Translations under genes and position numbers: made by a program
DNA from: Catenulispora sp. EB89
Lineage (GTDB): Bacteria; Actinomycetota; Actinomycetes; Streptomycetales; Catenulisporaceae
Assembly: GCF_041261445.1 (NCBI RefSeq)
Contig: NZ_JBGCCU010000009.1
Location: 248,001-312,000 of the forward strand
DNA length: 64,000 nucleotides
Direction: 5' to 3'
Notes under the pieces: generated by a model
Told to the model about the DNA's origin: nothing
The model's input: only the letters and a program-made list of their open reading frames with translations
The model's database searches: none
In this document: in pieces, positions 1 through 64,000 of the stretch
Layout of the letters: every line of letters begins with the position of its first letter
Numbering within the stretch: position 1 is the stretch's first letter

Positions 1-935
1 GTGAGCCAGGCCGCCTGGACCAGCACCCCGGAGTTGACGTTGCCGACCATGGAGCAGTCGGTCACCGTGATGTTCGCCAGCCGGTTGTAGACCGGCTGGG
101 TGTAGGGCGAGGGCGACTGCAGGGCGGGGAGCGGCTGGTCCGGCTCGAAGTCGATGCCCGCCGACGGTCCGGTGCCGTTGGAGTTGGTGAACGCGCTGCC
201 CGAGACGGTCATGCCGTCGCACGAGTTGACGCTCATGCCGTTGCGCCGGTTGTTGTCGCAGTGCACGTTGACGACCGTGACGTTGCCGCAGTAGCCGTTC
301 ACGGCGTAGTTGCCCTTGGTCGCGGTGACGGCGATCCCGTCGCCGCCGGAGTCCCGCAGCGTGAGCCCCTCGATCCAGATGTCGCCGGCACTCACGAGCT
401 TGATGACGTGCCGCTGCTCCCCGGTCGTGTACTCGCTCTTGTTCATCGCGAGGGTCGCCCCGTAGCCGCTGAGGGTGACGCCGACGATCCCGAAGCCGCG
501 GTTCGCCGTCGTCGGCCGCGCGGCGTTCCCGCCGTCGATGGTGAGCAGGCACTGCGCGTCGGGGTACGACCCCGGCCGGGCCTGCACCGTCACGCCGGGC
601 TGGAACAGGACCGTGAGGTGGAGCAGGCCCTTGCTGATCGGCGTGTGGTTGATGAGCAGCGGGTCGGTGACCCAGTTCTGGCCGACGTCGGGGACGACCA
701 CGGTGGCCGCGGTCCCGCCGGAGGCCGCCGCGGCGTCCAGGGCGGCCTGGATCCCGCTGGTCGGGTCGGAGGGGGTGAAGACCGCCGTGAACGTCGGGCC
801 GCCGTCGGCGTACGCCCGGCTGCCGGCCATGCCGGTCGCGACGGGCAGTCCCGTGGCGACGACGGCCGCCGCGGAGAGTTGGAGAATGCTTCGTCGCTTG
901 GGGCCGAGACTACGGTCCTGGGAGTGTGCCGACAT
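1..935 (-). CDS. Tat-exported right-handed beta-helix protein (3' end outside window)
   Basis: About 311 residues are visible and the C-terminus lies beyond base 1. The ATG at 935 is preceded by GGAGG 9 nt upstream. The N-terminus carries a twin-arginine signal (PKRRSILQLSAAAVVATG) with likely cleavage after an AYA-like site near residue 45. The mature part has the Gly/Asn/Val-rich repeating strands of a parallel beta-helix (for example GNVTVVNVHCDNNRRNGMSV, then GMTVSGSAF), the fold of pectate lyases, polygalacturonases and other polysaccharide-active enzymes. Catalytic residues cannot be assigned on the visible part. It starts 20 nt after the stop of the exported protein upstream, so the two are probably co-transcribed and act outside the cell. 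Family-level call is good; substrate is unknown. Confidence 0.7.
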   Translation of the reverse strand, partial: MSAHSQDRSLGPKRRSILQLSAAAVVATGLPVATGMAGSRAYADGGPTFTAVFTPSDPTSGIQAALDAAAASGGTAATVVVPDVGQNWVTDPLLINHTPISKGLLHLTVLFQPGVTVQARPGSYPDAQCLLTIDGGNAARPTTANRGFGIVGVTLSGYGATLAMNKSEYTTGEQRHVIKLVSAGDIWIEGLTLRDSGGDGIAVTATKGNYAVNGYCGNVTVVNVHCDNNRRNGMSVNSCDGMTVSGSAFTNSNGTGPSAGIDFEPDQPLPALQSPSPYTQPVYNRLANITVTDCSMVGNVNSGVLVQAAWL

Positions 936-955
936 CGGATCGTCCTCCGGTTCGG

Positions 956-2494
956 TCAGGCGGCTTGGATGATGATCGGGTTCGAGGTCACGTGCCCGCC
1001 CGCGGCGAGGAACGCGCGGGCCAGCAGGGTGTGCGGGCCGGGGTCGGCGTAGATGGCGGCGATGTTCGGCGGCGTCGTGGAGTAGTCGATCCGTTCACCG
1101 TTGTGGTAGAACTCCACCCGCTCGACCGAAGCCGGGTCCGAGGCGACGGCGGTGACGACGACCGCGCTGCCCGCCGCGACCTGCGCCCCGTTGGCCGGTC
1201 CGCTCAACACCAGCGAAGGCGACGTCGTAAAGGTTGCCGCGGTACTGCGGTGGTCGGGGTAGCTCAGGTACTTCGACATGTCGTAGCCCAGCGCCTCGCC
1301 CTGCTGGAGCTTGGCCTGTACGGCACGGACCCCGTCCGCGGCGCCGGCGAAGGCGGTGCCGGACCACCAGCTCATCTTCTCGCTGTAGAGCCACACGTAC
1401 TCGCTGCTCTTGAGCGCGGCGTGGTAGAGGTTGTGCTCGTACCACTGCTGGAAGTCGCTCTGTGCGTAGGTCTTGTAGCAGCCGTAGACGGCGGCGATGT
1501 TCGACGACGCGTGGCCGAGCGTGAGGTCGAGGTAGACCGTGGAGGCCAGCACGTTCTCCGACCACTTGCACCGGTTCTCCGGCGACACCGCGAACCAGCC
1601 GCCGCGCTGGTACTGCGCGTCGTAGATCCACAGCGTGCTCTCGTCGAACCAGTAGTCGGTCTCGCTGCCGTCGTGGATCGTCGCCTGGGGGCCGCGCGCG
1701 TCGAGCATCCCGTCGACGAAGGACAGGAACAGGGCGTACGGGTTGCTCGCCAGCTGGCCGCCGAGGAACGCCTGGTACTCCGGCGTCAGGTACCGGAGCA
1801 GGACCGACATGTGCAGGATCAGCACCTTGATGTCCGGCCGGGCGGCCTGGAGGGCGGACATGAACTGCGCGCCCCGCATGCGGACCTGGGCCTGCGCCTG
1901 CTCGAAAGTGTTGTTGGGAAAGAGCGTGGCGTTGTACTGCCAGGCGACGTTGCCGGCCGAGTTCTCCGGATCCAGGAAGACCCCGACCGCGCCGGAGGCC
2001 TGCAGGGCCTGGCCCAGCAGTCCCAGGTTGGCCTGGATCGTCGTCCACTGGGTGTCGTCGAACCAGTTCATCGGGGTCGCCGGCGGTCGGCCGGCGGTGA
2101 GGACCAGGAAGTTGTCGGTGAAGGTCTGCCAGCCGATCGCCGACAGCACGTCGAGGTGGACGTCGGCGGCGGTCAGCGGAGTGGGATCGAGCGGGTTGAC
2201 CAGCTTGGTCGCCCCGGTGCCGCCGGACAGCGACGGGTTCTCGTTGAGGTTGAAGGCGACGCCGTCCAGCGGCTGCTGCTCCATCGCCTGGATGTGGTCG
2301 CGCAGGTAGACCGGGCCGGGCACGTCCCAGCCGTACTCCACGAACTTGCGGCGTGCGGTGCCGGCGGTTCCGGCGGCGCCGGCCGCGGACTTCGGGGCCG
2401 GCCTCGGTTTCGCCGAGGCCGGGCCGAGCAGCATCGCGCCGGGCGCCGCAGCCCCGCCGATCTTGATGAACGACCGCCTGTCCAGACCGCTCAC
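956..2494 (-). CDS. Tat-exported putative glycosidase-like protein with C-terminal Ig-like domain
   Basis: A 512-residue protein. The GTG start at 2494 has GGAGG 7 nt upstream. The N-terminus is a classical Tat signal (LDRRSFIKIGGAAAPGAMLL). The body (about residues 50-410) is rich in Trp/Tyr and Asp/Asn and has segments such as YGWDVPGPVYLRDHI and GVFLDPENS that suggest a TIM-barrel carbohydrate-active enzyme; I do not recognise the family. Residues about 425-510 form a bacterial Ig-like domain (LSGPANGAQVAAGSAVVVTA, then VERVEFYHNGERI), common at the end of secreted glycan-active proteins. It is the first gene of an operon with the beta-helix protein. A putative IclR operator lies 36-55 bp upstream. 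Exact enzymatic role is unknown. Confidence 0.65.
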   Translation of the reverse strand: MSGLDRRSFIKIGGAAAPGAMLLGPASAKPRPAPKSAAGAAGTAGTARRKFVEYGWDVPGPVYLRDHIQAMEQQPLDGVAFNLNENPSLSGGTGATKLVNPLDPTPLTAADVHLDVLSAIGWQTFTDNFLVLTAGRPPATPMNWFDDTQWTTIQANLGLLGQALQASGAVGVFLDPENSAGNVAWQYNATLFPNNTFEQAQAQVRMRGAQFMSALQAARPDIKVLILHMSVLLRYLTPEYQAFLGGQLASNPYALFLSFVDGMLDARGPQATIHDGSETDYWFDESTLWIYDAQYQRGGWFAVSPENRCKWSENVLASTVYLDLTLGHASSNIAAVYGCYKTYAQSDFQQWYEHNLYHAALKSSEYVWLYSEKMSWWSGTAFAGAADGVRAVQAKLQQGEALGYDMSKYLSYPDHRSTAATFTTSPSLVLSGPANGAQVAAGSAVVVTAVASDPASVERVEFYHNGERIDYSTTPPNIAAIYADPGPHTLLARAFLAAGGHVTSNPIIIQAA

Positions 2495-2529
2495 GATGGC
2501 CTCCGGCTGGGAGTGATGGGAGTTTTGCT

Positions 2530-2549
2530 GAATGAAACACAGTTTTCAC
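2530..2549. promoter_or_regulatory. putative IclR-type operator, site A
   Basis: GAATGAAACACAGTTTTCAC contains the near-palindrome GAAAC-ACA-GTTTTC. It lies 36 bp upstream of the exported-protein gene (start 2494) and shares the pattern GAAAY-N3-NRTTNY with sites at 2625, 8283, 9220 and 12535. The IclR-family gene within the same locus is the obvious candidate binder. Assignment is by pattern only. Confidence 0.45.
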
Positions 2550-2624
2550 GAGTGGCTTGAAGCGAAGGTAAGAGCTGGCGACCGGGGTGTCAACAGTCGG
2601 CGCTTCACCCGTTCCTCGTGAAAT

Positions 2625-2640
2625 TGAAATGGATGTTGCA
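2625..2640. promoter_or_regulatory. putative IclR-type operator, site B
   Basis: TGAAATGGATGTTGCA fits GAAAY-N3-NRTTNY. It overlaps the TTGCAT -35 element at 2636-2641, so a bound protein would block this promoter, as expected of a repressor site. Confidence 0.4.
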
Positions 2641-2665
2641 TTGAGTGAATCGATTCGGTCATACT
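2636..2665 (+). promoter_or_regulatory. putative sigma-70-type promoter, leaderless
   Basis: TTGCAT (2636-2641) and CATACT (2660-2665) are separated by 18 bp. Transcription would start near 2672, at or next to the ATG at 2673. No Shine-Dalgarno sequence precedes that ATG, so the mRNA is probably leaderless. Confidence 0.5.
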
Positions 2666-2672
2666 CCCGGAC

Positions 2673-3899
2673 ATGGCCCTCCCTGGCGGCACCCCCGTCC
2701 GCACCGCGCCCCTGCCCACCTCCCTGGACTCCTCCGGACGCATCCTCGGCCGGGCCGAGCAGGAGGCGGTCGAACGCGTCATCGCCTCCGGCGTCCTGTG
2801 GCGGGTGACCGGAACCGAGGTCGCGGCGCTGGAAACCGAGTTCGCCGCCCTCATCGGCACCGCGCACGCCGTGGCCAGCACCTCCGGCACCTCCGCGCTG
2901 CACCTGGCGGTGGCGGCCGTGAACCCGGAGCCGGGTGACGAGGTCATCGTCCCGCCGGTCACCGACTTCGGGACCGTCATCGCCGTGCTGGCCTGCAACG
3001 CGGTTCCGGTCTTCGCCGACGTCGACCCGGTCACCGGCTGCCTGACACCGCAGAGCGTCGCGGCGAAGATCACCAGCCGGACCCGGGCGGTGATCGCCGT
3101 GCACCTGTTCGGCGGCCCCGCGCCGGTCGGAGAGCTGGTCGAACTGTGCCGGCCACAGGGGATCACCGTCATCGAGGACTGCGCACAGGCCTACCTGACG
3201 GTCCCGCACGGCGGTACCGACTACGCCGGCACCCGCGGCGACATCGGTTGTTTCAGCCTTCAGCAGACCAAGCACATCACCGCAGGCGACGGCGGGCTCA
3301 CCGTCACTGACGATCCGGAGCTGGCGCGCCGGATGCGGCTGTTCGCGGACAAGGGCTGGCCGCGCGACACCGGCGAGCGCACGCACCTGTTCCTCGGGCT
3401 CAACTACCGGATGACCGAGCTGGTCGGCGCCGTGGCCCGGGTCCAGCTCACCCGGCTGGAGGGGATCGTCGCGGCGCGCCGCGCGGTGGCCGCGCGGCTG
3501 ACGAAGGAACTCGACGGCCTGGCCGGGCTCCGGCTGCCATCGCCGGAGGAGATCGGCCGACACTCGTTCTGGCTGTACCCGATCCTGCTCGACCCGGCGC
3601 TCGTCGGCACGACGAACGCGGACTTCGGCGCCGCACTTCTCGCCGAGGGCATCCCGGCCTCTGCGGGCTACCTCGACCGCCCCGTCTACCTCACCCCGGC
3701 GATGGCCGAGCAGCACACGTACGGCACCTCGGGGTTCCCGATCCGCGGACGCCGCTACGCCAAGGGAGACTGCCCGGTGGCGGAGGACATGATCGACCGC
3801 ACGCTCGTCGTCCTCCAGTGCAACGAGCGCTACTCCGACCAGGACGTGGACGACATCGTCACCGCGGTCCGCCGGGTCCATGCGCACTTCGCGGGCTGA
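2673..3899 (+). CDS. DegT/DnrJ/EryC1/StrS-family PLP-dependent aminotransferase
   Basis: A 408-residue fold-type I PLP enzyme. Members transfer an amino group to a keto-sugar or keto-cyclitol. Visible features are the family N-terminus with RAEQEAVERVIASG, the cofactor region ASTSGTSALHLA, the PLP-phosphate region VIEDCAQA and the Schiff-base lysine K200 in SLQQTKHITAGDGG. Length is normal for the family. The ATG at 2673 is chosen because a promoter ends 8 bp upstream and there is no upstream ribosome-binding site. The next gene (enolase superfamily) starts 6 bp after the stop, so the two are coupled. Biosynthetic DegT enzymes act on NDP-sugars; beside a sugar ABC transporter and dehydrogenases this copy more likely works in catabolism, which is inference. 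Confidence 0.88.
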   Translation: MALPGGTPVRTAPLPTSLDSSGRILGRAEQEAVERVIASGVLWRVTGTEVAALETEFAALIGTAHAVASTSGTSALHLAVAAVNPEPGDEVIVPPVTDFGTVIAVLACNAVPVFADVDPVTGCLTPQSVAAKITSRTRAVIAVHLFGGPAPVGELVELCRPQGITVIEDCAQAYLTVPHGGTDYAGTRGDIGCFSLQQTKHITAGDGGLTVTDDPELARRMRLFADKGWPRDTGERTHLFLGLNYRMTELVGAVARVQLTRLEGIVAARRAVAARLTKELDGLAGLRLPSPEEIGRHSFWLYPILLDPALVGTTNADFGAALLAEGIPASAGYLDRPVYLTPAMAEQHTYGTSGFPIRGRRYAKGDCPVAEDMIDRTLVVLQCNERYSDQDVDDIVTAVRRVHAHFAG

Positions 3900-3905
3900 G
3901 GCCCG

Positions 3906-5042
3906 GTGAAGCCGACCGACGTCCGGATCGTCGCGGCGGTCCCGAGCTTCCGGCCCGTGCCGTTCGCCGTGCCGCTGACCCTCAGCTCGGGCCCCATCAC
4001 CGGACTCACCGAAGCAACGGTCACCGTGTCGGTGGAAGCGCGGAACGGCCGCACCGCCAACGGAGTCGGCAGCGTCCTGCTGTCCCACCCCTGGGCCGGC
4101 GGCACCGACGACGCCATGCGCGCCACCGTGCGCGGGCTGGCCGCCGCGCTGCCCGCGTTCGGCACCGCCGACCCGCTCCAGCACGGCGCGGGGCTGCTCG
4201 ACCTGGTCGCGCGGTCCGCCGGACCGCGCCTGGCCGCCGAGGTCGCGGCGGCCCCGGTCGACCAGGCCGTGCACGACGCCTGGGCCAGAGCCGCCGGGCT
4301 CAGCGCCTACCGCATGTACGACGAGCGGTTCCTGAACGCCGATCTCGGGTCGTATCTCGGCCCGGACTTCGCCGGCTGCTGGCCGGGCGATCAGCTCTCT
4401 GCGACCCCCGCGACCACGCTTCCGGTCCAGCACGTCTTGGGCGTGGACGCACCGGCCGCCGACGCGGCCGGCCGGCGCTGGGTCAAGCTGAAGCTGAGCG
4501 GCCAGGTCGACGTCGACATCGAGCGGGTACGCGCGATCGGCGCCCACGGGGCGCGCGTCTCGCTCGACCCGAACGAGGCCTACACCGATGCCGCGGATCT
4601 GGCCCGGCTGCTCGGCTCGGTGCACGCCGACTACGTCGAGCAGCCGGTACCGCGCGGCGCAGCCGGCCCCGGCGCAACCGGTCCCCTGCCGGTCCTGGCC
4701 GACGAAGGGCTGCCGGACCCGCGCGAGCTGGACACCCTGACCGGCTGGGACGGCATCGTCGTGAAGACCTGCCGCGGCCAGACCTCGGCTTTGCTCGCGT
4801 ACTGCTGGGCCCGGAAGCGCCGGCGGTTCGTGGTGCAGCAGGACCTCACCCACGTGGGCCCGGCACTCGCCCACGCGGCAGTGTTCGCCGCGCACTGCTC
4901 CTACGCGGTGCCCGCGTTCGAGTGCAACAGCCTGCAATACGCCCCGGCGGGGAACGCCGAGCTCGCCGTCGAGCGGCCCGGGCTGGTCACCGAACGGGAC
5001 GGTTGCGTCGAGGTGTCGGCGTCAGGCGTCGGCATCCGGTAG
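3906..5042 (+). CDS. enolase-superfamily (mandelate racemase/muconate lactonizing type) enzyme
   Basis: A 378-residue protein with the ordered active-site signature of the superfamily: base pair VKLKLSG, metal ligands in SLDPNEAY, YVEQP and LADEGL, and a distal lysine in VVKTCRGQT. Such enzymes abstract the proton alpha to a carboxylate and catalyse racemisation, epimerisation, dehydration (sugar-acid dehydratases) or cycloisomerisation. The GTG at 3906 follows GAGG by 6 nt and lies 6 bp after the aminotransferase stop. Its 3' end overlaps the convergent gene on the other strand by 21 bp. A sugar-acid or amino-acid-derived substrate is likely from context; the reaction cannot be fixed from sequence. 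Confidence 0.85.
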   Translation: MKPTDVRIVAAVPSFRPVPFAVPLTLSSGPITGLTEATVTVSVEARNGRTANGVGSVLLSHPWAGGTDDAMRATVRGLAAALPAFGTADPLQHGAGLLDLVARSAGPRLAAEVAAAPVDQAVHDAWARAAGLSAYRMYDERFLNADLGSYLGPDFAGCWPGDQLSATPATTLPVQHVLGVDAPAADAAGRRWVKLKLSGQVDVDIERVRAIGAHGARVSLDPNEAYTDAADLARLLGSVHADYVEQPVPRGAAGPGATGPLPVLADEGLPDPRELDTLTGWDGIVVKTCRGQTSALLAYCWARKRRRFVVQQDLTHVGPALAHAAVFAAHCSYAVPAFECNSLQYAPAGNAELAVERPGLVTERDGCVEVSASGVGIR

Positions 5043-7211
5043 CGGAAGTCGGCCGTCCCACCACCGATCGTGCAGCGCGGGAACGAACTGCAGCGCGGCC
5101 GCGACGACGTGATCGGCCACGCCGCTGGCCGAGACCGGATTGCCGGCACCGGCTTTCCAGAACAGGTCGTGGCTTTCGCGCCACGCCCGCAGATAAGCCG
5201 GATCCCCGGTGCTCGCCGAGCAGTAGGCCAGCAGTCGCGCCAGCGTGTCGTGGTGCCAGTACGGCGGCGGGGTCGGCAGTGGCAGAACCTTGCCGGTCCG
5301 CAGATCCTCGTGGGACCGGCGACCGTCGTAGTCGTGCTGGTAGGACCAGCCTCCCTCGCCGCGTTCGGCCAGCAGCCAGGCGCCGAACCGGAGCACGGCG
5401 TCATGGCACGGCCCGAGGCCCGCCTCGTCCGGCCGCACGCCGTCCGGCAGGAGTTCGAGTCGGTCCAACACGCCTCCGAGGGCCAGCAACCCCATCCACG
5501 GCTTGGTGATGTACCCCATCCAGGCGTGCATGCCCGCGCCGCCGCCCTGGTCGCCGAAGGTGCCGTTGGCGCGCTGGCTCGCCACCACGGTCTGCGCGCC
5601 CTCGTCGGCCAGCGCGAGGAAGTGCTCGTCGCCGAAGTAGCGGTGGAGCAGGATCGCGGAGCGCAGGTAGCACGCGTCACGGCCGACGGCGAGCCGCGGC
5701 CAGGAGTTCAGGTGCGTCGCGTGCGCACTGTCCACGACGGCTCGTGCCGTCCGCAGCAGGAACGGGTCACCGGTCTCCAGATAGGCGGCGATCGTGCCCT
5801 GCATCCGGCTCATCGGCAGCGACAGCGCGTTCGGCGGGTGGCCGTGCATCCGCATGAGTTTCGCGGCGTGGTCGACCGCGATGTCGGTGATCGCGTACGC
5901 GGCGCGCAGCGCGTCCTGGTACCCGTCGCCGGTCCGCCACGCGTCGAGCAGCAGCGCGTACGGAAGCTCGCCCTCCCAGCCGGGTTCGTAGCGCGGGCCG
6001 TCGGGCAGGTCCCATCGCTGGAGGTCGTTGCGCGGGACGGTTCCGTCCTCGAACCCGCCGCGCACCATGTGATCGCGGACCCAGCGCCGTGCGGCCCGCA
6101 GGCTCCGGTCGTCGTCCGCGCTCGTGACCGGTAGTACGGGTCGGGGGGTGAGCTCTTCGCAGAGGCCGTACCACCAGTCCGGCGCGAGATAGCGGACCAC
6201 GACCGGTGAGCGGTCCAACAGGCTCAGTGAGAAACGCAGCGCCCGCGCCATTCCGCGCGGGAAGACCCGGTCTTCGGCCCGGAAGAGGAACGGGTCACCG
6301 GTCTGCTCGTCGGGGCAGGATCCGCCGAACACCTCGACGCCCGCGTACGGCTGGAGGACCACCCAGCCGTCTTCCCTCCTGATGTCGCCGGGCCGCGCAG
6401 GCGTCGCCAGCCGGGCGACCTCGGCGAAATCGAAGCGCGCGGAGCCGACCGTGAGCAGGCGGGACGAGCCGTCCCAGCGCTCGGGCAGGTCAGGCGGATC
6501 AGCCGGCCCCTCCATCCGGATGCCCAGCACCGGGACGACGTCTTCGAGCGCCAGCCCGTCGTCCACGAACCGCGCGTTGACGTGCCGGGCAAAGACCTCG
6601 CACACGCCGTTGCGGTGCAGCCGCACGTGGATGCTCGCGTTGAGCCAGTTGTGGCGATGGACGAAGGTGTTGGTGTAGCCGGGCTGCTCCCGGTGGTCCG
6701 CGCCGGTGAGGTGCCGGTGCGCGATCACGCCGGCCATCTCGACGGTGCGGCGTTCCTCGGTCTCCTCGATCACGACCAGGCGGCAGGCCTCCCACCAATG
6801 CACCGTCCCGCCGGTCCGCAATCCCATCGCGAGGCCGACCGACCGGTCGCCGAACCCCAGTCGCAGCAGACTGCGTTCCCAGACGTAGCCGGGCTCGGTG
6901 CTCCGGGCGAAGACCTCCATCGCCGCCCACGGAGTGGAGCCGTCGCCGCCGGCGGCCTCCCCTCGAACAACCGGGAGCATCGCCGGCACAGCCCCGGCCT
7001 CCCCGGCATCCGCCGCGAGAATCAGCCGGCGCGGGAACCCGGTGCCGGGCCACCGCCCGAGCCGCAGCGCGTCGGTGGGCTGCCCGCCGAGCGAGACCGG
7101 GACCGGTTCGGCCCGCGGCCACGGCAGCGAGGTGAGCAGCAGCCCTGCTTCCTGCTCGTCGCCCACGCGGGTCAGGGGCAGCTGGTCGACCAGCCCCAGC
7201 AGATCGCTCAT
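5022..7211 (-). CDS. large putative alpha/alpha-toroid carbohydrate-active protein, cytoplasmic
   Basis: A 729-residue protein without signal peptide. The ATG at 7211 shares its A with the stop of the dehydrogenase gene upstream (TGATG), which fixes the start. Residues about 1-370 are beta-rich; residues about 380-729 are helical with spaced Trp, His and Gly motifs (GYITKPWMGLLALGGVLDRL, GGWSYQHDYDGR, PYWHHDTLARLLAY), the look of a six-hairpin or alpha/alpha-toroid glycosidase or lyase such as heparinase-like or unsaturated glucuronyl hydrolase-like proteins. I do not recognise a specific family or catalytic residues. Coupling to a Gfo/Idh/MocA dehydrogenase suggests that the two act on the same imported glycoside or its product. 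Confidence 0.6.
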   Translation of the reverse strand: MSDLLGLVDQLPLTRVGDEQEAGLLLTSLPWPRAEPVPVSLGGQPTDALRLGRWPGTGFPRRLILAADAGEAGAVPAMLPVVRGEAAGGDGSTPWAAMEVFARSTEPGYVWERSLLRLGFGDRSVGLAMGLRTGGTVHWWEACRLVVIEETEERRTVEMAGVIAHRHLTGADHREQPGYTNTFVHRHNWLNASIHVRLHRNGVCEVFARHVNARFVDDGLALEDVVPVLGIRMEGPADPPDLPERWDGSSRLLTVGSARFDFAEVARLATPARPGDIRREDGWVVLQPYAGVEVFGGSCPDEQTGDPFLFRAEDRVFPRGMARALRFSLSLLDRSPVVVRYLAPDWWYGLCEELTPRPVLPVTSADDDRSLRAARRWVRDHMVRGGFEDGTVPRNDLQRWDLPDGPRYEPGWEGELPYALLLDAWRTGDGYQDALRAAYAITDIAVDHAAKLMRMHGHPPNALSLPMSRMQGTIAAYLETGDPFLLRTARAVVDSAHATHLNSWPRLAVGRDACYLRSAILLHRYFGDEHFLALADEGAQTVVASQRANGTFGDQGGGAGMHAWMGYITKPWMGLLALGGVLDRLELLPDGVRPDEAGLGPCHDAVLRFGAWLLAERGEGGWSYQHDYDGRRSHEDLRTGKVLPLPTPPPYWHHDTLARLLAYCSASTGDPAYLRAWRESHDLFWKAGAGNPVSASGVADHVVAAALQFVPALHDRWWDGRLPLPDADA

Positions 7212-8245
7212 CAGAGCTTGACGGTGTCGCCGGTACGCGCGGACTCGTACAGCCCCAGCACCGTGGCCAGCACCCGCCGTCCGTCGGCCGTGCCGATCGC
7301 CGGCGGCCGGCCGTCGCGGACGGCCGCCACGAAGTCCCGGTACTGGGCCTTCGCCGCGCCGTAGATGTCGATGGCGTCGCCGCCGGACAGCGCGGAGTGC
7401 TCGGGGTAGGCGGCCGACGCGGCGACCCGCTCGGCACCCGGCCGGTCGGCGGTCGTGCGCATATACCCGAGCTCCCGCTCGCCGACCTGGGCGCTGCCGA
7501 GGTCGCCGTACACCGCGACCCGCGAGTCGCGTCCCGGGTAGGCCGCGGTGGTCGCGCTGACCCCGGCGACGGCGCCGGAGGCGAACCGGACGGTCCCGAC
7601 CAGCGTGTCCTCGACCTCGATCCGCTCGTGGGCGAGCTGTCCGGCCTGCGCCTGCACCGCGACCGGCTCCCCCAGGAACCACAGCAGCAGGTCCAGGGAG
7701 TGCACGCCCAGCGTCATCAGGGCTCCGCCACCCTCGACAGCCGCCGTGCCGCGCCAGGCCGTCGAGTCGTAGTAGGACTGCGGCCGCCAGCTCGTCGTCT
7801 CGGCGCAGCCGGACGTGAGCCGTCCCAGATCGCCCGCGTCGATCGCCGCCTTGACCCGGACCGCCGCGGGCTCGAAGCGGCGCTGGCTCATCACGCCGAC
7901 GGTGAGCCCGGTCCGGCGCTCGGCCTCGATCACCCGGTCGGCGGCGGCCAGGCTGATGTCCAGCGGCTTCTCGACCAGCACGTGCTTGCCCGCTTCGAGG
8001 GCGGCCACGACCGCGTCGGCGTGCAGGCCGTGCGGGATGCTGACCGTGACGGCGTCGATGTCCGTGCGCCGGCACAGGTCTTCCAGTCCCTCGACCGCTT
8101 CGCAGCCGAGCTCCCCGGCGACCGCGCCGGCCCGGCCGGGGGCGGCGTCGGCCACCGCGACCAGCCGGGCCCGGTCGGGCATCGAGGAAATCACCTTGGC
8201 GTGGACGACGCCGTACGAGCCACAGCCGAGCACTCCGAATCGCAT
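7211..8245 (-). CDS. Gfo/Idh/MocA-family NAD(P)-dependent oxidoreductase
   Basis: A 344-residue sugar or cyclitol dehydrogenase. The N-terminal Rossmann fold has the dinucleotide motif GCGSYG (residues 7-12) and the family EKP motif (VLVEKPLDIS, about residue 97). A conserved GVHSLDLLLWFLGEP segment sits at the substrate end. It leads an operon whose next gene starts on the same TGATG overlap. Upstream (8263-8301) there is an AT-rich patch with a putative IclR operator. Family is certain; whether it oxidises a glucoside, inositol or amino-sugar derivative is not. Confidence 0.9.
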   Translation of the reverse strand: MRFGVLGCGSYGVVHAKVISSMPDRARLVAVADAAPGRAGAVAGELGCEAVEGLEDLCRRTDIDAVTVSIPHGLHADAVVAALEAGKHVLVEKPLDISLAAADRVIEAERRTGLTVGVMSQRRFEPAAVRVKAAIDAGDLGRLTSGCAETTSWRPQSYYDSTAWRGTAAVEGGGALMTLGVHSLDLLLWFLGEPVAVQAQAGQLAHERIEVEDTLVGTVRFASGAVAGVSATTAAYPGRDSRVAVYGDLGSAQVGERELGYMRTTADRPGAERVAASAAYPEHSALSGGDAIDIYGAAKAQYRDFVAAVRDGRPPAIGTADGRRVLATVLGLYESARTGDTVKL

Positions 8246-8282
8246 GTCCTCATCAGACTATCCGGGACAGCGTTTCGTCAAG

Positions 8283-8301
8283 CAAAATACGAGTTTCATT
8301 C
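8283..8301. promoter_or_regulatory. putative IclR-type operator, site C
   Basis: CAAAATACGAGTTTCATTC, read on the minus strand as GAAAC-TCG-TATTTTG, matches the shared dyad. It lies 38 bp upstream of the dehydrogenase start and overlaps the last codon of the iclR-like gene. A related half-site, GCGTTTCGTC, lies beside it at 8267-8276. Confidence 0.4.
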
Positions 8302-9195
8302 TTCGCCGGCAGTGCCGATGCCAGCGGGGAGAACCGGAGCCTCCGGGGCCGCGGTCAGCGTCGAGGCCGCGAGCTTCAGCGCGGCGGCGACCTCCTCGAC
8401 CTGCCGCAGCGGGAACCGCGCCGAGGGCGCGCTCAGGCTCAGCGCCGCCGGGAACGGCATCCCCTCGATCGGCACGGCCAGGCAGCGGCCGTCGATCTCG
8501 TTCTCGCCGTCGTCGAAGGCGTACCCCAGCCGGCGCACCCGGCCCAGCTCGTTGAGGTAGTCGTCGGGCGTGGTGATGGTGTTGGCGGTGCGCGCCGGCA
8601 TCCCGGAGCCCGCCAGTATCGCCCGCACCTGGGCCTCGGGCAGGCGGGCCGCGATGGCCTTGCCGAGCGCCGTGGAGTGGATCGGATCGCGGTCGCCGCG
8701 CTTGGCGGCCAGCCGGACCCCTCGGCGGCTCTCCACGATGTCGAGGTAGATCGTGGCGTCGCCGTCCAGGACGCCGAGGTTCAGCGTCTCGCCGAGGTCG
8801 TCGCGCAGCCGCTCCAGCACCGGGCGCGCGCGCTGCCGCAGCACCTCCAGGTGCCGGGACTGCATCCCGACGAATCCCAGGCCGAGCCGGAACAGGCCGG
8901 AGGCGGCGTCGCGCTCCACGTAGCGCCGCGACTCCAGCGTCCACAGATAGCGGAACGCCGAGGACTTGGGCAGTCCGGTGGCCTCCGCGACCTCGATGAG
9001 CGACACCCCGTCGACCGACTCCTGCAGCAGGTTCAGGATCGCGCAGACCCGCGCGACGGCCCGCACCGAGTAGTCGCGCTCCTCCGGGCCGTCCGTGCCG
9101 TCCGGACTGTCCGGACTGTCCGAACCGCCCGGCTCCGGAACCGCCGGCTCCTCGACCTCGTCCGCCTGTCGTTTGGCCGACCTGGTTCCTGCCAC
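8296..9195 (-). CDS. IclR-family transcriptional regulator
   Basis: A 299-residue regulator. After a charged, low-complexity leader of about 45 residues comes the winged helix-turn-helix (ESVDGVSLIEVAEATGLPKS, then FRYLWTLESRRYV), followed by the IclR effector-binding domain (residues about 120-290). The GTG at 9195 has GCGAGG 8 nt upstream. IclR proteins usually control catabolic operons in response to a pathway intermediate. The gene sits in the middle of the locus, and matching dyads lie in front of its own start (9220) and four neighbouring transcription units, so it is the likely local regulator, probably a repressor. Confidence 0.9.
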   Translation of the reverse strand: MAGTRSAKRQADEVEEPAVPEPGGSDSPDSPDGTDGPEERDYSVRAVARVCAILNLLQESVDGVSLIEVAEATGLPKSSAFRYLWTLESRRYVERDAASGLFRLGLGFVGMQSRHLEVLRQRARPVLERLRDDLGETLNLGVLDGDATIYLDIVESRRGVRLAAKRGDRDPIHSTALGKAIAARLPEAQVRAILAGSGMPARTANTITTPDDYLNELGRVRRLGYAFDDGENEIDGRCLAVPIEGMPFPAALSLSAPSARFPLRQVEEVAAALKLAASTLTAAPEAPVLPAGIGTAGEE

Positions 9196-9219
9196 CGCAT
9201 GCCTCGCGTCTCGATCAGT

Positions 9220-9236
9220 GAATGATGCGTTTCATC
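9220..9236. promoter_or_regulatory. putative IclR-type operator, site D
   Basis: GAATGATGCGTTTCATC lies 25 bp upstream of the iclR-like start and 1 bp from the end of the hydrolase gene. It reads GAAAC-GCA-TCATTC on the minus strand. The position suggests autoregulation. Confidence 0.4.
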
Positions 9237-10796
9237 TTATCGGCCGAACGTCGGCAGCTCCAACCATGACAGCGCGTCAGGAGCGTGGACGACGGTCAGC
9301 GTATAGCGGTCCGGCAGGGCCGCGAGGCGAGGCCACGAAGCCGGCGCGACCGTCAGCCGGATCCGGTGGCCGGGCCGGACCCGCCACGCCGTCGAGCCGA
9401 CGTCGAGGACGAGGTCCTGATCGCGGCCGGGCGGCCCGAACAGCCGGTGGCCGTGTTCGGCGACCGGATAGGACCGGCCGTCCGGATACACGTCACACAG
9501 CCGGAGCACCACGTCGGCGACGGCGCTCGAGGCCCGCAGGCGAAGGCCCGCCCGGATCGCGCCGACCACGTGCAGGTCGGCCGCCATCGGCTCGGAGGTG
9601 TACGTGAGGACGTCGGGCCGGCGCTCGACCTCGGCCTGCTCCGCGGGTCCCGGACGCGGCCACACCCCGAACAGCCGTCCGCCCAGGGACGGCGCCGGAT
9701 CGTACGGATCATGCTCGACGGTCCGCGGACCCGACGTCGCTGTCCCCTGCGACGCCTCGCTCAGGATGCCGTCCGCGCCCAGCCGCACCGTGCGTCGCCC
9801 GGCCTCCGTCTCCGTCTCCGGCGGCGGCCAGTCCGGCAGCTCCAGCCACCGGTCGGCACCCATCTCGAAGACCGACACCGTCACTCCCAGGTCGGCCGCC
9901 TCCGGCCGGAGCGCCGCGCCCAGCCAGCGCAGGCGCTCGTCCGGGAGCCCCGCGCGCGCGGCGTTCACCCCCTGGTCCACCTCCCCCGCGACGCGTCCGC
10001 CGACATCGCCGTGCGTCCACGGCCCGACGACGAGCCGTTGCGGCTTCCCGCTCTGGCGGGCGGCGCGGAAGGCGGCCAGCGCGCCTTCGCAGAACACGTC
10101 GTGCCAGCCGGCGACGTGGAATCCGGCCACCGGCGGCGCGGGCCCGCCGCCGGCGACGGCCGTCCAGTACTTCTGTTTTGGCGAAGTCCCCCAGTTCCCG
10201 GCGGGCGGGAAGATCTCGTCCCACGGCTCCCGCGCGGTGGGCTCCGGCGCGAGGTCCCGCAGCTCCGCCGCGCGCCGGGCCGCCTTCTCGTCCGGCGCGG
10301 ACCCGCTCGCGGCCAGCCCCAGCGCCCACGCGCGGGTGAACCCGAGAACCGGCACGCCGCCCTCGAACGTCCAGCCCTCGGCGAACCCGGCGGAGCTGAC
10401 GTACGGCGCGATCGCGACGAGGCCGGGCGGCCCGGCCCGGGCCGCGAGCCACTGCGTGGCGGCCCGGTACGAGGCGCCGAACATCGCGACCCTCCCGTCG
10501 GACCACGGCTGTCGGGCGCACCATCGGACCGTGTCCGCGCCGTCCGCGATCTCCTGGTGGAAGGGCTCGAAGACCCCGCCGCTCGCGCCCCGGCCGCGCA
10601 CGTCCTGGACCACGACGGCCCATCCGGCCCGGGCCATCCCGACGACGTCCTCGACCTGCCGGGAATGGGCCCGGCCGTACGGCGTGCGCGAGAGCAGCAC
10701 CGGCAGCGGCCCGCCGCGGTCCGGACGCAGGACGTCGGCGGTGAGGACCGTGCCGTCCCGCATCGGGACCCGGGCCGTCTCGACGATCAGGCCCAT
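9237..10796 (-). CDS. CocE/NonD-family alpha/beta hydrolase
   Basis: A 519-residue protein of the X-Pro dipeptidyl-peptidase/CocE esterase family, which cleaves esters or amides. The catalytic domain opens with VPMRDGTVLTADVLRP and has LSRTPYGR, VQDVRGRGASGGVFEPF and the nucleophile S109 in FGASYRAATQW. The usual motif is GxSYxG; here Arg-Ala follow Tyr. A beta-jelly-roll C-terminal domain (VGAIRAGLRLRASS through LRLCDVYPDGRSYPVAEHGH) is complete. The ATG at 10796 lies inside the last codons of the class III aminotransferase gene (10 bp overlap), so the genes are translationally coupled. It may remove an acyl group from the imported substrate; this is inference. Confidence 0.85.
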   Translation of the reverse strand: MGLIVETARVPMRDGTVLTADVLRPDRGGPLPVLLSRTPYGRAHSRQVEDVVGMARAGWAVVVQDVRGRGASGGVFEPFHQEIADGADTVRWCARQPWSDGRVAMFGASYRAATQWLAARAGPPGLVAIAPYVSSAGFAEGWTFEGGVPVLGFTRAWALGLAASGSAPDEKAARRAAELRDLAPEPTAREPWDEIFPPAGNWGTSPKQKYWTAVAGGGPAPPVAGFHVAGWHDVFCEGALAAFRAARQSGKPQRLVVGPWTHGDVGGRVAGEVDQGVNAARAGLPDERLRWLGAALRPEAADLGVTVSVFEMGADRWLELPDWPPPETETEAGRRTVRLGADGILSEASQGTATSGPRTVEHDPYDPAPSLGGRLFGVWPRPGPAEQAEVERRPDVLTYTSEPMAADLHVVGAIRAGLRLRASSAVADVVLRLCDVYPDGRSYPVAEHGHRLFGPPGRDQDLVLDVGSTAWRVRPGHRIRLTVAPASWPRLAALPDRYTLTVVHAPDALSWLELPTFGR

Positions 10797-12130
10797 GCGG
10801 TCGGGGACGTCCGGGACTCCGCCGCGAGGACGGCGTCGACCCGGTGCAGCGTGTCGGAGAGTTCTGCTTCTCCGTGCACGGCCGAGACGTACCAGATGCC
10901 GCGGCCCGCCACCCACACCCCGTGCTCGGCCAGCACCCGGGCGAACTCGGCGTACCGGACCAGGTCCAGCTCCCGCAGCCCGCCCAGATCGCGGACCGGC
11001 TCGGTCCCGGCGGCGGGTCCGGACCCTGACCCTGACCCGGGTCCGGACCCGGGTCGGGCGAAGGAGACATGGAACGCCGCAGGCAGACCCTGGATCCGCA
11101 ACGGCACCTGGTGCTCGTCTCCGAGCGCCGCCAGTCCGGCGCGCAGCCTGGTGCCGTGATCTGCCACGCGCTCGTAGGGCGGATCCTCGGTGAGCACCTC
11201 CAGCGTCGCCACGACCGCGGCGGCGGCCATGACCGAGGCGTTGAAGGTCCCCGAGTGGTTGACCTCGCCGGTGCCGAACCGGCCCATCAGCTCCGCGCGC
11301 CCGGCCAGCGCGCTGACCGGCCAGCCGCCGGCCAGCGCCTTGCCATACACGGCGAGGTCCGGCACGACGCCGTAGTGCTCGGCCGCGCCGCCGAGCGCGA
11401 GCCGGAACCCGGTGATCACCTCGTCGAAGATCAGCACCGTCCCGTGGGCCCGGGTCAGCGAGCGGAGCGTTGCCAGAAAGTCCGGGTCGGCGACGATCGC
11501 GCCCTGGTTGCACATCATCGGCTCGACGATGACGGCCGCGAGCTCCGCACCGTGCGCCGCGAACACCTCGGCGAGCGCGTCGGCGTCGTTGAACGGCGCC
11601 ACCAGCCAGTCGGCCAGCGCGTCGGCGGGCTGGCCGAGAGTGGCCGGACCCCCGCCGCCGGGCCCGAAATCCATCAGCACGTTGTCCACCCAGCCGTGGT
11701 AGTGCCCGGCGAACCGCAGGAGGCGGCGCCGTCCGGTGGCCGCCCGGGCCAGGCGCAGGGCGCCCTGCACCGACTCGGTCCCGGAGACCCCGAACCGGAC
11801 CAGGTCCGGCCATCGGACGGCCTCGAGGAACCGCTCGGCCGCCTCCACTTCCAGGACGTGCTGGGCGCCGTAAACCATGCCGGAGCGCACCGCGCGGGCG
11901 ACCGCCTCGGTGACCCGCGGGTGGGCGTGGCCGAGGAACGCCGGTCCCTGGCCGAGCAGGTAATCGACGTAGTCGTTGCCCTCGACGTCCCACAGCCTGG
12001 GCCCGGCACCGCGGTCGAAGAACACCCGCGGCGCCAGGAGCCTGACGTTCGAGCTGACGCCGCCGGGGATCACGCGCTCGGCGCGGTCGCGCAACGCCGT
12101 GGTCCGGGTGGCCGCCCGCGACGCGGTCAC
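10787..12130 (-). CDS. class III aminotransferase, glutamate-1-semialdehyde aminomutase-like
   Basis: A 447-residue PLP enzyme. The N-terminus RAERVIPGGVSSNVR and the region WDVEGNDYVDYLLGQGP are typical of GSA aminomutase-like class III transaminases. VIVEPMMCNQG and LIFDEVITGFRLA carry the cofactor Asp, and K264 in VYGKALAGGWPVSA is the Schiff-base lysine. The GTG at 12130 overlaps the RidA stop (GTGA). It is unlikely to be the haem-pathway HemL because it sits in a catabolic operon with RidA and a hydrolase; it probably transaminates or rearranges an amino ketone. An unusual Pro/Gly/Ser tract (about residues 360-372) interrupts the small domain. Confidence 0.85.
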   Translation of the reverse strand: MTASRAATRTTALRDRAERVIPGGVSSNVRLLAPRVFFDRGAGPRLWDVEGNDYVDYLLGQGPAFLGHAHPRVTEAVARAVRSGMVYGAQHVLEVEAAERFLEAVRWPDLVRFGVSGTESVQGALRLARAATGRRRLLRFAGHYHGWVDNVLMDFGPGGGGPATLGQPADALADWLVAPFNDADALAEVFAAHGAELAAVIVEPMMCNQGAIVADPDFLATLRSLTRAHGTVLIFDEVITGFRLALGGAAEHYGVVPDLAVYGKALAGGWPVSALAGRAELMGRFGTGEVNHSGTFNASVMAAAAVVATLEVLTEDPPYERVADHGTRLRAGLAALGDEHQVPLRIQGLPAAFHVSFARPGSGPGSGSGSGPAAGTEPVRDLGGLRELDLVRYAEFARVLAEHGVWVAGRGIWYVSAVHGEAELSDTLHRVDAVLAAESRTSPTAWA

Positions 12131-12516
12131 GCGCGGTCCTCCGGCTTCGGGATCCAGAACACGGCGTCGGCCTCGATGTCGAAGCCCGGCAGCGCGACCG
12201 GCACCGTCGTCCGCGCCGGAAAGGGCGCGCTGAGCCGCGCCGCGCAGACCTGGTTCCACTCGCCGAAATGCGCGTGGTCGCTGAGGTACGCGCCAACCCG
12301 GACCGCCCGGTCCAGACCGGTGCCGGCCGCGGCCGCGAGCGCCGCGAGGTTGTCGAAGACCGCGTGCGCCTGGTCGGCGAAGGTCTGCCCGCACCGCTGT
12401 CCGGCCGCGTCGAAGGGTCCTTGGCCGGACACGAACAGCAGGTCGCCGACCCGGACAGCCGGGGAGTAGGGACCGGCCGGGGGTGCTCCGGACGGGCTCG
12501 CGACAGCTTCGATCAC
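12127..12516 (-). CDS. RidA/YjgF/YER057c-family imine deaminase
   Basis: A 129-residue protein. RidA proteins hydrolyse reactive enamine/imine intermediates released by PLP enzymes. Family features are GPYSPAVRVGDLLFVSGQ and the substrate arginine in PFPARTTVPVALPG. The GTG at 12516 has AGAGGAG about 9 nt upstream. It is first in the operon, overlapping the class III aminotransferase by 4 bp, which fits a partner role with that PLP enzyme. Confidence 0.88.
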   Translation of the reverse strand: MIEAVASPSGAPPAGPYSPAVRVGDLLFVSGQGPFDAAGQRCGQTFADQAHAVFDNLAALAAAAGTGLDRAVRVGAYLSDHAHFGEWNQVCAARLSAPFPARTTVPVALPGFDIEADAVFWIPKPEDRA

Positions 12517-12534
12517 GACGACGCTCCTCTTCAG

Positions 12535-12551
12535 AAATGAAATACACGTTC
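12535..12551. promoter_or_regulatory. putative IclR-type operator, site E
   Basis: AAATGAAATACACGTTC lies 19 bp upstream of the ridA-like start and fits GAAAY-N3-NRTTNY (GAAAT-ACA-CGTTC). Confidence 0.4.
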
Positions 12552-12660
12552 TTCTCACTGAACTAGAGCTCAGATTGAAGGAAGCGTCAACCCTCGTCCG
12601 CCGCCGCCCCCGCGCCCGGCTCCAGCCACCGCTGAGCGGCCACACAAGGCATGGCAGCCC

Positions 12661-12690
12661 TTGACAACACGAGGCGGGAGGGTCGAACCT
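12661..12690 (+). promoter_or_regulatory. putative promoter of the sugar ABC operon
   Basis: TTGACA (12661-12666) with an 18 bp spacer to a weak GAACCT (12685-12690). A GAGTTTCA motif at 12701-12708, reminiscent of half of the IclR-type dyad, lies just downstream. Confidence 0.35.
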
Positions 12691-12749
12691 CTGCACAGCA
12701 GAGTTTCAGCAACCGATACGGCGAGTTCACTAATGGAAGCGAGTGCGCC

Positions 12750-14090
12750 ATGCGGCGACGACAACCTCCCCTCCTGGCGGGTGCGGCTCTGGTGGCGGTC
12801 GCGCTGTGCGCGAGCGCGTGTGGCGGCAGCGGCGCCGGGGCCGGCCCGGCGGGTTCGGCCGGCGGCGAGGACCACCTGACGATCTGGAGCCAGTGGCTCA
12901 AGGGCCAGCCGGGACAACAGTTCCTCCAGGCCGCCGTCGACGACTTCCAGAAGCAGACCGGCATCAAGGTGACGGTGCAGTGGAAGGGCAACGCCGTCGT
13001 CAAGTCCCTGCTGCCGGCGCTGAACTCCCCGGATGTGCCGACCGACGCCGTGGAGACCAGCGCCAGCCAGATCCAGAACGTGCTCTACCCGGCGGGCGGC
13101 ATGGCGGATCTGACCGCCGCCTACCAGCAGCAGGTGCCCGGCACCTCCTCGACGGTGGCCCAGGTCGTCGGTCCGGCCGCGACCTCGCTGGCCACGCCGG
13201 TGGACGCCTCCGGACAGCCCGCGGGCGGACCGGTCGTGGTCCCGTACTGGGCCTCGGCGACCGGCGTCGTGTTCTACAACGGCCAGAACTTCCCCGCGCT
13301 GGCGAACGCCGCGCCCAAGGACTGGGACGCGTTCTTCGCGATCCTGGACGCCCAGAAGGCCAAGAACCGCCGGCCGCTGGCCCAGGACGGCAGCGTCACC
13401 TCCTACAACGCCGTGTTCTACAACGACTTCCTCGCCTCGGTCCTCGGTCCGGACGCCCTGAACAAGGCCGAGACCGACAAGACCGGCCAGACCTGGAAGC
13501 AGCCCGGCTATCTGCAAGCCGCGCAACTCGTGGAGCGGCTCGCCAAAGGCGGGTACTTCACCGAGGGCTACGACGCCTCGAAGTTCCCCGAGATGGAGGA
13601 CAAGTGGGCGAACAACGAGGCGGACTTCAACGTCAACGGCAGCTGGCTGCCCAGTGAGGTCGGCCCGGTCGCGGCTCCGGGGTTCGACTACCGGTCCTTC
13701 GTCTTCCCGGCGGTCGCCGGGCACCCGGCTCCCCCGCTGAACGTGACCGTCAGCGGGATCGGCGTCCTGAAGTCGTCCAAGCACCAGGCCGCCGCTGAGA
13801 AGTTCGCCGCCTTCCTGCTCCAACGCGGCTACCAGACCCAGGTCGCGACCAAGATGCAGAACATCCCGATCGCCGCCGGCACCCCGGCCCCGGCGGCTGT
13901 CGAGGCGGTGAAGCAGGCCATCGACGCCGGGCAGATCAACACCGTCCGCTCCCCCGCCGCGCTGGCCGACTACAACGCGAAGATCTACTTCGGCCTCGAC
14001 GACAAGCTCGTCTTCGGCAAGCTGACCGCCGCGCAGTTCATCGACGCCATGAGCTCGGACAGCGCCGACTACTGGAAGACGAAGGGCTGA
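12750..14090 (+). CDS. sugar ABC transporter substrate-binding lipoprotein
   Basis: A 446-residue extracellular solute-binding protein (family 1). The ATG at 12750 is preferred over an upstream in-frame ATG because it starts directly at a lipoprotein signal peptide (MRRRQPPLLAGAALVAVALC) with lipobox ASAC. The mature protein has the family segments ITIWSQWL-like LTIWSQWLKG, FQKQTGIKVTVQWKG and VPYWASATGVVFYNG. It would be anchored on the outer face of the membrane and deliver substrate to the two permeases downstream, whose genes follow with 2 and 16 bp gaps. No ATPase gene is in the operon, so a shared MsiK-type ATPase is likely, as in other actinomycete CUT1 systems. Confidence 0.9.
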   Translation: MRRRQPPLLAGAALVAVALCASACGGSGAGAGPAGSAGGEDHLTIWSQWLKGQPGQQFLQAAVDDFQKQTGIKVTVQWKGNAVVKSLLPALNSPDVPTDAVETSASQIQNVLYPAGGMADLTAAYQQQVPGTSSTVAQVVGPAATSLATPVDASGQPAGGPVVVPYWASATGVVFYNGQNFPALANAAPKDWDAFFAILDAQKAKNRRPLAQDGSVTSYNAVFYNDFLASVLGPDALNKAETDKTGQTWKQPGYLQAAQLVERLAKGGYFTEGYDASKFPEMEDKWANNEADFNVNGSWLPSEVGPVAAPGFDYRSFVFPAVAGHPAPPLNVTVSGIGVLKSSKHQAAAEKFAAFLLQRGYQTQVATKMQNIPIAAGTPAPAAVEAVKQAIDAGQINTVRSPAALADYNAKIYFGLDDKLVFGKLTAAQFIDAMSSDSADYWKTKG

Positions 14091-14092
14091 GG

Positions 14093-15061
14093 ATGGCCTC
14101 GGCAATCGCGGTCAGTCCCACAGCGGAAGCCGGCGGCGCGCGGCCGGCCGGGCCGGGCCCCGGCCGGCGGCACTCGCCGTTCCACCGGGCGCGCCGGCGG
14201 ATGTTCGTGCCCTTCGTCTACCCGGCCCTGGCCGTCTATGTGCTGATCATGGTCGCGCCGACGCTTTTCACGCTCTGGCTCAGCCTGAACCGGTGGGCCG
14301 GCGCCGGCCCCATGCAGTGGGCCGGGCTCCACAACTACACGGCGATGTTCCGGGATCCGGTGTTCCGGACCTCCTTCGTGAACACCTTCTGGATCGTGGT
14401 CGGCGTGGGGGCCGCCGTCTTCACCATCGCCTTCGGCATGACCATCCTGCTGCAGGACATGGCCGGCCGGAAGTGGGCGCGCGCCGTGGTGTTCTTCCCC
14501 TCGCTGGTGCCGGGGATCGCGATCTCGATCATGTGGGGCTACCTGTTCGACCCGGACGGCCTGGTAAACACGCTGCTCGCGGACGTCGGGGTGCACAGCC
14601 ACCCGGCGTGGCTGGCGCAGGACAACATGTTCAAGGTCATCCTGGTCGGCATGACGTGGCTGTCCTCCGGCGTCTACACGGTGATCTTCATGGCGGCCGT
14701 GGACCGGATCCCGCCGGAGCTCTACCAGGCCGCCGAGATCGAGGGGGCGAGTGCGTTCCAGCGGTTCCGCTACGTCACCTTCCCGCTGATGAAGGACGTC
14801 GTCAGCGTGTGCTCGGTGCTGTGGTGTGTCGGCGCGCTGAAGACGTTCGAATTCCTCCTGGTGTTCTCGGCCGAGTCCGGAGCGCTGCCGCCGACGAACA
14901 TCTGGAACTTCGCCATGTACTCCTACGCCGAGGCGTTCAACCCCGACGGCACCGCGGACTACGGGATCGCCGCGGCGTGCGGCGTCATCGTCCTGCTCCT
15001 GACCGGCCTGCTGATCGTCCTCGCGCGCCGCGTGCTGCGCCGGGACGCCGACACCTACTGA
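14093..15061 (+). CDS. sugar ABC transporter permease, MalF/UgpA type
   Basis: A 322-residue inner-membrane permease with about six transmembrane segments, the first at YPALAVYVLIMVAPTLFTLW. The cytoplasmic EAA loop is AAEIEGASAFQRFRYVTFPL, the ATPase contact of CUT1 permeases. The ATG at 14093 is 2 bp after the binding-protein stop and is preceded by GGCTGAGG. Confidence 0.92.
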   Translation: MASAIAVSPTAEAGGARPAGPGPGRRHSPFHRARRRMFVPFVYPALAVYVLIMVAPTLFTLWLSLNRWAGAGPMQWAGLHNYTAMFRDPVFRTSFVNTFWIVVGVGAAVFTIAFGMTILLQDMAGRKWARAVVFFPSLVPGIAISIMWGYLFDPDGLVNTLLADVGVHSHPAWLAQDNMFKVILVGMTWLSSGVYTVIFMAAVDRIPPELYQAAEIEGASAFQRFRYVTFPLMKDVVSVCSVLWCVGALKTFEFLLVFSAESGALPPTNIWNFAMYSYAEAFNPDGTADYGIAAACGVIVLLLTGLLIVLARRVLRRDADTY

Positions 15062-15077
15062 CCGCCGGGGAGCACTG

Positions 15078-15917
15078 ATGACGAAGATCAAACGGCACCG
15101 CGGCTGGGCACACGTGGTGACGGTGCCCGCGGCGTGGGCGATCGTGGCGGTCAATGTCCTGATGATCGTGTGGATCGTGCTGTCCTCGCTCAAGTCCACC
15201 CGGGAGATGGCGCTGCACCCCTGGTCGCTGCCGAAGCACTTGCTGTGGAGCAACTACCGGACCGCGTGGGTCTCGGCGCAGTTCGGCGCGGGCGTGGGCA
15301 ACTCGCTGCTGCTGATCGTCGGCTCGGGACTGGCGTGCATCCTGCTCGCCGCCCCGGCCGCCTACGCACTGTCCCGGTTCCGCGTGCGCAGCAGCGGTCT
15401 GCACACGGCGTTGTTCGTGCTGGGCCTCGGAATTCCGGCGCAGACCATGTTCATCCCCCTGTACGTGGCGTTCGACCGCATCGGCCTCGTCGACTCCGTC
15501 TGGGGTCTGATGCTGATCTACACCGGGGCCGGGATCCCCTATGCCTTGTTCCTGCTGACAGCGTTCTTCCGCTCGCTTCCCGCGGAGCTCGAGGAGGCCG
15601 CGGCGCTGGACGGAGCGGGGCCGGGCTACACGTTCTGGCGAATCATGCTTCCGCTCGCGCGCTCCGGCCTGATCACGATCTTCGTGCTCCAGGCGATCGG
15701 GCACTGGGGCGAGACGTTCTTCGCGCTCGTCATGCTGCACACCAAGACCACGCTGTCGCTGTCGCTCTACAACTTCACGCAGACGATGCAGTACACCGGA
15801 TCGCGCTACTCGGTGCTGTTCGCCGGTCTGGTCATCCTGATCGCGCCGCTGCTCGTGCTCTACATCGTCCTCGGGCGCCGGATCATCGAGGGCATCTCCG
15901 CCGGGTACGGCAAATGA
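15078..15917 (+). CDS. sugar ABC transporter permease, MalG/UgpE type
   Basis: A 279-residue permease, second half of the transmembrane heterodimer. It has a first helix at VPAAWAIVAVNVLMIVWIVL and the EAA loop LEEAAALDGAGPGYTFWRIM. GGGGAGC precedes the ATG. The stop TGA overlaps a possible ATG (ATGA at 15914), but the next gene more likely starts at 15941. Confidence 0.92.
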   Translation: MTKIKRHRGWAHVVTVPAAWAIVAVNVLMIVWIVLSSLKSTREMALHPWSLPKHLLWSNYRTAWVSAQFGAGVGNSLLLIVGSGLACILLAAPAAYALSRFRVRSSGLHTALFVLGLGIPAQTMFIPLYVAFDRIGLVDSVWGLMLIYTGAGIPYALFLLTAFFRSLPAELEEAAALDGAGPGYTFWRIMLPLARSGLITIFVLQAIGHWGETFFALVMLHTKTTLSLSLYNFTQTMQYTGSRYSVLFAGLVILIAPLLVLYIVLGRRIIEGISAGYGK

Positions 15918-15940
15918 CCGGAACCGGAGGTTCCCCGACC

Positions 15941-16765
15941 ATGAGAATCGGCCTCGTCGGCACCGAGAGCACGCACGTCGACCACATGATCCGCTACTGC
16001 AACGTCGAAGGGCGCGGCGGGGACGCCCGGATCGTGGCGGTCGCCTCGCAGGCCGGCTCGGCCGGCGAGCGCGACGTCGGGCTGCCCGTGGTGCCCGCCG
16101 CCGAAGACCTGATCGGGCTGGTGGACGCGGTCGTCGTCACCGACCGGCACGGCGCGCGGCACGCGGCGCACGCGCTGCCGCTGCTGGCGGCCGGACTGCC
16201 GGTCCTGGTCGACAAACCGCTGGCGGTCAGCGTGAGCGACGCCGAGGCGATGATCCGCACGGCCGAACGCCACGGCGCGCCGCTCACCTCGTACTCGGCG
16301 CTGCGGTGGCTGCCGGAGGTCCGGGCGCTGATCCGGGACGCGGTGCCGACCGCGGTCGCGGCCACCGGCCCGGTCGATCCGGACAGTCCGGACGGAGGCA
16401 TCCACTTCTACGGAGTCCATCCCGTCGAAATGGCGCTGACGCTGTGTCGTGGAGAGCTCGGCGCGGTCCAGGTCACTCGGACCCGGGACGCGATCGTCGC
16501 CTGTGCGGCGGTCGGCAGGACCGCGGTCACCGTCACCATGGTCCGCCCGGCTCCCGAACGGGTGCCGTTCCATCTCGCTGTGGTCGCCGAGGACTGCTCT
16601 CTGGCCACCGCCGAGCCCGTGCTGGACGACCACTACCTCTACCCCGGACTCGACGCGTTCTTCGCGATGGTGCGCACCGGCGTGCCGCCTGTTCCGTACG
16701 ACGAACTACTCCGCTCTGTCCGTTTCCTCGCTGCCGCAGCCGAACCAGGAGCCCACCTTTCATGA
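15941..16765 (+). CDS. Gfo/Idh/MocA-like oxidoreductase (second copy, short)
   Basis: A 274-residue protein with an N-terminal Rossmann fold (MRIGLVGTESTHVDHM) and the EKP-equivalent DKP (VLVDKPLAVS). A FYGVHPVEMAL segment holds the usual active-site histidine. It is shorter than typical members (about 330-380), lacking part of the C-terminal beta-sheet. The ATG at 15941 is chosen because GGAGG lies 10 nt upstream; an ATG at 15914 overlapping the permease stop would add nine residues. In operon with transporter, SDR-like and aldolase genes, it probably oxidises the imported sugar or an intermediate. Confidence 0.75.
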   Translation: MRIGLVGTESTHVDHMIRYCNVEGRGGDARIVAVASQAGSAGERDVGLPVVPAAEDLIGLVDAVVVTDRHGARHAAHALPLLAAGLPVLVDKPLAVSVSDAEAMIRTAERHGAPLTSYSALRWLPEVRALIRDAVPTAVAATGPVDPDSPDGGIHFYGVHPVEMALTLCRGELGAVQVTRTRDAIVACAAVGRTAVTVTMVRPAPERVPFHLAVVAEDCSLATAEPVLDDHYLYPGLDAFFAMVRTGVPPVPYDELLRSVRFLAAAAEPGAHLS

Positions 16766-17790
16766 CCGTGACCTTGGCGGAAATCGCCCGGCGGGTCCAC
16801 GAGCCCGACGACCGACTGATCCTGGAACTGGCCAAAACCGAGGGCGACCTGGTGGTGCTCGGCGCGGCCGGGAAGATGGGCGTCAGCCTGGCCCGCATGG
16901 CCGCCGAGGCCTTCGCCCGGCTGCCCGGCGGCCGCACCGTCCACGCGGTGTCCCGGTTCTCCGACGCCTCGGCCCGCGCCGAACTGGAGGAGGCGGGGGT
17001 GCGGACGGTCAGCGCCGACCTCGGCGACGAGGCGGTGATCGCGGGCCTGCCGGACGCGCCGAACGTCGTCTACATGGTCGGCCGCAAGTTCGGCACCGCC
17101 GGGGACGCCGGGCCCACATGGGCGACCAACGTCTTCCTGCCGGGCCGCGTGGCCCAGCGCTACGCGGGCGCCAGGATCAGCGCCTTCTCCAGCGGGAACG
17201 TCTACCCGCTGCTGCCGCCGACCTCCGGCGGCGCCGACGAGGACGTCCCGCCGAACCCGGTCGGCGAATACGCCCAGTCCTGCCTGGGCCGGGAACGGAT
17301 CCTGACCTACCAGGCGGCGGCGACCGGCAGCCCGCTGGCCGTCATCCGCCTGAACTACGCGATCGACTGCCGATACGGAGTGCTCACCGACATCGCCCGC
17401 GCGGTGCTCGCGGGCACCCCGGTGGACCTCGGCAACGGCGCGGTCAACGTGATCTGGCAGGGAGACGCGAACCGCTACGCGCTCAGCGCCCTGGCGCACG
17501 CGCGCGCCGCCGGCGAGGACCCGCTGGTCCTCAACGTGACCGGCCCGGAGACCGCCTCCGTCCGCTGGCTGGCCACCGAGCTCGGCCGCCGCCTGAACCG
17601 CGAACCGGTCTTCACCGGCACCGAGGCGCCGACCGCCCTGCTGTCCAACGCGGCCCGCTGCTTCGGCATGTTCGGCTATCCGACCGTGTCGCTGCACCAG
17701 ATGCTCGACTGGACCGTCGTCTGGCTCCGGGAAGGCGGGGCGCTGCTCGACAAGCCCACCCACTTCACCGAGCGCGCGGGACGGTTCTGA
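16762..17790 (+). CDS. extended-SDR/NAD-dependent epimerase-dehydratase-fold protein, atypical active site
   Basis: A 342-residue Rossmann-fold protein. The dinucleotide motif is VVLGAAGKMGVSLA and a substrate-specificity segment reads VIWQGDANRYALSAL. The serine region is present (ISAFSSGNVYP), but the catalytic YxxxK motif reads Y170-A-Q-S-C174, so the usual lysine is missing. It may therefore bind NAD(P) and substrate without the standard mechanism, or use another residue. Start ATG overlaps the previous stop (ATGA) and its stop overlaps the aldolase start (TGATG), so expression is tightly coupled. Confidence 0.75.
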   Translation: MTVTLAEIARRVHEPDDRLILELAKTEGDLVVLGAAGKMGVSLARMAAEAFARLPGGRTVHAVSRFSDASARAELEEAGVRTVSADLGDEAVIAGLPDAPNVVYMVGRKFGTAGDAGPTWATNVFLPGRVAQRYAGARISAFSSGNVYPLLPPTSGGADEDVPPNPVGEYAQSCLGRERILTYQAAATGSPLAVIRLNYAIDCRYGVLTDIARAVLAGTPVDLGNGAVNVIWQGDANRYALSALAHARAAGEDPLVLNVTGPETASVRWLATELGRRLNREPVFTGTEAPTALLSNAARCFGMFGYPTVSLHQMLDWTVVWLREGGALLDKPTHFTERAGRF

Positions 17791-18788
17791 TGCTCACCGA
17801 CGCCAAGCGGCGGCGCCTGCGCGAGGGAATGGTCATCCCCGCCCACCCGCTCGCCCTGCACGAAGACCGCACCCTGGACCCGGAGCGCCAGCGCGCGCTG
17901 ACCCGGCACTACCTCGACTGCGGCGCCGGCGGTGTGGCCGTCGGCGTCCACACGACCCAGTTCGAGATCCGCGACCACGGCCTGTACGAGCCGGTCCTGC
18001 GCCTGGCCGCCGAAGCGGCCGGCCCGGACCCGGTCCTGGTCGCCGGAGTCCTGGGACCCACCCCGCGCGCCCTCGCCGAAGCCCGCGCCGCCGCCGACCT
18101 CGGCTACGACCTGGCGTTGGTCGCCACCCCGGGCTGGGGCGACGCGCCGGACGCAGAGATCCTCGAAGGCGTGGCCCGGATCGCCGAGATCCTGCCCGTC
18201 TTCGGCTTCTACATCCAGCCGGCCCTGGGCAAGCGCCGCTTCGGCTACGCCTTCTGGCGCGAGTACGCACAGATCCCCGGCGTCGAGGCCATCAAGATCG
18301 CCCCCTTCGACCGCTACGCGACCCTCGACGTCGTCCGGGCCGTGGCGGACACCGGCCACGCCGACGACATCGCGCTCTACACGGGCAACGACGACAACAT
18401 CGTCGTCGACCTCCTGACGCCCTACCGCGTCAACGGAACGACCCTGCACATCGTCGGCGGCCTCCTGGGCCAATGGGCCGTCTGGACCCGCGCAGCCGTC
18501 GCGCTCCACAGCGAAGCCCGCACCATCTCCCGCACCGGCGCCCCGATCCCCGCCGATCTCCTCACCCGAGCCGCCGAACTCACGGACGCCAACGCCGCAG
18601 CCTTCGACGCCGCCAACACCTTCGCCGGCAGCATCGCGGGCGTCAACGAGATCCTGGCCCGCCAAGCTCTCCTGGCCGGCAACTGGTGCCTGTCCGACCA
18701 CGAACGCCTCTCCCCCGGACAGGCCGCCGAGATCGACCGGGTGACCGCGGCGTATCCCGCGATCACCGGATCGGCCGGCGCTGCCTGA
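17790..18788 (+). CDS. DapA-like (dihydrodipicolinate synthase/NAL family) aldolase
   Basis: A 332-residue class I aldolase-fold protein. It has the family opening (EGMVIPAHPLALHEDRTLDP), a GVAVGVHTTQFE strand in place of GTTGE, and a likely Schiff-base lysine K169 in VEAIKIAPFDRY. Such enzymes cleave or form 2-keto-3-deoxy sugar acids or related pyruvate adducts. As the last gene of the transporter operon it probably carries out the carbon-carbon cleavage of the pathway. True DapA is unlikely because the active-site surroundings differ and the context is catabolic. Confidence 0.82.
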   Translation: MLTDAKRRRLREGMVIPAHPLALHEDRTLDPERQRALTRHYLDCGAGGVAVGVHTTQFEIRDHGLYEPVLRLAAEAAGPDPVLVAGVLGPTPRALAEARAAADLGYDLALVATPGWGDAPDAEILEGVARIAEILPVFGFYIQPALGKRRFGYAFWREYAQIPGVEAIKIAPFDRYATLDVVRAVADTGHADDIALYTGNDDNIVVDLLTPYRVNGTTLHIVGGLLGQWAVWTRAAVALHSEARTISRTGAPIPADLLTRAAELTDANAAAFDAANTFAGSIAGVNEILARQALLAGNWCLSDHERLSPGQAAEIDRVTAAYPAITGSAGAA

Positions 18789-18812
18789 CCGCCGACCACG
18801 TCGACCACGGCA

Positions 18813-18830
18813 TTCGCCGTCGCAGGCGAA
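18813..18830. terminator. weak hairpin between convergent genes
   Basis: TTCGCC (18813-18818) pairs with GGCGAA (18825-18830) around a 6-nt loop, 24 bp after the aldolase stop and about 105 bp before the galU stop. There is no U tract, so termination here is only possible. Confidence 0.3.
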
Positions 18831-18935
18831 GAGCGGAGCGGGGCCGGTGACGCAGGCACGATGGGAACTCACGACGCCGGCCGAGAAGATCGACACCCTG
18901 TTCCAGGTACCCGCAACCGAACCGCACAGGCCGTT

Positions 18936-19844
18936 TCAGCGAACGCGAGAAGGACCGTCGCCGCCCTGCGCCAGCTCGCGCAGCACCGGCCCGTATTCGG
19001 GGTCCGCGAGCGCGGAGGCGAACTGGGCTACGAGGTAGTCCGTGGGATTGCCGGTGTCGTACCAGTGGCCGTCGATGACCTGGCCGTAGACGGCTTTGGT
19101 GGCGGCGTAGGCGTTGATCGCGTCGGTGAGGTAGACCTCGCCTGTCTGGTGCTGCTCCCAGCGGTCGGTGATCGCCTGGAGCTCCTTGATGATCCCCGGC
19201 GTGACGATGTATCCGCCGATCGCCGCGAACCCGGAGGGCGCGACTTCGGGCTCGGGCTTCTCCAGCAGTGTGCTGATCCGCAGCAGGCCGTCGCCGAGGT
19301 CTTCCTTCACCTCGGGTACTCCGTAGCGCCGAGCGTCCTCGCGGTCCATCGGCATCAGTGCCAGTACGGGACAGCCGGTCTTCTCGTACGCGGAGATCAG
19401 CTGCTGGGCCCTGGGGACCTGGGCCACGAAAACGTCGTCGGGCCACAGGACGAGCATCGGCTCGTCGCCGGAGCCGCGGGCGGCGTTCAGGACGGGAGTG
19501 CCGTTGCCGTATGGACCGTACTGTTCCAGGTAGGTGATGTGCCCTTCGTGCGCCAACTCCGCGACCTCTTCCACGGCCTTGGCGTACGCGTGCTTGTTCT
19601 GTGCGTGGAGTTGGTCGACCAGAGCGGGGTTCGGCCGGAAGTGCTGCTGGATGAGGTCCTTGCCCGCGGAGACCACGATCGTGATGTCGGTGATGCCGGA
19701 GGCGACCAGCTCCCGCACCGTGTGCTCGATCACCGGCCGGTCGCCGACCGGCAGCATCTCCTTGGGGATCGCCTTGGTGAGCGGCAGCAGGCGTGAACCG
19801 ATGCCGGCGGCGGGAATGACAGCTCTTCGGATCGCGGTTGTCAC
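18936..19844 (-). CDS. galU: UTP--glucose-1-phosphate uridylyltransferase
   Basis: A 302-residue nucleotidyltransferase that makes UDP-glucose for cell-wall glycans and trehalose. Signatures are AAGIGSRLLPLTKAIPKEML, VIEHTVRELVASGI, LWPDDVF, LLEKPEP and GHWYDTGNPTDYL. Length matches GalU. The GTG at 19844 has GGAGG 6 nt upstream. It faces the aldolase operon tail to tail. Confidence 0.95.
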   Translation of the reverse strand: MTTAIRRAVIPAAGIGSRLLPLTKAIPKEMLPVGDRPVIEHTVRELVASGITDITIVVSAGKDLIQQHFRPNPALVDQLHAQNKHAYAKAVEEVAELAHEGHITYLEQYGPYGNGTPVLNAARGSGDEPMLVLWPDDVFVAQVPRAQQLISAYEKTGCPVLALMPMDREDARRYGVPEVKEDLGDGLLRISTLLEKPEPEVAPSGFAAIGGYIVTPGIIKELQAITDRWEQHQTGEVYLTDAINAYAATKAVYGQVIDGHWYDTGNPTDYLVAQFASALADPEYGPVLRELAQGGDGPSRVR

Positions 19845-19940
19845 GGACTACCTCCGGAAGCATGGCGGGTACGGACCGGTCCGCCGCATGTCCGGGCATG
19901 ATGCGGTTCAAACAGGCCGCTACACGATCCGGACGCGGCG

Positions 19941-20483
19941 CTACGGCAAGCGGTGACCCCTTCGGGCCGCCGGCCGACGGTTGAGGGCCAAGAGACGCCG
20001 GATCAGGGCGCTCATGAGCTCCTCCCGACGTCGGCGCTCGTACTCGGCCCGGACGGCGACCCAGAAACAGAAGACGCCCAAGGGCACCTCAACGCACAGC
20101 GCCAACACGAGGGCCACGACGAATTCCCTCGTAGTGGGCGCGGACAACACGTCGAACCAGGCGTCCATGAACAACATCACCGCCGTCATCGCCGCCGTGA
20201 CCTCCACGTAGGCCCGTCGGCGCAGCAAGGACCAGCCGGTGCGTATCAGCAGTGCGCACAGCAGGAGGTCGAACCCGACCCATGAAGCGTTGTAGTGCGC
20301 GGCCTCGGATTTGTCCGGCAGGTAGACGGCCAGGTTCGCGGTCCAGGGCAGCGTGAAGACGCCCAGGGCGAGAAGAAGCCACCCGGTCCAATGCGGGACG
20401 TTCCGCGGCGGAGAGACGTCACTCTTCCCGTCGGTCACAGGACGGTTCCCGCCCTGCTCCTCGGACACCGGATCAGCACTCAC
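19941..20483 (-). CDS. four-helix membrane protein of unknown function
   Basis: A 180-residue protein. The GTG at 20483 is chosen because GGAGG lies 7-11 nt upstream and reading further upstream gives non-membrane, shadow-like sequence. After a hydrophilic leader there are four predicted membrane spans: WLLLALGVFTLPWTANLAVY, WVGFDLLLCALLIRTGWSLL, a third around VTAAMTAVMLFMDAWFDVL, and FVVALVLALCVEVPLGVFCF. The tail is Arg-rich and cytoplasmic. A SigB-like promoter lies 45-69 bp upstream. No function can be assigned. Confidence 0.7.
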   Translation of the reverse strand: MSADPVSEEQGGNRPVTDGKSDVSPPRNVPHWTGWLLLALGVFTLPWTANLAVYLPDKSEAAHYNASWVGFDLLLCALLIRTGWSLLRRRAYVEVTAAMTAVMLFMDAWFDVLSAPTTREFVVALVLALCVEVPLGVFCFWVAVRAEYERRRREELMSALIRRLLALNRRPAARRGHRLP

Positions 20484-20527
20484 GACCCCCTCCGAATCCT
20501 GCTGTCGACCGCGAACGTCACCACCGG

Positions 20528-20552
20528 GTGCCCCCGCGCCGTGAAGACAAAC
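20528..20552 (-). promoter_or_regulatory. putative SigB-type promoter (GTTT-N15-GGGCAC)
   Basis: On the minus strand GTTT (20549-20552) and GGGCAC (20528-20533) are 15 bp apart, upstream of the four-helix membrane protein (start 20483). The same -35, spacing and -10 occur before gnd. Confidence 0.45.
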
Positions 20553-20640
20553 GACATCGGGCACACGGATGTGCGAAGCCACGTTTGAAGCGCCTCGGTC
20601 CGGAAACCCGGAGCCGGACAAAGGTCGAGGAGGCGAGGCC

Positions 20641-20898
20641 ATGAGAAAACTGGCGTACGTGGCAGGGCTGATCACGGGATACGTTCTGGGCTCCCGGGCC
20701 GGCCGGGACAGATACGAGCAGCTCGCCAAGAGTGCCCGCGGCGTCATCGGCCATCCGGCCGCCGTCCGGGCGCGGACCAAAGTCAAGGGCACGATCCGCT
20801 CAGGCATCGACGCCGCCGCCGCGAAGGTCGGCTTCGGGCCCGGCACCGCGGACGACGCCGGCATCGAGGACAGCGCGGTCGTCGACGGCACGGCTTGA
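20641..20898 (+). CDS. small YtxH-like protein
   Basis: An 85-residue protein with an N-terminal hydrophobic segment (LAYVAGLITGYVLGSRAG) followed by RDRYEQLAKSARGV and a basic amphipathic region, the layout of YtxH-like general-stress proteins. The ATG at 20641 follows GAGGAGGCGAGGCC. Location next to stress genes fits. Function is unknown. Confidence 0.7.
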   Translation: MRKLAYVAGLITGYVLGSRAGRDRYEQLAKSARGVIGHPAAVRARTKVKGTIRSGIDAAAAKVGFGPGTADDAGIEDSAVVDGTA

Positions 20899-20938
20899 CA
20901 GCCGGCAGGGATGTCGGCGTCAGCGAATCAGTATCAGT

Positions 20939-20970
20939 CGCCCTGAGCCCTGGACCACGAGCTCAGGGCG
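20939..20970 (+). terminator. hairpin terminator candidate
   Basis: CGCCCTGAGC (20939-20948) and GCTCAGGGCG (20961-20970) form a perfect 10-bp stem with a 12-nt loop, 40 bp after the YtxH-like stop and 55 bp before the next start. Confidence 0.6.
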
Positions 20971-21025
20971 AAAATTGCGCAACTCCACCAACGTCACGAC
21001 CCGACCCGACCCCAGGAGCCACACC

Positions 21026-22756
21026 ATGACCACGATCGCCGATCAACTCGTCACCACCCTGGCCGACCTGGGCGTGCGGACCCTGTGGGGTGTGGTCGGC
21101 GACGCGCTGAACCCGGTCACCGACGCTGTGCGCCGCGAGGACCGCCTGGAGTGGATCGGCACCCGCCACGAGGAGGCCGCGGCGTTCGCCGCCGGCGCCC
21201 AGGCGCAGCTGACCGGAACGCTCGGGGTGTGCCTGGGCACCGTCGGGCCCGGGTCGATCCACCTGCTCAACGGCCTGTACGACGCCAAGAAGTCCGGCGT
21301 GCCGGTCCTGGCGATCTGCGGCCAGGTGCCGCTGGCCGAGATCGGCAGCGACTACTTCCAGGAGGTCGACAACGACGCCCTGTTCCGCGATGTCGCAGAG
21401 TTCTGCCAGACCGTCACCTCCCCCGCCCAGTGGCCGCGGCTGCTGCAGCAGGCCGTGCAGGCCGCCTACGCCGGACCGGGCGTGGCCGTGCTGACGCTGC
21501 CCGGCGACGTCGGCGGGCAGGACGTCCCGGACGGCGCGCGGCCGCACATCACCGTCCAGCAGTCGGTCCTGATGCCCGCCGACGCCGACCTGGCTCGCGC
21601 CGCCACCCTGATCAACGGGGCCGACTCGGTGACCATGCTGGTGGGCGTCGGCGCCCGCGACGCCCGCGAGGAGGTGCTGGCACTCGCCAAGCACCTGGCC
21701 GCACCGATGGTGCTGACGTTGAAGGCCAAGGAGGGCCTTGAACGCGACAACCCCTATCAGATCGGCCAGAGCGGGCTGATCGGCAACCCCGCCACGCGCA
21801 AGGCCTTCGACGACGCCGGCGTGCTGCTGATGGTCGGCACCGACTTCCCGTACCCGCAATGGCTGCCGGCGGGCACCCCGACCGTGCAGATCGACCGCCG
21901 GCCGGGGAACATCGGACGGCGCACTCCCGTCCAGGCCGGCGTCGTCGGCGACGCGGGCCCGAGCCTGGCCGCGCTGCTGCCCCGCCTGGACGCCAAGAAG
22001 GACCGCGACCACCTCGACGGGGCGCGTTCGGCTTACGGCGGCTGGCAGGAGCGGCAACAGCGGCTCGTCGACCCGACGCACGACAAGACCCTGATCGGCA
22101 AGATCCGCTCCCGTCTGGACAACACCGACAACCGGATCCGGCCCGAAGCCCTCGCCGCGGTCGTCGACCGACTCGCCGCCGACGACGCCGTCTTCCTCTC
22201 CGACACCGGCATGTCGACCGTCTGGTTGTCCCGCTTCGTCCAGATGCGGGGAACCAGACGGCTCATCGGCTCCTACAACCTGGGGTCGATGGCGAACGCC
22301 ATGCCGCAGGCGCTGGGTGTCTCGGCGTTCGACCGGGGCCGACAGACCATCGCGTTCTGCGGCGACGGCGGGCTCACGATGCTGCTGGGCGACCTGCTGA
22401 CCGCCGTCGCCCACAAACTGCCGGTCAAACTGATCGTGTTCGACAACGGCCGACTCGGCATGGTCAAACTGGAGCAGGAACAAGGCGGTCTCCCGGAGTT
22501 CGGCACGCTGCTCGCCAACCCCGACCTCGCCGCGGTCGCGCGCGCGATGGGCCTGACCGGACTGCGCGTCACCGAACCCGAACAGCTCTCCGCGGCGGTC
22601 GCCGAGGCGCTGGCCGCTCCCGGACCGGTTCTGCTGGACGTGCTGACCAACCCCGAGGAGATCTCGCTGCCGCCCAAGGTCGGCGTCCACGACGCCTGGG
22701 GCTTCGCCATCGCCAAGGTGAAGGAGACCCTCACAAGCACCGACGACAAAGGCTGA
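21026..22756 (+). CDS. poxB: thiamine-pyrophosphate-dependent pyruvate:quinone oxidoreductase (PoxB type)
   Basis: A 576-residue enzyme expected to convert pyruvate to acetate and CO2 at the membrane, passing electrons to quinone. The N-terminal PYR domain has GVVGDALNPVTDAV and the cofactor glutamate in GTRHEEAAAF. The C-terminal PP domain has GSYNLGSMANAMPQALG and the TPP motif GDGGLTMLLGD, ending in FDNGRLGMVK. The ATG at 21026 follows CAGGAGCC. Other TPP enzymes (acetolactate synthase, oxalyl-CoA decarboxylase) fit less well, since GVVGD and the C-terminal segment after VGVHDAWGFA are PoxB-like. It could supply acetate for the acyl-CoA synthetase encoded at 53.6 kb. Confidence 0.88.
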   Translation: MTTIADQLVTTLADLGVRTLWGVVGDALNPVTDAVRREDRLEWIGTRHEEAAAFAAGAQAQLTGTLGVCLGTVGPGSIHLLNGLYDAKKSGVPVLAICGQVPLAEIGSDYFQEVDNDALFRDVAEFCQTVTSPAQWPRLLQQAVQAAYAGPGVAVLTLPGDVGGQDVPDGARPHITVQQSVLMPADADLARAATLINGADSVTMLVGVGARDAREEVLALAKHLAAPMVLTLKAKEGLERDNPYQIGQSGLIGNPATRKAFDDAGVLLMVGTDFPYPQWLPAGTPTVQIDRRPGNIGRRTPVQAGVVGDAGPSLAALLPRLDAKKDRDHLDGARSAYGGWQERQQRLVDPTHDKTLIGKIRSRLDNTDNRIRPEALAAVVDRLAADDAVFLSDTGMSTVWLSRFVQMRGTRRLIGSYNLGSMANAMPQALGVSAFDRGRQTIAFCGDGGLTMLLGDLLTAVAHKLPVKLIVFDNGRLGMVKLEQEQGGLPEFGTLLANPDLAAVARAMGLTGLRVTEPEQLSAAVAEALAAPGPVLLDVLTNPEEISLPPKVGVHDAWGFAIAKVKETLTSTDDKG

Positions 22757-22779
22757 GCGCACTGGCGTGTCCAACCCCT

Positions 22780-22803
22780 GTTTGTATCGCGCATCCGGGG
22801 TAC
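22780..22803 (+). promoter_or_regulatory. putative SigB-type promoter (GTTT-N14-GGGTAC)
   Basis: GTTT (22780-22783), 14 bp spacer, GGGTAC (22798-22803). This matches the GNNT-N14-16-GGGTAC/T consensus of Streptomyces SigB-class promoters. The 121-aa gene starts 46 bp downstream. Confidence 0.65.
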
Positions 22804-22849
22804 CCGGCGGGGGACTCCGGACTACCGGAGACAAGCGAAGGGATGGGAC

Positions 22850-23215
22850 ATGGACGCCTCACAATTGGCCGACCGGGTTTTCCAGGTCGTGGGACCCGCG
22901 ATCGGCGCCTACGGGACGGCGGCCCTGACCCGGGACGAGGAAGCCGGCGCGGCCAAGAAGGTCGAACTCGGCCGCGCGATTCTGCAGGAGATCTACTGGC
23001 GGGACAAGAACGTGCCGCCGCTGGAGACCGCCGTGAACGACTTCGCCGCCGGTCCGAAGGACGAGGACGCCGCCGCCGGGCTGCGGTTGCAGATGAAGAA
23101 GGTGCTCGAGTCCGACCAGACCCTGGCCGACGAGGTGGAGAAGATGCTGCGCGGGCAGTCGCCCGGGAACAACGCGGAAGCCGACGCGGAGACGGCCGCT
23201 CGCGACAAGTCCTGA
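22850..23215 (+). CDS. conserved small actinobacterial protein, unknown function
   Basis: A 121-residue, mostly helical, charged protein. GGGATGG precedes the ATG. It contains DAAAGLRLQMKKVLESD and ADEVEKML, resembling a helical module found at the N-termini of many actinobacterial effector and hypothetical proteins. A strong SigB-like promoter in front and a strong terminator 10 bp behind make it a monocistronic stress-induced gene. No enzymatic motif is visible. Confidence 0.75.
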   Translation: MDASQLADRVFQVVGPAIGAYGTAALTRDEEAGAAKKVELGRAILQEIYWRDKNVPPLETAVNDFAAGPKDEDAAAGLRLQMKKVLESDQTLADEVEKMLRGQSPGNNAEADAETAARDKS

Positions 23216-23225
23216 CCCGGACGCC

Positions 23226-23259
23226 GCGGCGGCACGATGGGAAGCCATCGTGCCGCCGC
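23226..23259. terminator. strong bidirectional hairpin terminator
   Basis: A perfect 15-bp stem (23226-23240 with 23245-23259) with a GAAG tetraloop lies between convergent genes. It lacks a U tract, as many actinomycete terminators do. Confidence 0.8.
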
Positions 23260-23338
23260 AGTTGCGCGTCCGCGGCATCACTCGCTGGCGGGTACGTGCC
23301 GTCAGCGGTTCAGCCCGGCCTTCAGCCTTTCGAAGACT

Positions 23339-24967
23339 TCAGCCTTTCCAAGAAAAGGTGTCCGGGTCCGCGGCGGCCCAGTCCGCAGCCCAGTCCTGCG
23401 GCACGTCGGCCAGCAGCTCGCCCGGTTCGAGCCAGTCGAACAGCTCGGCGTAGGTCAGCACAGTGTTCTGGTCGATGCGGCGAAGCAGATGCCCCGGACG
23501 CAGCTCACGCGGCTCCCGCAGCCCCATGGCGGCGATGATCTGCTGCGCCTGGGCCACGGTGTTCTGCTGGTAGCGGCGGACCCGCTCGGTCTTGTCGGCG
23601 ACGTCGAGCGCCCGCGCGCGCCTGGGGTCCTGGGTGGCCACGCCGACGGGGCAGCGGTTGGTGTGGCACAGGCGCGACTGGATGCAGCCGGCGGCCATCA
23701 TCATCGCCCGGGCCGAGTTGGTGTAGTCCGCGCCCTGGGCGACGCGCTTGACGATGTCCATGCCGGTGGCGACCTTGCCGCTGGCGCCGATCCGGATCCG
23801 GTCCCGCAGCCCGGTGCCGACCAGGGCGTTGTGGACGGTCATGAGTCCTTCGGTGAGGGGCTTGCCGACGCTGTCCTGGAACTCCAGCGGCGCCGCGCCG
23901 GTTCCGCCTTCGGAGCCGTCGACGGTGATGAAGTCCGGGGTGACGCCCTCGGCGAGCATGGCCTTGCAGATCGCCAGGAACTCGCTGCGGCGGCCGAGGC
24001 ACAGCTTGAAGCCGATCGGTTTGCCGTCGGCCAGCTCGCGCATCGTGGCCAGGAACAACACCAGCTCGCGCGGGGTGCGGAACACCTTGTGCGCCGGCGG
24101 ACTGATGCACTTCTCGCCCTGCGGCACCTCGCGGAAGCGAGCGATCTCCGCGCTCACCTTGCCGGCCGGCAGCACGCCGCCGAGCCCGGGCTTGGCGCCC
24201 TGACTCAGTTTCAGCTCGGCGCACTTGACGTGCGGATGCGCGACCTTGTCCCGGAACTGCTCCGGATCGAAGTCGCCGTCGGGTGTACGGACACTGAAAT
24301 AGCCGCTGCCGATCTCCCAGATCAGATCGCCGCCGCCTTCCAGGTGGTACGGCGTCAGGCCGCCCTCGCCGGTGTCCTGCGCGAAACCGCCGCCTTTCGC
24401 GCCGGCGTTCATGGCCCGGATGGCGTTCGCGCTCAACGAGCCGAAGCTCATCGCCGACACGTTCAGCAGCGCCATCTCATACGGCTGAGTGCAGTCCGGG
24501 CCGCCTATGCGGACCCGCGGCGGGTCGTCATCGGGGGTGAGAGGGGCGGTGGCGTGTTCGACGAACTCGTACCCGGGCTGCGTCACGTCCAGCTCGGTGC
24601 CGAACGACGTCTCCTCATGGATGCCCTTGGCCTGCTCGTACACGACGGTTCGGGTGTCGCGGTCGAAAGGCCGGCCGTCGTAGTCCCGCTCGACGAAGTA
24701 CTGCTGCATCTCAGGCCGGATCGCCTCCAGCAGATACCGCAGATGCCCCAGCACCGGATAGTTCCGCAGCACCGCGTGGCGCCGCTGGAAGACGTCGTAC
24801 ACAGCCACCGAGGCGAACGTGCCGAACAGCACCACCGCGAACAGCCACCACAGCGAAACCGCGGCGGCGGCCCAGACGCTCGCAGCCGTCGCGAGCAAGA
24901 AGAAAACGAGGACGCTGCCGACTAAGGGCAAGGCCGGTTTGCGGATCGGACGGTGTTGGCTGCTCAT
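23339..24967 (-). CDS. FMN-binding glutamate-synthase-domain membrane protein
   Basis: A 542-residue protein. Two N-terminal membrane helices (about residues 10-55) precede a full FMN-binding GltB2-like barrel: NVSAMSFGSLSANAIRAMN, GGFAQDTGEGGL, FITVDGSEGGTGAAP and the iron-sulfur-type cysteines in GCIQSRLCHTNRCPVGVAT. The ATG at 24967 has GAGGGGA upstream. Stand-alone proteins of this family lack the glutaminase domain of glutamate synthase and their substrate is generally unknown. It is 62 bp downstream of the sigma factor gene on the same strand, so it may be read from that operon. Confidence 0.85.
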   Translation of the reverse strand: MSSQHRPIRKPALPLVGSVLVFFLLATAASVWAAAAVSLWWLFAVVLFGTFASVAVYDVFQRRHAVLRNYPVLGHLRYLLEAIRPEMQQYFVERDYDGRPFDRDTRTVVYEQAKGIHEETSFGTELDVTQPGYEFVEHATAPLTPDDDPPRVRIGGPDCTQPYEMALLNVSAMSFGSLSANAIRAMNAGAKGGGFAQDTGEGGLTPYHLEGGGDLIWEIGSGYFSVRTPDGDFDPEQFRDKVAHPHVKCAELKLSQGAKPGLGGVLPAGKVSAEIARFREVPQGEKCISPPAHKVFRTPRELVLFLATMRELADGKPIGFKLCLGRRSEFLAICKAMLAEGVTPDFITVDGSEGGTGAAPLEFQDSVGKPLTEGLMTVHNALVGTGLRDRIRIGASGKVATGMDIVKRVAQGADYTNSARAMMMAAGCIQSRLCHTNRCPVGVATQDPRRARALDVADKTERVRRYQQNTVAQAQQIIAAMGLREPRELRPGHLLRRIDQNTVLTYAELFDWLEPGELLADVPQDWAADWAAADPDTFSWKG

Positions 24968-25029
24968 GGTTGTCCCCTCTGATAAGGGGGTCCGTGTGCC
25001 CGCAGACCGCGGGACCAAACGAGGGTCGG

Positions 25030-25821
25030 CTACGGCCCGGCCTCGACTTGCTCTCGCAATTGTCCGAGGATCTGCGCCAGCAGCCGGGAGACTTGCATCT
25101 GCGAGACCCCGAGCTCCTCGGCGATCTGGGTCTGGGACATGTTGCGGAAGAAGCGCATCAGCAGAATCCGCTTGTCGCGCGGGCTTAACTTGGCGAGCAG
25201 CGGCTTGAGTGCTTCCCGCTTGACGACCAGCTCGAAGCCGGGGTCCTCGCCGCCGAGCAGGTCGCCCAGGCTCGCGCCGTCGCCGTCGGACATGGACGTC
25301 TGCACGTCCAGCGACGCGGCGTTGTGCGCGGCGCCGGCTTCGTAGGCCTCCGCGACCTCGTCGGCCGACAGCTCCAGCCGATGCGCGATCTCGGCGGCGC
25401 TCGGCGGGTGGCCGAGCTCCTGGGTCAGCTCACGCTCCGCAGCCCGGACCGCCAGGGCGTTCTCCTGCACCCTGCGGGGCACGTGCACGTCCCAGGTGGT
25501 GTCCCGGAAATGCCGCTTCACCTCGCCGGCGATCATCGGCGTGGCGTAGGTGAGGAACGCCGCGCCGTAGTCGGGGTCGAAGTTGTCGACGGCCTTGACC
25601 AGGCCGAGATAGGCCACCTGCTCCAAGTCCGACTGCGCTTCGCCGCGCTGGCGGAACTTGCCCGCTATATAGCGCGCGTAGGACATGTACTCGCCGATGA
25701 CGTACTCCCGCAGCCCCATGTACTCCGGATCATCCGACGGCATCTTCCTCAGACGGACCAGCGCAGCCCTGGCCGCGGCCCGTTCCCGAGCCCGGTCCTC
25801 CGTCACGGCCGGCGCGTTCAT
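25030..25821 (-). CDS. SigB/SigF-type RNA polymerase sigma factor
   Basis: A 263-residue sigma-70 group 3 protein. Region 2 reads EYMSYARYIAGKF, SDLEQVAYLGLVKAVDNFDP and FLTYATPMIAGEVKRHFRD; region 3 follows with VPRRVQENALAV; region 4 ends with RFFRNMSQTQIAEELGVSQM. The ATG at 25821 is preferred (GTGAGG 4-9 nt upstream, 4 bp after the anti-sigma stop) over an ATG at 25842 inside the upstream gene. It is predicted to be held by the anti-sigma kinase encoded just upstream and released by partner switching. GTTT/GGGTAC promoters in this window are its likely targets. Confidence 0.92.
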   Translation of the reverse strand: MNAPAVTEDRARERAAARAALVRLRKMPSDDPEYMGLREYVIGEYMSYARYIAGKFRQRGEAQSDLEQVAYLGLVKAVDNFDPDYGAAFLTYATPMIAGEVKRHFRDTTWDVHVPRRVQENALAVRAAERELTQELGHPPSAAEIAHRLELSADEVAEAYEAGAAHNAASLDVQTSMSDGDGASLGDLLGGEDPGFELVVKREALKPLLAKLSPRDKRILLMRFFRNMSQTQIAEELGVSQMQVSRLLAQILGQLREQVEAGP

Positions 25822-25825
25822 CGCC

Positions 25826-26281
25826 TCACCGCTCGGCCGCACGGCGCTTCAGAATCTCCACCTGCACCGTCGAGCCCTCGGTACGCCAGACGATGTCGTC
25901 CACCAGCGCGGACAGGATCGCCCATCCGAACTCGTCATTCTGCGGTGGCGCCGAGTCCCGGGCCCGGCGGCCGAGTACGACCCGCAGCGTCGAGGGGGCG
26001 AGGACGAAGCGGCACTCCAGATCCCCGATCCCCGCGTCGTCGGCGGCGTGCCCGTCCCGGACCGTGTGGCGCAGCAGCAGGCCGGAAGCCTCGTCGACCG
26101 CCAGCCGCAGGTCGGCGACCTCCGGGAGCGTGCAGCCGAACCGGGTCGCGACGTGCGCGGCGGCCGACCGGATGACGGCCAGGTAGTCGGGGTCGGCGGG
26201 CACCTGGATCAAAACGGTCTCCACCGCAGCCTCGACAGCGGAGGATGTTCTCTCGGAATGTGCTTCAGGATGCATATGCAT
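25826..26281 (-). CDS. RsbW-like anti-sigma factor/serine kinase
   Basis: A 151-residue GHKL-type ATPase-domain protein. The helix LPEVADLRLAVDEASGLLL is the N-box region of anti-sigma kinases. The C-terminal part (FGWAILSALVDDIVW) is divergent from the usual GxGL box. It should bind and inhibit the adjacent sigma factor and phosphorylate a STAS antagonist. The ATG at 26281 or the in-frame ATG at 26275 is possible; GGAGAG lies 10 nt before the first. Confidence 0.85.
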   Translation of the reverse strand: MHMHPEAHSERTSSAVEAAVETVLIQVPADPDYLAVIRSAAAHVATRFGCTLPEVADLRLAVDEASGLLLRHTVRDGHAADDAGIGDLECRFVLAPSTLRVVLGRRARDSAPPQNDEFGWAILSALVDDIVWRTEGSTVQVEILKRRAAER

Positions 26282-26398
26282 GTGTCTGCTCTCCGGCGGT
26301 GTCGCGTTCGCAGGCGGTCGTCGATCACCAGTCCGGCGGCCACCTGCCGCTGTGTCCGATTACCGGCCGGGTAAACCGTGCCGCGGGGACGGCGCGGC

Positions 26399-26617
26399 TC
26401 ACTGCCCGTCGGGCTGTGACCGCGACCGGTCCCGGTGGCTGGCGTCGCACCAGGGATAGATGCGGCTGCGACGGCATGTGCACAACGCGACGACCACGCG
26501 CCCCGAGGACACCGTCCGCCCATCGGGCAGCTCGACGTCCACGGGGCCGTCGATCAGGACCGGGCCCTCCGTGCTCACTGTGACCCGGGTAGCCGGCTCG
26601 GGCGATGCATCCGCCAT
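26399..26617 (-). CDS. CDGSH iron-sulfur domain protein
   Basis: A 72-residue protein. The 2Fe-2S motif is C46-T-C48 followed by C57-D-A-S-H61 (CTCRRSRIYPWCDASH), the three-Cys one-His ligand set of CDGSH/mitoNEET proteins. The ATG at 26617 has a near-perfect GGAGGTGAT 5 nt upstream. In actinomycetes such proteins often pair with the iron-containing redox enzyme family; that gene lies 5 kb away at 31.8 kb. Confidence 0.9.
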   Translation of the reverse strand: MADASPEPATRVTVSTEGPVLIDGPVDVELPDGRTVSSGRVVVALCTCRRSRIYPWCDASHRDRSRSQPDGQ

Positions 26618-26639
26618 CGCGATCACCTCCCCAGCCCGG

Positions 26640-26664
26640 ATGACCGTGATCCAGAACCGCAAAC
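26640..26664 (-). promoter_or_regulatory. possible promoter, GTTT-N15-GGTCAT
   Basis: On the minus strand GTTT (26661-26664) and GGTCAT (26640-26645) are 15 bp apart, 22 bp upstream of the CDGSH start. A matching GTTT-N15-GGTCAC precedes the iron-containing redox enzyme gene. Confidence 0.3.
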
Positions 26665-26836
26665 ACACCGGCTGAACGAAGTCGGCGCTCCGCCAGTGTG
26701 GCGGCCCGGCCCGATCGGTGCTCGATGCCGCAGCGCCAGCCGCAGCAACTCGCTGCGTGGAACGCCGCAGCGTGCCGGTGCCGCCTGGATCCATGTGGCG
26801 CGACGTGCCGCGAATCGGTGGCACGATGGTCGGGTG

Positions 26837-27640
26837 ATGGACATCCGCTCGCGCAACAACGTCACGGTCATCGGGCGCGTGGACGCCCCGGTGGTCGTCC
26901 TGTCGCACGGGTTCGGATGCGACCAGAACATGTGGCGGCTGGTGGCGCCGGCGCTGGCCGAACGCTTCCGGGTGGTGCTGTTCGACCACGTCGGGGCCGG
27001 CGGCTCGGACCTGTCCGCGTGGAGTCCGGAGCGGCACGCGACGCTCGCGGGGTACGCCGACGACGTCCTGGACGTGCTGCGCGACCTGGGGCTGGGGCCG
27101 GTGACCTTCGTCGGGCACTCGGTCAGCTCGATGATCGGGGTGCTGGCCGCGGCGCGCGCGCCGGAGCTGTTCGCGCAGCTGGTGCTGCTGACGCCGTCCC
27201 CGTGCTACATCGACGACGACTCCTACCGCGGCGGCTTCAGCGCGACGGACATCGAGGAGCTGCTGGCGTCGCTGGACAGCAACTACCTGGGCTGGTCGCA
27301 GGCCATGGCACCGGTGATCATGGGCAATCCGGAGCGTCCCGAGCTGGGGGCGGAGCTGACCAACAGCTTCTGCCGCACCGATCCGGTGATCGCCGGCTCC
27401 TTCGCCCGCGCCACGTTCCTGTCCGATCACCGCGCCGACCTGGCCGGGGTGACCGTACCGACGCTGGTGCTGCAGTGCTCCCGGGACGCGATCGCACCAC
27501 TGGAGGTCGGCGCCTTCGTCCACGCGGAGGTCCCCGGCAGCACCCTGGTCACGCTGGACGCGACCGGGCACTGCCCACAGCTCAGCGCGCCGGAGGCCAC
27601 CGCCGAGGTGATCATCGAGTTCACCGAGAGCGGTCGCTGA
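26837..27640 (+). CDS. rsbQ: RsbQ-like alpha/beta hydrolase, stress-signalling
   Basis: A 267-residue protein very close to Bacillus RsbQ along its full length: NNVTVIG, SHGFGCDQNMW, VVLFDHVGAGGSDL, GYADDVLDVL, TPSPCYIDDD and FLSDHRADL. The triad is visible: Ser in VGHSVSSM, Asp in CSRDAIAP, His in TGHCPQ. RsbQ is required to activate the RsbP phosphatase under energy stress, probably by supplying a small ligand. Start ATG 26837 or the GTG just before it; no clear ribosome site. Its stop overlaps the rsbP-like start (TGATG). Confidence 0.9.
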   Translation: MDIRSRNNVTVIGRVDAPVVVLSHGFGCDQNMWRLVAPALAERFRVVLFDHVGAGGSDLSAWSPERHATLAGYADDVLDVLRDLGLGPVTFVGHSVSSMIGVLAAARAPELFAQLVLLTPSPCYIDDDSYRGGFSATDIEELLASLDSNYLGWSQAMAPVIMGNPERPELGAELTNSFCRTDPVIAGSFARATFLSDHRADLAGVTVPTLVLQCSRDAIAPLEVGAFVHAEVPGSTLVTLDATGHCPQLSAPEATAEVIIEFTESGR

Positions 27641-28992
27641 TGGCTTCGCCGGGACCGGCATCGGGGTCCGGCGCAGCGGATCGCGGCCGCGACGACGATG
27701 AGCGGGCCGAGTTCTCCGCTCTGCTGGAGGACAGCACCGACGACCTGTACGAGCACGCCCCGTGCGGCTACCTGTCCACCATGCTGGACGGCTCCATCGC
27801 CAAGATCAACGCCACGCTGCTGGACTGGCTGGGCTACCGCCGGGAGGACGTCGTCGGCCGCAAACGCTTCGCCGACCTGCTGACCGTCGGCGGCCGGCTC
27901 TACCACGAGACCCACTTCGCCCCGCTGCTCCAGCTGCAGGGCCAGGTCAACGGGATCGCCCTGGAGCTCAGGACGGCTGCCGGCGAGCGCATGCCGGTCC
28001 TGGTCAGCTCGGTCGTCAAGAGCGGGGCCGGCGGCGACCCGCTGCTGATCCGCACCACGGTCTTCGACGCCCGGGACCGCCGCGCCTACGAGACCGAGCT
28101 GCTCCGGGCCCGTCAGGAGGCCGAGACGGCCCAGGCCGGGGCGGAGACGGCCCACGCCGAGGCGGACAAGGCCCGGCTGCTGGCCGAGGACCGGAGCGAG
28201 CGCTACCAGCGCCTGGCCGCCACGCTGCAACGCACCCTGCTCCCGCCGGTGCTGGCCGCCCCGGCCGGGACCCAGGTCGCCGCGCACTACCACATCGCCT
28301 CCATCGAAGAGGTCGGCGGCGACTTCTACGACCTGTTCCCGCTGCCCGCGGGCAGGTGGGGGCTCTTCCTGGGCGACGTGTGCGGCAAGGGCGCGGCCGC
28401 AGCAGCGGTGACTTCGCTGGCGCGGTACGCACTGCGTTCGGCGGCGGTGTTCGACTCCGAACCCGCCGAAGTGCTTGCCAACGTGAACTCCGTGTTCAAC
28501 CAGGAGTTCCGCGGACCGAACGTGAGGTACTGCACTGTCGTGTTCGGGCTGCTCACCCCGCACGGCGACGGCTACACCGCGGCCCTGGCCAGCGGCGGCC
28601 ACCCGCCGGCCCTGCTGCTGGCCGCCGACGGCACCGCCACCTACCTGCCCACCCCCGGCGGCCAGCTCATCGGGGTCCTGGAGCATGTCGACATCGCCAC
28701 CACCACGGTGCACCTGGGCCCCGGGGACACACTGCTGCTGTACACCGACGGACTCACCGAGGCGCACAACACGCAGGCCCCGACCGACCCCGCCGCGCAC
28801 GACGACCGGTACGGCGAGACAGCGCTGCTGGCCCTCGCGGCCCGGCTGGCACCCACGACCGCACCAGACCTCATCCACGCACTGACCGACCTGCTGGACT
28901 CCTTCGGCCACGGCCTGGACGACGACACCGCGCTGCTGGCGCTGAGCGTGTCGGCGGCAACGTCGCGGCCGGCAGATGGAGCATCGCAGTGA
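27640..28992 (+). CDS. rsbP: RsbP-like PAS-PP2C serine phosphatase
   Basis: A 450-residue protein. Residues about 25-150 form a PAS domain (YEHAPCGYLSTMLDGSIAKI, then LDWLGYRREDVVGR), a coiled coil follows at about 155-190 (RQEAETAQAGAETAHAEADK), and residues about 200-440 are a SpoIIE/PP2C phosphatase with metal-site motifs EEVGGDFYDL, LGDVCGKG, YTDGLTEA and DDDTALL. It should dephosphorylate the STAS antagonist encoded next, with which it overlaps (GTGA). The RsbQ-RsbP pairing is the energy-stress branch known from Bacillus. Confidence 0.92.
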   Translation: MASPGPASGSGAADRGRDDDERAEFSALLEDSTDDLYEHAPCGYLSTMLDGSIAKINATLLDWLGYRREDVVGRKRFADLLTVGGRLYHETHFAPLLQLQGQVNGIALELRTAAGERMPVLVSSVVKSGAGGDPLLIRTTVFDARDRRAYETELLRARQEAETAQAGAETAHAEADKARLLAEDRSERYQRLAATLQRTLLPPVLAAPAGTQVAAHYHIASIEEVGGDFYDLFPLPAGRWGLFLGDVCGKGAAAAAVTSLARYALRSAAVFDSEPAEVLANVNSVFNQEFRGPNVRYCTVVFGLLTPHGDGYTAALASGGHPPALLLAADGTATYLPTPGGQLIGVLEHVDIATTTVHLGPGDTLLLYTDGLTEAHNTQAPTDPAAHDDRYGETALLALAARLAPTTAPDLIHALTDLLDSFGHGLDDDTALLALSVSAATSRPADGASQ

Positions 28993-29336
28993 GGGAACTG
29001 ACCATCGCCACACGCACCGACGGCGCCCGGCACGTCCTCGCGCTGGCGGGAGACCTGGACTTCCGCACCGCACCGCAGCTGCACGCCGCGGTACAGGCGC
29101 TGGCACTCGGCCCGGACCACGGCCTGGTCATCGACCTGAGCGGCCTGACGTTCTGCGACTCCAGCGGCATCACCGCCATGCTGGTCGCCCAAAGACTCGC
29201 CGCCGCCGCCGAAGCCCCGATGGCTCTGGCCGCGGTGCCCGGCCGCGTCACCCGGACCTTCAAGCTCGCCGGACTGGACCAGGTCTTCACGGTCCATGCG
29301 ACCGCGGCCGAGGCCACCGCGGCGGACCTGACCTGA
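28989..29336 (+). CDS. STAS-domain anti-sigma factor antagonist (RsbV-like)
   Basis: A 115-residue protein. The conserved phosphorylation site is DSSGITAML after VIDLSGLTFC. When unphosphorylated it binds the anti-sigma kinase and frees the sigma factor. The GTG start overlaps the phosphatase stop, completing the rsbQ-rsbP-rsbV-like operon. Confidence 0.92.
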   Translation: MRELTIATRTDGARHVLALAGDLDFRTAPQLHAAVQALALGPDHGLVIDLSGLTFCDSSGITAMLVAQRLAAAAEAPMALAAVPGRVTRTFKLAGLDQVFTVHATAAEATAADLT

Positions 29337-29374
29337 ACCGCCACCGCGCCGAATCGGTCTGCGTCACCGCAGAG

Positions 29375-29488
29375 TCACCAGCGGCCGTACCACCGGCGCC
29401 GGCCGCCGGACCCGGCCGCGGCACCGCCGCGGATACCGAAGCCGATCAGCCAGAGGACGAACACGATCAGGGCCAGAATCACACCCAT
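29375..29488 (-). CDS. 37-residue hydrophobic small protein
   Basis: ATG at 29488 with AAGGAGG 8 nt upstream, stop at 29375-29377. The peptide has one membrane span (VILALIVFVLWLIGFGIR) and an Arg/Trp tail ending GGRRRWYGRW. The same hydrophobic stretch followed by GRxRWYRW-type tails is common in small actinomycete hydrophobic proteins, from memory. It lies tail to tail with the STAS gene, 38 bp apart. Confidence 0.7.
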   Translation of the reverse strand: MGVILALIVFVLWLIGFGIRGGAAAGSGGRRRWYGRW

Positions 29489-29754
29489 CGCCTGGCCTCC
29501 TTCTCCACAGGGCTCCGACAACGAACCGGAATTCTGGCGGCCCTGGAACCCGCGGAACCGTCCGATGGGCCTTGTGAGCAGTCGCGGCGGTTCGAAACAG
29601 GTGAAATGAGACCGGCGTTTGTTTGGCCTGTCGGTAGTCGGACACGCGGCACGGGCAGAGCGGCGTCACGCCGTGCACCAGCCGGTGCACCCGTCTGGCC
29701 CCCGACCCCGGCCGGGAGCGGGTTCACGAAGCCAAGAACCGCGATGGAGGCTCC

Positions 29755-29814
29755 ATGAGTGACGTGACCCAATCGGTCGACGTGAACGTGCCTGTCAGCA
29801 CCGCCTACAACCAA
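29755..29814 (+). pseudogene. SRPBCC (cyclase/dehydrase) gene remnant, first 20 codons
   Basis: The 20 codons from ATG 29755 (MSDVTQSVDVNVPVSTAYNQ) are nearly identical, in DNA and protein, to the start of the intact SRPBCC-hemerythrin gene at 34943. Homology stops abruptly and the frame runs into unrelated sequence. GGAGGCTCC still precedes the ATG. This is a truncated duplicate; a short peptide could still be made. Confidence 0.7.
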
Positions 29815-29880
29815 GGAACTGCGCGCCGTGCAGAACACCCCGATCCCGAACTAGCACCGATATTCCTTCACTCAGGTTCC

Positions 29881-29904
29881 GTTTGGCCGCAACGAATTGG
29901 GTAC
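29881..29904 (+). promoter_or_regulatory. putative SigB-type promoter (GTTT-N14-GGGTAC)
   Basis: GTTT (29881-29884), 14 bp, GGGTAC (29899-29904): the same elements and spacing as at 22780. The RsbW-like gene starts 118 bp downstream. Confidence 0.65.
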
Positions 29905-30022
29905 CCGGCGCGGGCAAGACCAATTCCCGAGAATCCGTCCGGAAAAGCGTCTCGCCATACCGGCTTGCAAAAGACCGATACCGCGCACGTGTTGAATTCC
30001 GGCCTTTGGGCATGCGGAGCAA

Positions 30023-30454
30023 ATGACTGAGAAATCCGACCGTCCGACCGGCGCTGCGATACAGCTGGCGCCGGTGCCGGGCGCGCCGGGTAGGGCACGA
30101 GAATTCCTGACGCGATTCGTCGGCGCCGAAGGTGCCGAACAATACGGTGAGGACGGCCGGCTCGTCATCAGCGAGCTGGTCACCAACGCGGTGCAGCACG
30201 GCGCCGGCACGGAGATGTCCGTCGATCTGGAGCTGACCGGAGCGGGGCTGGAAGTCGGGGTGTACGACGACGGGCCCGGCGAACCCCGCATCACCCCCGC
30301 CGCGCGGCGGGAGACCGGCGGTCGCGGCCTGGTGGTGGTCGCGCGGATCGCCCAGGAATGGGGAGTCCAGTTCGCCGAGCGTGGCGGCAAACGTGTCTGG
30401 TGCCTGTTGGCGGTACCGCTCAGCCAGGTCTGCGCCACGGCGCCATCGATGTGA
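30023..30454 (+). CDS. RsbW-like ATP-binding protein (second copy)
   Basis: A 143-residue GHKL ATPase. The N-box is VISELVTNAVQHG, followed by GVYDDGPGEP and GGRGLVVVARIAQEWG. This is the classical actinobacterial anti-sigma/regulatory kinase form. It lies behind a SigB-like promoter, so it could provide negative feedback on the stress response or act in another branch. The target sigma factor or antagonist is unknown. Confidence 0.85.
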   Translation: MTEKSDRPTGAAIQLAPVPGAPGRAREFLTRFVGAEGAEQYGEDGRLVISELVTNAVQHGAGTEMSVDLELTGAGLEVGVYDDGPGEPRITPAARRETGGRGLVVVARIAQEWGVQFAERGGKRVWCLLAVPLSQVCATAPSM

Positions 30455-30482
30455 TCCCGCGAGAGACGTTCTGGAGGCTCTG

Positions 30483-31598
30483 ATGGCTGTGCCGCTTCGC
30501 ATCGAGCAGGTACTGACGTTCGGCGTGGAGGAGGAGTTCGTCCTCGCGGACGCCTCCTCGCGCATCACGGTCCCCCGGGCGCCGGAAGTGCTGGAGAAGA
30601 TGACGCGCCAGCTCGGGCCGCGAGCGCAGCAGGAGTTCTACGCCACGCAGGTGGAGATCAACAGCAAACCGCATCTGTCGGCGGCGAAGTTGCGAACAGA
30701 CCTCGCCGAGGCGCGCCGGATCGCGGCCGACGCCGCCGCCGACGCCAGCTGCCTGCTGGTGGCCTCGGGCACCGCGGTTCTCACACCCGGTTCACTGGCC
30801 GTCATGGACGAGCCGCGCTACCACCGGATGGCGACACGGTTCGCCTCGCTGGTGGCGAGTTCGGACAGCGAGCTCAGCGGCTGTCACGTCCATGTGGGAA
30901 CGGTAGATCCGGGCGAGGCGCTGGCGGTGTCGGCGGGGCTGCGTCCGTGGCTGCCGGTGGTCCAGGCGCTGGCAGCGAACTCGCCGTTCTCCGCGGGGCG
31001 CGACCGGGGCTGCGCCAGCTGGCGCGGGATGGACTACCGGCGGTGGCCGACCGTGGGGCCGGCACCGGCGCTGGACGAGGCCGGATACGAGGCGGCCGTG
31101 GCCGGGTTGGTCGCCTCCGGGACGATCCTGGATCGCAAGATGCTGCTGTGGTACGCGCGGCCGTCGGATCGGTGGCCGACACTGGAGGTGCGGGTCACCG
31201 ACGTCAACGCCGACCTGGACGTCACGATGCTGGTCGCGGTCCTGGTGCGGGCCCTGGCCACCACGGTGCTGGCCGAAGTCCGCGCCGGCGTGAAGCCGGA
31301 GCAGATCGCCGACGCGCAGCTCGTCGACGCCCACGACCAGGCGGCACGGCACGGGATGGACGCGTTCGCCGCGAACCCGGCCGGCGAACGCGTCCCGATG
31401 ACCACCCGACTGGCCGAGCTGACCGATCGCGCCCTGCCGGGCCTTCGGGCCGCCGGAGACGTCGACCTCGCCTACCGGCTCATGGATGCCGTGTACGCGC
31501 ACCGAACGGGTGCGGAACGGCAGCGGGCCTGGTTCGCCGCGCGGTCGTCGCTGGCGGACGTCGTGGACAACCTGGCCCGCACCGCGGTGACGCCCTGA
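30483..31598 (+). CDS. YbdK-family carboxylate-amine ligase (glutamate-cysteine ligase type 2 fold)
   Basis: A 371-residue enzyme. It has LTFGVEEEFVLAD, QVEINSKPH, GCHVHVGTVD, NSPFSAGRDRGCASWRGMDY and PTLEVRVTDV, all typical of the YbdK/EgtA-like ATP-dependent glutamate-cysteine ligase superfamily. Members have weak gamma-glutamyl-ligase activity and their physiological substrate is often unknown. GGAGG precedes the ATG at 30483. Confidence 0.9.
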   Translation: MAVPLRIEQVLTFGVEEEFVLADASSRITVPRAPEVLEKMTRQLGPRAQQEFYATQVEINSKPHLSAAKLRTDLAEARRIAADAAADASCLLVASGTAVLTPGSLAVMDEPRYHRMATRFASLVASSDSELSGCHVHVGTVDPGEALAVSAGLRPWLPVVQALAANSPFSAGRDRGCASWRGMDYRRWPTVGPAPALDEAGYEAAVAGLVASGTILDRKMLLWYARPSDRWPTLEVRVTDVNADLDVTMLVAVLVRALATTVLAEVRAGVKPEQIADAQLVDAHDQAARHGMDAFAANPAGERVPMTTRLAELTDRALPGLRAAGDVDLAYRLMDAVYAHRTGAERQRAWFAARSSLADVVDNLARTAVTP

Positions 31599-31600
31599 TC

Positions 31601-31701
31601 GACGGTGCGGATGACGGTGCGGATGACGGTGCGGACGACGGGTCGGAGTCCGGCCGGCCCGACCGACCCAGCCGGTCCGACCGACCCAGCCGGCCCGACC
31701 C
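31601..31701 (+). repeat. two short tandem repeat arrays
   Basis: Three copies of a 12-bp unit GACGGTGCGGAT/C (31601-31636) are followed by about 2.7 copies of an 18-bp unit CCGGCCCGACCGACCCAG (31654-31701). They fill the spacer after the YbdK-type gene. No gene is visible in 31599-31830. Confidence 0.85.
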
Positions 31702-31741
31702 GGCTCCATCACGGTTTGAGCGATCACACGGCGCGATTCCG

Positions 31742-31766
31742 GTTTGGAACCCGGTGGCGCGGTCAC
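31742..31766 (+). promoter_or_regulatory. possible promoter, GTTT-N15-GGTCAC
   Basis: GTTT (31742-31745), 15 bp, GGTCAC (31761-31766), 64 bp upstream of the iron-containing redox enzyme gene. It resembles the element before the CDGSH gene. Confidence 0.3.
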
Positions 31767-31830
31767 CCGGTGATCAACAATCGATCCTCGGGGCGTGTTC
31801 ACCGGGAGACGGACGAGACTGGTGATCAAC

Positions 31831-32820
31831 ATGCTTCTGACTTCGACGAGACCCCGGCTTCCCGCGCATCGCGGTGACCTGTCGGCCGGTGTGGTGCGGG
31901 CTTACCAGGGAGGCGGGAAGCTCCCGGACCCGGCGGCGGCCGACCGGGCCGATCCCTATGGCGAGGACCTCCAGCTCGCTCTCCACCTGTGCTACGAGCT
32001 GCACTACCGCGGCTTCGAAGACGTCGATGACGGATGGGAGTGGGACCCGGCCCTGCTTCGGCTGCGAGCGGCGTTGGAGCAGCGGTTCCTGGCCGCCTTG
32101 CGCGCCGACGCACCGCGGGCCGACGATCTCGAGACGGCGCTGGCCGGGATGCTGGTCGACCCCGTCGACGGCTACGGAGTCTCCTACTTCCTCAAGGACC
32201 ACGGAGAGCTGTGGCATCTGCGCGAATACGCGGCGCAGCGTTCCCTCTACCACCTCAAGGAGGCCGACCCGCACCTGTGGGTGATCCCCCGGCTGACCGG
32301 CCGCGCCAAGGCCTCGATGATGGCGGTGGAGTTCGACGAGTTCGGTGGCGGACGCCCCGAGCGGATGCACGCGACCCTGTTCGCCAACCTCATGACCGAC
32401 CTGGGGCTGGATCCGCACTACGGCCGCTACCTGAACGCCGGCTCGGCCGAGGTCCTGGCGACCGCGAACGTCATGTCGCTGTTCGCCCTGCACCGCAGCC
32501 TGCGCGGCGCCCTCGTAGGCCACTTCGCGGCGCTGGAGGTCACCTCTTCACCGGCGTCCAGACGCATCGTCCAAGCGATGGAGCGCCTCGGCGCCGGACC
32601 GGCCGCGGTGCTGTTCTACGCCGAGCACATCGAGGCCGACGCCGTACACGAGCAGATCGCCCGCCACGACATCGCCGGCGGCCTGCTCGCCGACGAGCCC
32701 GAACTCGCGGCCGACCTGGCATTCGGGGCCGCAGCCACCGGGTTCCTGGAGGAACGCCTCGCCGACCAGCTGATCGGTGCGTGGCGAGCCGGCCGGAGCT
32801 CACTGCGCGACGCGCTCTGA
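31831..32820 (+). CDS. iron-containing redox enzyme family protein (haem-oxygenase-like diiron fold)
   Basis: A 329-residue all-helical protein. Candidate metal ligands fall in HLCYELHYRGF, LREYAAQRSLYHLKEADPH, VEFDEFGGG and FYAEHIEADAVHEQIA, the spacing of the haem-oxygenase-like diiron fold. Family members in actinomycetes frequently occur with CDGSH proteins. The ATG at 31831 is preceded by GGTGAT; a GTG at 31822 would add three residues. Substrate is unknown. Confidence 0.8.
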   Translation: MLLTSTRPRLPAHRGDLSAGVVRAYQGGGKLPDPAAADRADPYGEDLQLALHLCYELHYRGFEDVDDGWEWDPALLRLRAALEQRFLAALRADAPRADDLETALAGMLVDPVDGYGVSYFLKDHGELWHLREYAAQRSLYHLKEADPHLWVIPRLTGRAKASMMAVEFDEFGGGRPERMHATLFANLMTDLGLDPHYGRYLNAGSAEVLATANVMSLFALHRSLRGALVGHFAALEVTSSPASRRIVQAMERLGAGPAAVLFYAEHIEADAVHEQIARHDIAGGLLADEPELAADLAFGAAATGFLEERLADQLIGAWRAGRSSLRDAL

Positions 32821-32982
32821 CCGAAGGAGTTCGGCGGCCCCGGCTCAGAATCCTTCGCACCGTGCGTTCCACAGCGCCCGGCGCGAGTGGCGCCACGTCC
32901 GCGACGAACAACGCGTGCTCGCCGCGGGATCCCGGCGCCGCCACCACCTCGGGCAGCGAGCAGAGCGTGGTGACAGCCGGTC

Positions 32983-33007
32983 GTTTGTGCTCAAGGACGC
33001 TGGGCAC
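32983..33007 (+). promoter_or_regulatory. putative SigB-type promoter before gnd (GTTT-N15-GGGCAC)
   Basis: GTTT (32983-32986), 15 bp, GGGCAC (33002-33007), 62 bp upstream of gnd. The remaining spacer 32821-32982 shows no gene. Confidence 0.5.
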
Positions 33008-33069
33008 TGTGAGTCCCGCGAACCACCGCGTTCGCAAGATGCCCCGACCGAACGACACCTGGAGCGACG

Positions 33070-34104
<1,035 letters not shown>

Positions 34105-34492
34105 CGGCGTCGACGCCGGTATCCGCCGCCCGGCCGGCACCCTGATCCCCGCCAGATCCGGAAGTGGTTCGCCGATCCCGGGTTGCCGAACCGGCGCATC
34201 AGAACCCCTGCCCGGGTTGTTTTTCGGCCAGTTCTCTTTCAGACGTTCCCGCCACCGGGCTCCACCTCGGTTGGCCTGCTAACTGTCAGGCGCCACTGGA
34301 GTCCAGAGCGGCGTGAGCCCCGTCGGAGAGCGACGAGGAGCGACCGGAGTCGGATTCGTGACCCGCGAGGACGCTCAGGTGGTGCCGGGCCGAGCGGAGT
34401 GTTCGATCGCCCGCACGCGGTCCGGCACCACCGATCTCACGTCGTCGCAGAGCCTCGTTCGGCCGGCACCATCGGCGTTCGCCCGCCCGACC
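34105..34492. other. 388-bp spacer without recognisable gene
   Basis: Between the gnd stop and the stop of the minus-strand basic protein gene. Open frames here are Arg/Pro-rich shadows without ribosome-binding sites. No clear hairpin or promoter was found. Confidence 0.6.
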
Positions 34493-34753
34493 TCACTTCG
34501 CCGCCGGCTTCGCCTTCTTCTTCGTACCGGCGGCGGCGCGCTTGGCAACATCCTGCGTCGCCGCGCCGGCCTTGCCGGCGGTCTTCTTGACCTTGCCGAT
34601 GACCTGGCCTGCCGTGCCCTCCGCCGGCGTGCGCGTATCGCCCGCGGCCGCGCCGTCGCTCGTCTTGAACCGGCCCTTGGCGTCCCGGCCGGCACCCCCG
34701 GCCTTGGCCTTGACCTTCTTGGCGGCGTCCTTGACCTTGCTGGCTGCACTCAT
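34493..34753 (-). CDS. Lys/Ala-rich basic protein (CsbD- or histone H1-like)
   Basis: An 86-residue protein with runs such as SKVKDAAKKVKAKAGG, GQVIGKVKKTAGKAG and GTKKKAKPAAK. Composition and the GKVKxxAGK-type repeats recall CsbD-like stress proteins and H1-like DNA-binding tails. The ATG at 34753 is preceded by GGAAGGACGG. A role in stress protection or DNA compaction is a guess. Confidence 0.6.
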   Translation of the reverse strand: MSAASKVKDAAKKVKAKAGGAGRDAKGRFKTSDGAAAGDTRTPAEGTAGQVIGKVKKTAGKAGAATQDVAKRAAAGTKKKAKPAAK

Positions 34754-34879
34754 GGCGGCCGTCCTTCCATCGAGTCCCGGATAGCGGGACGCCCTCATCG
34801 CTGCCCACAACCGCCAGGAACATGCGCCCGCCGAGCGCCTTGTCCTCGCGGCCTGTTTCCCCAGCACGGCGACGGACTT

Positions 34880-34904
34880 GTTTGTGGTTGTGCGGCACGG
34901 GCAG
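34880..34904 (+). promoter_or_regulatory. possible SigB-type promoter (GTTT-N15-GGGCAG)
   Basis: GTTT (34880-34883), 15 bp, GGGCAG (34899-34904), 38 bp upstream of the SRPBCC-hemerythrin gene. The -10 is one base further from consensus than at 32983. Confidence 0.35.
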
Positions 34905-34942
34905 CAGGAGGCTTCGCACGAACGAGGCAAGGGGCTCGCCAA

Positions 34943-35845
34943 ATGAGTGACGTGACCGAATCGGTCGACGTGAACGTGCCGATCAACACCGCCTACCACC
35001 AGTGGACGCAGTTCGAGTCGTTCCCGGAGTTCATGAACGGCGTCGAGTCCATCAGCCGGATCGACGACCGGCACAGCCACTGGGTGACGAACGTCGGCGG
35101 GGCACGGCGCGAGTTCGACGCCGAGATCACCGAACAGCACCCGGACGAGCGCATCGCCTGGAAGAGCACCGACGGGGACACTAGCCATGCCGGAGTCGTG
35201 ACGTTCCACCGGCTCGGCGACACCGAGACCAGGGTCACCGTGCACCTCGCCTGGGAGCCTCAGGGCCTGGTGGAGAAGGTCGGCAGCGCCCTCGGGATGG
35301 ACGGCCACCAGATCAAGGCTGACACGGCACGGTTCAAGAAGTTCATCGAGCAGCGCGGCGCCGAGACCGGCGCCAAGACCGACACTCAGACCGGCACCCA
35401 GACCGGCCGGCCGGGTGGTGCCGACATCGTCGAGGTCCTCCTCGCCCAGCATGAGCACATCAAGGAGACGTTCGCCCGGGTGCAGGCGGCCTCCGGCGAT
35501 ACCAAGGAACAGCTGTTCGGCGAGCTCGCCGCCCTACTTCACGCCCACGAAAGCGGCGAGCAGCAGGTGGTGCACCCCGTGACGCGCGCCGCCAAGCACG
35601 ACGGCGGCGACCTGGTCGCCATGGCCTGCATCGCGGAGGAACGGCAAGCCGATCAGCGGATCGCCGAACTCAAGAAGCTCGGCACCGGCCACTCGCAGTT
35701 CGACGCCAAGCTCGAGGCGTTCCACCAAGCCGTCCTCGCGCACGCCGCCCACGAGGAGCGGGACGAGTTCCCGCGCCTCAGCCAGCTCCCCGCCGAACGC
35801 CGACAGGCGATGGCCAACGAGCTCCGGAGCGTGGACGCCATCTAG
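34943..35845 (+). CDS. SRPBCC (cyclase/dehydrase)-hemerythrin HHE fusion protein
   Basis: A 300-residue two-domain protein. Residues 1-145 form an SRPBCC ligand-binding fold (SVDVNVPINTAYHQWTQFES, FMNGVESI, ITEQHPDERIAWKS). A Thr/Gln/Gly linker (about 146-168) leads to a hemerythrin-like four-helix bundle (about 170-300) with diiron-type ligands in LLAQHEHIKE, LLHAHESGEQQVVHP, EERQ and AHAAHEERDEF. Such domains bind O2, NO or iron. The two domains are usually separate genes. GGGGC precedes the ATG. A truncated copy of its 5' end sits at 29755. Confidence 0.85.
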   Translation: MSDVTESVDVNVPINTAYHQWTQFESFPEFMNGVESISRIDDRHSHWVTNVGGARREFDAEITEQHPDERIAWKSTDGDTSHAGVVTFHRLGDTETRVTVHLAWEPQGLVEKVGSALGMDGHQIKADTARFKKFIEQRGAETGAKTDTQTGTQTGRPGGADIVEVLLAQHEHIKETFARVQAASGDTKEQLFGELAALLHAHESGEQQVVHPVTRAAKHDGGDLVAMACIAEERQADQRIAELKKLGTGHSQFDAKLEAFHQAVLAHAAHEERDEFPRLSQLPAERRQAMANELRSVDAI

Positions 35846-35931
35846 CACCTGAGGCGGGCCCGCGCACCTCGGCGAGCCCGGCCCCAAGGACGGGACGCGC
35901 CCAGGGCGGCGCTTCCGCCATGGTGGTGATC

Positions 35932-36486
35932 ATGGTTACCGCTCTGGACGTCCCACGCTTGGTCGCGGGCGACGACTTCCTGCTCCGCGCCTGGGAGCTC
36001 GGCGATCTCCCGCTGGTCCAGGAGGCGTCGGACGACGATCTCATCCCGCTGATCACGACTGTTCCCTCGGCGTACACGCAGGAGGCAGGCGAGGCCTTCG
36101 TCCGGCGGCAGTGGAAGAAGGCGTCTTCCGGCGGCGGGTACCCGTTCGTCATCGAGCGGGTCGAAGACGGCAGGCCGGTCGGGAACGTCGGCCTGTGGCT
36201 GAAGGACGTGAACGAGGGCCGCGCCTCGTTGGGCTACTGGGTGGTCGCTTCGGCACGCGGGCAGCGAGCCGGCGCGGCAGCCCTCCGGGCGGTCGCCGCC
36301 TGGGCCCTCGGCGACCTGCAGATTCCCCGTCTCCAGCTCTACGTCGAGCCGTGGAACGTGGCCTCGCAGCGGACGGCGGAGCGTGTGGGGTTCCAGCGCG
36401 AAGGCCTGCTCCGCAGCTGGCAGCGGGTGGGTACGGAGCGTCGGGACATGATCATGTACTCGATGCTCAGCGGCGATCCGACCTGA
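35932..36486 (+). CDS. GNAT-family (RimJ/RimL-like) N-acetyltransferase
   Basis: A 184-residue protein that would transfer acetyl from acetyl-CoA. Motifs are LRAWELGDLPLVQEA, ASLGYWVVASARGQRAGAAA (acetyl-CoA loop) and VEPWNVASQRTAERVGF. The ATG at 35932 is preferred because GGTGGTGAT precedes it; an ATG at 35920 would add four residues. Substrate unknown. Confidence 0.88.
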   Translation: MVTALDVPRLVAGDDFLLRAWELGDLPLVQEASDDDLIPLITTVPSAYTQEAGEAFVRRQWKKASSGGGYPFVIERVEDGRPVGNVGLWLKDVNEGRASLGYWVVASARGQRAGAAALRAVAAWALGDLQIPRLQLYVEPWNVASQRTAERVGFQREGLLRSWQRVGTERRDMIMYSMLSGDPT

Positions 36487-36529
36487 CCCTGTTCAGGCAC
36501 ATTCGGCGCGCCCGATAATCACCGCTCGC

Positions 36530-36853
36530 TCAGAGCTTCCCGCCGGCGAAGGCCCGGGCCTCGTCGATCAGCTCGGCCCAGCGGGTCTCGTCGCGGTCGT
36601 CGATCAGAACCCATTCACGGAAGGTCCTGCCCGCAGGAGCGAACGGCTTCCCCGCACCGGCGGCAATGAGCTCCTCGACGCGGTCGCGGGGAAGCTTGAC
36701 GATGAGATCGCCCGTGCGGTGGTCGCAGGAGGCGAAGAACGCGCCCGCGCGGCGGAGGCAGGGGAAGCCCATCATCGTGCCGGTCGTCACGTCCGCGTTG
36801 GCGAGCGCGGCGGCACTGGCCTCCCGGAAGAAGTGGGTGGGCTGCTCAGTCAT
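36530..36853 (-). CDS. TfoX N-terminal-domain-like protein
   Basis: A 107-residue protein. MMGFPCLRRAGAFFASCDHR and LIVKLPRDRVEELIAAGAGK match the TfoX_N/YjbR-like small fold seen beside regulators in actinomycetes. It overlaps the end of the HxlR-type gene by 8 bp and is the last of three co-directional genes. Function is unknown. Confidence 0.65.
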   Translation of the reverse strand: MTEQPTHFFREASAAALANADVTTGTMMGFPCLRRAGAFFASCDHRTGDLIVKLPRDRVEELIAAGAGKPFAPAGRTFREWVLIDDRDETRWAELIDEARAFAGGKL

Positions 36854-37541
36854 GTCTGCCTTCTTCCATCACGAGGCCGTCGCCGGGGTCCGGCTCGACC
36901 CGTAGGAGGTAGCCGGTGGCGGCCAGCCAACGCGGCCACGCCGCAGCGGGGCCTTCGACGCTCACTTCGCCGGAGGCGCGGCCCTCGTCCCAGCCCGCCT
37001 CGCCCGCAGCCCAGCGGTCCAGGAATTCCGCATCCGTCCGCACGATCAGCTCCGCCCCGGGCGCGGCTCCGGGTTCCTGGCGCAGCCGCCCCGCGGTGAA
37101 GTACAGGGTCGCCGGCCGGTCGTCGACGACAAGCTGGAACTGGCCGTCGGCCAGCGTCTCGATGCCCTGGACGTAGGTGACGTCGAAGTTCTGGCGGTCC
37201 GAGCCGTCGGCTGTCGGATCGGCCAGGAATCCCACGCCCCATCGGCGCAGAGCGCCGAGGGCCTGCTCCAGCTCCCGGCCGCGGGCGGTGAGCGTGTACA
37301 TCACGCCGGCGCCGACAACACCGGATTCCCGTGCCACCACGCCGGCTCGCTCCAGGCGGCGCAGCCGGTCGGCCAGGACGCTGGTGCTGATCCCGGGCAG
37401 CCGGTCCAGCAGGGCGCCGTAGCGGTACGGCTGTTTGAGCAGCTCCTGGACGATCACGAGCGTCCAGCGCTCGCCGATCACGTCCAGCCCGCGGGCCAGC
37501 GGACAGAACCGCCCGTAGCCGGTCCAGGGCTTGCTTGGCAT
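36846..37541 (-). CDS. HxlR-family transcriptional regulator
   Basis: A 231-residue regulator. The winged helix of the HxlR family is complete (CPLARGLDVIGERWTLVIVQ, then YRYGALLDRLPGISTSVLAD). The C-terminal half (VDDRPATLYFTAGRL through VEGPAAAWPRWLAATGY) is an SCP2-like ligand-binding extension. The ATG at 37541 lies 14 bp after the SnoaL-like stop. It probably controls this small operon. Confidence 0.88.
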   Translation of the reverse strand: MPSKPWTGYGRFCPLARGLDVIGERWTLVIVQELLKQPYRYGALLDRLPGISTSVLADRLRRLERAGVVARESGVVGAGVMYTLTARGRELEQALGALRRWGVGFLADPTADGSDRQNFDVTYVQGIETLADGQFQLVVDDRPATLYFTAGRLRQEPGAAPGAELIVRTDAEFLDRWAAGEAGWDEGRASGEVSVEGPAAAWPRWLAATGYLLRVEPDPGDGLVMEEGRHD

Positions 37542-37555
37542 CGCGGCGTCCCTGT

Positions 37556-37918
37556 CTAGGCGGTCGGCATCAGTGCGGCCATGGCCGCGGTGTCGAAGAT
37601 GAGGCGCGCGGAGGCGAGTTTGCCGTCGCGGACGGTGTTCCATTCGGCCATCGGGATCGACCCGGCCCCGGCCGGAGTCTCGATCTTGAAGTCGTAGAAG
37701 GAGCAGACCTGGTCGCCGTCCTGCCACTGCTGGTGGATCTGGACGCCGCGCATGATCGGGCCCAGCTGTGCCGAGCCGGCCAGGAAGGCTGCTTTGCCCT
37801 CGGATCGCAGGATCGGCCCGTGGAATCGGAAGTCGTCGGTGAGCAGCTCGGCGGCGCCGGCCGTGTCGCCGGAGGTGAAGCGGTCGAGGTAGGTGCGGAA
37901 GAGCTCGCTGGCGTCCAT
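37556..37918 (-). CDS. SnoaL-like/NTF2-fold protein
   Basis: A 120-residue protein of the cystatin-like NTF2 fold: FRTYLDRFTSGDTAGAAELL at the N-terminus, VQIHQQWQDGDQVCSFYDFK in the sheet, and MAEWNTVRDGKLASARLIFD at the end. Family members are ketosteroid-isomerase-like enzymes or ligand-binding proteins. AAAGGAACC precedes the ATG at 37918. It is the first gene of the HxlR operon. Confidence 0.8.
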   Translation of the reverse strand: MDASELFRTYLDRFTSGDTAGAAELLTDDFRFHGPILRSEGKAAFLAGSAQLGPIMRGVQIHQQWQDGDQVCSFYDFKIETPAGAGSIPMAEWNTVRDGKLASARLIFDTAAMAALMPTA

Positions 37919-37941
37919 GGCGACGGTTCCTTTCTTAACGG

Positions 37942-37967
37942 GATAGTACTTCTATAATGAGAGTATC
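37942..37967. promoter_or_regulatory. AT-rich imperfect dyad, possible HxlR operator/promoter
   Basis: The stretch from GATAGTACT to GAGAGTATC is an imperfect inverted repeat with TATAAT-like sequence in its centre, 24 bp upstream of the SnoaL-like start. It is unusually AT-rich for this chromosome. HxlR proteins bind such dyads in their own promoters. Confidence 0.4.
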
Positions 37968-38093
37968 GCGTGGCGATCGAAACCCGCCAGTCCACTGCGA
38001 GCGGTTCTCCCCGCAGAGTGTCAATCTGGGCAGGGCCCGTTCGTAGCAGAGGTGAGAGGCGGGAAGAGCCCGCTCAGCGCGAGGAGGTCCACC

Positions 38094-38274
38094 ATGGCGA
38101 AGTACCTGTTGTCGGTCCGACGGCCCGTTCGCCGAATCCCCGGAACACCTCGGCGGCTTCTACATCATCGAGGCCCAGGACCTGGACGCCGCGCTGGGCT
38201 GGGCGACCAGGACCAGCGACCTCATCGGCCGGCCGATCGAGGTCCGCCCGTTCTGGGACGAGCCCGGAGCCTGA
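38094..38274 (+). pseudogene. broken YCII-family gene
   Basis: ATG 38094 has an intact GAGGAGG site and encodes MAKYLLSV, the usual YCII opening. The sequence then jumps, one frame over, to DGPFAESPEHLGGFYIIEAQ and ends GRPIEVRPFWDEPGA at the TGA 38272-38274. That is the C-terminal half of a YCII protein, so the middle (roughly 60 codons) is deleted and the join is out of frame. YCII genes normally precede this type of ECF sigma factor. Confidence 0.75.
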
Positions 38275-38278
38275 CGGC

Positions 38279-39535
38279 ATGGGCGAACGCGACGCCGCAC
38301 CCGCACCCGGGCCCGACCAGACCGACGTCGGCCGGATCTTCCGCCAGGAGTCCGGCCGCTCGGTGGCCGCGTTGATCCGCCTGTTCGGCGACATCGACAT
38401 CGCCGAGGACGCAGTCCAGGAGGCGTTCACGGTCGCCCTGGCCAAATGGCCCGGCGACGGACTGCCGCCCAACCCCGGCGGCTGGATCACCACGACCGCC
38501 CGCAACCGCGCCATCGACCGCCTGCGCCGCGAGACCCGCGGACGGGAACTACTCAGGGAGGCCGCGGTGCTCTCACCCTGCGACGAAGACCCCGGCGGCC
38601 CCGAGGTGACAGGGTCCGTGCCCGATGACCGGCTGCGGCTCATCTTCACCTGCTGCCACCCGGCGCTTTCCGTCGAGGCGCAGGTCGCCCTCACCCTCCG
38701 ACTGCTATGCGGTCTATCGACCAAGGAGATCGCCAGGTCCTTCCTGGTCGCCGAGCAGACGATGGCGGTACGCCTGGTACGCGCCAAACGCAAGATCAAG
38801 GCCGCACGGATCCCCTACCGCGTACCGGCCGACCACGAACTGCCCGACCGCCTGCGCCCGGTACTGGCCGTGGTCTACCTCGTCTACACCACCGGGCTGG
38901 ACGCACCGGCCGAACCTGGTCTGTGCCCCGAGGCGATCCGCCTCGCACGAATCCTGGCCACCCTCATGCCCGACGAACCCGAAGTGGCCAGCCTGCTCAC
39001 GCTACTACTGCTGACCGAATCCCGTCGCGCTTCGCGAACGCGGCCCGACGGCACCCTGGTTCTCCTGGCCGACCAAGACCGCGCCCGATGGGATCGAGCC
39101 CTGATCACCGAAGGCCAGGGAATCATCCGCAGCTGCATCAACCGCAACGAACCCGGCCCGTACCAGCTGCAGGCAGCCATCAACGCCGTGCACGCCGACG
39201 CCCCCACCGCCGAACAGACCGACTGGCCGCAGATCCTCACGCTGTACAACCAGCTGCTGGCAATGGCTCCCACACCTGTCGTAGCCCTCAACCGCGCCAT
39301 CGCCGTCGCAGAGGTACACGGTCCCGCCGCCGGACTTGCCCTGGTGGAGGAGTTGGACATCGACAACTACCACCGGTTCCACGCCACCCGCGCCGATCTG
39401 CTGCGCCGGCTGGGCCGGAGCACCGAGGCCGCCGCCGCATATCAGCAAGCCGCCGAACTGGCGCCGACCGACGCCGAGCGCGACTTCCTCAAGCACGGAG
39501 GCCGGGGCGCCCGCGGATCGTTTGATGCACCCTGA
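38279..39535 (+). CDS. ECF sigma factor with DUF6596-type C-terminal domain (ECF42-like)
   Basis: A 418-residue protein. Sigma region 2 (LIRLFGDIDIAEDAVQEAFT, then TARNRAIDRLRRE) and region 4 (LLCGLSTKEIARSFLVAEQT) occupy residues 20-190. The remaining 230 residues form the TPR-like domain of the SigJ/ECF42 class (AVVYLVYTTG, LLTESRRASR, YQLQAAINAVHADA, LYNQLLAMAPTPVVALNRAI). The ATG at 38279 is 4 bp after the YCII remnant. These factors have no anti-sigma partner and are thought to be controlled through the extra domain. Confidence 0.92.
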   Translation: MGERDAAPAPGPDQTDVGRIFRQESGRSVAALIRLFGDIDIAEDAVQEAFTVALAKWPGDGLPPNPGGWITTTARNRAIDRLRRETRGRELLREAAVLSPCDEDPGGPEVTGSVPDDRLRLIFTCCHPALSVEAQVALTLRLLCGLSTKEIARSFLVAEQTMAVRLVRAKRKIKAARIPYRVPADHELPDRLRPVLAVVYLVYTTGLDAPAEPGLCPEAIRLARILATLMPDEPEVASLLTLLLLTESRRASRTRPDGTLVLLADQDRARWDRALITEGQGIIRSCINRNEPGPYQLQAAINAVHADAPTAEQTDWPQILTLYNQLLAMAPTPVVALNRAIAVAEVHGPAAGLALVEELDIDNYHRFHATRADLLRRLGRSTEAAAAYQQAAELAPTDAERDFLKHGGRGARGSFDAP

Positions 39536-39572
39536 CACTTCGAGCACTGCTCAGGCCCGCCACGGGACACAC

Positions 39573-39821
39573 CTACGGGGACGCGCTCCCGCGACGAATG
39601 ACGTCCGCCGACTGATCGAATATTGAAGTATCAAACAAATACCGGGGGAAGGGTAGGGTTAGTTCGGCCCGGATTTGTTCGATGGTCACGGAATCGCAAC
39701 AACGTTGACGGCACTTTTCTCCGTCTATTACGTTTCCAGGCAGTAACTCAATGCCCTGGCACGCTGTGGGGCAGGTAGCACGGCCGCAGGGGTCCGTGGT
39801 TAACGGAACGTGAACTTTCAC
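39573..39821 (-). CDS. possible small Cys-rich orphan protein
   Basis: An 82-codon GTG frame in a region of lower GC than its surroundings. It contains TDPCGRATCPTACQG, DGEKCRQRCCDS and VTIEQIRAEL, with seven Cys before residue 50. Codon use is much less GC-biased at third positions than in neighbouring genes, and only a weak AGG precedes the start. It may be a horizontally acquired small protein or noncoding. Confidence 0.3.
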   Translation of the reverse strand: MKVHVPLTTDPCGRATCPTACQGIELLPGNVIDGEKCRQRCCDSVTIEQIRAELTLPFPRYLFDTSIFDQSADVIRRGSASP

Positions 39822-39958
39822 GCATGCCTGTGGCGATAGGAAAACCCTGATCGCACGTTCCGAAGGCCCGCTGTCATGCTAAACAGCTGACATCGGAGCC
39901 CGCCGCAAACGAATCACCATCACTCGGAAGTATCGCGCGTTCGCTTTGGGAGGTTAGC

Positions 39959-40561
39959 GTGGTGACCCGGTTCCCACGATCCGGCAGGATCTCAACGGCC
40001 TCCGGCTGGCCGTCGAAGTCAATCGACACCTCCGCGGCCCGTCCGGCTCGCCGCAAGCACCTGCGCCGTCTGCGGCAGCGCTGCGAACAGCACATCGTGG
40101 ATCTCGCGCTGCCCAAGCCGTCCGACCTGACCACCTTGCGCAGAACGCTCGAGGAGCACCGGAGCCGCTCGATCGTGCTGGTCCCGATGCCCATGCCCGC
40201 CTGGTATCCGTGCGGGATATGGGTCGCCGCCGAAACAGAAGAGCTCATCTTCTACGACACCAACACCACCAGCGCCCAGCAGGAACACATCATCCTGCAC
40301 GAACTCGGCCACATCGTCTGCGGCCACCACGGCGCCGGGCTGCTGGACGACACGAGCGCCAAGTCGCTCTTCCCCAACCTCGATCCGGAGATCGTGCGCG
40401 ACATGCTCATGCGCACCACCTACGACGACGTCCAGGAGCAGGAGGCCGAAATCGCCGCGCACCTGCTCGCCGAACGCCTCGTCCGCTCCTCGTGCCACGT
40501 CGACCAGAAGTCCGCCATCGAGGAAAGCACGATCGAACGCGTCGAACGCGCACTGCTGTAG
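39959..40561 (+). CDS. ImmA/IrrE-type zinc metallopeptidase-like protein
   Basis: A 200-residue protein with the zinc motif H114-E-L-G-H118 (ILHELGHIVCGHH) and a downstream EQEAEIAAHLLAE segment supplying a third ligand. The fold is that of ImmA/IrrE peptidases that cleave repressors or anti-toxin-like regulators. GGGAGG lies 6 nt before the GTG at 39959. No XRE-type partner gene is adjacent in this window. The preceding 0.4 kb is relatively AT-rich, as often seen at accessory loci. Confidence 0.82.
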   Translation: MVTRFPRSGRISTASGWPSKSIDTSAARPARRKHLRRLRQRCEQHIVDLALPKPSDLTTLRRTLEEHRSRSIVLVPMPMPAWYPCGIWVAAETEELIFYDTNTTSAQQEHIILHELGHIVCGHHGAGLLDDTSAKSLFPNLDPEIVRDMLMRTTYDDVQEQEAEIAAHLLAERLVRSSCHVDQKSAIEESTIERVERALL

Positions 40562-40931
40562 ACCGGTCGGCCGCTGTCGCACTGAGGAGTGCCGCCGCCG
40601 TCGTCGTCGCTGAGTTCCCCTGGGCCGCCGATGTGTCGGTGCCGGCCGCCGAAACCTTCGCCTCATGGGAGATCGCCGAAGTCAGAACGAAGGTCGCCGC
40701 CAGACCCACTTGCACGGTCCGCCAGGTCGGCGTCGAGAACCGATGCAGCTGCGAGTCACGGAGTGCTTCACGGTCGCCGGACGAGTTCATGGCCGCCAGT
40801 ACCGCCGCCGGAATGCTAAGGCCCGGCTAAGGGCCGTTCAAGAGTCCTTCCAGATCCGCCGAGGCCGCCGGTGATATAGCGTCCTGGCGATATCGGATCC
40901 CGCGATCGGCTGGTAGAGGCAGGGAACAGAC
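40562..40931. other. 370-bp spacer without convincing gene
   Basis: Between the ImmA-like stop and the transporter start. Short frames on both strands lack ribosome sites and domain-like sequence. GATATAGC and GATATCGG (about 40874-40896) form an AT-rich patch that may be part of the transporter promoter. Confidence 0.5.
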
Positions 40932-42119
40932 TTGAGCGGCGGAGCAGAAGCGACACCGCGTCGCCCGAGCGACCCCGGCCTGGCCACCATCGCTCGCGAG
41001 TGGGGCCGGATCGGCTGCGTCGGCTTCGGCGGGCCGCCCGCGCACATCGCCCTGCTGCGCGAGCTGTGCGTCAAGCGGCGCGGGTGGCTGAGCGAGACCG
41101 ACTTCGAGGACGGGGTCGCCGCGACCAACCTGCTGCCGGGGCCCGCCTCCACGCAGCTGGCGATCTACACCGCGTGGCGGCTGCGGGGTGTCGCCGGGGC
41201 GGTCGTCGGCGGCGTGTGTTTCATCGTGCCGGGCCTGGTGCTGATCCTCGTGCTGGCGGCGCTGTTCCTGGCCGGGCATCCGCCGTTGGCGGTGCGCGGC
41301 GCCGCGGCCGGAGCCGGGGCGGCGGTCGCCGCGGTGGCAGTGCACGCGGCCTGGGGCTTGGTCCCAGGCAGCTGGAAGCGTGCCGGGACGAGTCGATCCG
41401 CGCGGGCCCGCTGGATCTGTTACTCCGTCCTCGGCGCCACAGCGGCGGTGTTGGTCGGCCCGTGGCTGGTGGTGGTGATGATCGGCACCGGCCTGGTGGA
41501 GGTCGCGGTGCGCACCGGAGATCGGCGTCCCCGCAGCGGCCGGGGCGTCGCGCCTTTGCCGCTGGCGGCCGTCGCCCCCGCGACCGGCGGGCTGCTCGCG
41601 CTGGCGTGGGTGGCGTTCAAGGTCGGCGCGTTGTCCTACGGCGGCGGGTTCGTCATCATCCCGCTGATGCAGCACGACGCCGTCCACACCTACCACTGGA
41701 TGAGCGACGCCCAGTTCCTGAACGCGGTGGCGCTGGGCCAGGTCACCCCGGGGCCCGTGGTGCAGACCGTCGCCGTCGTGGGCTACGCCGCCGCCGGTGT
41801 CGGCGGCGGGCTGCTGGCCGCGCTGGTCGCGTTCGGGCCGTCGTTCCTGTTCGTCGTCGGCGGCGCCTCGCACTTCGACCGGCTGCGCGCCGATGCCAGG
41901 GTTCAGGCGTTCCTCACCGGGGCCGGCCCGACCGTCGTCGGCGCCATCGCCGGGTCGGCAATCCCGCTGGCGGCGGCGCTCCAGCACCTGTGGCAGTTCG
42001 GGATCCTGGCCGCGGCAGCCGGGTGGCTGCTGGTGGCGCGGCGCGGCGTCGTCAGCGCCCTGATCGCCGCTGGTGTGCTGGGCGCCGGGGCGGCGGTGAT
42101 CGGGTGGCCGGTCGGGTGA
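40932..42119 (+). CDS. chrA: chromate transporter (CHR) family protein
   Basis: A 395-residue membrane protein with the duplicated CHR architecture. Half one has CVGFGGPPAHIALLRE and ATNLLPGPASTQLA; half two has FKVGALSYGGGFVIIP and ALGQVTPGPVVQTV. About ten hydrophobic helices are visible. The start is a TTG at 40932 with AGGGA upstream; no ATG/GTG lies before the first conserved segment. Members export chromate, but many homologues have other or unknown substrates. Confidence 0.88.
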   Translation: MSGGAEATPRRPSDPGLATIAREWGRIGCVGFGGPPAHIALLRELCVKRRGWLSETDFEDGVAATNLLPGPASTQLAIYTAWRLRGVAGAVVGGVCFIVPGLVLILVLAALFLAGHPPLAVRGAAAGAGAAVAAVAVHAAWGLVPGSWKRAGTSRSARARWICYSVLGATAAVLVGPWLVVVMIGTGLVEVAVRTGDRRPRSGRGVAPLPLAAVAPATGGLLALAWVAFKVGALSYGGGFVIIPLMQHDAVHTYHWMSDAQFLNAVALGQVTPGPVVQTVAVVGYAAAGVGGGLLAALVAFGPSFLFVVGGASHFDRLRADARVQAFLTGAGPTVVGAIAGSAIPLAAALQHLWQFGILAAAAGWLLVARRGVVSALIAAGVLGAGAAVIGWPVG

Positions 42120-42140
42120 CCAGCCACGTGACCAGCACCG

Positions 42141-43016
42141 TTACGACACCGGCACCACCGCGATCGGGCACGCGGCGTGGTGCAACAGCGTCTGCGTGAC
42201 CGGCCCGATCTGCATCCCGTGCCGGCCCTCGCCGTGGCGCCTGGCACCAGTCACGATCAGATCCGCGCGCTCTGCGGCCTCGACCAGCAGGCGGCCGGCC
42301 GAGCCGGTGGCGACCTGGTGGAACGGCTGCATTCCCGGGTAGCGGTGCTGGACGGACTGGATCAGCGCCGCCAAGCGGTCTTCGCGTTCGCGCTCGATGA
42401 GGGCGATGTCGTCGGCGATTCCAGGGTCCTGCTGACCGTAGGACACGATCCAGGGCTCGTCCCAGACGTGGATCACCGTGATCCGGACGCCACGCCGGGA
42501 GGCCTCGGCGAAAGCGAAGTCGAGAACGGGCTCGCAGTACTCGTCGATGTCCACCGCCGCCACGATGCGCTCGTGGGTGACGTCGGGCTCACCGCGCACC
42601 ACCAGGACCGGGCAGCAAGCGTCGGCCAGCGCGCGCATCGAGGTGGAGCCCACCTGCAGGCCGGTGAAGCCGCCCTGGCCCCGGCTGCCGAGCACCAGCA
42701 GGTCCGCGCTGTGGGCGGCCTGCGCGATGATCTTGCCGGCGGGGCCGACGAGCGCGTACGGCGTCGCCTGTACCTGCGGGCGGCGTTCGTGGACCCGGTC
42801 GACGCCGTGCTGCGCGACGGCCTCGGCCGTCTTGCGCGCGGTGTCCTGCGGATCCGCGTCCTGGGCCGACTGCGCCGAGCCGGAGGAGTCCGGCCGGCGG
42901 AAGGCGGTGACGACGTTCAGCGTCGCGCCGCGCATCGCCGCCTCGCGGGCGGCTTGTTCGAGGGCGACCTCGCTGTGCGGGGTCTGGTCGTAGCCGACCA
43001 CGACGGTGGACTTCAT
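42141..43016 (-). CDS. universal stress protein, two UspA domains
   Basis: A 291-residue tandem Usp protein. Domain 1 starts TVVVGYDQTPHSEVAL and has the ATP-binding motif LVLGSRGQGGFTGLQVGSTS. Domain 2 starts IVAAVDIDEYCEPVL and ends with VTGARRHGEGRHGMQIGPV. The second of two consecutive ATGs (43016) is chosen since GGAGG would be only 1 nt from the first. A dormancy box lies 76-89 bp upstream, so DosR control is likely. One of three such genes here. Confidence 0.92.
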   Translation of the reverse strand: MKSTVVVGYDQTPHSEVALEQAAREAAMRGATLNVVTAFRRPDSSGSAQSAQDADPQDTARKTAEAVAQHGVDRVHERRPQVQATPYALVGPAGKIIAQAAHSADLLVLGSRGQGGFTGLQVGSTSMRALADACCPVLVVRGEPDVTHERIVAAVDIDEYCEPVLDFAFAEASRRGVRITVIHVWDEPWIVSYGQQDPGIADDIALIEREREDRLAALIQSVQHRYPGMQPFHQVATGSAGRLLVEAAERADLIVTGARRHGEGRHGMQIGPVTQTLLHHAACPIAVVPVS

Positions 43017-43091
43017 CATTCCTCCAGAGCGTTCAAGCGTGCGCGTTGTTCGCGCTGCTTCCACACTCGCCGCCCCGGCAGACCCGTCCCA

Positions 43092-43105
43092 GGGCCCGAA
43101 GTCCC
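43092..43105 (-). promoter_or_regulatory. dormancy (DosR) box
   Basis: Minus-strand GGGACTTCGGGCCC matches the mycobacterial consensus GGGNCTTNNGNCCC exactly. It lies between the antiporter stop and the universal stress protein start. Confidence 0.7.
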
Positions 43106-43108
43106 GGT

Positions 43109-44371
<1,263 letters not shown>

Positions 44372-44502
44372 GCGTTCCTCCTTCGATCAGGCATCTCGTT
44401 CTTCATTGAACACCCCTGATCGCCCGCCATAGCGACAGAGGGCTGAGGCGGGCGCGCGATTCGCGCTAACCCCGACCGGCGGCGTCTCCCCGCTCCAAGC
44501 AC

Positions 44503-44516
44503 GGGTCGTTCGGCCC
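44503..44516 (+). promoter_or_regulatory. near-consensus dormancy (DosR) box
   Basis: GGGTCGTTCGGCCC differs from GGGNCTTNNGNCCC at one defined base. It lies in the divergent region between the antiporter and the 100-aa gene. Confidence 0.5.
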
Positions 44517-44555
44517 GGACCTCTGGGGATCAAAGCCTCTGAGGGGTCCGGGCCG
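44511..44555. other. inverted repeat in divergent promoter region
   Basis: CGGCCCGGACC (44511-44521) and GGTCCGGGCCG (44545-44555) are perfect 11-bp arms around a 23-nt loop. The left arm shares six bases with the dormancy box. It could be a regulator dyad or an RNA hairpin in the 5' leader of the 100-aa gene. Confidence 0.6.
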
Positions 44556-44604
44556 GCGGCACGATTCTTGAGGGAAAGAAGGAACCCACAGAGAGATCAC
44601 GGCC

Positions 44605-44907
44605 ATGACCATCACCAGCAACGACCAAGCACCCCCGGCCCCGGAGGCCGCCCTGCAAAGTCACGATGCCTACCGTGACGTCCTACTCGCCGTCCAACGC
44701 GCCCTGGCTGCGAACTGGGACGACGACCAGCCGCGCATCGCCGTGATCGAGCGCGACGGGATCGCGACCGCCTACGTGAGCACCGCCACGGCCCTGCAGC
44801 CCACGGTCCGGGCCGACATCCGTGGCGCGGTCCGGTCCGCGCTCGCGCCGCACATACCGCTCGCGCCGTACACCAAGGTCGTCTTCCTCCGGCGCGGGGC
44901 TCCCTGA
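44605..44907 (+). CDS. small protein of unknown function
   Basis: A 100-residue protein: a flexible start, an amphipathic helix ([16 protein letters not shown]) and a strand-helix-strand part ([16 protein letters not shown], then [13 protein letters not shown]). I do not recognise the family. AGAGAG precedes the ATG. It stands between two dormancy boxes and 98 bp upstream of the response regulator gene, so it may be part of the hypoxia regulon. Confidence 0.65.
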
Positions 44908-44922
44908 GCGGGACGAGAACAA

Positions 44923-44936
44923 GGGACTTTCGGCCC
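44923..44936 (+). promoter_or_regulatory. dormancy (DosR) box
   Basis: GGGACTTTCGGCCC matches GGGNCTTNNGNCCC exactly, 69 bp upstream of the response regulator start, implying autoregulation. Confidence 0.72.
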
Positions 44937-45005
44937 GTCCCGTCGAACCCGCGGCACCCTATTGTTCGAAACAGGACGAGCGACCGGTTCACAGGAGGCG
45001 GCACC

Positions 45006-45674
45006 ATGGACGGCGACAGCGGCGGCAAGATCGGCGTGTTCCTGCTGGACGACCACCAGGTCGTCCGGCGCGGGCTGAAGGACATGCTGGAGGACGAGCC
45101 GGACTTCACCGTCGTCGGCGAGGGCTCCACGGCCGCCGAAGCCCTGGCCCGGGTGCCGGCGCTGCGGCCGCGGGTGGCGGTGCTGGACGTGCGGCTGCCC
45201 GACGGGAACGGCGTGATGGTCTGCCGTGAACTGCGCTCGAAGCTGCCGGAGCTGTCCTGCCTGATGCTGACCTCGTTCCCCGACGAGGAGGCGCTATTCG
45301 ACGCCATCATGGCCGGCGCCTCCGGCTACCTGCTCAAGCAGACCCTCGGAGCCGACCTGGTCGCCGCCGTCCGGACCGTCGCCGGCGGCGAATCGCTGCT
45401 CGATCCGAGGCTCGCGGCCAAGGTGATGGCCAAACTTCGCGCCGCCGACGAGAAAAAGGACCCCCTCTCGCAGCTGACCGCCCAGGAGCACAAGGTGCTG
45501 GACCTGATCGGCGAGGGGCTGACCAACCGGCAGATCGCCGAGCGGATGTTCCTGGCCGAGAAGACCGTGAAAAACTACGTCTCCGCGCTGCTGGCCAAGC
45601 TCGGCCTCACGCGCCGGGTGCAGGCCGCGGTGCTGGTCTCCGAGATCAAGTCCGAGCAGGCGCGACACCACTGA
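45006..45674 (+). CDS. dosR: NarL/LuxR-type response regulator, DosR/DevR-like
   Basis: A 222-residue regulator. The receiver domain has [17 protein letters not shown], the phospho-acceptor D61 in [25 protein letters not shown] and the lysine in GYLLKQTLG. The C-terminal LuxR helix-turn-helix reads [20 protein letters not shown], then [20 protein letters not shown]. Both segments follow mycobacterial DosR closely. Its predicted partner kinase gene is convergent and 63 bp away. Boxes around it make it the probable regulator of the 43-61 kb genes. Confidence 0.9.
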
Positions 45675-45707
45675 GACACCACTGAGACACCGCTGAGACA
45701 CCGCTGA
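45664..45707 (+). repeat. four 11-bp tandem repeats between dosR and dosS
   Basis: GACACCACTGA occurs twice and GACACCGCTGA twice, head to tail. The first unit carries the stop codon of the response regulator, and each unit holds another TGA. Confidence 0.9.
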
Positions 45708-45737
45708 GGGCCTGCGGGACGCGGTTCGACACCGGCG

Positions 45738-47453
45738 TCAGTCGTCCAGCGGTACCCGCCACACCAGGACGGTGCCGCCTTCCTCGCCGGGACCGGTCGT
45801 GAACTCCCCACCCAGCGCGGCGGCCCGCTCCGCGAGGTTGCCCAACCCGCTGCGCCGCCCGCCCTCCGGCAACCCGACGCCGTCGTCGGCGACCCGCAGC
45901 GCCAGGAAGCCGTCGGCGGTCGCCACGTCCACCTCGACCTTCGTGGCCTTCGCGTGCCGCGCCACGTTGGACAGCGCTTCGCGGGTGACCGCCAAGGCAT
46001 GCTCGGCCACCGCGTCGGAGACCTCGTAGTCGACGGGTCCGGTGAACCGGACCGCGGGGCTGAAGCCGAGAAGGTCCGCAACGTCCTGACACAACCGCAG
46101 CACCTGCGACCGCAGCCCCGGCACCTCGTCGGTCGTGGCGTGCTCGGACAGCGCGAAGATGGTCGAGCGGATCACCTTGATGGTGTCGTCGAGCTCGGAC
46201 ACGGCCTTGTTGACCCGGTCCCGCACCGCCTGCTTCTCAGTGATCTTCAGCACCGACTGCAACGTCATGCCGGTGGCGAACAGCCGCTGAATGGCCAGGT
46301 CGTGCAGGTCGCGGCCGATACGGTCGCGGTCGGAGTACAGGTTCAGCAGGTCAACGTCGGCACGGCGGTCGGCCAGTTCCAGCGCCACCGCGGCCTGCCC
46401 GCCGACCTCGGTCAGCATGTGGGTGTCGACGGCGTCGAACGGCAGGGCCCCGAACCGTTTGCCGGCGACCAGGACACCCCGGACCTTGCCGGCCGCGCCC
46501 AACGGTGCGATGTAGGCCGGCCCCAGGCCGAGATTCTTCCACACCGGCTGGGGCTCCCGCTCGCCGTCGACCACGGCGTGCCCCGCGCCCGCGACGAACA
46601 CCGAGCCCACCTCGGAGTCCGCGATCGGCAGGGACGTGCCTCGGACCCGGTCCGCGCCGAGGCCCGCGGCGACGTGGACCGTCAGGTTCTCCGACGCGGC
46701 GTCCGGAAGCATCACCAGCACCAGCTCGGCGCCGGCCATGTCCCGCACCCGCTCGACCAGCACGGCCAGCACGTCGCGGCTGTCGGCACCGGAGAGCAGA
46801 CCACGGGTCAGCTCCGCGGTGACCTCCATCCGCCGCTGGCGCCGCTGCGCCTCGTCGTACAGGCGGGCGTTGTCGATCGCCACGCCGGCCGCGGCGGCCA
46901 GCGTGGTCAGCAGGGTCTCGTCGTCGGCGTCGAACTGCGCGCCGCCGTGTTTCTCGGTCAGGTACAGGTTGCCGTAGACCTTGTCCCGGACCCGGATCGG
47001 GACACCGAGGAAAGTCCGCATCGGCGGATGGTTGTCGGGGAACCCGAACGACGCCTCGTGCCCGGCGATGTCCGGCAGCCGCAGCGGCGCCGGATGCCGG
47101 ATGAGCTGGCCGAGCAGCCCCATGCCGGTGGGATACGGCCCGATCGCGTCGATCTCCTGCTGGGACAGGCCCACGGTGACGAACCGCTCCAGGCGGTCGC
47201 CGCGGCCGTCGATCACGCCGAGCGCCCCGTACCGGGCGTCCACCAGCTCGGTGGCGGTGGCGATGATGGTGGACAGCACCTGGTCCAGCTCCAGGCCGCC
47301 GGAAACCGCCAGCACGCCCTGCAGCAGCTGCTGGACCCGGTCCCGGGTCGCCCGGATCTGGGTCACGCGGGAGATGAGCTCGTCCAACAGCTCGTCGAAG
47401 CGCAACTGCGGCAGCAGTGCGTTCCTCGGCTCGTCCGGCTCTCGATCGGCCAT
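45738..47453 (-). CDS. dosS: GAF-GAF sensor histidine kinase, DosS/DevS-like
   Basis: A 571-residue cytosolic kinase. GAF1 (about residues 60-200) includes H142 in NHPPMRTFLGVPIRVRDK, the conserved stretch of the DosS/DosT haem-binding GAF domain; whether this His is the haem ligand cannot be proved here. GAF2 covers about 215-365. The dimerisation box has H384 in GRDLHDLAIQRLFATGM, and the ATPase has EALSNVARHAKA, DDGVGLP and GLGNLAERAAALGG. No membrane segment is present. The start is ATG 47453. It should sense O2, NO or redox state and phosphorylate the convergent response regulator. Confidence 0.9.
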   Translation of the reverse strand: MADREPDEPRNALLPQLRFDELLDELISRVTQIRATRDRVQQLLQGVLAVSGGLELDQVLSTIIATATELVDARYGALGVIDGRGDRLERFVTVGLSQQEIDAIGPYPTGMGLLGQLIRHPAPLRLPDIAGHEASFGFPDNHPPMRTFLGVPIRVRDKVYGNLYLTEKHGGAQFDADDETLLTTLAAAAGVAIDNARLYDEAQRRQRRMEVTAELTRGLLSGADSRDVLAVLVERVRDMAGAELVLVMLPDAASENLTVHVAAGLGADRVRGTSLPIADSEVGSVFVAGAGHAVVDGEREPQPVWKNLGLGPAYIAPLGAAGKVRGVLVAGKRFGALPFDAVDTHMLTEVGGQAAVALELADRRADVDLLNLYSDRDRIGRDLHDLAIQRLFATGMTLQSVLKITEKQAVRDRVNKAVSELDDTIKVIRSTIFALSEHATTDEVPGLRSQVLRLCQDVADLLGFSPAVRFTGPVDYEVSDAVAEHALAVTREALSNVARHAKATKVEVDVATADGFLALRVADDGVGLPEGGRRSGLGNLAERAAALGGEFTTGPGEEGGTVLVWRVPLDD

Positions 47454-47569
47454 CCCCGAGCCGCCTTTCCAGGACGGTGCGCGAGCCGACGGCCCGCATC
47501 GGCATCCCTGTCACGGCCAGACTAGTCGGCGGGCAGTCGCCGGGAAACAGGCCGTATGGCTGGCGAACA

Positions 47570-47583
47570 GGGTCCAAAGACCC
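47570..47583 (+). promoter_or_regulatory. dormancy (DosR) box
   Basis: GGGTCCAAAGACCC fits the consensus exactly when read on the minus strand (GGGTCTTTGGACCC). It lies 36 bp upstream of the flavin-binding gene and 117 bp upstream of the divergent dosS-like gene. Confidence 0.68.
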
Positions 47584-47619
47584 TTACCGCGGACTCCCGG
47601 CCATGGCGACCATCGAACC

Positions 47620-48045
47620 ATGACCGTGGAACAGAGCATGGAGCACTTCAGCGAGGCCGAGGCGCTGGCCCTCGCTGAGACGGTGCCGGTCGGGCGGATC
47701 GTCTACAGCCGCTACGCCCTGCCGGCCGTCTTCATCGTCAACTTCAAGCTCGACGGCCGCGACATCATCTTCCGCACCCGCAAGGGCGCGATGTTCGGCG
47801 CCGGGGTCGCCGGCTCCGTGGTCGCCTTCGAAGTCGACCGGATCGACGAGCAGGCGCACGACGGATGGATGGTGACCTTCCTCGGCCGCGCCAAGCTCAT
47901 CACCGACCCGGCCGAGCAGACCCGGCTGGGCCGGCTCGGCGTCGAGCCATGGGCCCCCGGCGAACGGAACTACTTCATCAAGGTCATCACAGAACGCATC
48001 GTCGGTCGCCGCATCCCGCACGGCGACGACGACGAGGCCGAATGA
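47620..48045 (+). CDS. PPOX-class flavin-binding protein (pyridoxamine-phosphate-oxidase-like)
   Basis: A 141-residue split-beta-barrel protein: LAETVPVGRIVYSRYALPAV, FIVNFKLDGRDIIFRTRKG, AFEVDRIDEQAHDGWMVTFL and ERIVGRRIP. Members bind FMN or F420 and reduce small molecules; several belong to mycobacterial dormancy regulons. The ATG is at 47620; an in-frame ATG at 47638 is possible. Confidence 0.88.
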   Translation: MTVEQSMEHFSEAEALALAETVPVGRIVYSRYALPAVFIVNFKLDGRDIIFRTRKGAMFGAGVAGSVVAFEVDRIDEQAHDGWMVTFLGRAKLITDPAEQTRLGRLGVEPWAPGERNYFIKVITERIVGRRIPHGDDDEAE

Positions 48046-48073
48046 CGGAAGGGCCGGGTGGCCCGGGTTCCCG

Positions 48074-48637
48074 TCACGCCGACTGGTGAGCGGGCGCAGC
48101 CCCGGCAAGGGGCAGGTACCCGTCCCGCACCAGCCGCTGGGCGCCGGCGGCATAGCCTGCCGGGTCGTCGGGCGTGAAGGTGGCCATGCCGTCGACGTAC
48201 CGGTTGAACATGCAGAAGGCCGCCGCGATCAACACCGTGTCGTGAATCTCCGGATCCGTCGCCCCGGCCGCGCGCGCACGCTCGACCAGCTCGGTAGTGA
48301 CGCTCCGACCACCCCGCTGCACCGCCGACGCGATCTCAAGCAACGCCTTGAGCTTGTCGCTGATCGGGGCGGATCCGAGATCGGCGCGGATGACGTTCAG
48401 ATCGAGGCCCTCCGGCAGCTGGGCCGTGGTGAACGCGGCGTGGCTGGCGGTGCAGAACCGGCACTCGTTCAGCCCGGAGACGTGGGTGCCGATCAGCTCA
48501 CGCTCCCATCGCTCCAACGTGCTCGGCCCCCGGAGCAGGATCTCCGCCAACTCACTCATCGGCCTCGCGGTCTCGGGCCGGTAGGAGAACAGGGATCGGA
48601 TTCCGGGCAGCTCGTTGCCCAAGTCGATGTGCGGCAC
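48074..48637 (-). CDS. AhpD-like/carboxymuconolactone decarboxylase family protein
   Basis: A 187-residue all-helical protein. The peroxidase motif E58-C59-R-F-C62-T-A-S-H66 is intact, suggesting alkylhydroperoxidase-like thiol chemistry. The second half (LKALLEIASAVQRGG, AGATDPEIHDTVLIAAAFCMF, NRYVDGMAT) is typical of the peroxidase-related subgroup. It converges with the PPOX gene, 28 bp apart. Confidence 0.88.
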   Translation of the reverse strand: MPHIDLGNELPGIRSLFSYRPETARPMSELAEILLRGPSTLERWERELIGTHVSGLNECRFCTASHAAFTTAQLPEGLDLNVIRADLGSAPISDKLKALLEIASAVQRGGRSVTTELVERARAAGATDPEIHDTVLIAAAFCMFNRYVDGMATFTPDDPAGYAAGAQRLVRDGYLPLAGAAPAHQSA

Positions 48638-48826
48638 AGCAGTCCTCCAAGGTCAGGGCGCTGATGTCCGAAGGTCTGGCCAGGCCCAGCACGGTTTCGC
48701 ACCCGGATTCCAGGAAGCACAGTAGGAACGGCTCCCGGCGCGTGCTTCTTCGAACGTGCCGAAGTTCGTCAGCTTCGGGCCCTGCCGTGCGCGAAGGACT
48801 CCTAGTCCCGATGACACCGGCGTGCC

Positions 48827-48840
48827 AGGCCCTTCGGCCC
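48827..48840 (+). promoter_or_regulatory. degenerate dormancy box
   Basis: AGGCCCTTCGGCCC matches eight of the ten defined consensus positions. A separate dyad, GGACT-CCT-AGTCC, lies at 48796-48808. Both are in the divergent region of the AhpD-like and universal stress protein genes. Confidence 0.35.
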
Positions 48841-48907
48841 TGACCGAACAGCCCGATCCGCACGAGCCTGGAAGGAGCCTGATTCCCTGACCCGAAGGAG
48901 CACGATC

Positions 48908-49789
48908 ATGACCGGACCCGTGGTCGTCGGCATCGACGACTTCGAACACTGCGACCACCTGGTCGCCGCGGCCGTCCGCGAGGCGCAGCTGCGCGAGACC
49001 GCACTGTGGCTGGCGCACGCCTACTACGGCTACGCCCCGATAGCGCAGGGCCTCCCGCCGGGCTACACGCCGAATCAGGTCCTGCGCGACGCCGCCGAGG
49101 AACAGCTGCGGCGCCTGGCCACCAAGCTCCAGACCGACCAGCCCGAACTGCACCTCCAGATCGCGGCCGTAGCCGGGCCCGCCGCCCCGGCGCTGGCCGA
49201 GGTGGCGAACCTCGCCTCGCTGCTCGTCGTCGGCGGCCGGGGCCGCGGCGGCCTGGCCGGACAGCTGCTCGGCTCGGTGTCGCTGCGGGTGCTGGCGCAC
49301 GCCGACTGCCCCGTACTGGTCGTCCGCGGCGACCGCGACCCGGCCACGAACCGCGTGCTGCTCGCCCTCGACGCGGACGGCGACCCGGCCACCGGCCCGG
49401 AGGTCCTGGAGTTCGCCTTCGTCGAGGCGGCGCGCCGCAACGCCGACCTCTACGCCTTCACCGTGTGGGAGGACCCGCTGCTGCTGTACGCCTACGGCAC
49501 CGGACTGTTCGCCCACGACCAGCGCAACACGGCACTGCGCGACGGCCGCGAACGCCTCGCCGCGACGCTGGCGCCGTGGAAGGAGATGCACCCGCAGCTG
49601 AAGGTGTCCAGCGACGTGCTCGCCGGACTGCCGGCCAAGCTCCTGGTGGAGGCCACCGAGCTGGCCGACCTCGTGGTCATCGGCGGCAGGGCCCACCGCG
49701 ACGGCGAAGGCGGGATGCGGGTCGGCGCGATCGCGCACACGGTGCTGCACCACGCGCAGTGTCCGGTCGCGATCGTGCCCGAGCACTGA
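48908..49789 (+). CDS. universal stress protein, two UspA domains
   Basis: A 293-residue tandem Usp protein. Domain 1: VVVGIDDFEHCDHLVAAAV and the ATP motif LVVGGRGRGGLAGQLLGSVS. Domain 2: VLLALDADGDPATGPEVLEF and VVIGGRAHRDGEGGMRVGAI, ending in CPVAIVPEH. AAGGAGCACGATC precedes the ATG. A strong terminator follows the stop. Confidence 0.92.
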   Translation: MTGPVVVGIDDFEHCDHLVAAAVREAQLRETALWLAHAYYGYAPIAQGLPPGYTPNQVLRDAAEEQLRRLATKLQTDQPELHLQIAAVAGPAAPALAEVANLASLLVVGGRGRGGLAGQLLGSVSLRVLAHADCPVLVVRGDRDPATNRVLLALDADGDPATGPEVLEFAFVEAARRNADLYAFTVWEDPLLLYAYGTGLFAHDQRNTALRDGRERLAATLAPWKEMHPQLKVSSDVLAGLPAKLLVEATELADLVVIGGRAHRDGEGGMRVGAIAHTVLHHAQCPVAIVPEH

Positions 49790-49797
49790 CTTTCACA

Positions 49798-49829
49798 GCG
49801 TCTCGTGGCGGGAAACCATCACGAGACGC
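49798..49829 (+). terminator. hairpin terminator
   Basis: GCGTCTCGTG (49798-49807) pairs perfectly with CACGAGACGC (49820-49829) around a 12-nt loop, 8 bp after the universal stress protein stop. Confidence 0.7.
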
Positions 49830-49859
49830 CGCCTACCGGGCATACGCTGTCGCTCCGAC

Positions 49860-50348
49860 ATGGACACGGGGCAGGTCACAACTCCCCGGCAGGAGCGCGA
49901 CGCGCTCGTCCAGGCCGGACAGGCCATCCAAGCAGCTCACGCCCCGAACCCGTGGAGCTTCAGCCGGCACGGGCTCAAACTCGGAGACACCGCGGCCGCT
50001 CTGCATGACATCGTCGTCCGCCCAGACACCAAGGGCGCTTTCCAGGCGGTTGCCACGACCACCGGATCGGCGGTCATCGAAAGCGACGTCAGCATCGGAG
50101 CACTCTGGGCCTCACTGCCGGACTTGGGAAGCACTGCGGTCCCCCTTGCGACCATCGTGGTCGGCGGACGTACCGTCCCCCGCACTCCGCCGGATCCGCC
50201 TCCCGCACCGCGGGGCAGCGCGTACCTCGACACTGAGCTTCCCGACGATGCGGCACGTCACCGAGCTGTCCGAAACGGAGCTGGCGGAGTTCTTCCGTCA
50301 GCGTGCGATCCGGTGCTGTTTCAGAAGCCCATGCGGTACTGGTCCTGA
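49860..50348 (+). CDS. hypothetical protein, possibly a decayed Acg-like nitroreductase
   Basis: A 162-codon ATG frame without clear ribosome site. [20 protein letters not shown] recalls the N-terminus of Acg-type nitroreductases (APSxHNxQPWxF), and [20 protein letters not shown] could correspond to a later helix, but the nitroreductase core is missing and the C-terminal 50 residues are Pro/Arg-rich. It may be a remnant or an unrelated small protein. Confidence 0.35.
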
Positions 50349-50354
50349 AAAGGA

Positions 50355-50392
50355 CCCGGCCGCCACGACAGTTCTCTGTCGTGGCGGCCGGG
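50355..50392. terminator. strong bidirectional hairpin terminator
   Basis: A perfect 17-bp stem (50355-50371 with 50376-50392) with a TTCT tetraloop, between a plus-strand frame and the end of the minus-strand membrane protein gene. Confidence 0.8.
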
Positions 50393-50422
50393 CCGCTTAG
50401 GGGCCACTCACCCCAGCACCGC

Positions 50423-50992
50423 TCACATAAGCGGCGTCCTGGTGCTGGGGTTCTCGGCGAGCTCGGCGATCGTGTTCGGGACGTGGATCTTGCGCCGGGA
50501 GAGCTCGGTCAGGCCGGTGACGGCCAGGGTGGCCGCGCCGATGCCGAGGAAGGCCAGGCCCAGGCCGGTGACCAGGTAGGTGACCTCCCACGCCTGGTAG
50601 GCGCCCATCAGGGAGCCGCGCAGCGACTCGCCCATGAAGGCGGTCTGCTTCTCGCCGGCGAGCTTGGTGTCGGTGGGGGCGGCCATGGCCGCGGTGGAGA
50701 CCTGGGAGTAGGTCCTGCCGCCGGTGGCCTCCTTGATGTGCGTCTCGATCATGTCGGCGTAGGCCTTGGCCTGCGGGCCGGTGGTGACCTGCCGGCCGGC
50801 GTAGGCGGCCTGGGCGGCCGGCAGGCCCGAGGAGCCCTTGGCCGGGAAGCTGATCAGCTGCTCCGAGAGCTGGCTGGTGACCTCGTGTTGGCCGTGCACG
50901 CCCTCGTAGATCATGACCGGGCCGGCGACGATCAGTGCGACACCGGTGAGGGAGGCGACGCCGGTGGCCAGGGTGCGCGGGGTGATGTTCAT
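50423..50992 (-). CDS. two-helix membrane protein with large extracytoplasmic loop
   Basis: A 189-residue protein: a first span at [20 protein letters not shown], an external region of about 100 residues ([20 protein letters not shown]), and a second span at [20 protein letters not shown]. The layout and the [14 protein letters not shown] segment match a family sometimes mis-annotated as LigA dioxygenase in actinomycetes, from memory. CGGAGG lies 6 nt before the ATG at 50992. It shares a divergent promoter region with phosphoketolase, including a dormancy box. Function is unknown. Confidence 0.75.
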
Positions 50993-51091
50993 GGTGTCCT
51001 CCGTGGACTTCGTCAGGTGTCTGATGCGGTGACACCGAAAGCCTCCTACCTGCGCGACCGCGCCGAACCGGCCATGCGGCGCCTTTCCACC

Positions 51092-51105
51092 GGGCCGAAA
51101 GTCCC
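51092..51105 (-). promoter_or_regulatory. dormancy (DosR) box
   Basis: GGGCCGAAAGTCCC is the exact reverse complement of the box in front of the response regulator gene. It lies 100 bp upstream of phosphoketolase and 99 bp upstream of the divergent membrane protein gene. Confidence 0.72.
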
Positions 51106-51205
51106 CTCTGGACCGGGCCTTGCGCCGCTGCCGGGTCAGGCGCGGTCGATCGACGATGGCCGTGTGGCCACCGACGGCCCGTCCGGAAAGAAAGGTCCTG
51201 TTGCC

Positions 51206-53593
51206 ATGACCATCCACGACCACGCCGTCCACCTCGACTCCGTGCGCCTCGACACGGTCGACCGCTACTGGCGCGCGGCCAACTACCTGGCCGCCGGCCA
51301 GATCTACCTGCGCGACAACGCCCTGCTGCACCGCGGCCTGGAGCCGGCGGACATCAAGCCGAGGCTGCTCGGGCACTGGGGCACCAGCCCCGGCCTGAAC
51401 TTCGTCCACGCGCATCTCAACCGCCTGATCAAGGAGCACGACCTGGACCTGATCACCGTCCTGGGCCCGGGCCACGGCGGCCCGGCCGCGCTGGCCTGCT
51501 CCTGGCTGGACGGCACCTACCCCGACCACTACCCGGACGTCACCCGCGACGAAGCCGGCATGACCAAGCTGTTCGCCGCGTTCTCCGCGCCCGGCGGCGT
51601 GCCCAGCCACATCGCCGCGAACGTGCCCGGCTCCATCCACGAGGGCGGCGAGCTCGGCTACAGCCTGGCGCACGCCTTCGGCGCCGCCTTCGACAACCCG
51701 GACCTGATCGTGGCCTGTGTCGTCGGCGACGGCGAGGCCGAGACCGGGCCGCTGGCCACCTCCTGGCAGAGCATCAGGTTCCTGAATCCGGCCTCTGACG
51801 GCGCGGTCCTGCCGATCCTGCACCTGAACGGCTACAAGATCGCCAACCCGACCGTGTTGGACCGCATCCCGCGCGAACAGCTCGACGGCCTGCTGGCCGC
51901 CCAAGGCTGGGATCCACGCTGGGTGTTCGGCGACGACCCGCACCTGATGCACAACAAGATGGCCGAGGCCCTGGACGGCGCCCTGGCCACGATCCGGCTC
52001 ATCCAGGACGTCAAGCGGAACCCGAAGGCCGCCCAGAACGGCGTCCCGCCGTGGCCGGTGATCATCCTGCGCACGCCGAAGGGCTGGACCGGCCCGCAGA
52101 CCGTGGACGGCGTGCAGATCGAGGGCACGTTCCGGTCGCATCAGGTCCCGCTGGCCGGCGTCCGCGAAAACCCCCAACACCGGCACATGCTGGTCGACTG
52201 GATGAAGTCCTACCGCCCCGACGACCTCTTCGACCACTTCGGCCGGCCCAAGCCCGAGATCCTGACCTGCGTCCCCGACGGCGACGCGCGCATCGGCGCC
52301 AACCGCCACGCCAACGGCGGTGTCCTCACCCGCTCCCTGGAACTGCCTCCGACCGCCGACTACGCCGTCCCGGTCGCCAAGCACGGCGAGACGCTCCACG
52401 AGCCGACGCGGGTCCTGGGCACCTGGCTTCGCGACATCATCGCCGCCGACGCCCCGCACAACACCTTCCGGCTGTTCGGCCCCGACGAGACCGCCTCCAA
52501 CCACCTGGACGACGTCTTCGAGGTCACCAACCGGGTCTGGACCCTGCCCACCAAGCCGACCGACGACCACCTGGCCCCCGACGGCCGGGTCATGGAAGTG
52601 CTCTCCGAGCACCTGTGCCAGGGCTGGCTGGAGGGCTACCTGCTCACCGGCCGACACGGGATGTTCTCCTGCTACGAGGCCTTCATCCACATCATCGACT
52701 CGATGCTGAACCAGCACGTAAAGTGGCTCAAAACCGCGCGGGCGCTGCCCTGGCGGGCCCCGGTGCCGTCGTTGAACTACCTGCTCACCTCACATGTGTG
52801 GCGCCAGGACCACAACGGCTTCTCGCACCAGGACCCCGGGTTCCTGGACCACGTCGCCAACAAGACCGCCGACGTGGTGCGGCTGTACCTGCCGCCGGAC
52901 GCCAACACCCTGCTGTCCGTCGCAGAGCACTGCCTGAACAGCCGCGACCTGGTCAACGTGATCGTCGCCGGCAAGAACCCCAGCCAGGACTGGCTCTCCC
53001 CCGAGGACGCGCTGCTGCACTGCGAGCGCGGCCTGGGCATCTGGGACTGGGCCGGCACCGAGGACGACTTCGCCACCGAACCGGACGTGGTGCTGGCCTG
53101 CGCCGGCGACGTCCCCACCCTGGAGGTCCTGGCAGCCTCCCAGCTGCTGCGCCAGCACCTGCCCGGACTGCGCGTGCGCGTGGTCAACGTCGTGGACCTG
53201 ATGCGCCTGCAACCCGAATCCGAACATCCGCACGGCCTGCCCGACGCCCAGTTCGACGCGATCTTCACCGTCGACAAGCCGGTCATCTTCGCCTTCCACG
53301 GCTACGCCTCCCTCATCCACCGCCTGGCCTACCGCCGGCACGGCCACGCCAACCTGCACGTGCGCGGCTACAAGGAGCAGGGCACCACGACCACGCCGTT
53401 CGACATGCTGGTCCGCAACGACATGGACCGCTTCCAGCTGGTCTGCGACGTCATCGACCGGGTCCCGCGCCTGGCGCCGAAGGCCGCCACGGTGCGGCAG
53501 GTGATGACCGACGCCCGCGCCCGGCACCGCGACTGGATCGTCGAACACGGCGAGGACCTGCCGGAAATCCGCGAATGGACGTGGACGGCATGA
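51206..53593 (+). CDS. xfp: xylulose-5-phosphate/fructose-6-phosphate phosphoketolase
   Basis: A 795-residue TPP enzyme that splits xylulose 5-phosphate (or fructose 6-phosphate) with phosphate into acetyl phosphate and a triose (or erythrose) phosphate. Signatures are [69 protein letters not shown] and the TPP motif [15 protein letters not shown]. Full length for the family. The ATG at 51206 follows AAAGGTCC. The next gene overlaps its stop by 4 bp. No acetate kinase gene is nearby. Confidence 0.96.
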
Positions 53594-56295
53594 CCGGAAC
53601 CGCACCCGTCACCAGGCCTGCGGCCCCGGCCGGCGAAATCGTCCACGCGCTGCTCACCGACGGCGCCACCGTGTCGATCCGGCCGACCACGCCGCAGGAC
53701 CTCGACGGCCTGAACGCGATGTTCGCCGGGCTGTCCCCGGAGAGCCTGCGCATGCGGTTCTTCGCCTCCGGCAGCGCCGCCGGCCGCAGCGCCGCCCAGC
53801 GGTTGTGCGAGCCACACCCGGACCGCATCGCCATGGTGGCGTCGGTCCGCCGCGGTGAGGGCGAGGAGATCGTCGGCGAAGGCGAGGCCTGGCGTCTGCG
53901 CGCTCACGCCGACGCCGCCGAGGTCGGCTTCACCGTCGCCGACGGCTGGCGCGGCCGCGGCATCGGTACCCTGCTGCTGGAACACCTCGCCGACGCCGCC
54001 CGCGCCATCGGGATCCGGACCTTCGTCGCCGAGACGCTGTCGGAGAACCTGGCCATGAAGCAGGTCATCGCCTCGGCCGGACTGCACCACAGCGCCACCT
54101 TCGAACACGGCGGCACCGTCTTCCACGAGATCGACCTCGCCGAGGACGACGCCTACCTGGACGTGGTCGCCGACCGCGAGTTCGCCGCCAGCGCGGCCTC
54201 CCTGCAGCCGCTGTTCCGGCCACGCGGCGTCGCCGTGGTCGGCGTCGGGCGCCGGCCCGGCGGCGTGGGCCGGGCGATCCTGGACCACCTGGTCACCGGC
54301 GAGTTCGACCGGCCGCTGTTCGCGGTGAACCCGCACGCGGACGAGATCGCCGGCGTGCCATGCGCACACTCGATCGAGCTGCTGCCGGATCAGGTGGACC
54401 TGGCAGTCCTGGCGGTGCCGCCGGACGCGTTGGTCGAGGCGGCGATCGCGTGCGGGCGGCACGGAATAAGAGCCCTGACCGTGGTCACCTCCTCGGTGCT
54501 GAAGTCGGTGGGCACGACGCTGAGAACGGTGTGCCGCCGGTACGGCATGCGCCTGGTCGGCCCCAACGGCCTGGGCGTCGCCTCCTTCGGAACCGATATC
54601 TCGATGGACGCCACGTTCGGGCCGCACACGCCACTCGGCGGCACGGCCGGCGTGGGCGTGCAATCCGGCGGCGTGGGCATCGCCATCCTGGACCACCTGT
54701 CCCGGCTGGGCATCGGCGCCGGCTCCTTCGCCTCGCTCGGCGACAAGGCCGACGTCTCCGGCAACGACCTGCTCGCCTGGTGGTCCGCCGATCCGGCCAT
54801 AAAGCTGGTGCTGCTGCACCTGGAATCCTTCGGCAATCCGCGCAAGTTCGCCCGCTACGCGCGCCGCGTGGCCCGCACCAAGCCGGTGCTGGCCGTCATG
54901 GCCGGACGCTCGGCGGCCGGATCCCGAGCCGCCGCCTCGCACACCGCCGCGGCCGTCACCCCCGGCATCACGCGGGAGGCCCTGTATCGGCAGGCCGGCG
55001 TCATCGCCACACGCTCGGTCGCCGAGCTCGTCGAGGCCGCCGCGTTAGTCCGGACCGGGCTGCTGCCGGCTGGACGCCGCATCGCGGTGGTGTCCAACGC
55101 CGGCGGCACCGGGGTCCTGGCCGCAGACGCCTGCGCCGAGGCCGGCCTCGCCGTCCCCGAGTTCAGCGACGCGCTGCGGGAGCGTCTCAGTGCCCTGCTG
55201 GGCCCGGCCGCCGCCTGTGCCAATCCGGTCGATGCCGGGGCGGGGGCGAGCGGGACGGCGCTGCGTGACGCGGTGGAGACGGTCGCCTTGTCCGGCGAGG
55301 TAGACGCCGTGCTCCTGCTGCTGGTCCCGACGGCGCTGGCCGACTTGTCGCCGACGCTCGCGGTGGACGCCCGGACCGGGGCGATGCCGGTGGTCGCGGT
55401 GCTGGTGGACCAGGCCGCCGGAGTCGAGACCGTAATGGGCGCCGACGGGCGGTTCCTGCCGTGTTACGGCGACGCCGAGACTGCGGTCAGAGCCCTGAGT
55501 CACGCCTGCGACTACGCGGAATGGCTGCGCCGCCCCGGCGGCGAGGTCCCGCAGCTGCCAGGCGTCCGCTCGCAGGATGCGGCACGCCTGGTCTCGCTGT
55601 TCCTGGCCGCACACCCCGAAGGCGGATGGCTGCCCCCGGACCGCGCCGCCGATCTGCTGGCCTGCTACGGCATCCACTGCGCGCGCCTGGTGCTGGCCAC
55701 CGACGAACAGACCGCCGTCACCGCCGCGGCGGTCTGGGACGGCCCGATCGCGATGAAGGCGTACTGGCCGGAGCTGGTGCACAAGAGCGACGTCGGCGGC
55801 GTGCTGCTCGGCCTGTCCGGGCCCGACGAGGTCCGCGACGGCTGGCGGCGGCTGCACGAGCGCTTCGGCGAGCAACTAGCCGGCGTGGTGGTGCAGGAAA
55901 TGGCGCCGGACGGGGTCGAACTGCTGGCCGGCGTCGACAGCGACGCGGTCTTCGGACCGCTGGTCGCCTTCGGTATCGGCGGTACGGTCACCGACCTGGT
56001 CGCCGACCGCGCCTACCGGCTGGCCCCGCTGACCGGCGCGGACGCCGACGAGCTCGTCCGTTCCACGCGTGCGGCCCGGATGCTGGCCGGCTTCCGGGGC
56101 CGCCCCGGCGGGGACGTGGCGGCGGTGCGCGATGTGCTGTCGCGACTGGCGCTGCTGGCCGCCGAGCAGACCTGCGTGGCCGAAGCCGAGATCAACCCCC
56201 TGATCGCCACCCCGGACGGGGCCATGGCCGCCGACTTCCGGATCCGGGTGGAACCCCGCACACCGACCGATCCCTACCTGCGCCGCCTCCGCTGA
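53590..56295 (+). CDS. GNAT acetyltransferase fused to ADP-forming acyl-CoA synthetase (Pat-like)
   Basis: A 901-residue fusion. Residues 1-190 are a GNAT domain ([40 protein letters not shown]). The rest is an NDP-forming acetyl-CoA synthetase: CoA-binding fold ([20 protein letters not shown]), ligase domain with the phospho-His region [11 protein letters not shown] (the usual Gly after SHT is Ala) and [17 protein letters not shown], and a C-terminal ATP-grasp ([43 protein letters not shown]). Bacterial proteins with these domains are often protein lysine acetyltransferases. If the synthetase half is active it could make ATP from acetyl-CoA. It overlaps xfp (ATGA). Confidence 0.9.
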
Positions 56296-56332
56296 GTCGG
56301 CACAGATTCCGGTTACGAGCTAAGGAGTCATC

Positions 56333-57208
56333 ATGAATCGCACCGTCATCGTCGGCTACGACCAGAGCCCGTCCGGCGACCGCGCGCTGGCTCAGGCTGG
56401 ACGCGAAGCCGCCTGGCGCGACACAGCCGTCACCGTGGTCACCGGTTACCACACGGTCGCCGTCGCCTCGCCGATGGGCTACCTGCCGACGGACTTCCAG
56501 ACCGCGGTGAAGGACGCCGCCGACAAGATCGCCGGCGACGGCGTGCAGTGGCTGCGGAACCGCTACCCGGGGATGCCGGTCGACGCGAAAATCATCGCCG
56601 GGCCCACCGCCGACGCCATCGCCGAGGCCGCGCGCGACGCCGACCTGCTGGTACTCGGCAACCGCGGCCGGGGCGGCTTCGCCGGCCTGCTGCTCGGCTC
56701 GGTGTCGATGCGCACCCTGACGCTGGCCTCGTGCCCGACTTTGGTGGTGCGCGGCACGCCCCGAGAGCCCGCCGACACGGTCGTCCTCGCACTCGACATC
56801 GAGGACGTCGGCGACCCGGTCGTCGAGTTCGCCTTCGCCGAGGCGGCACTGCGCGAGGCCAGGCTGAGGGTGGTCAACGTCTGGGACCTGGGCTGGGCAG
56901 GCTCCGCCGACCCAGACTCCCCCGACGACCTGGACACGGCCAAAGCCCAGGCGGTCGCAGACATCCGCAAGGCGATGGAGACCCAGCTGAACCACTGGCA
57001 GGCGAAGTACCCCGACGTCCGCCTGGCCGTCGAGGTCGCGGACGGCACGCCGAGCGCGGTGCTGACCCGCGCCACCGTGGACGCCGACCTGATCGTCGCC
57101 GGCGCGCACCGGCGCGACGACGGCCGTCTCGGGATGCGGCCCGGCCCGATCGTGCACACGCTGCTGCACCACGCGGACTGCCCGGTCGTCGTGGTCCCGC
57201 GCGGGTGA
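56333..57208 (+). CDS. universal stress protein, two UspA domains
   Basis: A 291-residue tandem Usp protein. Domain 1: VIVGYDQSPSGDRALAQAGR and LVLGNRGRGGFAGLLLGSVS. Domain 2: VVLALDIEDVGDPVVEFAFA and IVAGAHRRDDGRLGMRPGPI. AAGGAG lies 6 nt before the ATG. It is 37 bp after the acyl-CoA synthetase gene and probably in the xfp operon. Confidence 0.92.
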   Translation: MNRTVIVGYDQSPSGDRALAQAGREAAWRDTAVTVVTGYHTVAVASPMGYLPTDFQTAVKDAADKIAGDGVQWLRNRYPGMPVDAKIIAGPTADAIAEAARDADLLVLGNRGRGGFAGLLLGSVSMRTLTLASCPTLVVRGTPREPADTVVLALDIEDVGDPVVEFAFAEAALREARLRVVNVWDLGWAGSADPDSPDDLDTAKAQAVADIRKAMETQLNHWQAKYPDVRLAVEVADGTPSAVLTRATVDADLIVAGAHRRDDGRLGMRPGPIVHTLLHHADCPVVVVPRG

Positions 57209-57254
57209 AGGAGGAGAGATCTGCCGACGTCGAGATCCACAGGTCTCTGCTGTA

Positions 57255-57998
57255 ATGGCCCCGGCGCAACGGATCCGCAGCGCACTGACACCACCAGCGA
57301 TCGGGGCCCCGATGACGGTGAACAGCAGCCAGACACACCCGGTGCACAGCGCCGCCGCCCTCAGCGGCCTGCTGCTGCGCGCCCTCGACCTGGCGCAGGA
57401 CGTCGTCGCCGCCCGATACGCACGCGTAGAGGGCCGCGACGACGTCGTTCTCGCCCGGGAACTGGCGGTCCGCCTCGCGCAGACCGAGGAGGCCGCCGCG
57501 CGCCTTGGCAAGGACGTCACCGCCGCCTGCGACCGCGAGCACCTGCCAGACCTGGCCGCCGCACTCGGCGGTACGAGGACCGGCGTGCTGGCCGACGTCC
57601 ACCGGCGGTTGACCAACGCCGCTCACAATGCCGACAGGCTGGCGGACTGGCCGGGCATGGACTACCTGCGCGGCTTCCAGGCCGCCCGGTGCAATGCCTA
57701 CGCCGCCCTGCTCCGTCTGGCCGCGCCACTCGAACTCGCGCTGACCCACGCCGTGCAGCTCGCGGCCGACTCCCCGCCGCCGAACGCCGGCCCGGACTAC
57801 ACCCGGGACTTCGCCGTGGCTGCCGGATGCTCGGCGGAGTTGTCCATGCGGCTGCGGCAAACCTCCGACCACGCAGGGCTGGAGCAGGCACGGCCCAAGC
57901 TGGTCGTGGTCGACCTCCGCGCGGAACGCGAGCTGGCCGCCACGTGCGCCGAAGCGCTTACCCGCGCGCTCGCGGCAACCGCGGCGACCGCGTTGTGA
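57255..57998 (+). CDS. helical protein of unknown function
   Basis: A 247-codon frame; an internal ATG at 57312 (MTVNSSQTH) is an equally likely start giving 228 residues. It is almost wholly alpha-helical and Ala/Leu/Arg-rich (LLLRALDLAQDVVAARYARV, LADVHRRLTNAAHNADRLAD, ELALTHAVQLAAD). No family recognised. It follows the universal stress protein gene by 46 bp. Confidence 0.55.
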   Translation: MAPAQRIRSALTPPAIGAPMTVNSSQTHPVHSAAALSGLLLRALDLAQDVVAARYARVEGRDDVVLARELAVRLAQTEEAAARLGKDVTAACDREHLPDLAAALGGTRTGVLADVHRRLTNAAHNADRLADWPGMDYLRGFQAARCNAYAALLRLAAPLELALTHAVQLAADSPPPNAGPDYTRDFAVAAGCSAELSMRLRQTSDHAGLEQARPKLVVVDLRAERELAATCAEALTRALAATAATAL

Positions 57999-58031
57999 TC
58001 CTCACGTTGTGATTGTTCGAGCCGACGTCCC

Positions 58032-58360
58032 TCACGGCTCCGGGAACAGCCCGTGCCAGGGGAACACCGCACGCCGCGTCAGCATGACCGCCCCATCCAC
58101 CGCGTCGGCCGGGTCGTAACCGGACTCCCAGGCGCGCGGATCCGGGTCGTGGCCGTCGGTCATGACGCCGATCACCTCCGCGCGGCCGGTGGTCTGCCGG
58201 GCGAGTGCCAGCCACTCCTGCGGAATCACAGCGACCGGCGAGATCGGATGTCCGGCTGCCTCGGCGAGCAGATGGGTCCAGGTGCGCGGAACGACGTCCG
58301 TCGTCTCGTAGCCGCCTCCGCCGACCGCGACCCAGCGGCCGGGGAGACCGCGATACTCCC
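58032..58360 (-). pseudogene. acuC (class I/II deacetylase-like) 3' remnant
   Basis: The frame encodes the C-terminal third of an AcuC-type deacetylase: GRWVAVGGGGYETTDVVPRT, WTHLLAEAAGHPISP, GVMTDGHDPDP, WESGYDPADAVDGAV and RRAVFPWHGLFPEP. Upstream, where some 280 residues with the catalytic His/Asp sites should be, the sequence is unrelated and includes the promoter of the kdpD-like gene. No start codon with a ribosome site fits. Gene decayed by 5' deletion. Confidence 0.72.
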
Positions 58361-58456
58361 GATCTTTCGGAACGCCACGCCCGCAGAGCGTTCCGCGAAC
58401 TGGCTCCAGACCGCACATCGCCAGGCCCGCGCCAGCCCCCACCAGCGCCGCGACAC

Positions 58457-58470
58457 GTGCCGAAAGTCCC
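58457..58470 (-). promoter_or_regulatory. near-consensus dormancy (DosR) box
   Basis: Minus-strand GGGACTTTCGGCAC differs from the consensus at one base. It lies 98 bp upstream of the kdpD-like start. Confidence 0.55.
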
Positions 58471-58568
58471 GGGTGCCCATGGCTAAGGACCCTGAAAAAG
58501 CAGGTGCCTCCGAAGGTTGACTGGACTTCGGGTTCGGAAACCACCACTTCTCGGTCGGAGGCAAGCCG

Positions 58569-60593
58569 ATGACGATCCAGACACATCCCCGTCCCACCGC
58601 GGCAGACGCGACAGACGCGGCGCACGCCCAGCACAGCCGCGGGCGCCTGCGCATCTACCTCGGTGCCGCGCCGGGTGTCGGGAAGACCTACGCGATGCTG
58701 GCCGAAGGGCAGCGGCGTCGGGCGCGGGGCGCCGACGTGGTGATCGGGCTGGTCGAGCCGCACGGCCGCAGGCTGGCCGCGGCGATGGCCGAGGGCCTGG
58801 AGACGGTGCCCCGGCGCACGGCGGTCCACGCCGGCGCCACGTTCACCGAACTGGACGTGGAAGCCGTGCTGGCCCGCGCACCGCAGGTGGCGCTGGTCGA
58901 CGAACTCGCGCACAGCAACGTGCCCGGCAGCCGGAACGCCAAGCGCCGGCAGGACGTCGAGGAACTGCTCGCAGCCGGGATCGACGTGGTGGCCACCGTG
59001 AACATCCAGCACCTGGAGTCGCTGGCCGACGTCGTGGAGCAGATCACCGGCGTGGTGCAGTACGAGCGGCTGCCCGACGCCGTCGCGCGCGCCGCCGAAC
59101 AGGTCGAGCTGGTCGACATGGCCCCCGAGGCGCTGCGGCGGCGCATGGTCCACGGCGACGTCTACCCGCCGGATCGCGTCGAGGCGGAGCTCACCCACTT
59201 CTTCCGGCCGGGGAACCTGACGGCGCTGCGCGAGCTGGCGCTGCTGTGGGTCTCCGACCGCGTCGAGGAGGGCCTGGAGCGGTACCGGGCGGACCACGCC
59301 ATCGCCAAGCCCTGGGAGACCCGCGAGCGGATCGCCGTGGCGCTGGCCGGCGGGCCGGAGGGCGTTGCGCTCATTCGGCGGGCCGCACGGATCGTGACCC
59401 GTACCCCGGGTGCGGAGCTGCTGGCCGTGCACGTCGTCGTCGACGACGGCCCGGCGTCCCGGGAATCCGCGGACCTGGCGGAGCAGCGGCAGCTGGTCGA
59501 GGCCGCCGGCGGCATGTGGCACGAGGTCGTCGGGGAGGACGTGGCCGCCAGGTTGGCCGCGTTCACCCGGGCCTATCAGGTGACGCAGCTGGTCGTCGGT
59601 GGCAGCGGCGCCGGCAGGCTGTCACGGGTGATCGCCGGGCCGGGAGTGGGCTCTCAGGTGCTCCGGCTGGCAGACCACGTCGATGTGCACTTGGTCGCAC
59701 GCGATCAGGCCTCCGGTCAGCCGCCCCGGCAGCGGACACCGAACGGCCGGCGCGCAACGCGGGCCGAGGCCGACGCGGTGAAGGAGCTGGCACTCACCGC
59801 GGTGCGCGGAGGCGGGGTGACCGAGCTGTTGGAGGTCGTCCGCGACCTGCTCGCGCTCGACGCGATCAGCCTGCTGGAACCAGGCCGGTCGATATGGGCC
59901 GGCGAGGGCCTGGAGTCTTCAGCCGACAACACGCCGGCGTGGTACGTCATGGCCGGCGCCGGAGACAACCCCCCGGAGCAGCCGACGGCTTTCACGGTGT
60001 CGCTGGGCTCGGAGGGCCTGCTGCTCGCCGCCCAGTGCGCGAACCTGAACCCGGCCGGCCTTCGGGTACTGACCTCGTGTTCGGATCTGATCGCCGCGGC
60101 GCTCAACGGCATCCTGCGCCCGGGCCCGCTCGCGGAGCAGCCCGGCTCGCCGATCGGACTCGAGTCGGAGGTGTACCTCCGGCCCGTCGACCTGGACGAA
60201 GTCGTCGCCGCGGTCCTGGGCGACCTGGAACCGGGCCACGGGCTCGGCGTAACCCTCGTCGGCGACGTGCCGGACGCGGTCGCCGATGCCGCGCTGCTCA
60301 CCCGCGCCCTCACCGGGCTCGCCGCCCTGGCGCTCCGCCGCAGCCCGAAAGACCAGGCTGCTCGGATCAGCATCCACGCATTGGATGAAACGGTCGAGAT
60401 CACGATCTGCGACGACGGCGAGCGGATGAGCCAGCCGGACGCCGAACCGTCGGTGCGGCTGGCGCGCTCCCTGCTCGACTCCATGCACTGCACCCTCCGG
60501 GTACTCTGCGACGATGCCGGACTCACCGCCACCGCGATCCTGCCGGCGGCGGCACGGACGGCGCTGAAGGTCGGCAGCGGAATCAGCCGCTGA
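58569..60593 (+). CDS. soluble KdpD-like protein with Usp domain and degenerate kinase part
   Basis: A 674-residue protein. Residues 25-235 form the KdpD domain with Walker A GAAPGVGKT (32-40), HAGATFTELDVEAVLAR, LVDELAHSNVPGSRNAKR and VATVNIQHLESL. A Usp domain follows (about 250-375; RIAVALAGGPEGVALI, LVVGGSGAGRLSRVIAGPGV). Unlike KdpD, there are no four membrane helices, no phospho-acceptor His box, and the end (about 520-665) retains only a weak ATPase-like fold (ITICDDGERM). No kdpE or kdpFABC is adjacent. It may be a cytosolic nucleotide or K+/c-di-AMP sensor; this is inference. Confidence 0.8.
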   Translation: MTIQTHPRPTAADATDAAHAQHSRGRLRIYLGAAPGVGKTYAMLAEGQRRRARGADVVIGLVEPHGRRLAAAMAEGLETVPRRTAVHAGATFTELDVEAVLARAPQVALVDELAHSNVPGSRNAKRRQDVEELLAAGIDVVATVNIQHLESLADVVEQITGVVQYERLPDAVARAAEQVELVDMAPEALRRRMVHGDVYPPDRVEAELTHFFRPGNLTALRELALLWVSDRVEEGLERYRADHAIAKPWETRERIAVALAGGPEGVALIRRAARIVTRTPGAELLAVHVVVDDGPASRESADLAEQRQLVEAAGGMWHEVVGEDVAARLAAFTRAYQVTQLVVGGSGAGRLSRVIAGPGVGSQVLRLADHVDVHLVARDQASGQPPRQRTPNGRRATRAEADAVKELALTAVRGGGVTELLEVVRDLLALDAISLLEPGRSIWAGEGLESSADNTPAWYVMAGAGDNPPEQPTAFTVSLGSEGLLLAAQCANLNPAGLRVLTSCSDLIAAALNGILRPGPLAEQPGSPIGLESEVYLRPVDLDEVVAAVLGDLEPGHGLGVTLVGDVPDAVADAALLTRALTGLAALALRRSPKDQAARISIHALDETVEITICDDGERMSQPDAEPSVRLARSLLDSMHCTLRVLCDDAGLTATAILPAAARTALKVGSGISR

Positions 60594-60980
60594 CTGAGCG
60601 TCCCGCTCCCGCTCGCTCGCGGACGGCGCCGCGGCACCGCGGCGCCATCCGGCCCGGCAGATCCAGGACGTTCGGCCCTGGGACGCGCGCACCGACTCCG
60701 ACATCGGCCTGGTGGTCGACGCACGTTCGTCGGACACTCGGCCGGACCGACCGCGCGGGAGCTCGGCACCTACTGGGCGCTGCGCTCGACCGGGCGCCGC
60801 CGTACGCCGTGCCGCCCGCACCCCGATTCGGCGCCGCAGCCGTCCCCGCCAGGTCCGCCGTCGAAGCGATCCTGGAGCACGAAACCGTCGGCGCGTACCC
60901 GACGCACAGCGCGGCCGAGCATGCCGTCGACCGGAGCCGGTCAGCGCGCCCGAGTGCCCGACATCAGTCCCGGTGCGAAG
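60594..60980. other. 387-bp spacer, no intact gene
   Basis: No frame has both ribosome site and domain-like sequence. A stretch near 60869-60935 reads EAILEHETVGAYPTHSAAEH, reminiscent of the start of general-stress 17M-like proteins, and could be a remnant. Confidence 0.5.
60665..60678 (+). promoter_or_regulatory. degenerate dormancy box
   Basis: AGGACGTTCGGCCC has two mismatches to GGGNCTTNNGNCCC. It lies about 300 bp upstream of the aldolase. Confidence 0.3.
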
Positions 60981-61892
60981 ATGACAACCATGGACACCGC
61001 CCAATTCGCCGTGATCCGCTCAACTCCGGGCTTCTTCGCGGCACTCGACCAAAGCGGCGGCAGCACGCCGAAAGCCCTGGCCGAGTACGGCGTGGCCCCC
61101 GACAGGTACACGAACGACGCGGAGATGTACGACCTGGTCCACGCGATGCGGACACGTATCGTAACCAACCCCGCCTTCGACGGGACGCGCGTCCTGGCCG
61201 CCATCCTCTTCGAGCAGACCATGACCCGTGCGGTCGACGGTCTCCCCACCGGGCAGTACCTGTGGGAGAAGAAGCACGTCGTGCCGTTCCTGAAGGTCGA
61301 CAAGGGGCTGTCGGACTCCGAGCACGGTGTGCGGCTGATGAAGCCGATCGACGGCGTCGACGACACGCTCGCCGAGGCGAACCGGCATGGGATGTTCGGC
61401 ACCAAGATGCGTTCCGTGATCGACGACGCGAACCCCGCCGGGATCCAGTCGATCGTCGACCAGCAGTTCGACCTCGCCGCACGAATCGCCGCCGCCGGGC
61501 TCGTCCCGATCATCGAGCCTGAGGTGAGCATCGCCAGCCCGCGCAAGGCGGAGGCTGAGGAGCTGCTGCGCGAGGCGCTGGAGCGGGGCGTCGCCGCGTG
61601 GCGGGCCGACACGCCGGTCATGCTGAAGCTGACCATCCCGACCAGGGTGGCTCTGTACGCGGACCTGGCCGCCGATCCCCGCGTGCTCCGGGTGTTGGCG
61701 CTGTCCGGCGGCTACTCGCGCACCGAGGCGTGCGAACTGCTCGCCCGGGACCCGAGCATGATCGCGAGCTTTTCGCGCGCGCTTCTGGAAGGACTCCGCG
61801 AGGATCAGAGCGAGCGGGACTTCACGGCTCGGCTGGACGCCTCGATCGCCGAGATCTACCGGGCCTCCACGGTGAAGCAGCCGGCCACCTAG
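60981..61892 (+). CDS. class I fructose-bisphosphate aldolase
   Basis: A 303-residue Schiff-base aldolase for cleavage of fructose 1,6-bisphosphate. Motifs are GFFAALDQSGGSTPKALAEY, LFEQTM, VVPFLKVDKGL, LVPIIEPEVSI and the Lys in PVMLKLTIPT, as in the bacterial class I enzymes of Staphylococcus type. ATG 60981 or the in-frame ATG 60990 could be the start; neither has a strong ribosome site. The metal-free enzyme would support glycolysis or gluconeogenesis under stress. Confidence 0.93.
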   Translation: MTTMDTAQFAVIRSTPGFFAALDQSGGSTPKALAEYGVAPDRYTNDAEMYDLVHAMRTRIVTNPAFDGTRVLAAILFEQTMTRAVDGLPTGQYLWEKKHVVPFLKVDKGLSDSEHGVRLMKPIDGVDDTLAEANRHGMFGTKMRSVIDDANPAGIQSIVDQQFDLAARIAAAGLVPIIEPEVSIASPRKAEAEELLREALERGVAAWRADTPVMLKLTIPTRVALYADLAADPRVLRVLALSGGYSRTEACELLARDPSMIASFSRALLEGLREDQSERDFTARLDASIAEIYRASTVKQPAT

Positions 61893-61963
61893 GACGGCCG
61901 TGCACTCGTCCGGCCGGCGCAGCACGGCGTGCGCGACGCCGCCCTGAGGGCTTGGGTGGTCGC

Positions 61964-63736
61964 ATGGACTACACCAGCGGCAACTACGAGGCGTTCGCCC
62001 GGCCCCGCAAGCCGGCCGGCGTCGACGACAAGACCGCCTGGTTCGTCGGGGCCGGTCTGGCCTCCATGGCCGGCGCGGCGTTCCTGATCCGGGACGGGCA
62101 GATGCCCGGCGGCCGGATCACGATCCTGGAGCGGCTCAAGCTGCCCGGCGGGGCCCTGGACGGCATCAAGGAGCCGAAGAAGGGCTTCGTGATCCGCGGC
62201 GGCCGGGAGATGGAGAACCACTTCGAGTGCCTGTGGGACCTGTACCGGTCCATCCCCTCGCTCGAGATCGACGGCGCCAGCGTGCTGGACGAGTTCTACT
62301 GGCTCAACAAGGACGACCCGAACTCCTCCCTGCAACGCGCGACCGTCGAGCAGGGCCAGGACGCGCACACCGACGGCCTGTTCACCTTGAGCGATCGCGC
62401 GCAGAAGGAGATCGTCAAGGTCTTCCTGGCGTCCCGGGAGCAGATGGAGGGCAAGCGCATCGACGAGGTCTTCGGCGAGGACTTCCTGCGCAGCAACTTC
62501 TGGCTGTACTGGCGCACCATGTTCGCGTTCGAGGAATGGCACTCGGCGCTGGAGATGAAGCTCTATCTGCACCGCTTCATCCACCACATCGGCGGCCTGC
62601 CCGACTTCTCCGCGCTGAAATTCACCAAGTACAACCAGTACGAGTCACTTGTCCTGCCGCTCTACCGATGGCTGCTGGACCAGGGTGTGTCGTTCAAGTT
62701 CGACACCGAGGTCACCGACGTCGACTTCGCGTTCGACGCCACGACCGCGCGCAAGCAGGCCTCGCGCATCCGCTGGATCGCCGCCGGCGCCGAGGGCGGA
62801 GCCGACCTGGGCGAGAACGACCTGCTGTTCACCACCATCGGCTCGCTCACCGAGAACTCCGACGAAGGCGACCAGCACACCCCGGCCCGCCTGAACACCG
62901 GCCCCGCCCCGGCATGGGATCTGTGGCGCAGGATCGCGGCCAAGGACCCGGCGTTCGGCCGCCCGGACGTGTTCGGCGCGCACATCCCCGAGACGAAGTG
63001 GGAGTCGGCCACCGTCACCACGCTCGACGCCCGGATCCCGGAGTACATCCAGAAGATCTGCAAGCGCGATCCGTTCAGCGGCAAGGTCGTCACCGGCGGC
63101 ATCGTCACCGTGAAGGACTCCGCGTGGCTGCTGAGCTGGACGGTGAACCGGCAGCCGCACTTCAAGCAGCAGCCGAAGGACCAGATCGTCGTGTGGGTGT
63201 ACTCGCTGTTCGTGGACACGCCCGGCGACTACGTGAAGAAGCCGATGCAGGACTGCACCGGCGCGGAGATCACGCAGGAATGGCTGTACCACCTGGGAGT
63301 CCCGACGGCGGACATCCCCGAACTCGCCGCGAACGCCGCGACCTGCGTCCCGGTGATGATGCCGTACGTGACCGCGTTCTTCATGCCACGCCAGGCCGGC
63401 GACCGGCCCGACGTCGTCCCGGAAGGCGCGGTGAACTTCGCTTTCATCGGGCAGTTCGCTGAGACGACCCGGGACTGCATCTTCACCACCGAGTACTCCG
63501 TCCGCACCGGCATGGAAGCCGTCTACCGACTGCTCGGCATCGAACGCGGGGTACCGGAGGTGTTCAACTCGACCTACGACATCCGCACGCTGCTGGCGGC
63601 CACCAGCCTGCTGCGCGATCGGGCGGTGGTGAACCTTCCGGGGCCCGCGCCGCTGCGCAACCGGTTGCTGAAGAAGCTGGACAGCACGGAGATCGGGGAG
63701 CTGCTCAGAGAGTCCGGACTGATCAGCGAGGATTGA
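61964..63736 (+). CDS. oleate hydratase (MCRA family flavoprotein)
   Basis: A 590-residue FAD enzyme that adds water to the cis-9 double bond of oleic or related fatty acids. The FAD motif is FVGAGLASMAGAAFLIRDGQ; other family segments are GRITILERLKLPGGALDGI, FVIRGGREMENHFECLWDLY, FWLYWRTMFAFEEWHSALEM and FIGQFAETTRDCIFTTEYS. Length is normal. The ATG at 61964 is weakly preceded by GAGGG. It lies 71 bp after the aldolase gene. Confidence 0.95.
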   Translation: MDYTSGNYEAFARPRKPAGVDDKTAWFVGAGLASMAGAAFLIRDGQMPGGRITILERLKLPGGALDGIKEPKKGFVIRGGREMENHFECLWDLYRSIPSLEIDGASVLDEFYWLNKDDPNSSLQRATVEQGQDAHTDGLFTLSDRAQKEIVKVFLASREQMEGKRIDEVFGEDFLRSNFWLYWRTMFAFEEWHSALEMKLYLHRFIHHIGGLPDFSALKFTKYNQYESLVLPLYRWLLDQGVSFKFDTEVTDVDFAFDATTARKQASRIRWIAAGAEGGADLGENDLLFTTIGSLTENSDEGDQHTPARLNTGPAPAWDLWRRIAAKDPAFGRPDVFGAHIPETKWESATVTTLDARIPEYIQKICKRDPFSGKVVTGGIVTVKDSAWLLSWTVNRQPHFKQQPKDQIVVWVYSLFVDTPGDYVKKPMQDCTGAEITQEWLYHLGVPTADIPELAANAATCVPVMMPYVTAFFMPRQAGDRPDVVPEGAVNFAFIGQFAETTRDCIFTTEYSVRTGMEAVYRLLGIERGVPEVFNSTYDIRTLLAATSLLRDRAVVNLPGPAPLRNRLLKKLDSTEIGELLRESGLISED

Positions 63737-63848
63737 ATGTATATGCCATTCGTCGGGGCCGCGTTTGGACTTCGTCTCGACCCTTCTGCGGCGGCATGCG
63801 GCTCGACCAGACTCGTCGATGATCTGTTGTTCCGACGAAGAGGTGTCC

Positions 63849-64000
63849 ATGCCGCCCACCGATGCCCTGGATGACGCTTACGAGCGCCTGCGCCGCGTCG
63901 AGCAGGAAGCGCTCAGAGCGCGGGAGGCGTTGGCCTCCGTCCACGGCACGGCACGCTCGCGCGACCGCACGCTCGTCGTCGAGGTCGGTCCGACCGGCGA
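63849..64000 (+). CDS. YbaB/EbfC-like nucleoid-associated protein (5' part only)
   Basis: Fifty codons are visible before the window ends. The helix DALDDAYERLRRVEQEALRA followed by ARSRDRTLVVEVGPTG matches the start of actinobacterial YbaB/EbfC DNA-binding proteins, often found at the head of secretion or toxin loci. GAGG lies 6 nt before the ATG. The remainder cannot be judged. Confidence 0.6.
   Translation, partial: MPPTDALDDAYERLRRVEQEALRAREALASVHGTARSRDRTLVVEVGPTG

Follow-up and report, generated by a model that had tools for sequence, protein, structure and literature searches.

In a Catenulispora genome of 11.9 Mb, a phosphoketolase gene (xfp2) runs directly into a gene for a GNAT acetyltransferase fused to an NDP-forming acyl-CoA synthetase (ACD), a protein in which both catalytic histidines are kept and which stands where pta and ackA stand beside the second phosphoketolase gene (xfp1) of the same genome. 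Gene order, overlap, the complete set of active-site residues and a regulatory site recurring ahead of related operons are observed directly. They are consistent with a reading to which we give an even chance, namely that xfp2 and the fusion form the core of a DevR-controlled, low-oxygen phosphoketolase shunt, in which the fusion would take the place of Pta-AckA as an ADP-forming acetyl-CoA synthetase and carry a lysine acetyltransferase as well. Xfp shunts, DevR regulons and GNAT-ACD proteins of type II have all been described before; what appears new, judged by the matches listed from the open-access literature, is the histidine-complete type II protein and its operon with xfp or with xfp and GAPDH. 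The window, that is, the whole stretch of 64,000 nucleotides that was analysed (G000:C9:248001-312000), contains the following features.

44922..44937, strand not assigned: putative DevR/OsdR-like site ahead of the devR-like gene
45006..45674, + strand: DevR/DosR-type response regulator (M. tuberculosis DevR 3c3w, E=1.5e-80; next molecule VraR, 4.5e-38)
45738..47453, - strand: DevS-like GAF-GAF histidine kinase (best chain 2vzw, E=1.7e-49; DevS GAF 2y8h, E=1.1e-46)
51091..51106, strand not assigned: putative DevR/OsdR-like site CGGGCCGAAAGTCCCC, 115 nt 5' of xfp
51206..53593, + strand: xfp2, phosphoketolase, 795 aa (Pfam XFP_N, XFP, XFP_C; NCBIfam phosphoketolase; 8io8 match, E=0), of a lineage apart from xfp1
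53590..53593, + strand: ATGA start/stop overlap of xfp2 and the fusion, 4 nt
53590..56295, + strand: GNAT and NDP-forming acyl-CoA synthetase (ACD) fusion, 901 aa (ATG 53590, stop 56293-56295)
53647..54147, + strand: GNAT domain, residues 20-186 (Pfam match about 30-165; 4nxy, S. lividans Pat GNAT, E=1.7e-19)
54202..55518, + strand: alpha-like synthetase part, with CoA-binding, swinging-loop and ligase domains (4xyl_A)
54940..54942, + strand: codon of His451, predicted swinging-loop phosphohistidine in SHTA, aligned with His256 of 8wzu and His254 of ACD1 alpha
55621..56250, + strand: ATP-grasp (beta-like) part (ATP-grasp_5; 4xyl_B)
55780..55782, + strand: codon of His731, predicted second phosphohistidine (ATP-grasp), aligned with His535 of 8wzu
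56333..57208, + strand: universal stress protein (USP) with two Usp domains (Pfam), beginning 37 nt past the fusion
58457..58470, strand not assigned: copy of the 14-mer, with one mismatch, ahead of a KdpD/Usp gene

The fusion protein and its catalytic residues

The three XFP domains of xfp2 (ATG 51206, stop 53591-53593) each score above their Pfam cut-off and lie within a single protein of about 800 aa. The fusion, 82% identical to that of C. pinistramenti, the nearest named relative, opens with a GNAT domain that has the P-loop R121-x-x-G-x-G and Glu111, and continues with every subdomain of an ACD synthetase (CoA binding, 212-331; Succ_CoA_lig, 351-486; Ligase-CoA, 499-574; ATP-grasp_5, 678-887). 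An N-terminal GNAT with a C-terminal synthetase domain is the type II (class I-alpha) Pat architecture, as defined in the available text of PMC8556138 and PMC6456759. In both parts of the synthetase half the E-values favour ACD1 over E. coli PatZ (alpha-like part, 1.6e-61 for 4xyl_A against 3e-39; beta-like part, 1.6e-41 for 4xyl_B against 6.9e-13), and by this comparison the half is nearer the ACDs than PatZ. The NCBIfam equivalog cut-offs of named ACDs are not reached, neither that of TIGR02717 (335.6 vs 567.15 bits) nor those of NF045494, NF045493 and NF045492. An apparent split of the fusion in three Catenulispora genomes was discarded, the frame being single and continuous at L125-L127.

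A fold search with the AlphaFold2 model of the fusion (mean pLDDT 81.4, pTM 0.76) matches PatZ, Nmar_0206 (a 4-hydroxybutyryl-CoA synthetase), DddX and ACD1. The best E-value goes to PatZ, a type I enzyme with the same two modules in reverse order and no histidine in the aligned loop, which tells against the shunt and in favour of the main rival. Since pLDDT is below 50 for loop 450-457, as it is for several stretches of the CoA pocket, the model is silent on loop geometry. According to this rival, which is possible although we lean against it, the fusion is a type II Pat lysine acetyltransferase whose synthetase half binds acetyl-CoA (or is phosphorylated), senses acetyl status and tunes the GNAT domain with no net turnover, the acetyl phosphate of Xfp being a signal rather than a substrate. 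It draws on the intact GNAT P-loop and Glu111 and on the domain order, which is that of S. lividans PatA (GNAT half 34% identical), an acetyltransferase by the available account (PMC4053389). Acetylation fed by acetyl phosphate is likewise on record, in the accessible text of PMC11255334, for the Bacillus AcuA-AcsA pair, which accepts acetyl phosphate via an intrinsic phosphotransacetylase activity. A pure sensor, in turn, would gain nothing obvious from retaining Glu412 and the two phosphohistidines, and the orthologues of PatA appear to have lost the loop histidine, as detailed below.

The catalytic residues were compared across families. Nmar_0206 is described in PMC11494057 as working through two phosphohistidines, His535 in the ATP-grasp domain and His256 in the swinging loop, and both have counterparts in the window fusion (His731 and His451), whose Glu412 aligns with Glu213 of ACD1 alpha. 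The fusion thus resembles ACD1 (Korarchaeum) and Nmar_0206 in all synthetase subdomains, both phosphohistidines and Glu412, and differs from them in the added N-terminal GNAT and in the loop motif, SHTA (residues 450-453) instead of SHTG. The latter is absent from the window fusion and present in all four ACD-family chains compared (ACD1, PH0766, 8wzu, 9y43), a point that counts against the shunt and is used by the sensor reading.

A residue census covered 119 of 130 aligned rows (9 Catenulispora, 103 Streptomyces-type and 7 of a third group). The host genome also encodes a GNAT-less synthetase; its two rows were left out, together with seven duplicate Catenulispora loci, L135 (44% identical, SHTA) and L136 (39% identical, loop histidine absent). 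All nine Catenulispora copies keep Glu412, His451, Lys723, His731, Asp806 and Asn869, in support of an active synthetase, position 453 being Ala in seven and Ser in two. The Streptomyces-type rows (47-53% identical, including other Streptomycetaceae, one Streptosporangiaceae MAG and some strains twice) keep Glu412 in 103/103, His731 in 102/103 and Asn869 in 97/103; their P-loop Arg/Gln is replaced by His in 100/103 and His451 is present in 103/103, a point against the sensor reading. In the third group (34-37% identical) the loop histidine is found in none of the five rows spanning the loop and Asn869 in none of the seven, all of which retain His731. Its GNAT domain, in the five rows covering it, is 76-97% identical to 4nxy, three rows reaching 95-97%, and because of this closeness to the S. 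lividans Pat GNAT we take it for the PatA group. By the alignment, then, PatA orthologues have lost His451 along with Asn869, while the window protein has both. Among GNAT-ACD proteins of other lineages in the phylum, 26 of 27 keep both histidines (21 with SHTG, 5 with SHTA; the motif is lost in one), although these are the best-scoring 27 loci from a search matching 72 of 296 genomes and are hence skewed to similarity. Glu770 was dropped as a mark of activity: it is Pro in 100/103 Streptomyces-type rows and, varying as it does among other-lineage proteins that keep both histidines, it is not diagnostic.

The original prediction had taken SHTA as a reason to question synthetase activity. This doubt is answered in part: the catalytic histidine is kept, only the next Gly is changed to Ala, and SHTA occurs in groups with the remaining catalytic residues kept, so that by its distribution it is a lineage variant, even if Gly-to-Ala after SHT stays an oddity. 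The review PMC8556138 describes the synthetase domain of type I and type II enzymes alike as inactive, its catalytic histidine being absent. Judged by the alignment, that statement fits the PatA group and not the window protein, which keeps both histidines. As these are also kept in the sampled Streptomyces-type and other Actinomycetota groups, a hitherto unrecognised class of bifunctional enzymes, joining acetyl-CoA, ATP and acetylation, may exist, and the question of activity can be put to a direct test in relatives that have the histidine and in others that lack it.

The fusion is under purifying selection. Comparison of the window copy with L012, L013, L041, L015 and L016 gave these dN/dS ranges: swinging-loop domain, 0.08-0.18; ATP-grasp, 0.14-0.29; ligase domain, 0.11-0.32; CoA-binding domain, 0.22-0.33; GNAT, 0.25-0.35. 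The six first-copy pairs give 0.06-0.18 for the swinging-loop domain vs 0.17-0.35 for GNAT. Across all the pairs compared, second copies among them, the ratio of the swinging-loop domain stays below that of GNAT in 10/10 and ranks lowest of the five domains in 8/10, and ATP-grasp, too, evolves more slowly than GNAT in 10/10; L127 shows the weakest constraint, with 0.65 for GNAT and 0.24 for the swinging-loop domain. Constraint is therefore stronger on the catalytic parts of the synthetase than on GNAT, the CoA-binding and ligase domains being about equal to GNAT, a pattern that tells against the sensor reading.

The xfp neighbour and the proposed fate of its acetyl unit

Of ten Catenulispora genomes in the sample, six carry the fusion, at nine loci altogether. 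Each of the nine has an xfp immediately upstream, which is close to full length at seven loci and decayed at two. The overlap of xfp with the 901-aa fusion was correctly predicted, and the ATGA junction recurs at eight of the nine loci (window, L137, L138, L041 = L139, L140, L125, L126 and L015), the remaining one, L127, having a gap of about 180 nt. At L126 and L015 in-frame losses have shortened xfp and spared its start, its C-terminal end and the overlap, a pattern that points to translational coupling and to a function of the fusion that outlives its xfp neighbour. With xfp decayed at these two loci, the fusion is not strictly dependent on that neighbour, which weakens the case for a shunt.

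Neither ackA nor pta was found in the window, in the flanks examined of the eight distinct Catenulispora fusion loci (eight, as L041 and L139 are one contig) or in those of all 80 named fusion loci. The claim that xfp2 lacks the usual acetate kinase partner thus holds for the locus and not for the genome, where one ackA and one pta adjoin xfp1 (contig C16), a copy 63% identical to the fusion-linked xfp; their presence also counts against a need for replacement. Both genes flank xfp1 at 8/8 Catenulispora xfp1 loci examined (L121, L169-L173, L175, L176; a count without the loci of G025 and G027), and neither is present at L174, the second xfp of G023. The two settings amount to a positional exchange, the fusion standing where pta-ackA stands beside xfp1. 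In the xfp tree the fusion-linked and the pta-ackA-linked genes form two clades, each with 100/100 support; among Streptomyces-type rows the linkage label changes at least seven times, counted by starred branches. Compared with the phosphoketolase shunt with pta-ackA, which the host genome has as well, the window shares an Xfp making acetyl phosphate and differs in the Xfp clade and in the GNAT-ACD gene placed instead of Pta/AckA.

Beyond Catenulispora the linkage is looser. Of the 79 other named fusion loci, 16 have an xfp within a flank of up to 8 kb, which speaks for the shunt: upstream in 14 cases, ten of them on the strand of the fusion and four on the opposite one, and downstream in two. 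Against the shunt, xfp is absent from such flanks at the other 63, and it occurs at none of the 27 best-scoring other-lineage loci, in a flank of only about 1.5 kb. Seven of the 16 loci with xfp, all in Streptomyces, have the order xfp-GAPDH-fusion (L048, L049, L071, L080, L081, L096, L107; about 3 kb more lie between GAPDH and the fusion at L049). GAPDH flanks 16/80 named fusion loci, none of them in Catenulispora, vs 0/10 unlinked Streptomyces xfp loci and 0/9 at L121 and L169-L176. Glyceraldehyde-3-phosphate is among the products that Xfp makes from xylulose-5-phosphate, so the order xfp-GAPDH-fusion reads as a small pathway. The rarity of linkage, the decayed xfp at two Catenulispora loci and the presence of several USPs and a DevR/DevS-like pair would suit a synthetase acting on another acid (propionate, branched-chain or aryl) in what is a mere cluster of DevR regulon members (USPs, regulators, xfp) with no shared pathway. 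This we hold improbable, for ATGA at 8/9 Catenulispora loci, the exchange with pta-ackA and the order xfp-GAPDH-fusion are more specific than clustering by regulon.

Xfp cleaves xylulose-5-phosphate or fructose-6-phosphate to acetyl phosphate with no need for NAD or oxygen, and ACDs interconvert acetyl-CoA, ADP and Pi with acetate, ATP and CoA, an acyl phosphate being an intermediate of ACD-type catalysis. In the proposed shunt, Xfp would supply acetyl phosphate from either sugar phosphate, and the ACD half, by way of the ATP-grasp His731 and the swinging-loop His451, would turn the acetyl unit into acetate and ATP, making the fusion a single-protein counterpart of the Pta and AckA beside the other xfp. 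The acetyl unit might reach the ACD half via the Pta of the genome or directly. Fed by the same acetyl-CoA, the GNAT half would acetylate lysines of target enzymes, among which AMP-forming acyl-CoA synthetases are obvious candidates; their acetylation would stop the re-activation of acetate at the cost of ATP. Activity, substrate, direction, GNAT targets, co-transcription and DevR binding are inferred. Family knowledge and the exchange with pta-ackA suggest that, when oxygen is low, the fusion would recover ATP from the Xfp acetyl unit, with its GNAT half restraining acetate re-activation. The xfp2 operon would then have a clear metabolic context, a phosphoketolase shunt at low oxygen in which the fusion takes over from Pta-AckA.

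A bolder version, which we think unlikely, has the ACD half use the acetyl phosphate of Xfp directly. It could enter at His451, given the acyl phosphate intermediate of ACD-type catalysis, and yield acetate and a phosphohistidine, then ATP at the ATP-grasp domain, with acetyl also passed to CoA for the fused GNAT; a single DevR-controlled protein would be acetate kinase, phosphotransacetylase and lysine acetyltransferase, and, if so, a low-oxygen switch coupling ATP gain to protein acetylation. An acyl phosphate intermediate has been proposed for the ACD relative DddX (PMC8163506, in the text available).

DevR-type regulators and candidate sites

The original prediction suggested that the operon could be under DosR control. 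A DevR homologue, a DevS-like kinase and a recurring candidate site speak for this possibility; consensus scans of the window stay at the level of chance. The regulator and the kinase lie 4-6 kb upstream of xfp2. With such oxygen-sensing regulators nearby, the sequence suggests that the fusion may offer another route from acetyl units to ATP at low oxygen.

The 14-mer GGGCCGAAAGTCCC is found ahead of the operon at 5/8 Catenulispora loci (window, L125, L137, L138 and L140; L015, where the sequence is too short, is not in the count), and this favours the shunt, although the five are not independent, L137 and L138 being close relatives. Relative to xfp, its position is -131 in L125; in L137, L138 and L140, where xfp is preceded and touched by a gene for a beta-CASP/RMMBL metallo-hydrolase, it is about -1.5 kb. 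Three loci lack the 14-mer in the vicinity of the operon, to the detriment of the same reading: L041/L139, whose closest OsdR-like site is at -3441, L126, and L127, where another OsdR-like site lies at -124. The motif GGGACTTTCGGCCC has two exact copies in the genome, one ahead of the devR-like gene and the other ahead of xfp. With up to one mismatch allowed the count is five, vs nine for the reversed control pattern; as the motif was picked after its sighting in the window, these counts are descriptive only.

Scans of the window gave 70 hits vs 98 expected for GGGACNNNNGTCCC with 2 mismatches, 10 vs 8 for GGGNCNNNNGNCCC, and 6 vs 3.4 for GGGACTTTAGTCCC with 3 mismatches (15/100 shuffles as high). 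A matrix built on published OsdR sites scored at most 14.35 in the window, vs a mean best site of 13.28 (highest 17.4) in 20 random sequences. Upstream of xfp at 16 Streptomyces-type loci it exceeded 10 at L078 only (142 nt being covered for L107). Among 400 random 300-mers from locus DNA, a null that includes regulon DNA, 6.25% score at least as high as the window site. The putative xfp site draws its support from the related operons where it recurs and from how few copies the genome has, rather than from the window scans.

The available text of PMC5069765 gives an OsdR consensus and a site at SCO2347, AGGGCCGAAAGTCCCG, both in agreement with the 14-mer. The window also resembles the OsdR/DevR regulons of S. 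coelicolor and M. tuberculosis in its DevR- and DevS-like pair and its USPs, and differs in that the predicted OsdR targets in Table 1 of that paper, a target list and not the gene content of S. coelicolor, include no phosphoketolase or GNAT-ACD gene; nor does the word phosphoketolase appear in its main text. Among the matches listed from the open-access literature, no paper links phosphoketolase to a GNAT-ACD protein, or to DosR in the sense of a shunt, and none recognises a histidine-complete type II protein as such or its operon with xfp or xfp-GAPDH. In the window a further USP (Pfam) lies upstream of xfp2. The USP gene 3' of the fusion has counterparts at L137, L138, L140, L125 and L126.

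Synthetase and acetyltransferase residues in Streptomyces-type fusions

At residue 121 (numbering of the window fusion), the Arg/Gln position of the GNAT P-loop, His is found in 100 of the 103 Streptomyces-type fusion rows, and the synthetase His is retained in all 103; compared with PatA, the S. lividans lysine acetyltransferase whose orthologues lack His451, the pattern is reversed, P-loop Arg/Gln having become His while the synthetase His is kept. The genome of the window also encodes a synthetase without GNAT:
G000:C7:292612-294690 (L122), NDP-forming synthetase, SHTG motif

Gene order and decay around xfp

In Streptomyces, a GAPDH gene lies between xfp and the fusion at L080 and six other loci. 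Two Catenulispora loci, L126 and L015, carry a decayed xfp, the mode of decay being in-frame deletions that spare its start and C-terminal end; its ATGA overlap with the fusion is preserved in both, and the fusion itself is intact. A metallo-hydrolase gene precedes xfp at L140, L137, L138 and L126; at the first three it abuts xfp, and the predicted DevR-like site stands upstream of it.
L080:6808-7821, GAPDH gene
L126:about 10470-10228, minus, xfp remnant
L015:about 690-1501, decayed xfp
L140:945-2402, beta-CASP/RMMBL metallo-hydrolase (RNase-like) gene

Other reading frames of the window

50423-50992, minus, ORF divergent from xfp
58569-60593, KdpD sensor-domain protein with Usp domain
60921-63736, class I aldolase-like ORF (weak match, E=2.4e-7), adjoining an MCRA family protein
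A Pfam search with the divergent ORF gave no match; the intergenic predicted DevR-like site is common to it and xfp. The predicted DevR-like 14-mer recurs, with one mismatch, ahead of the KdpD/Usp gene.
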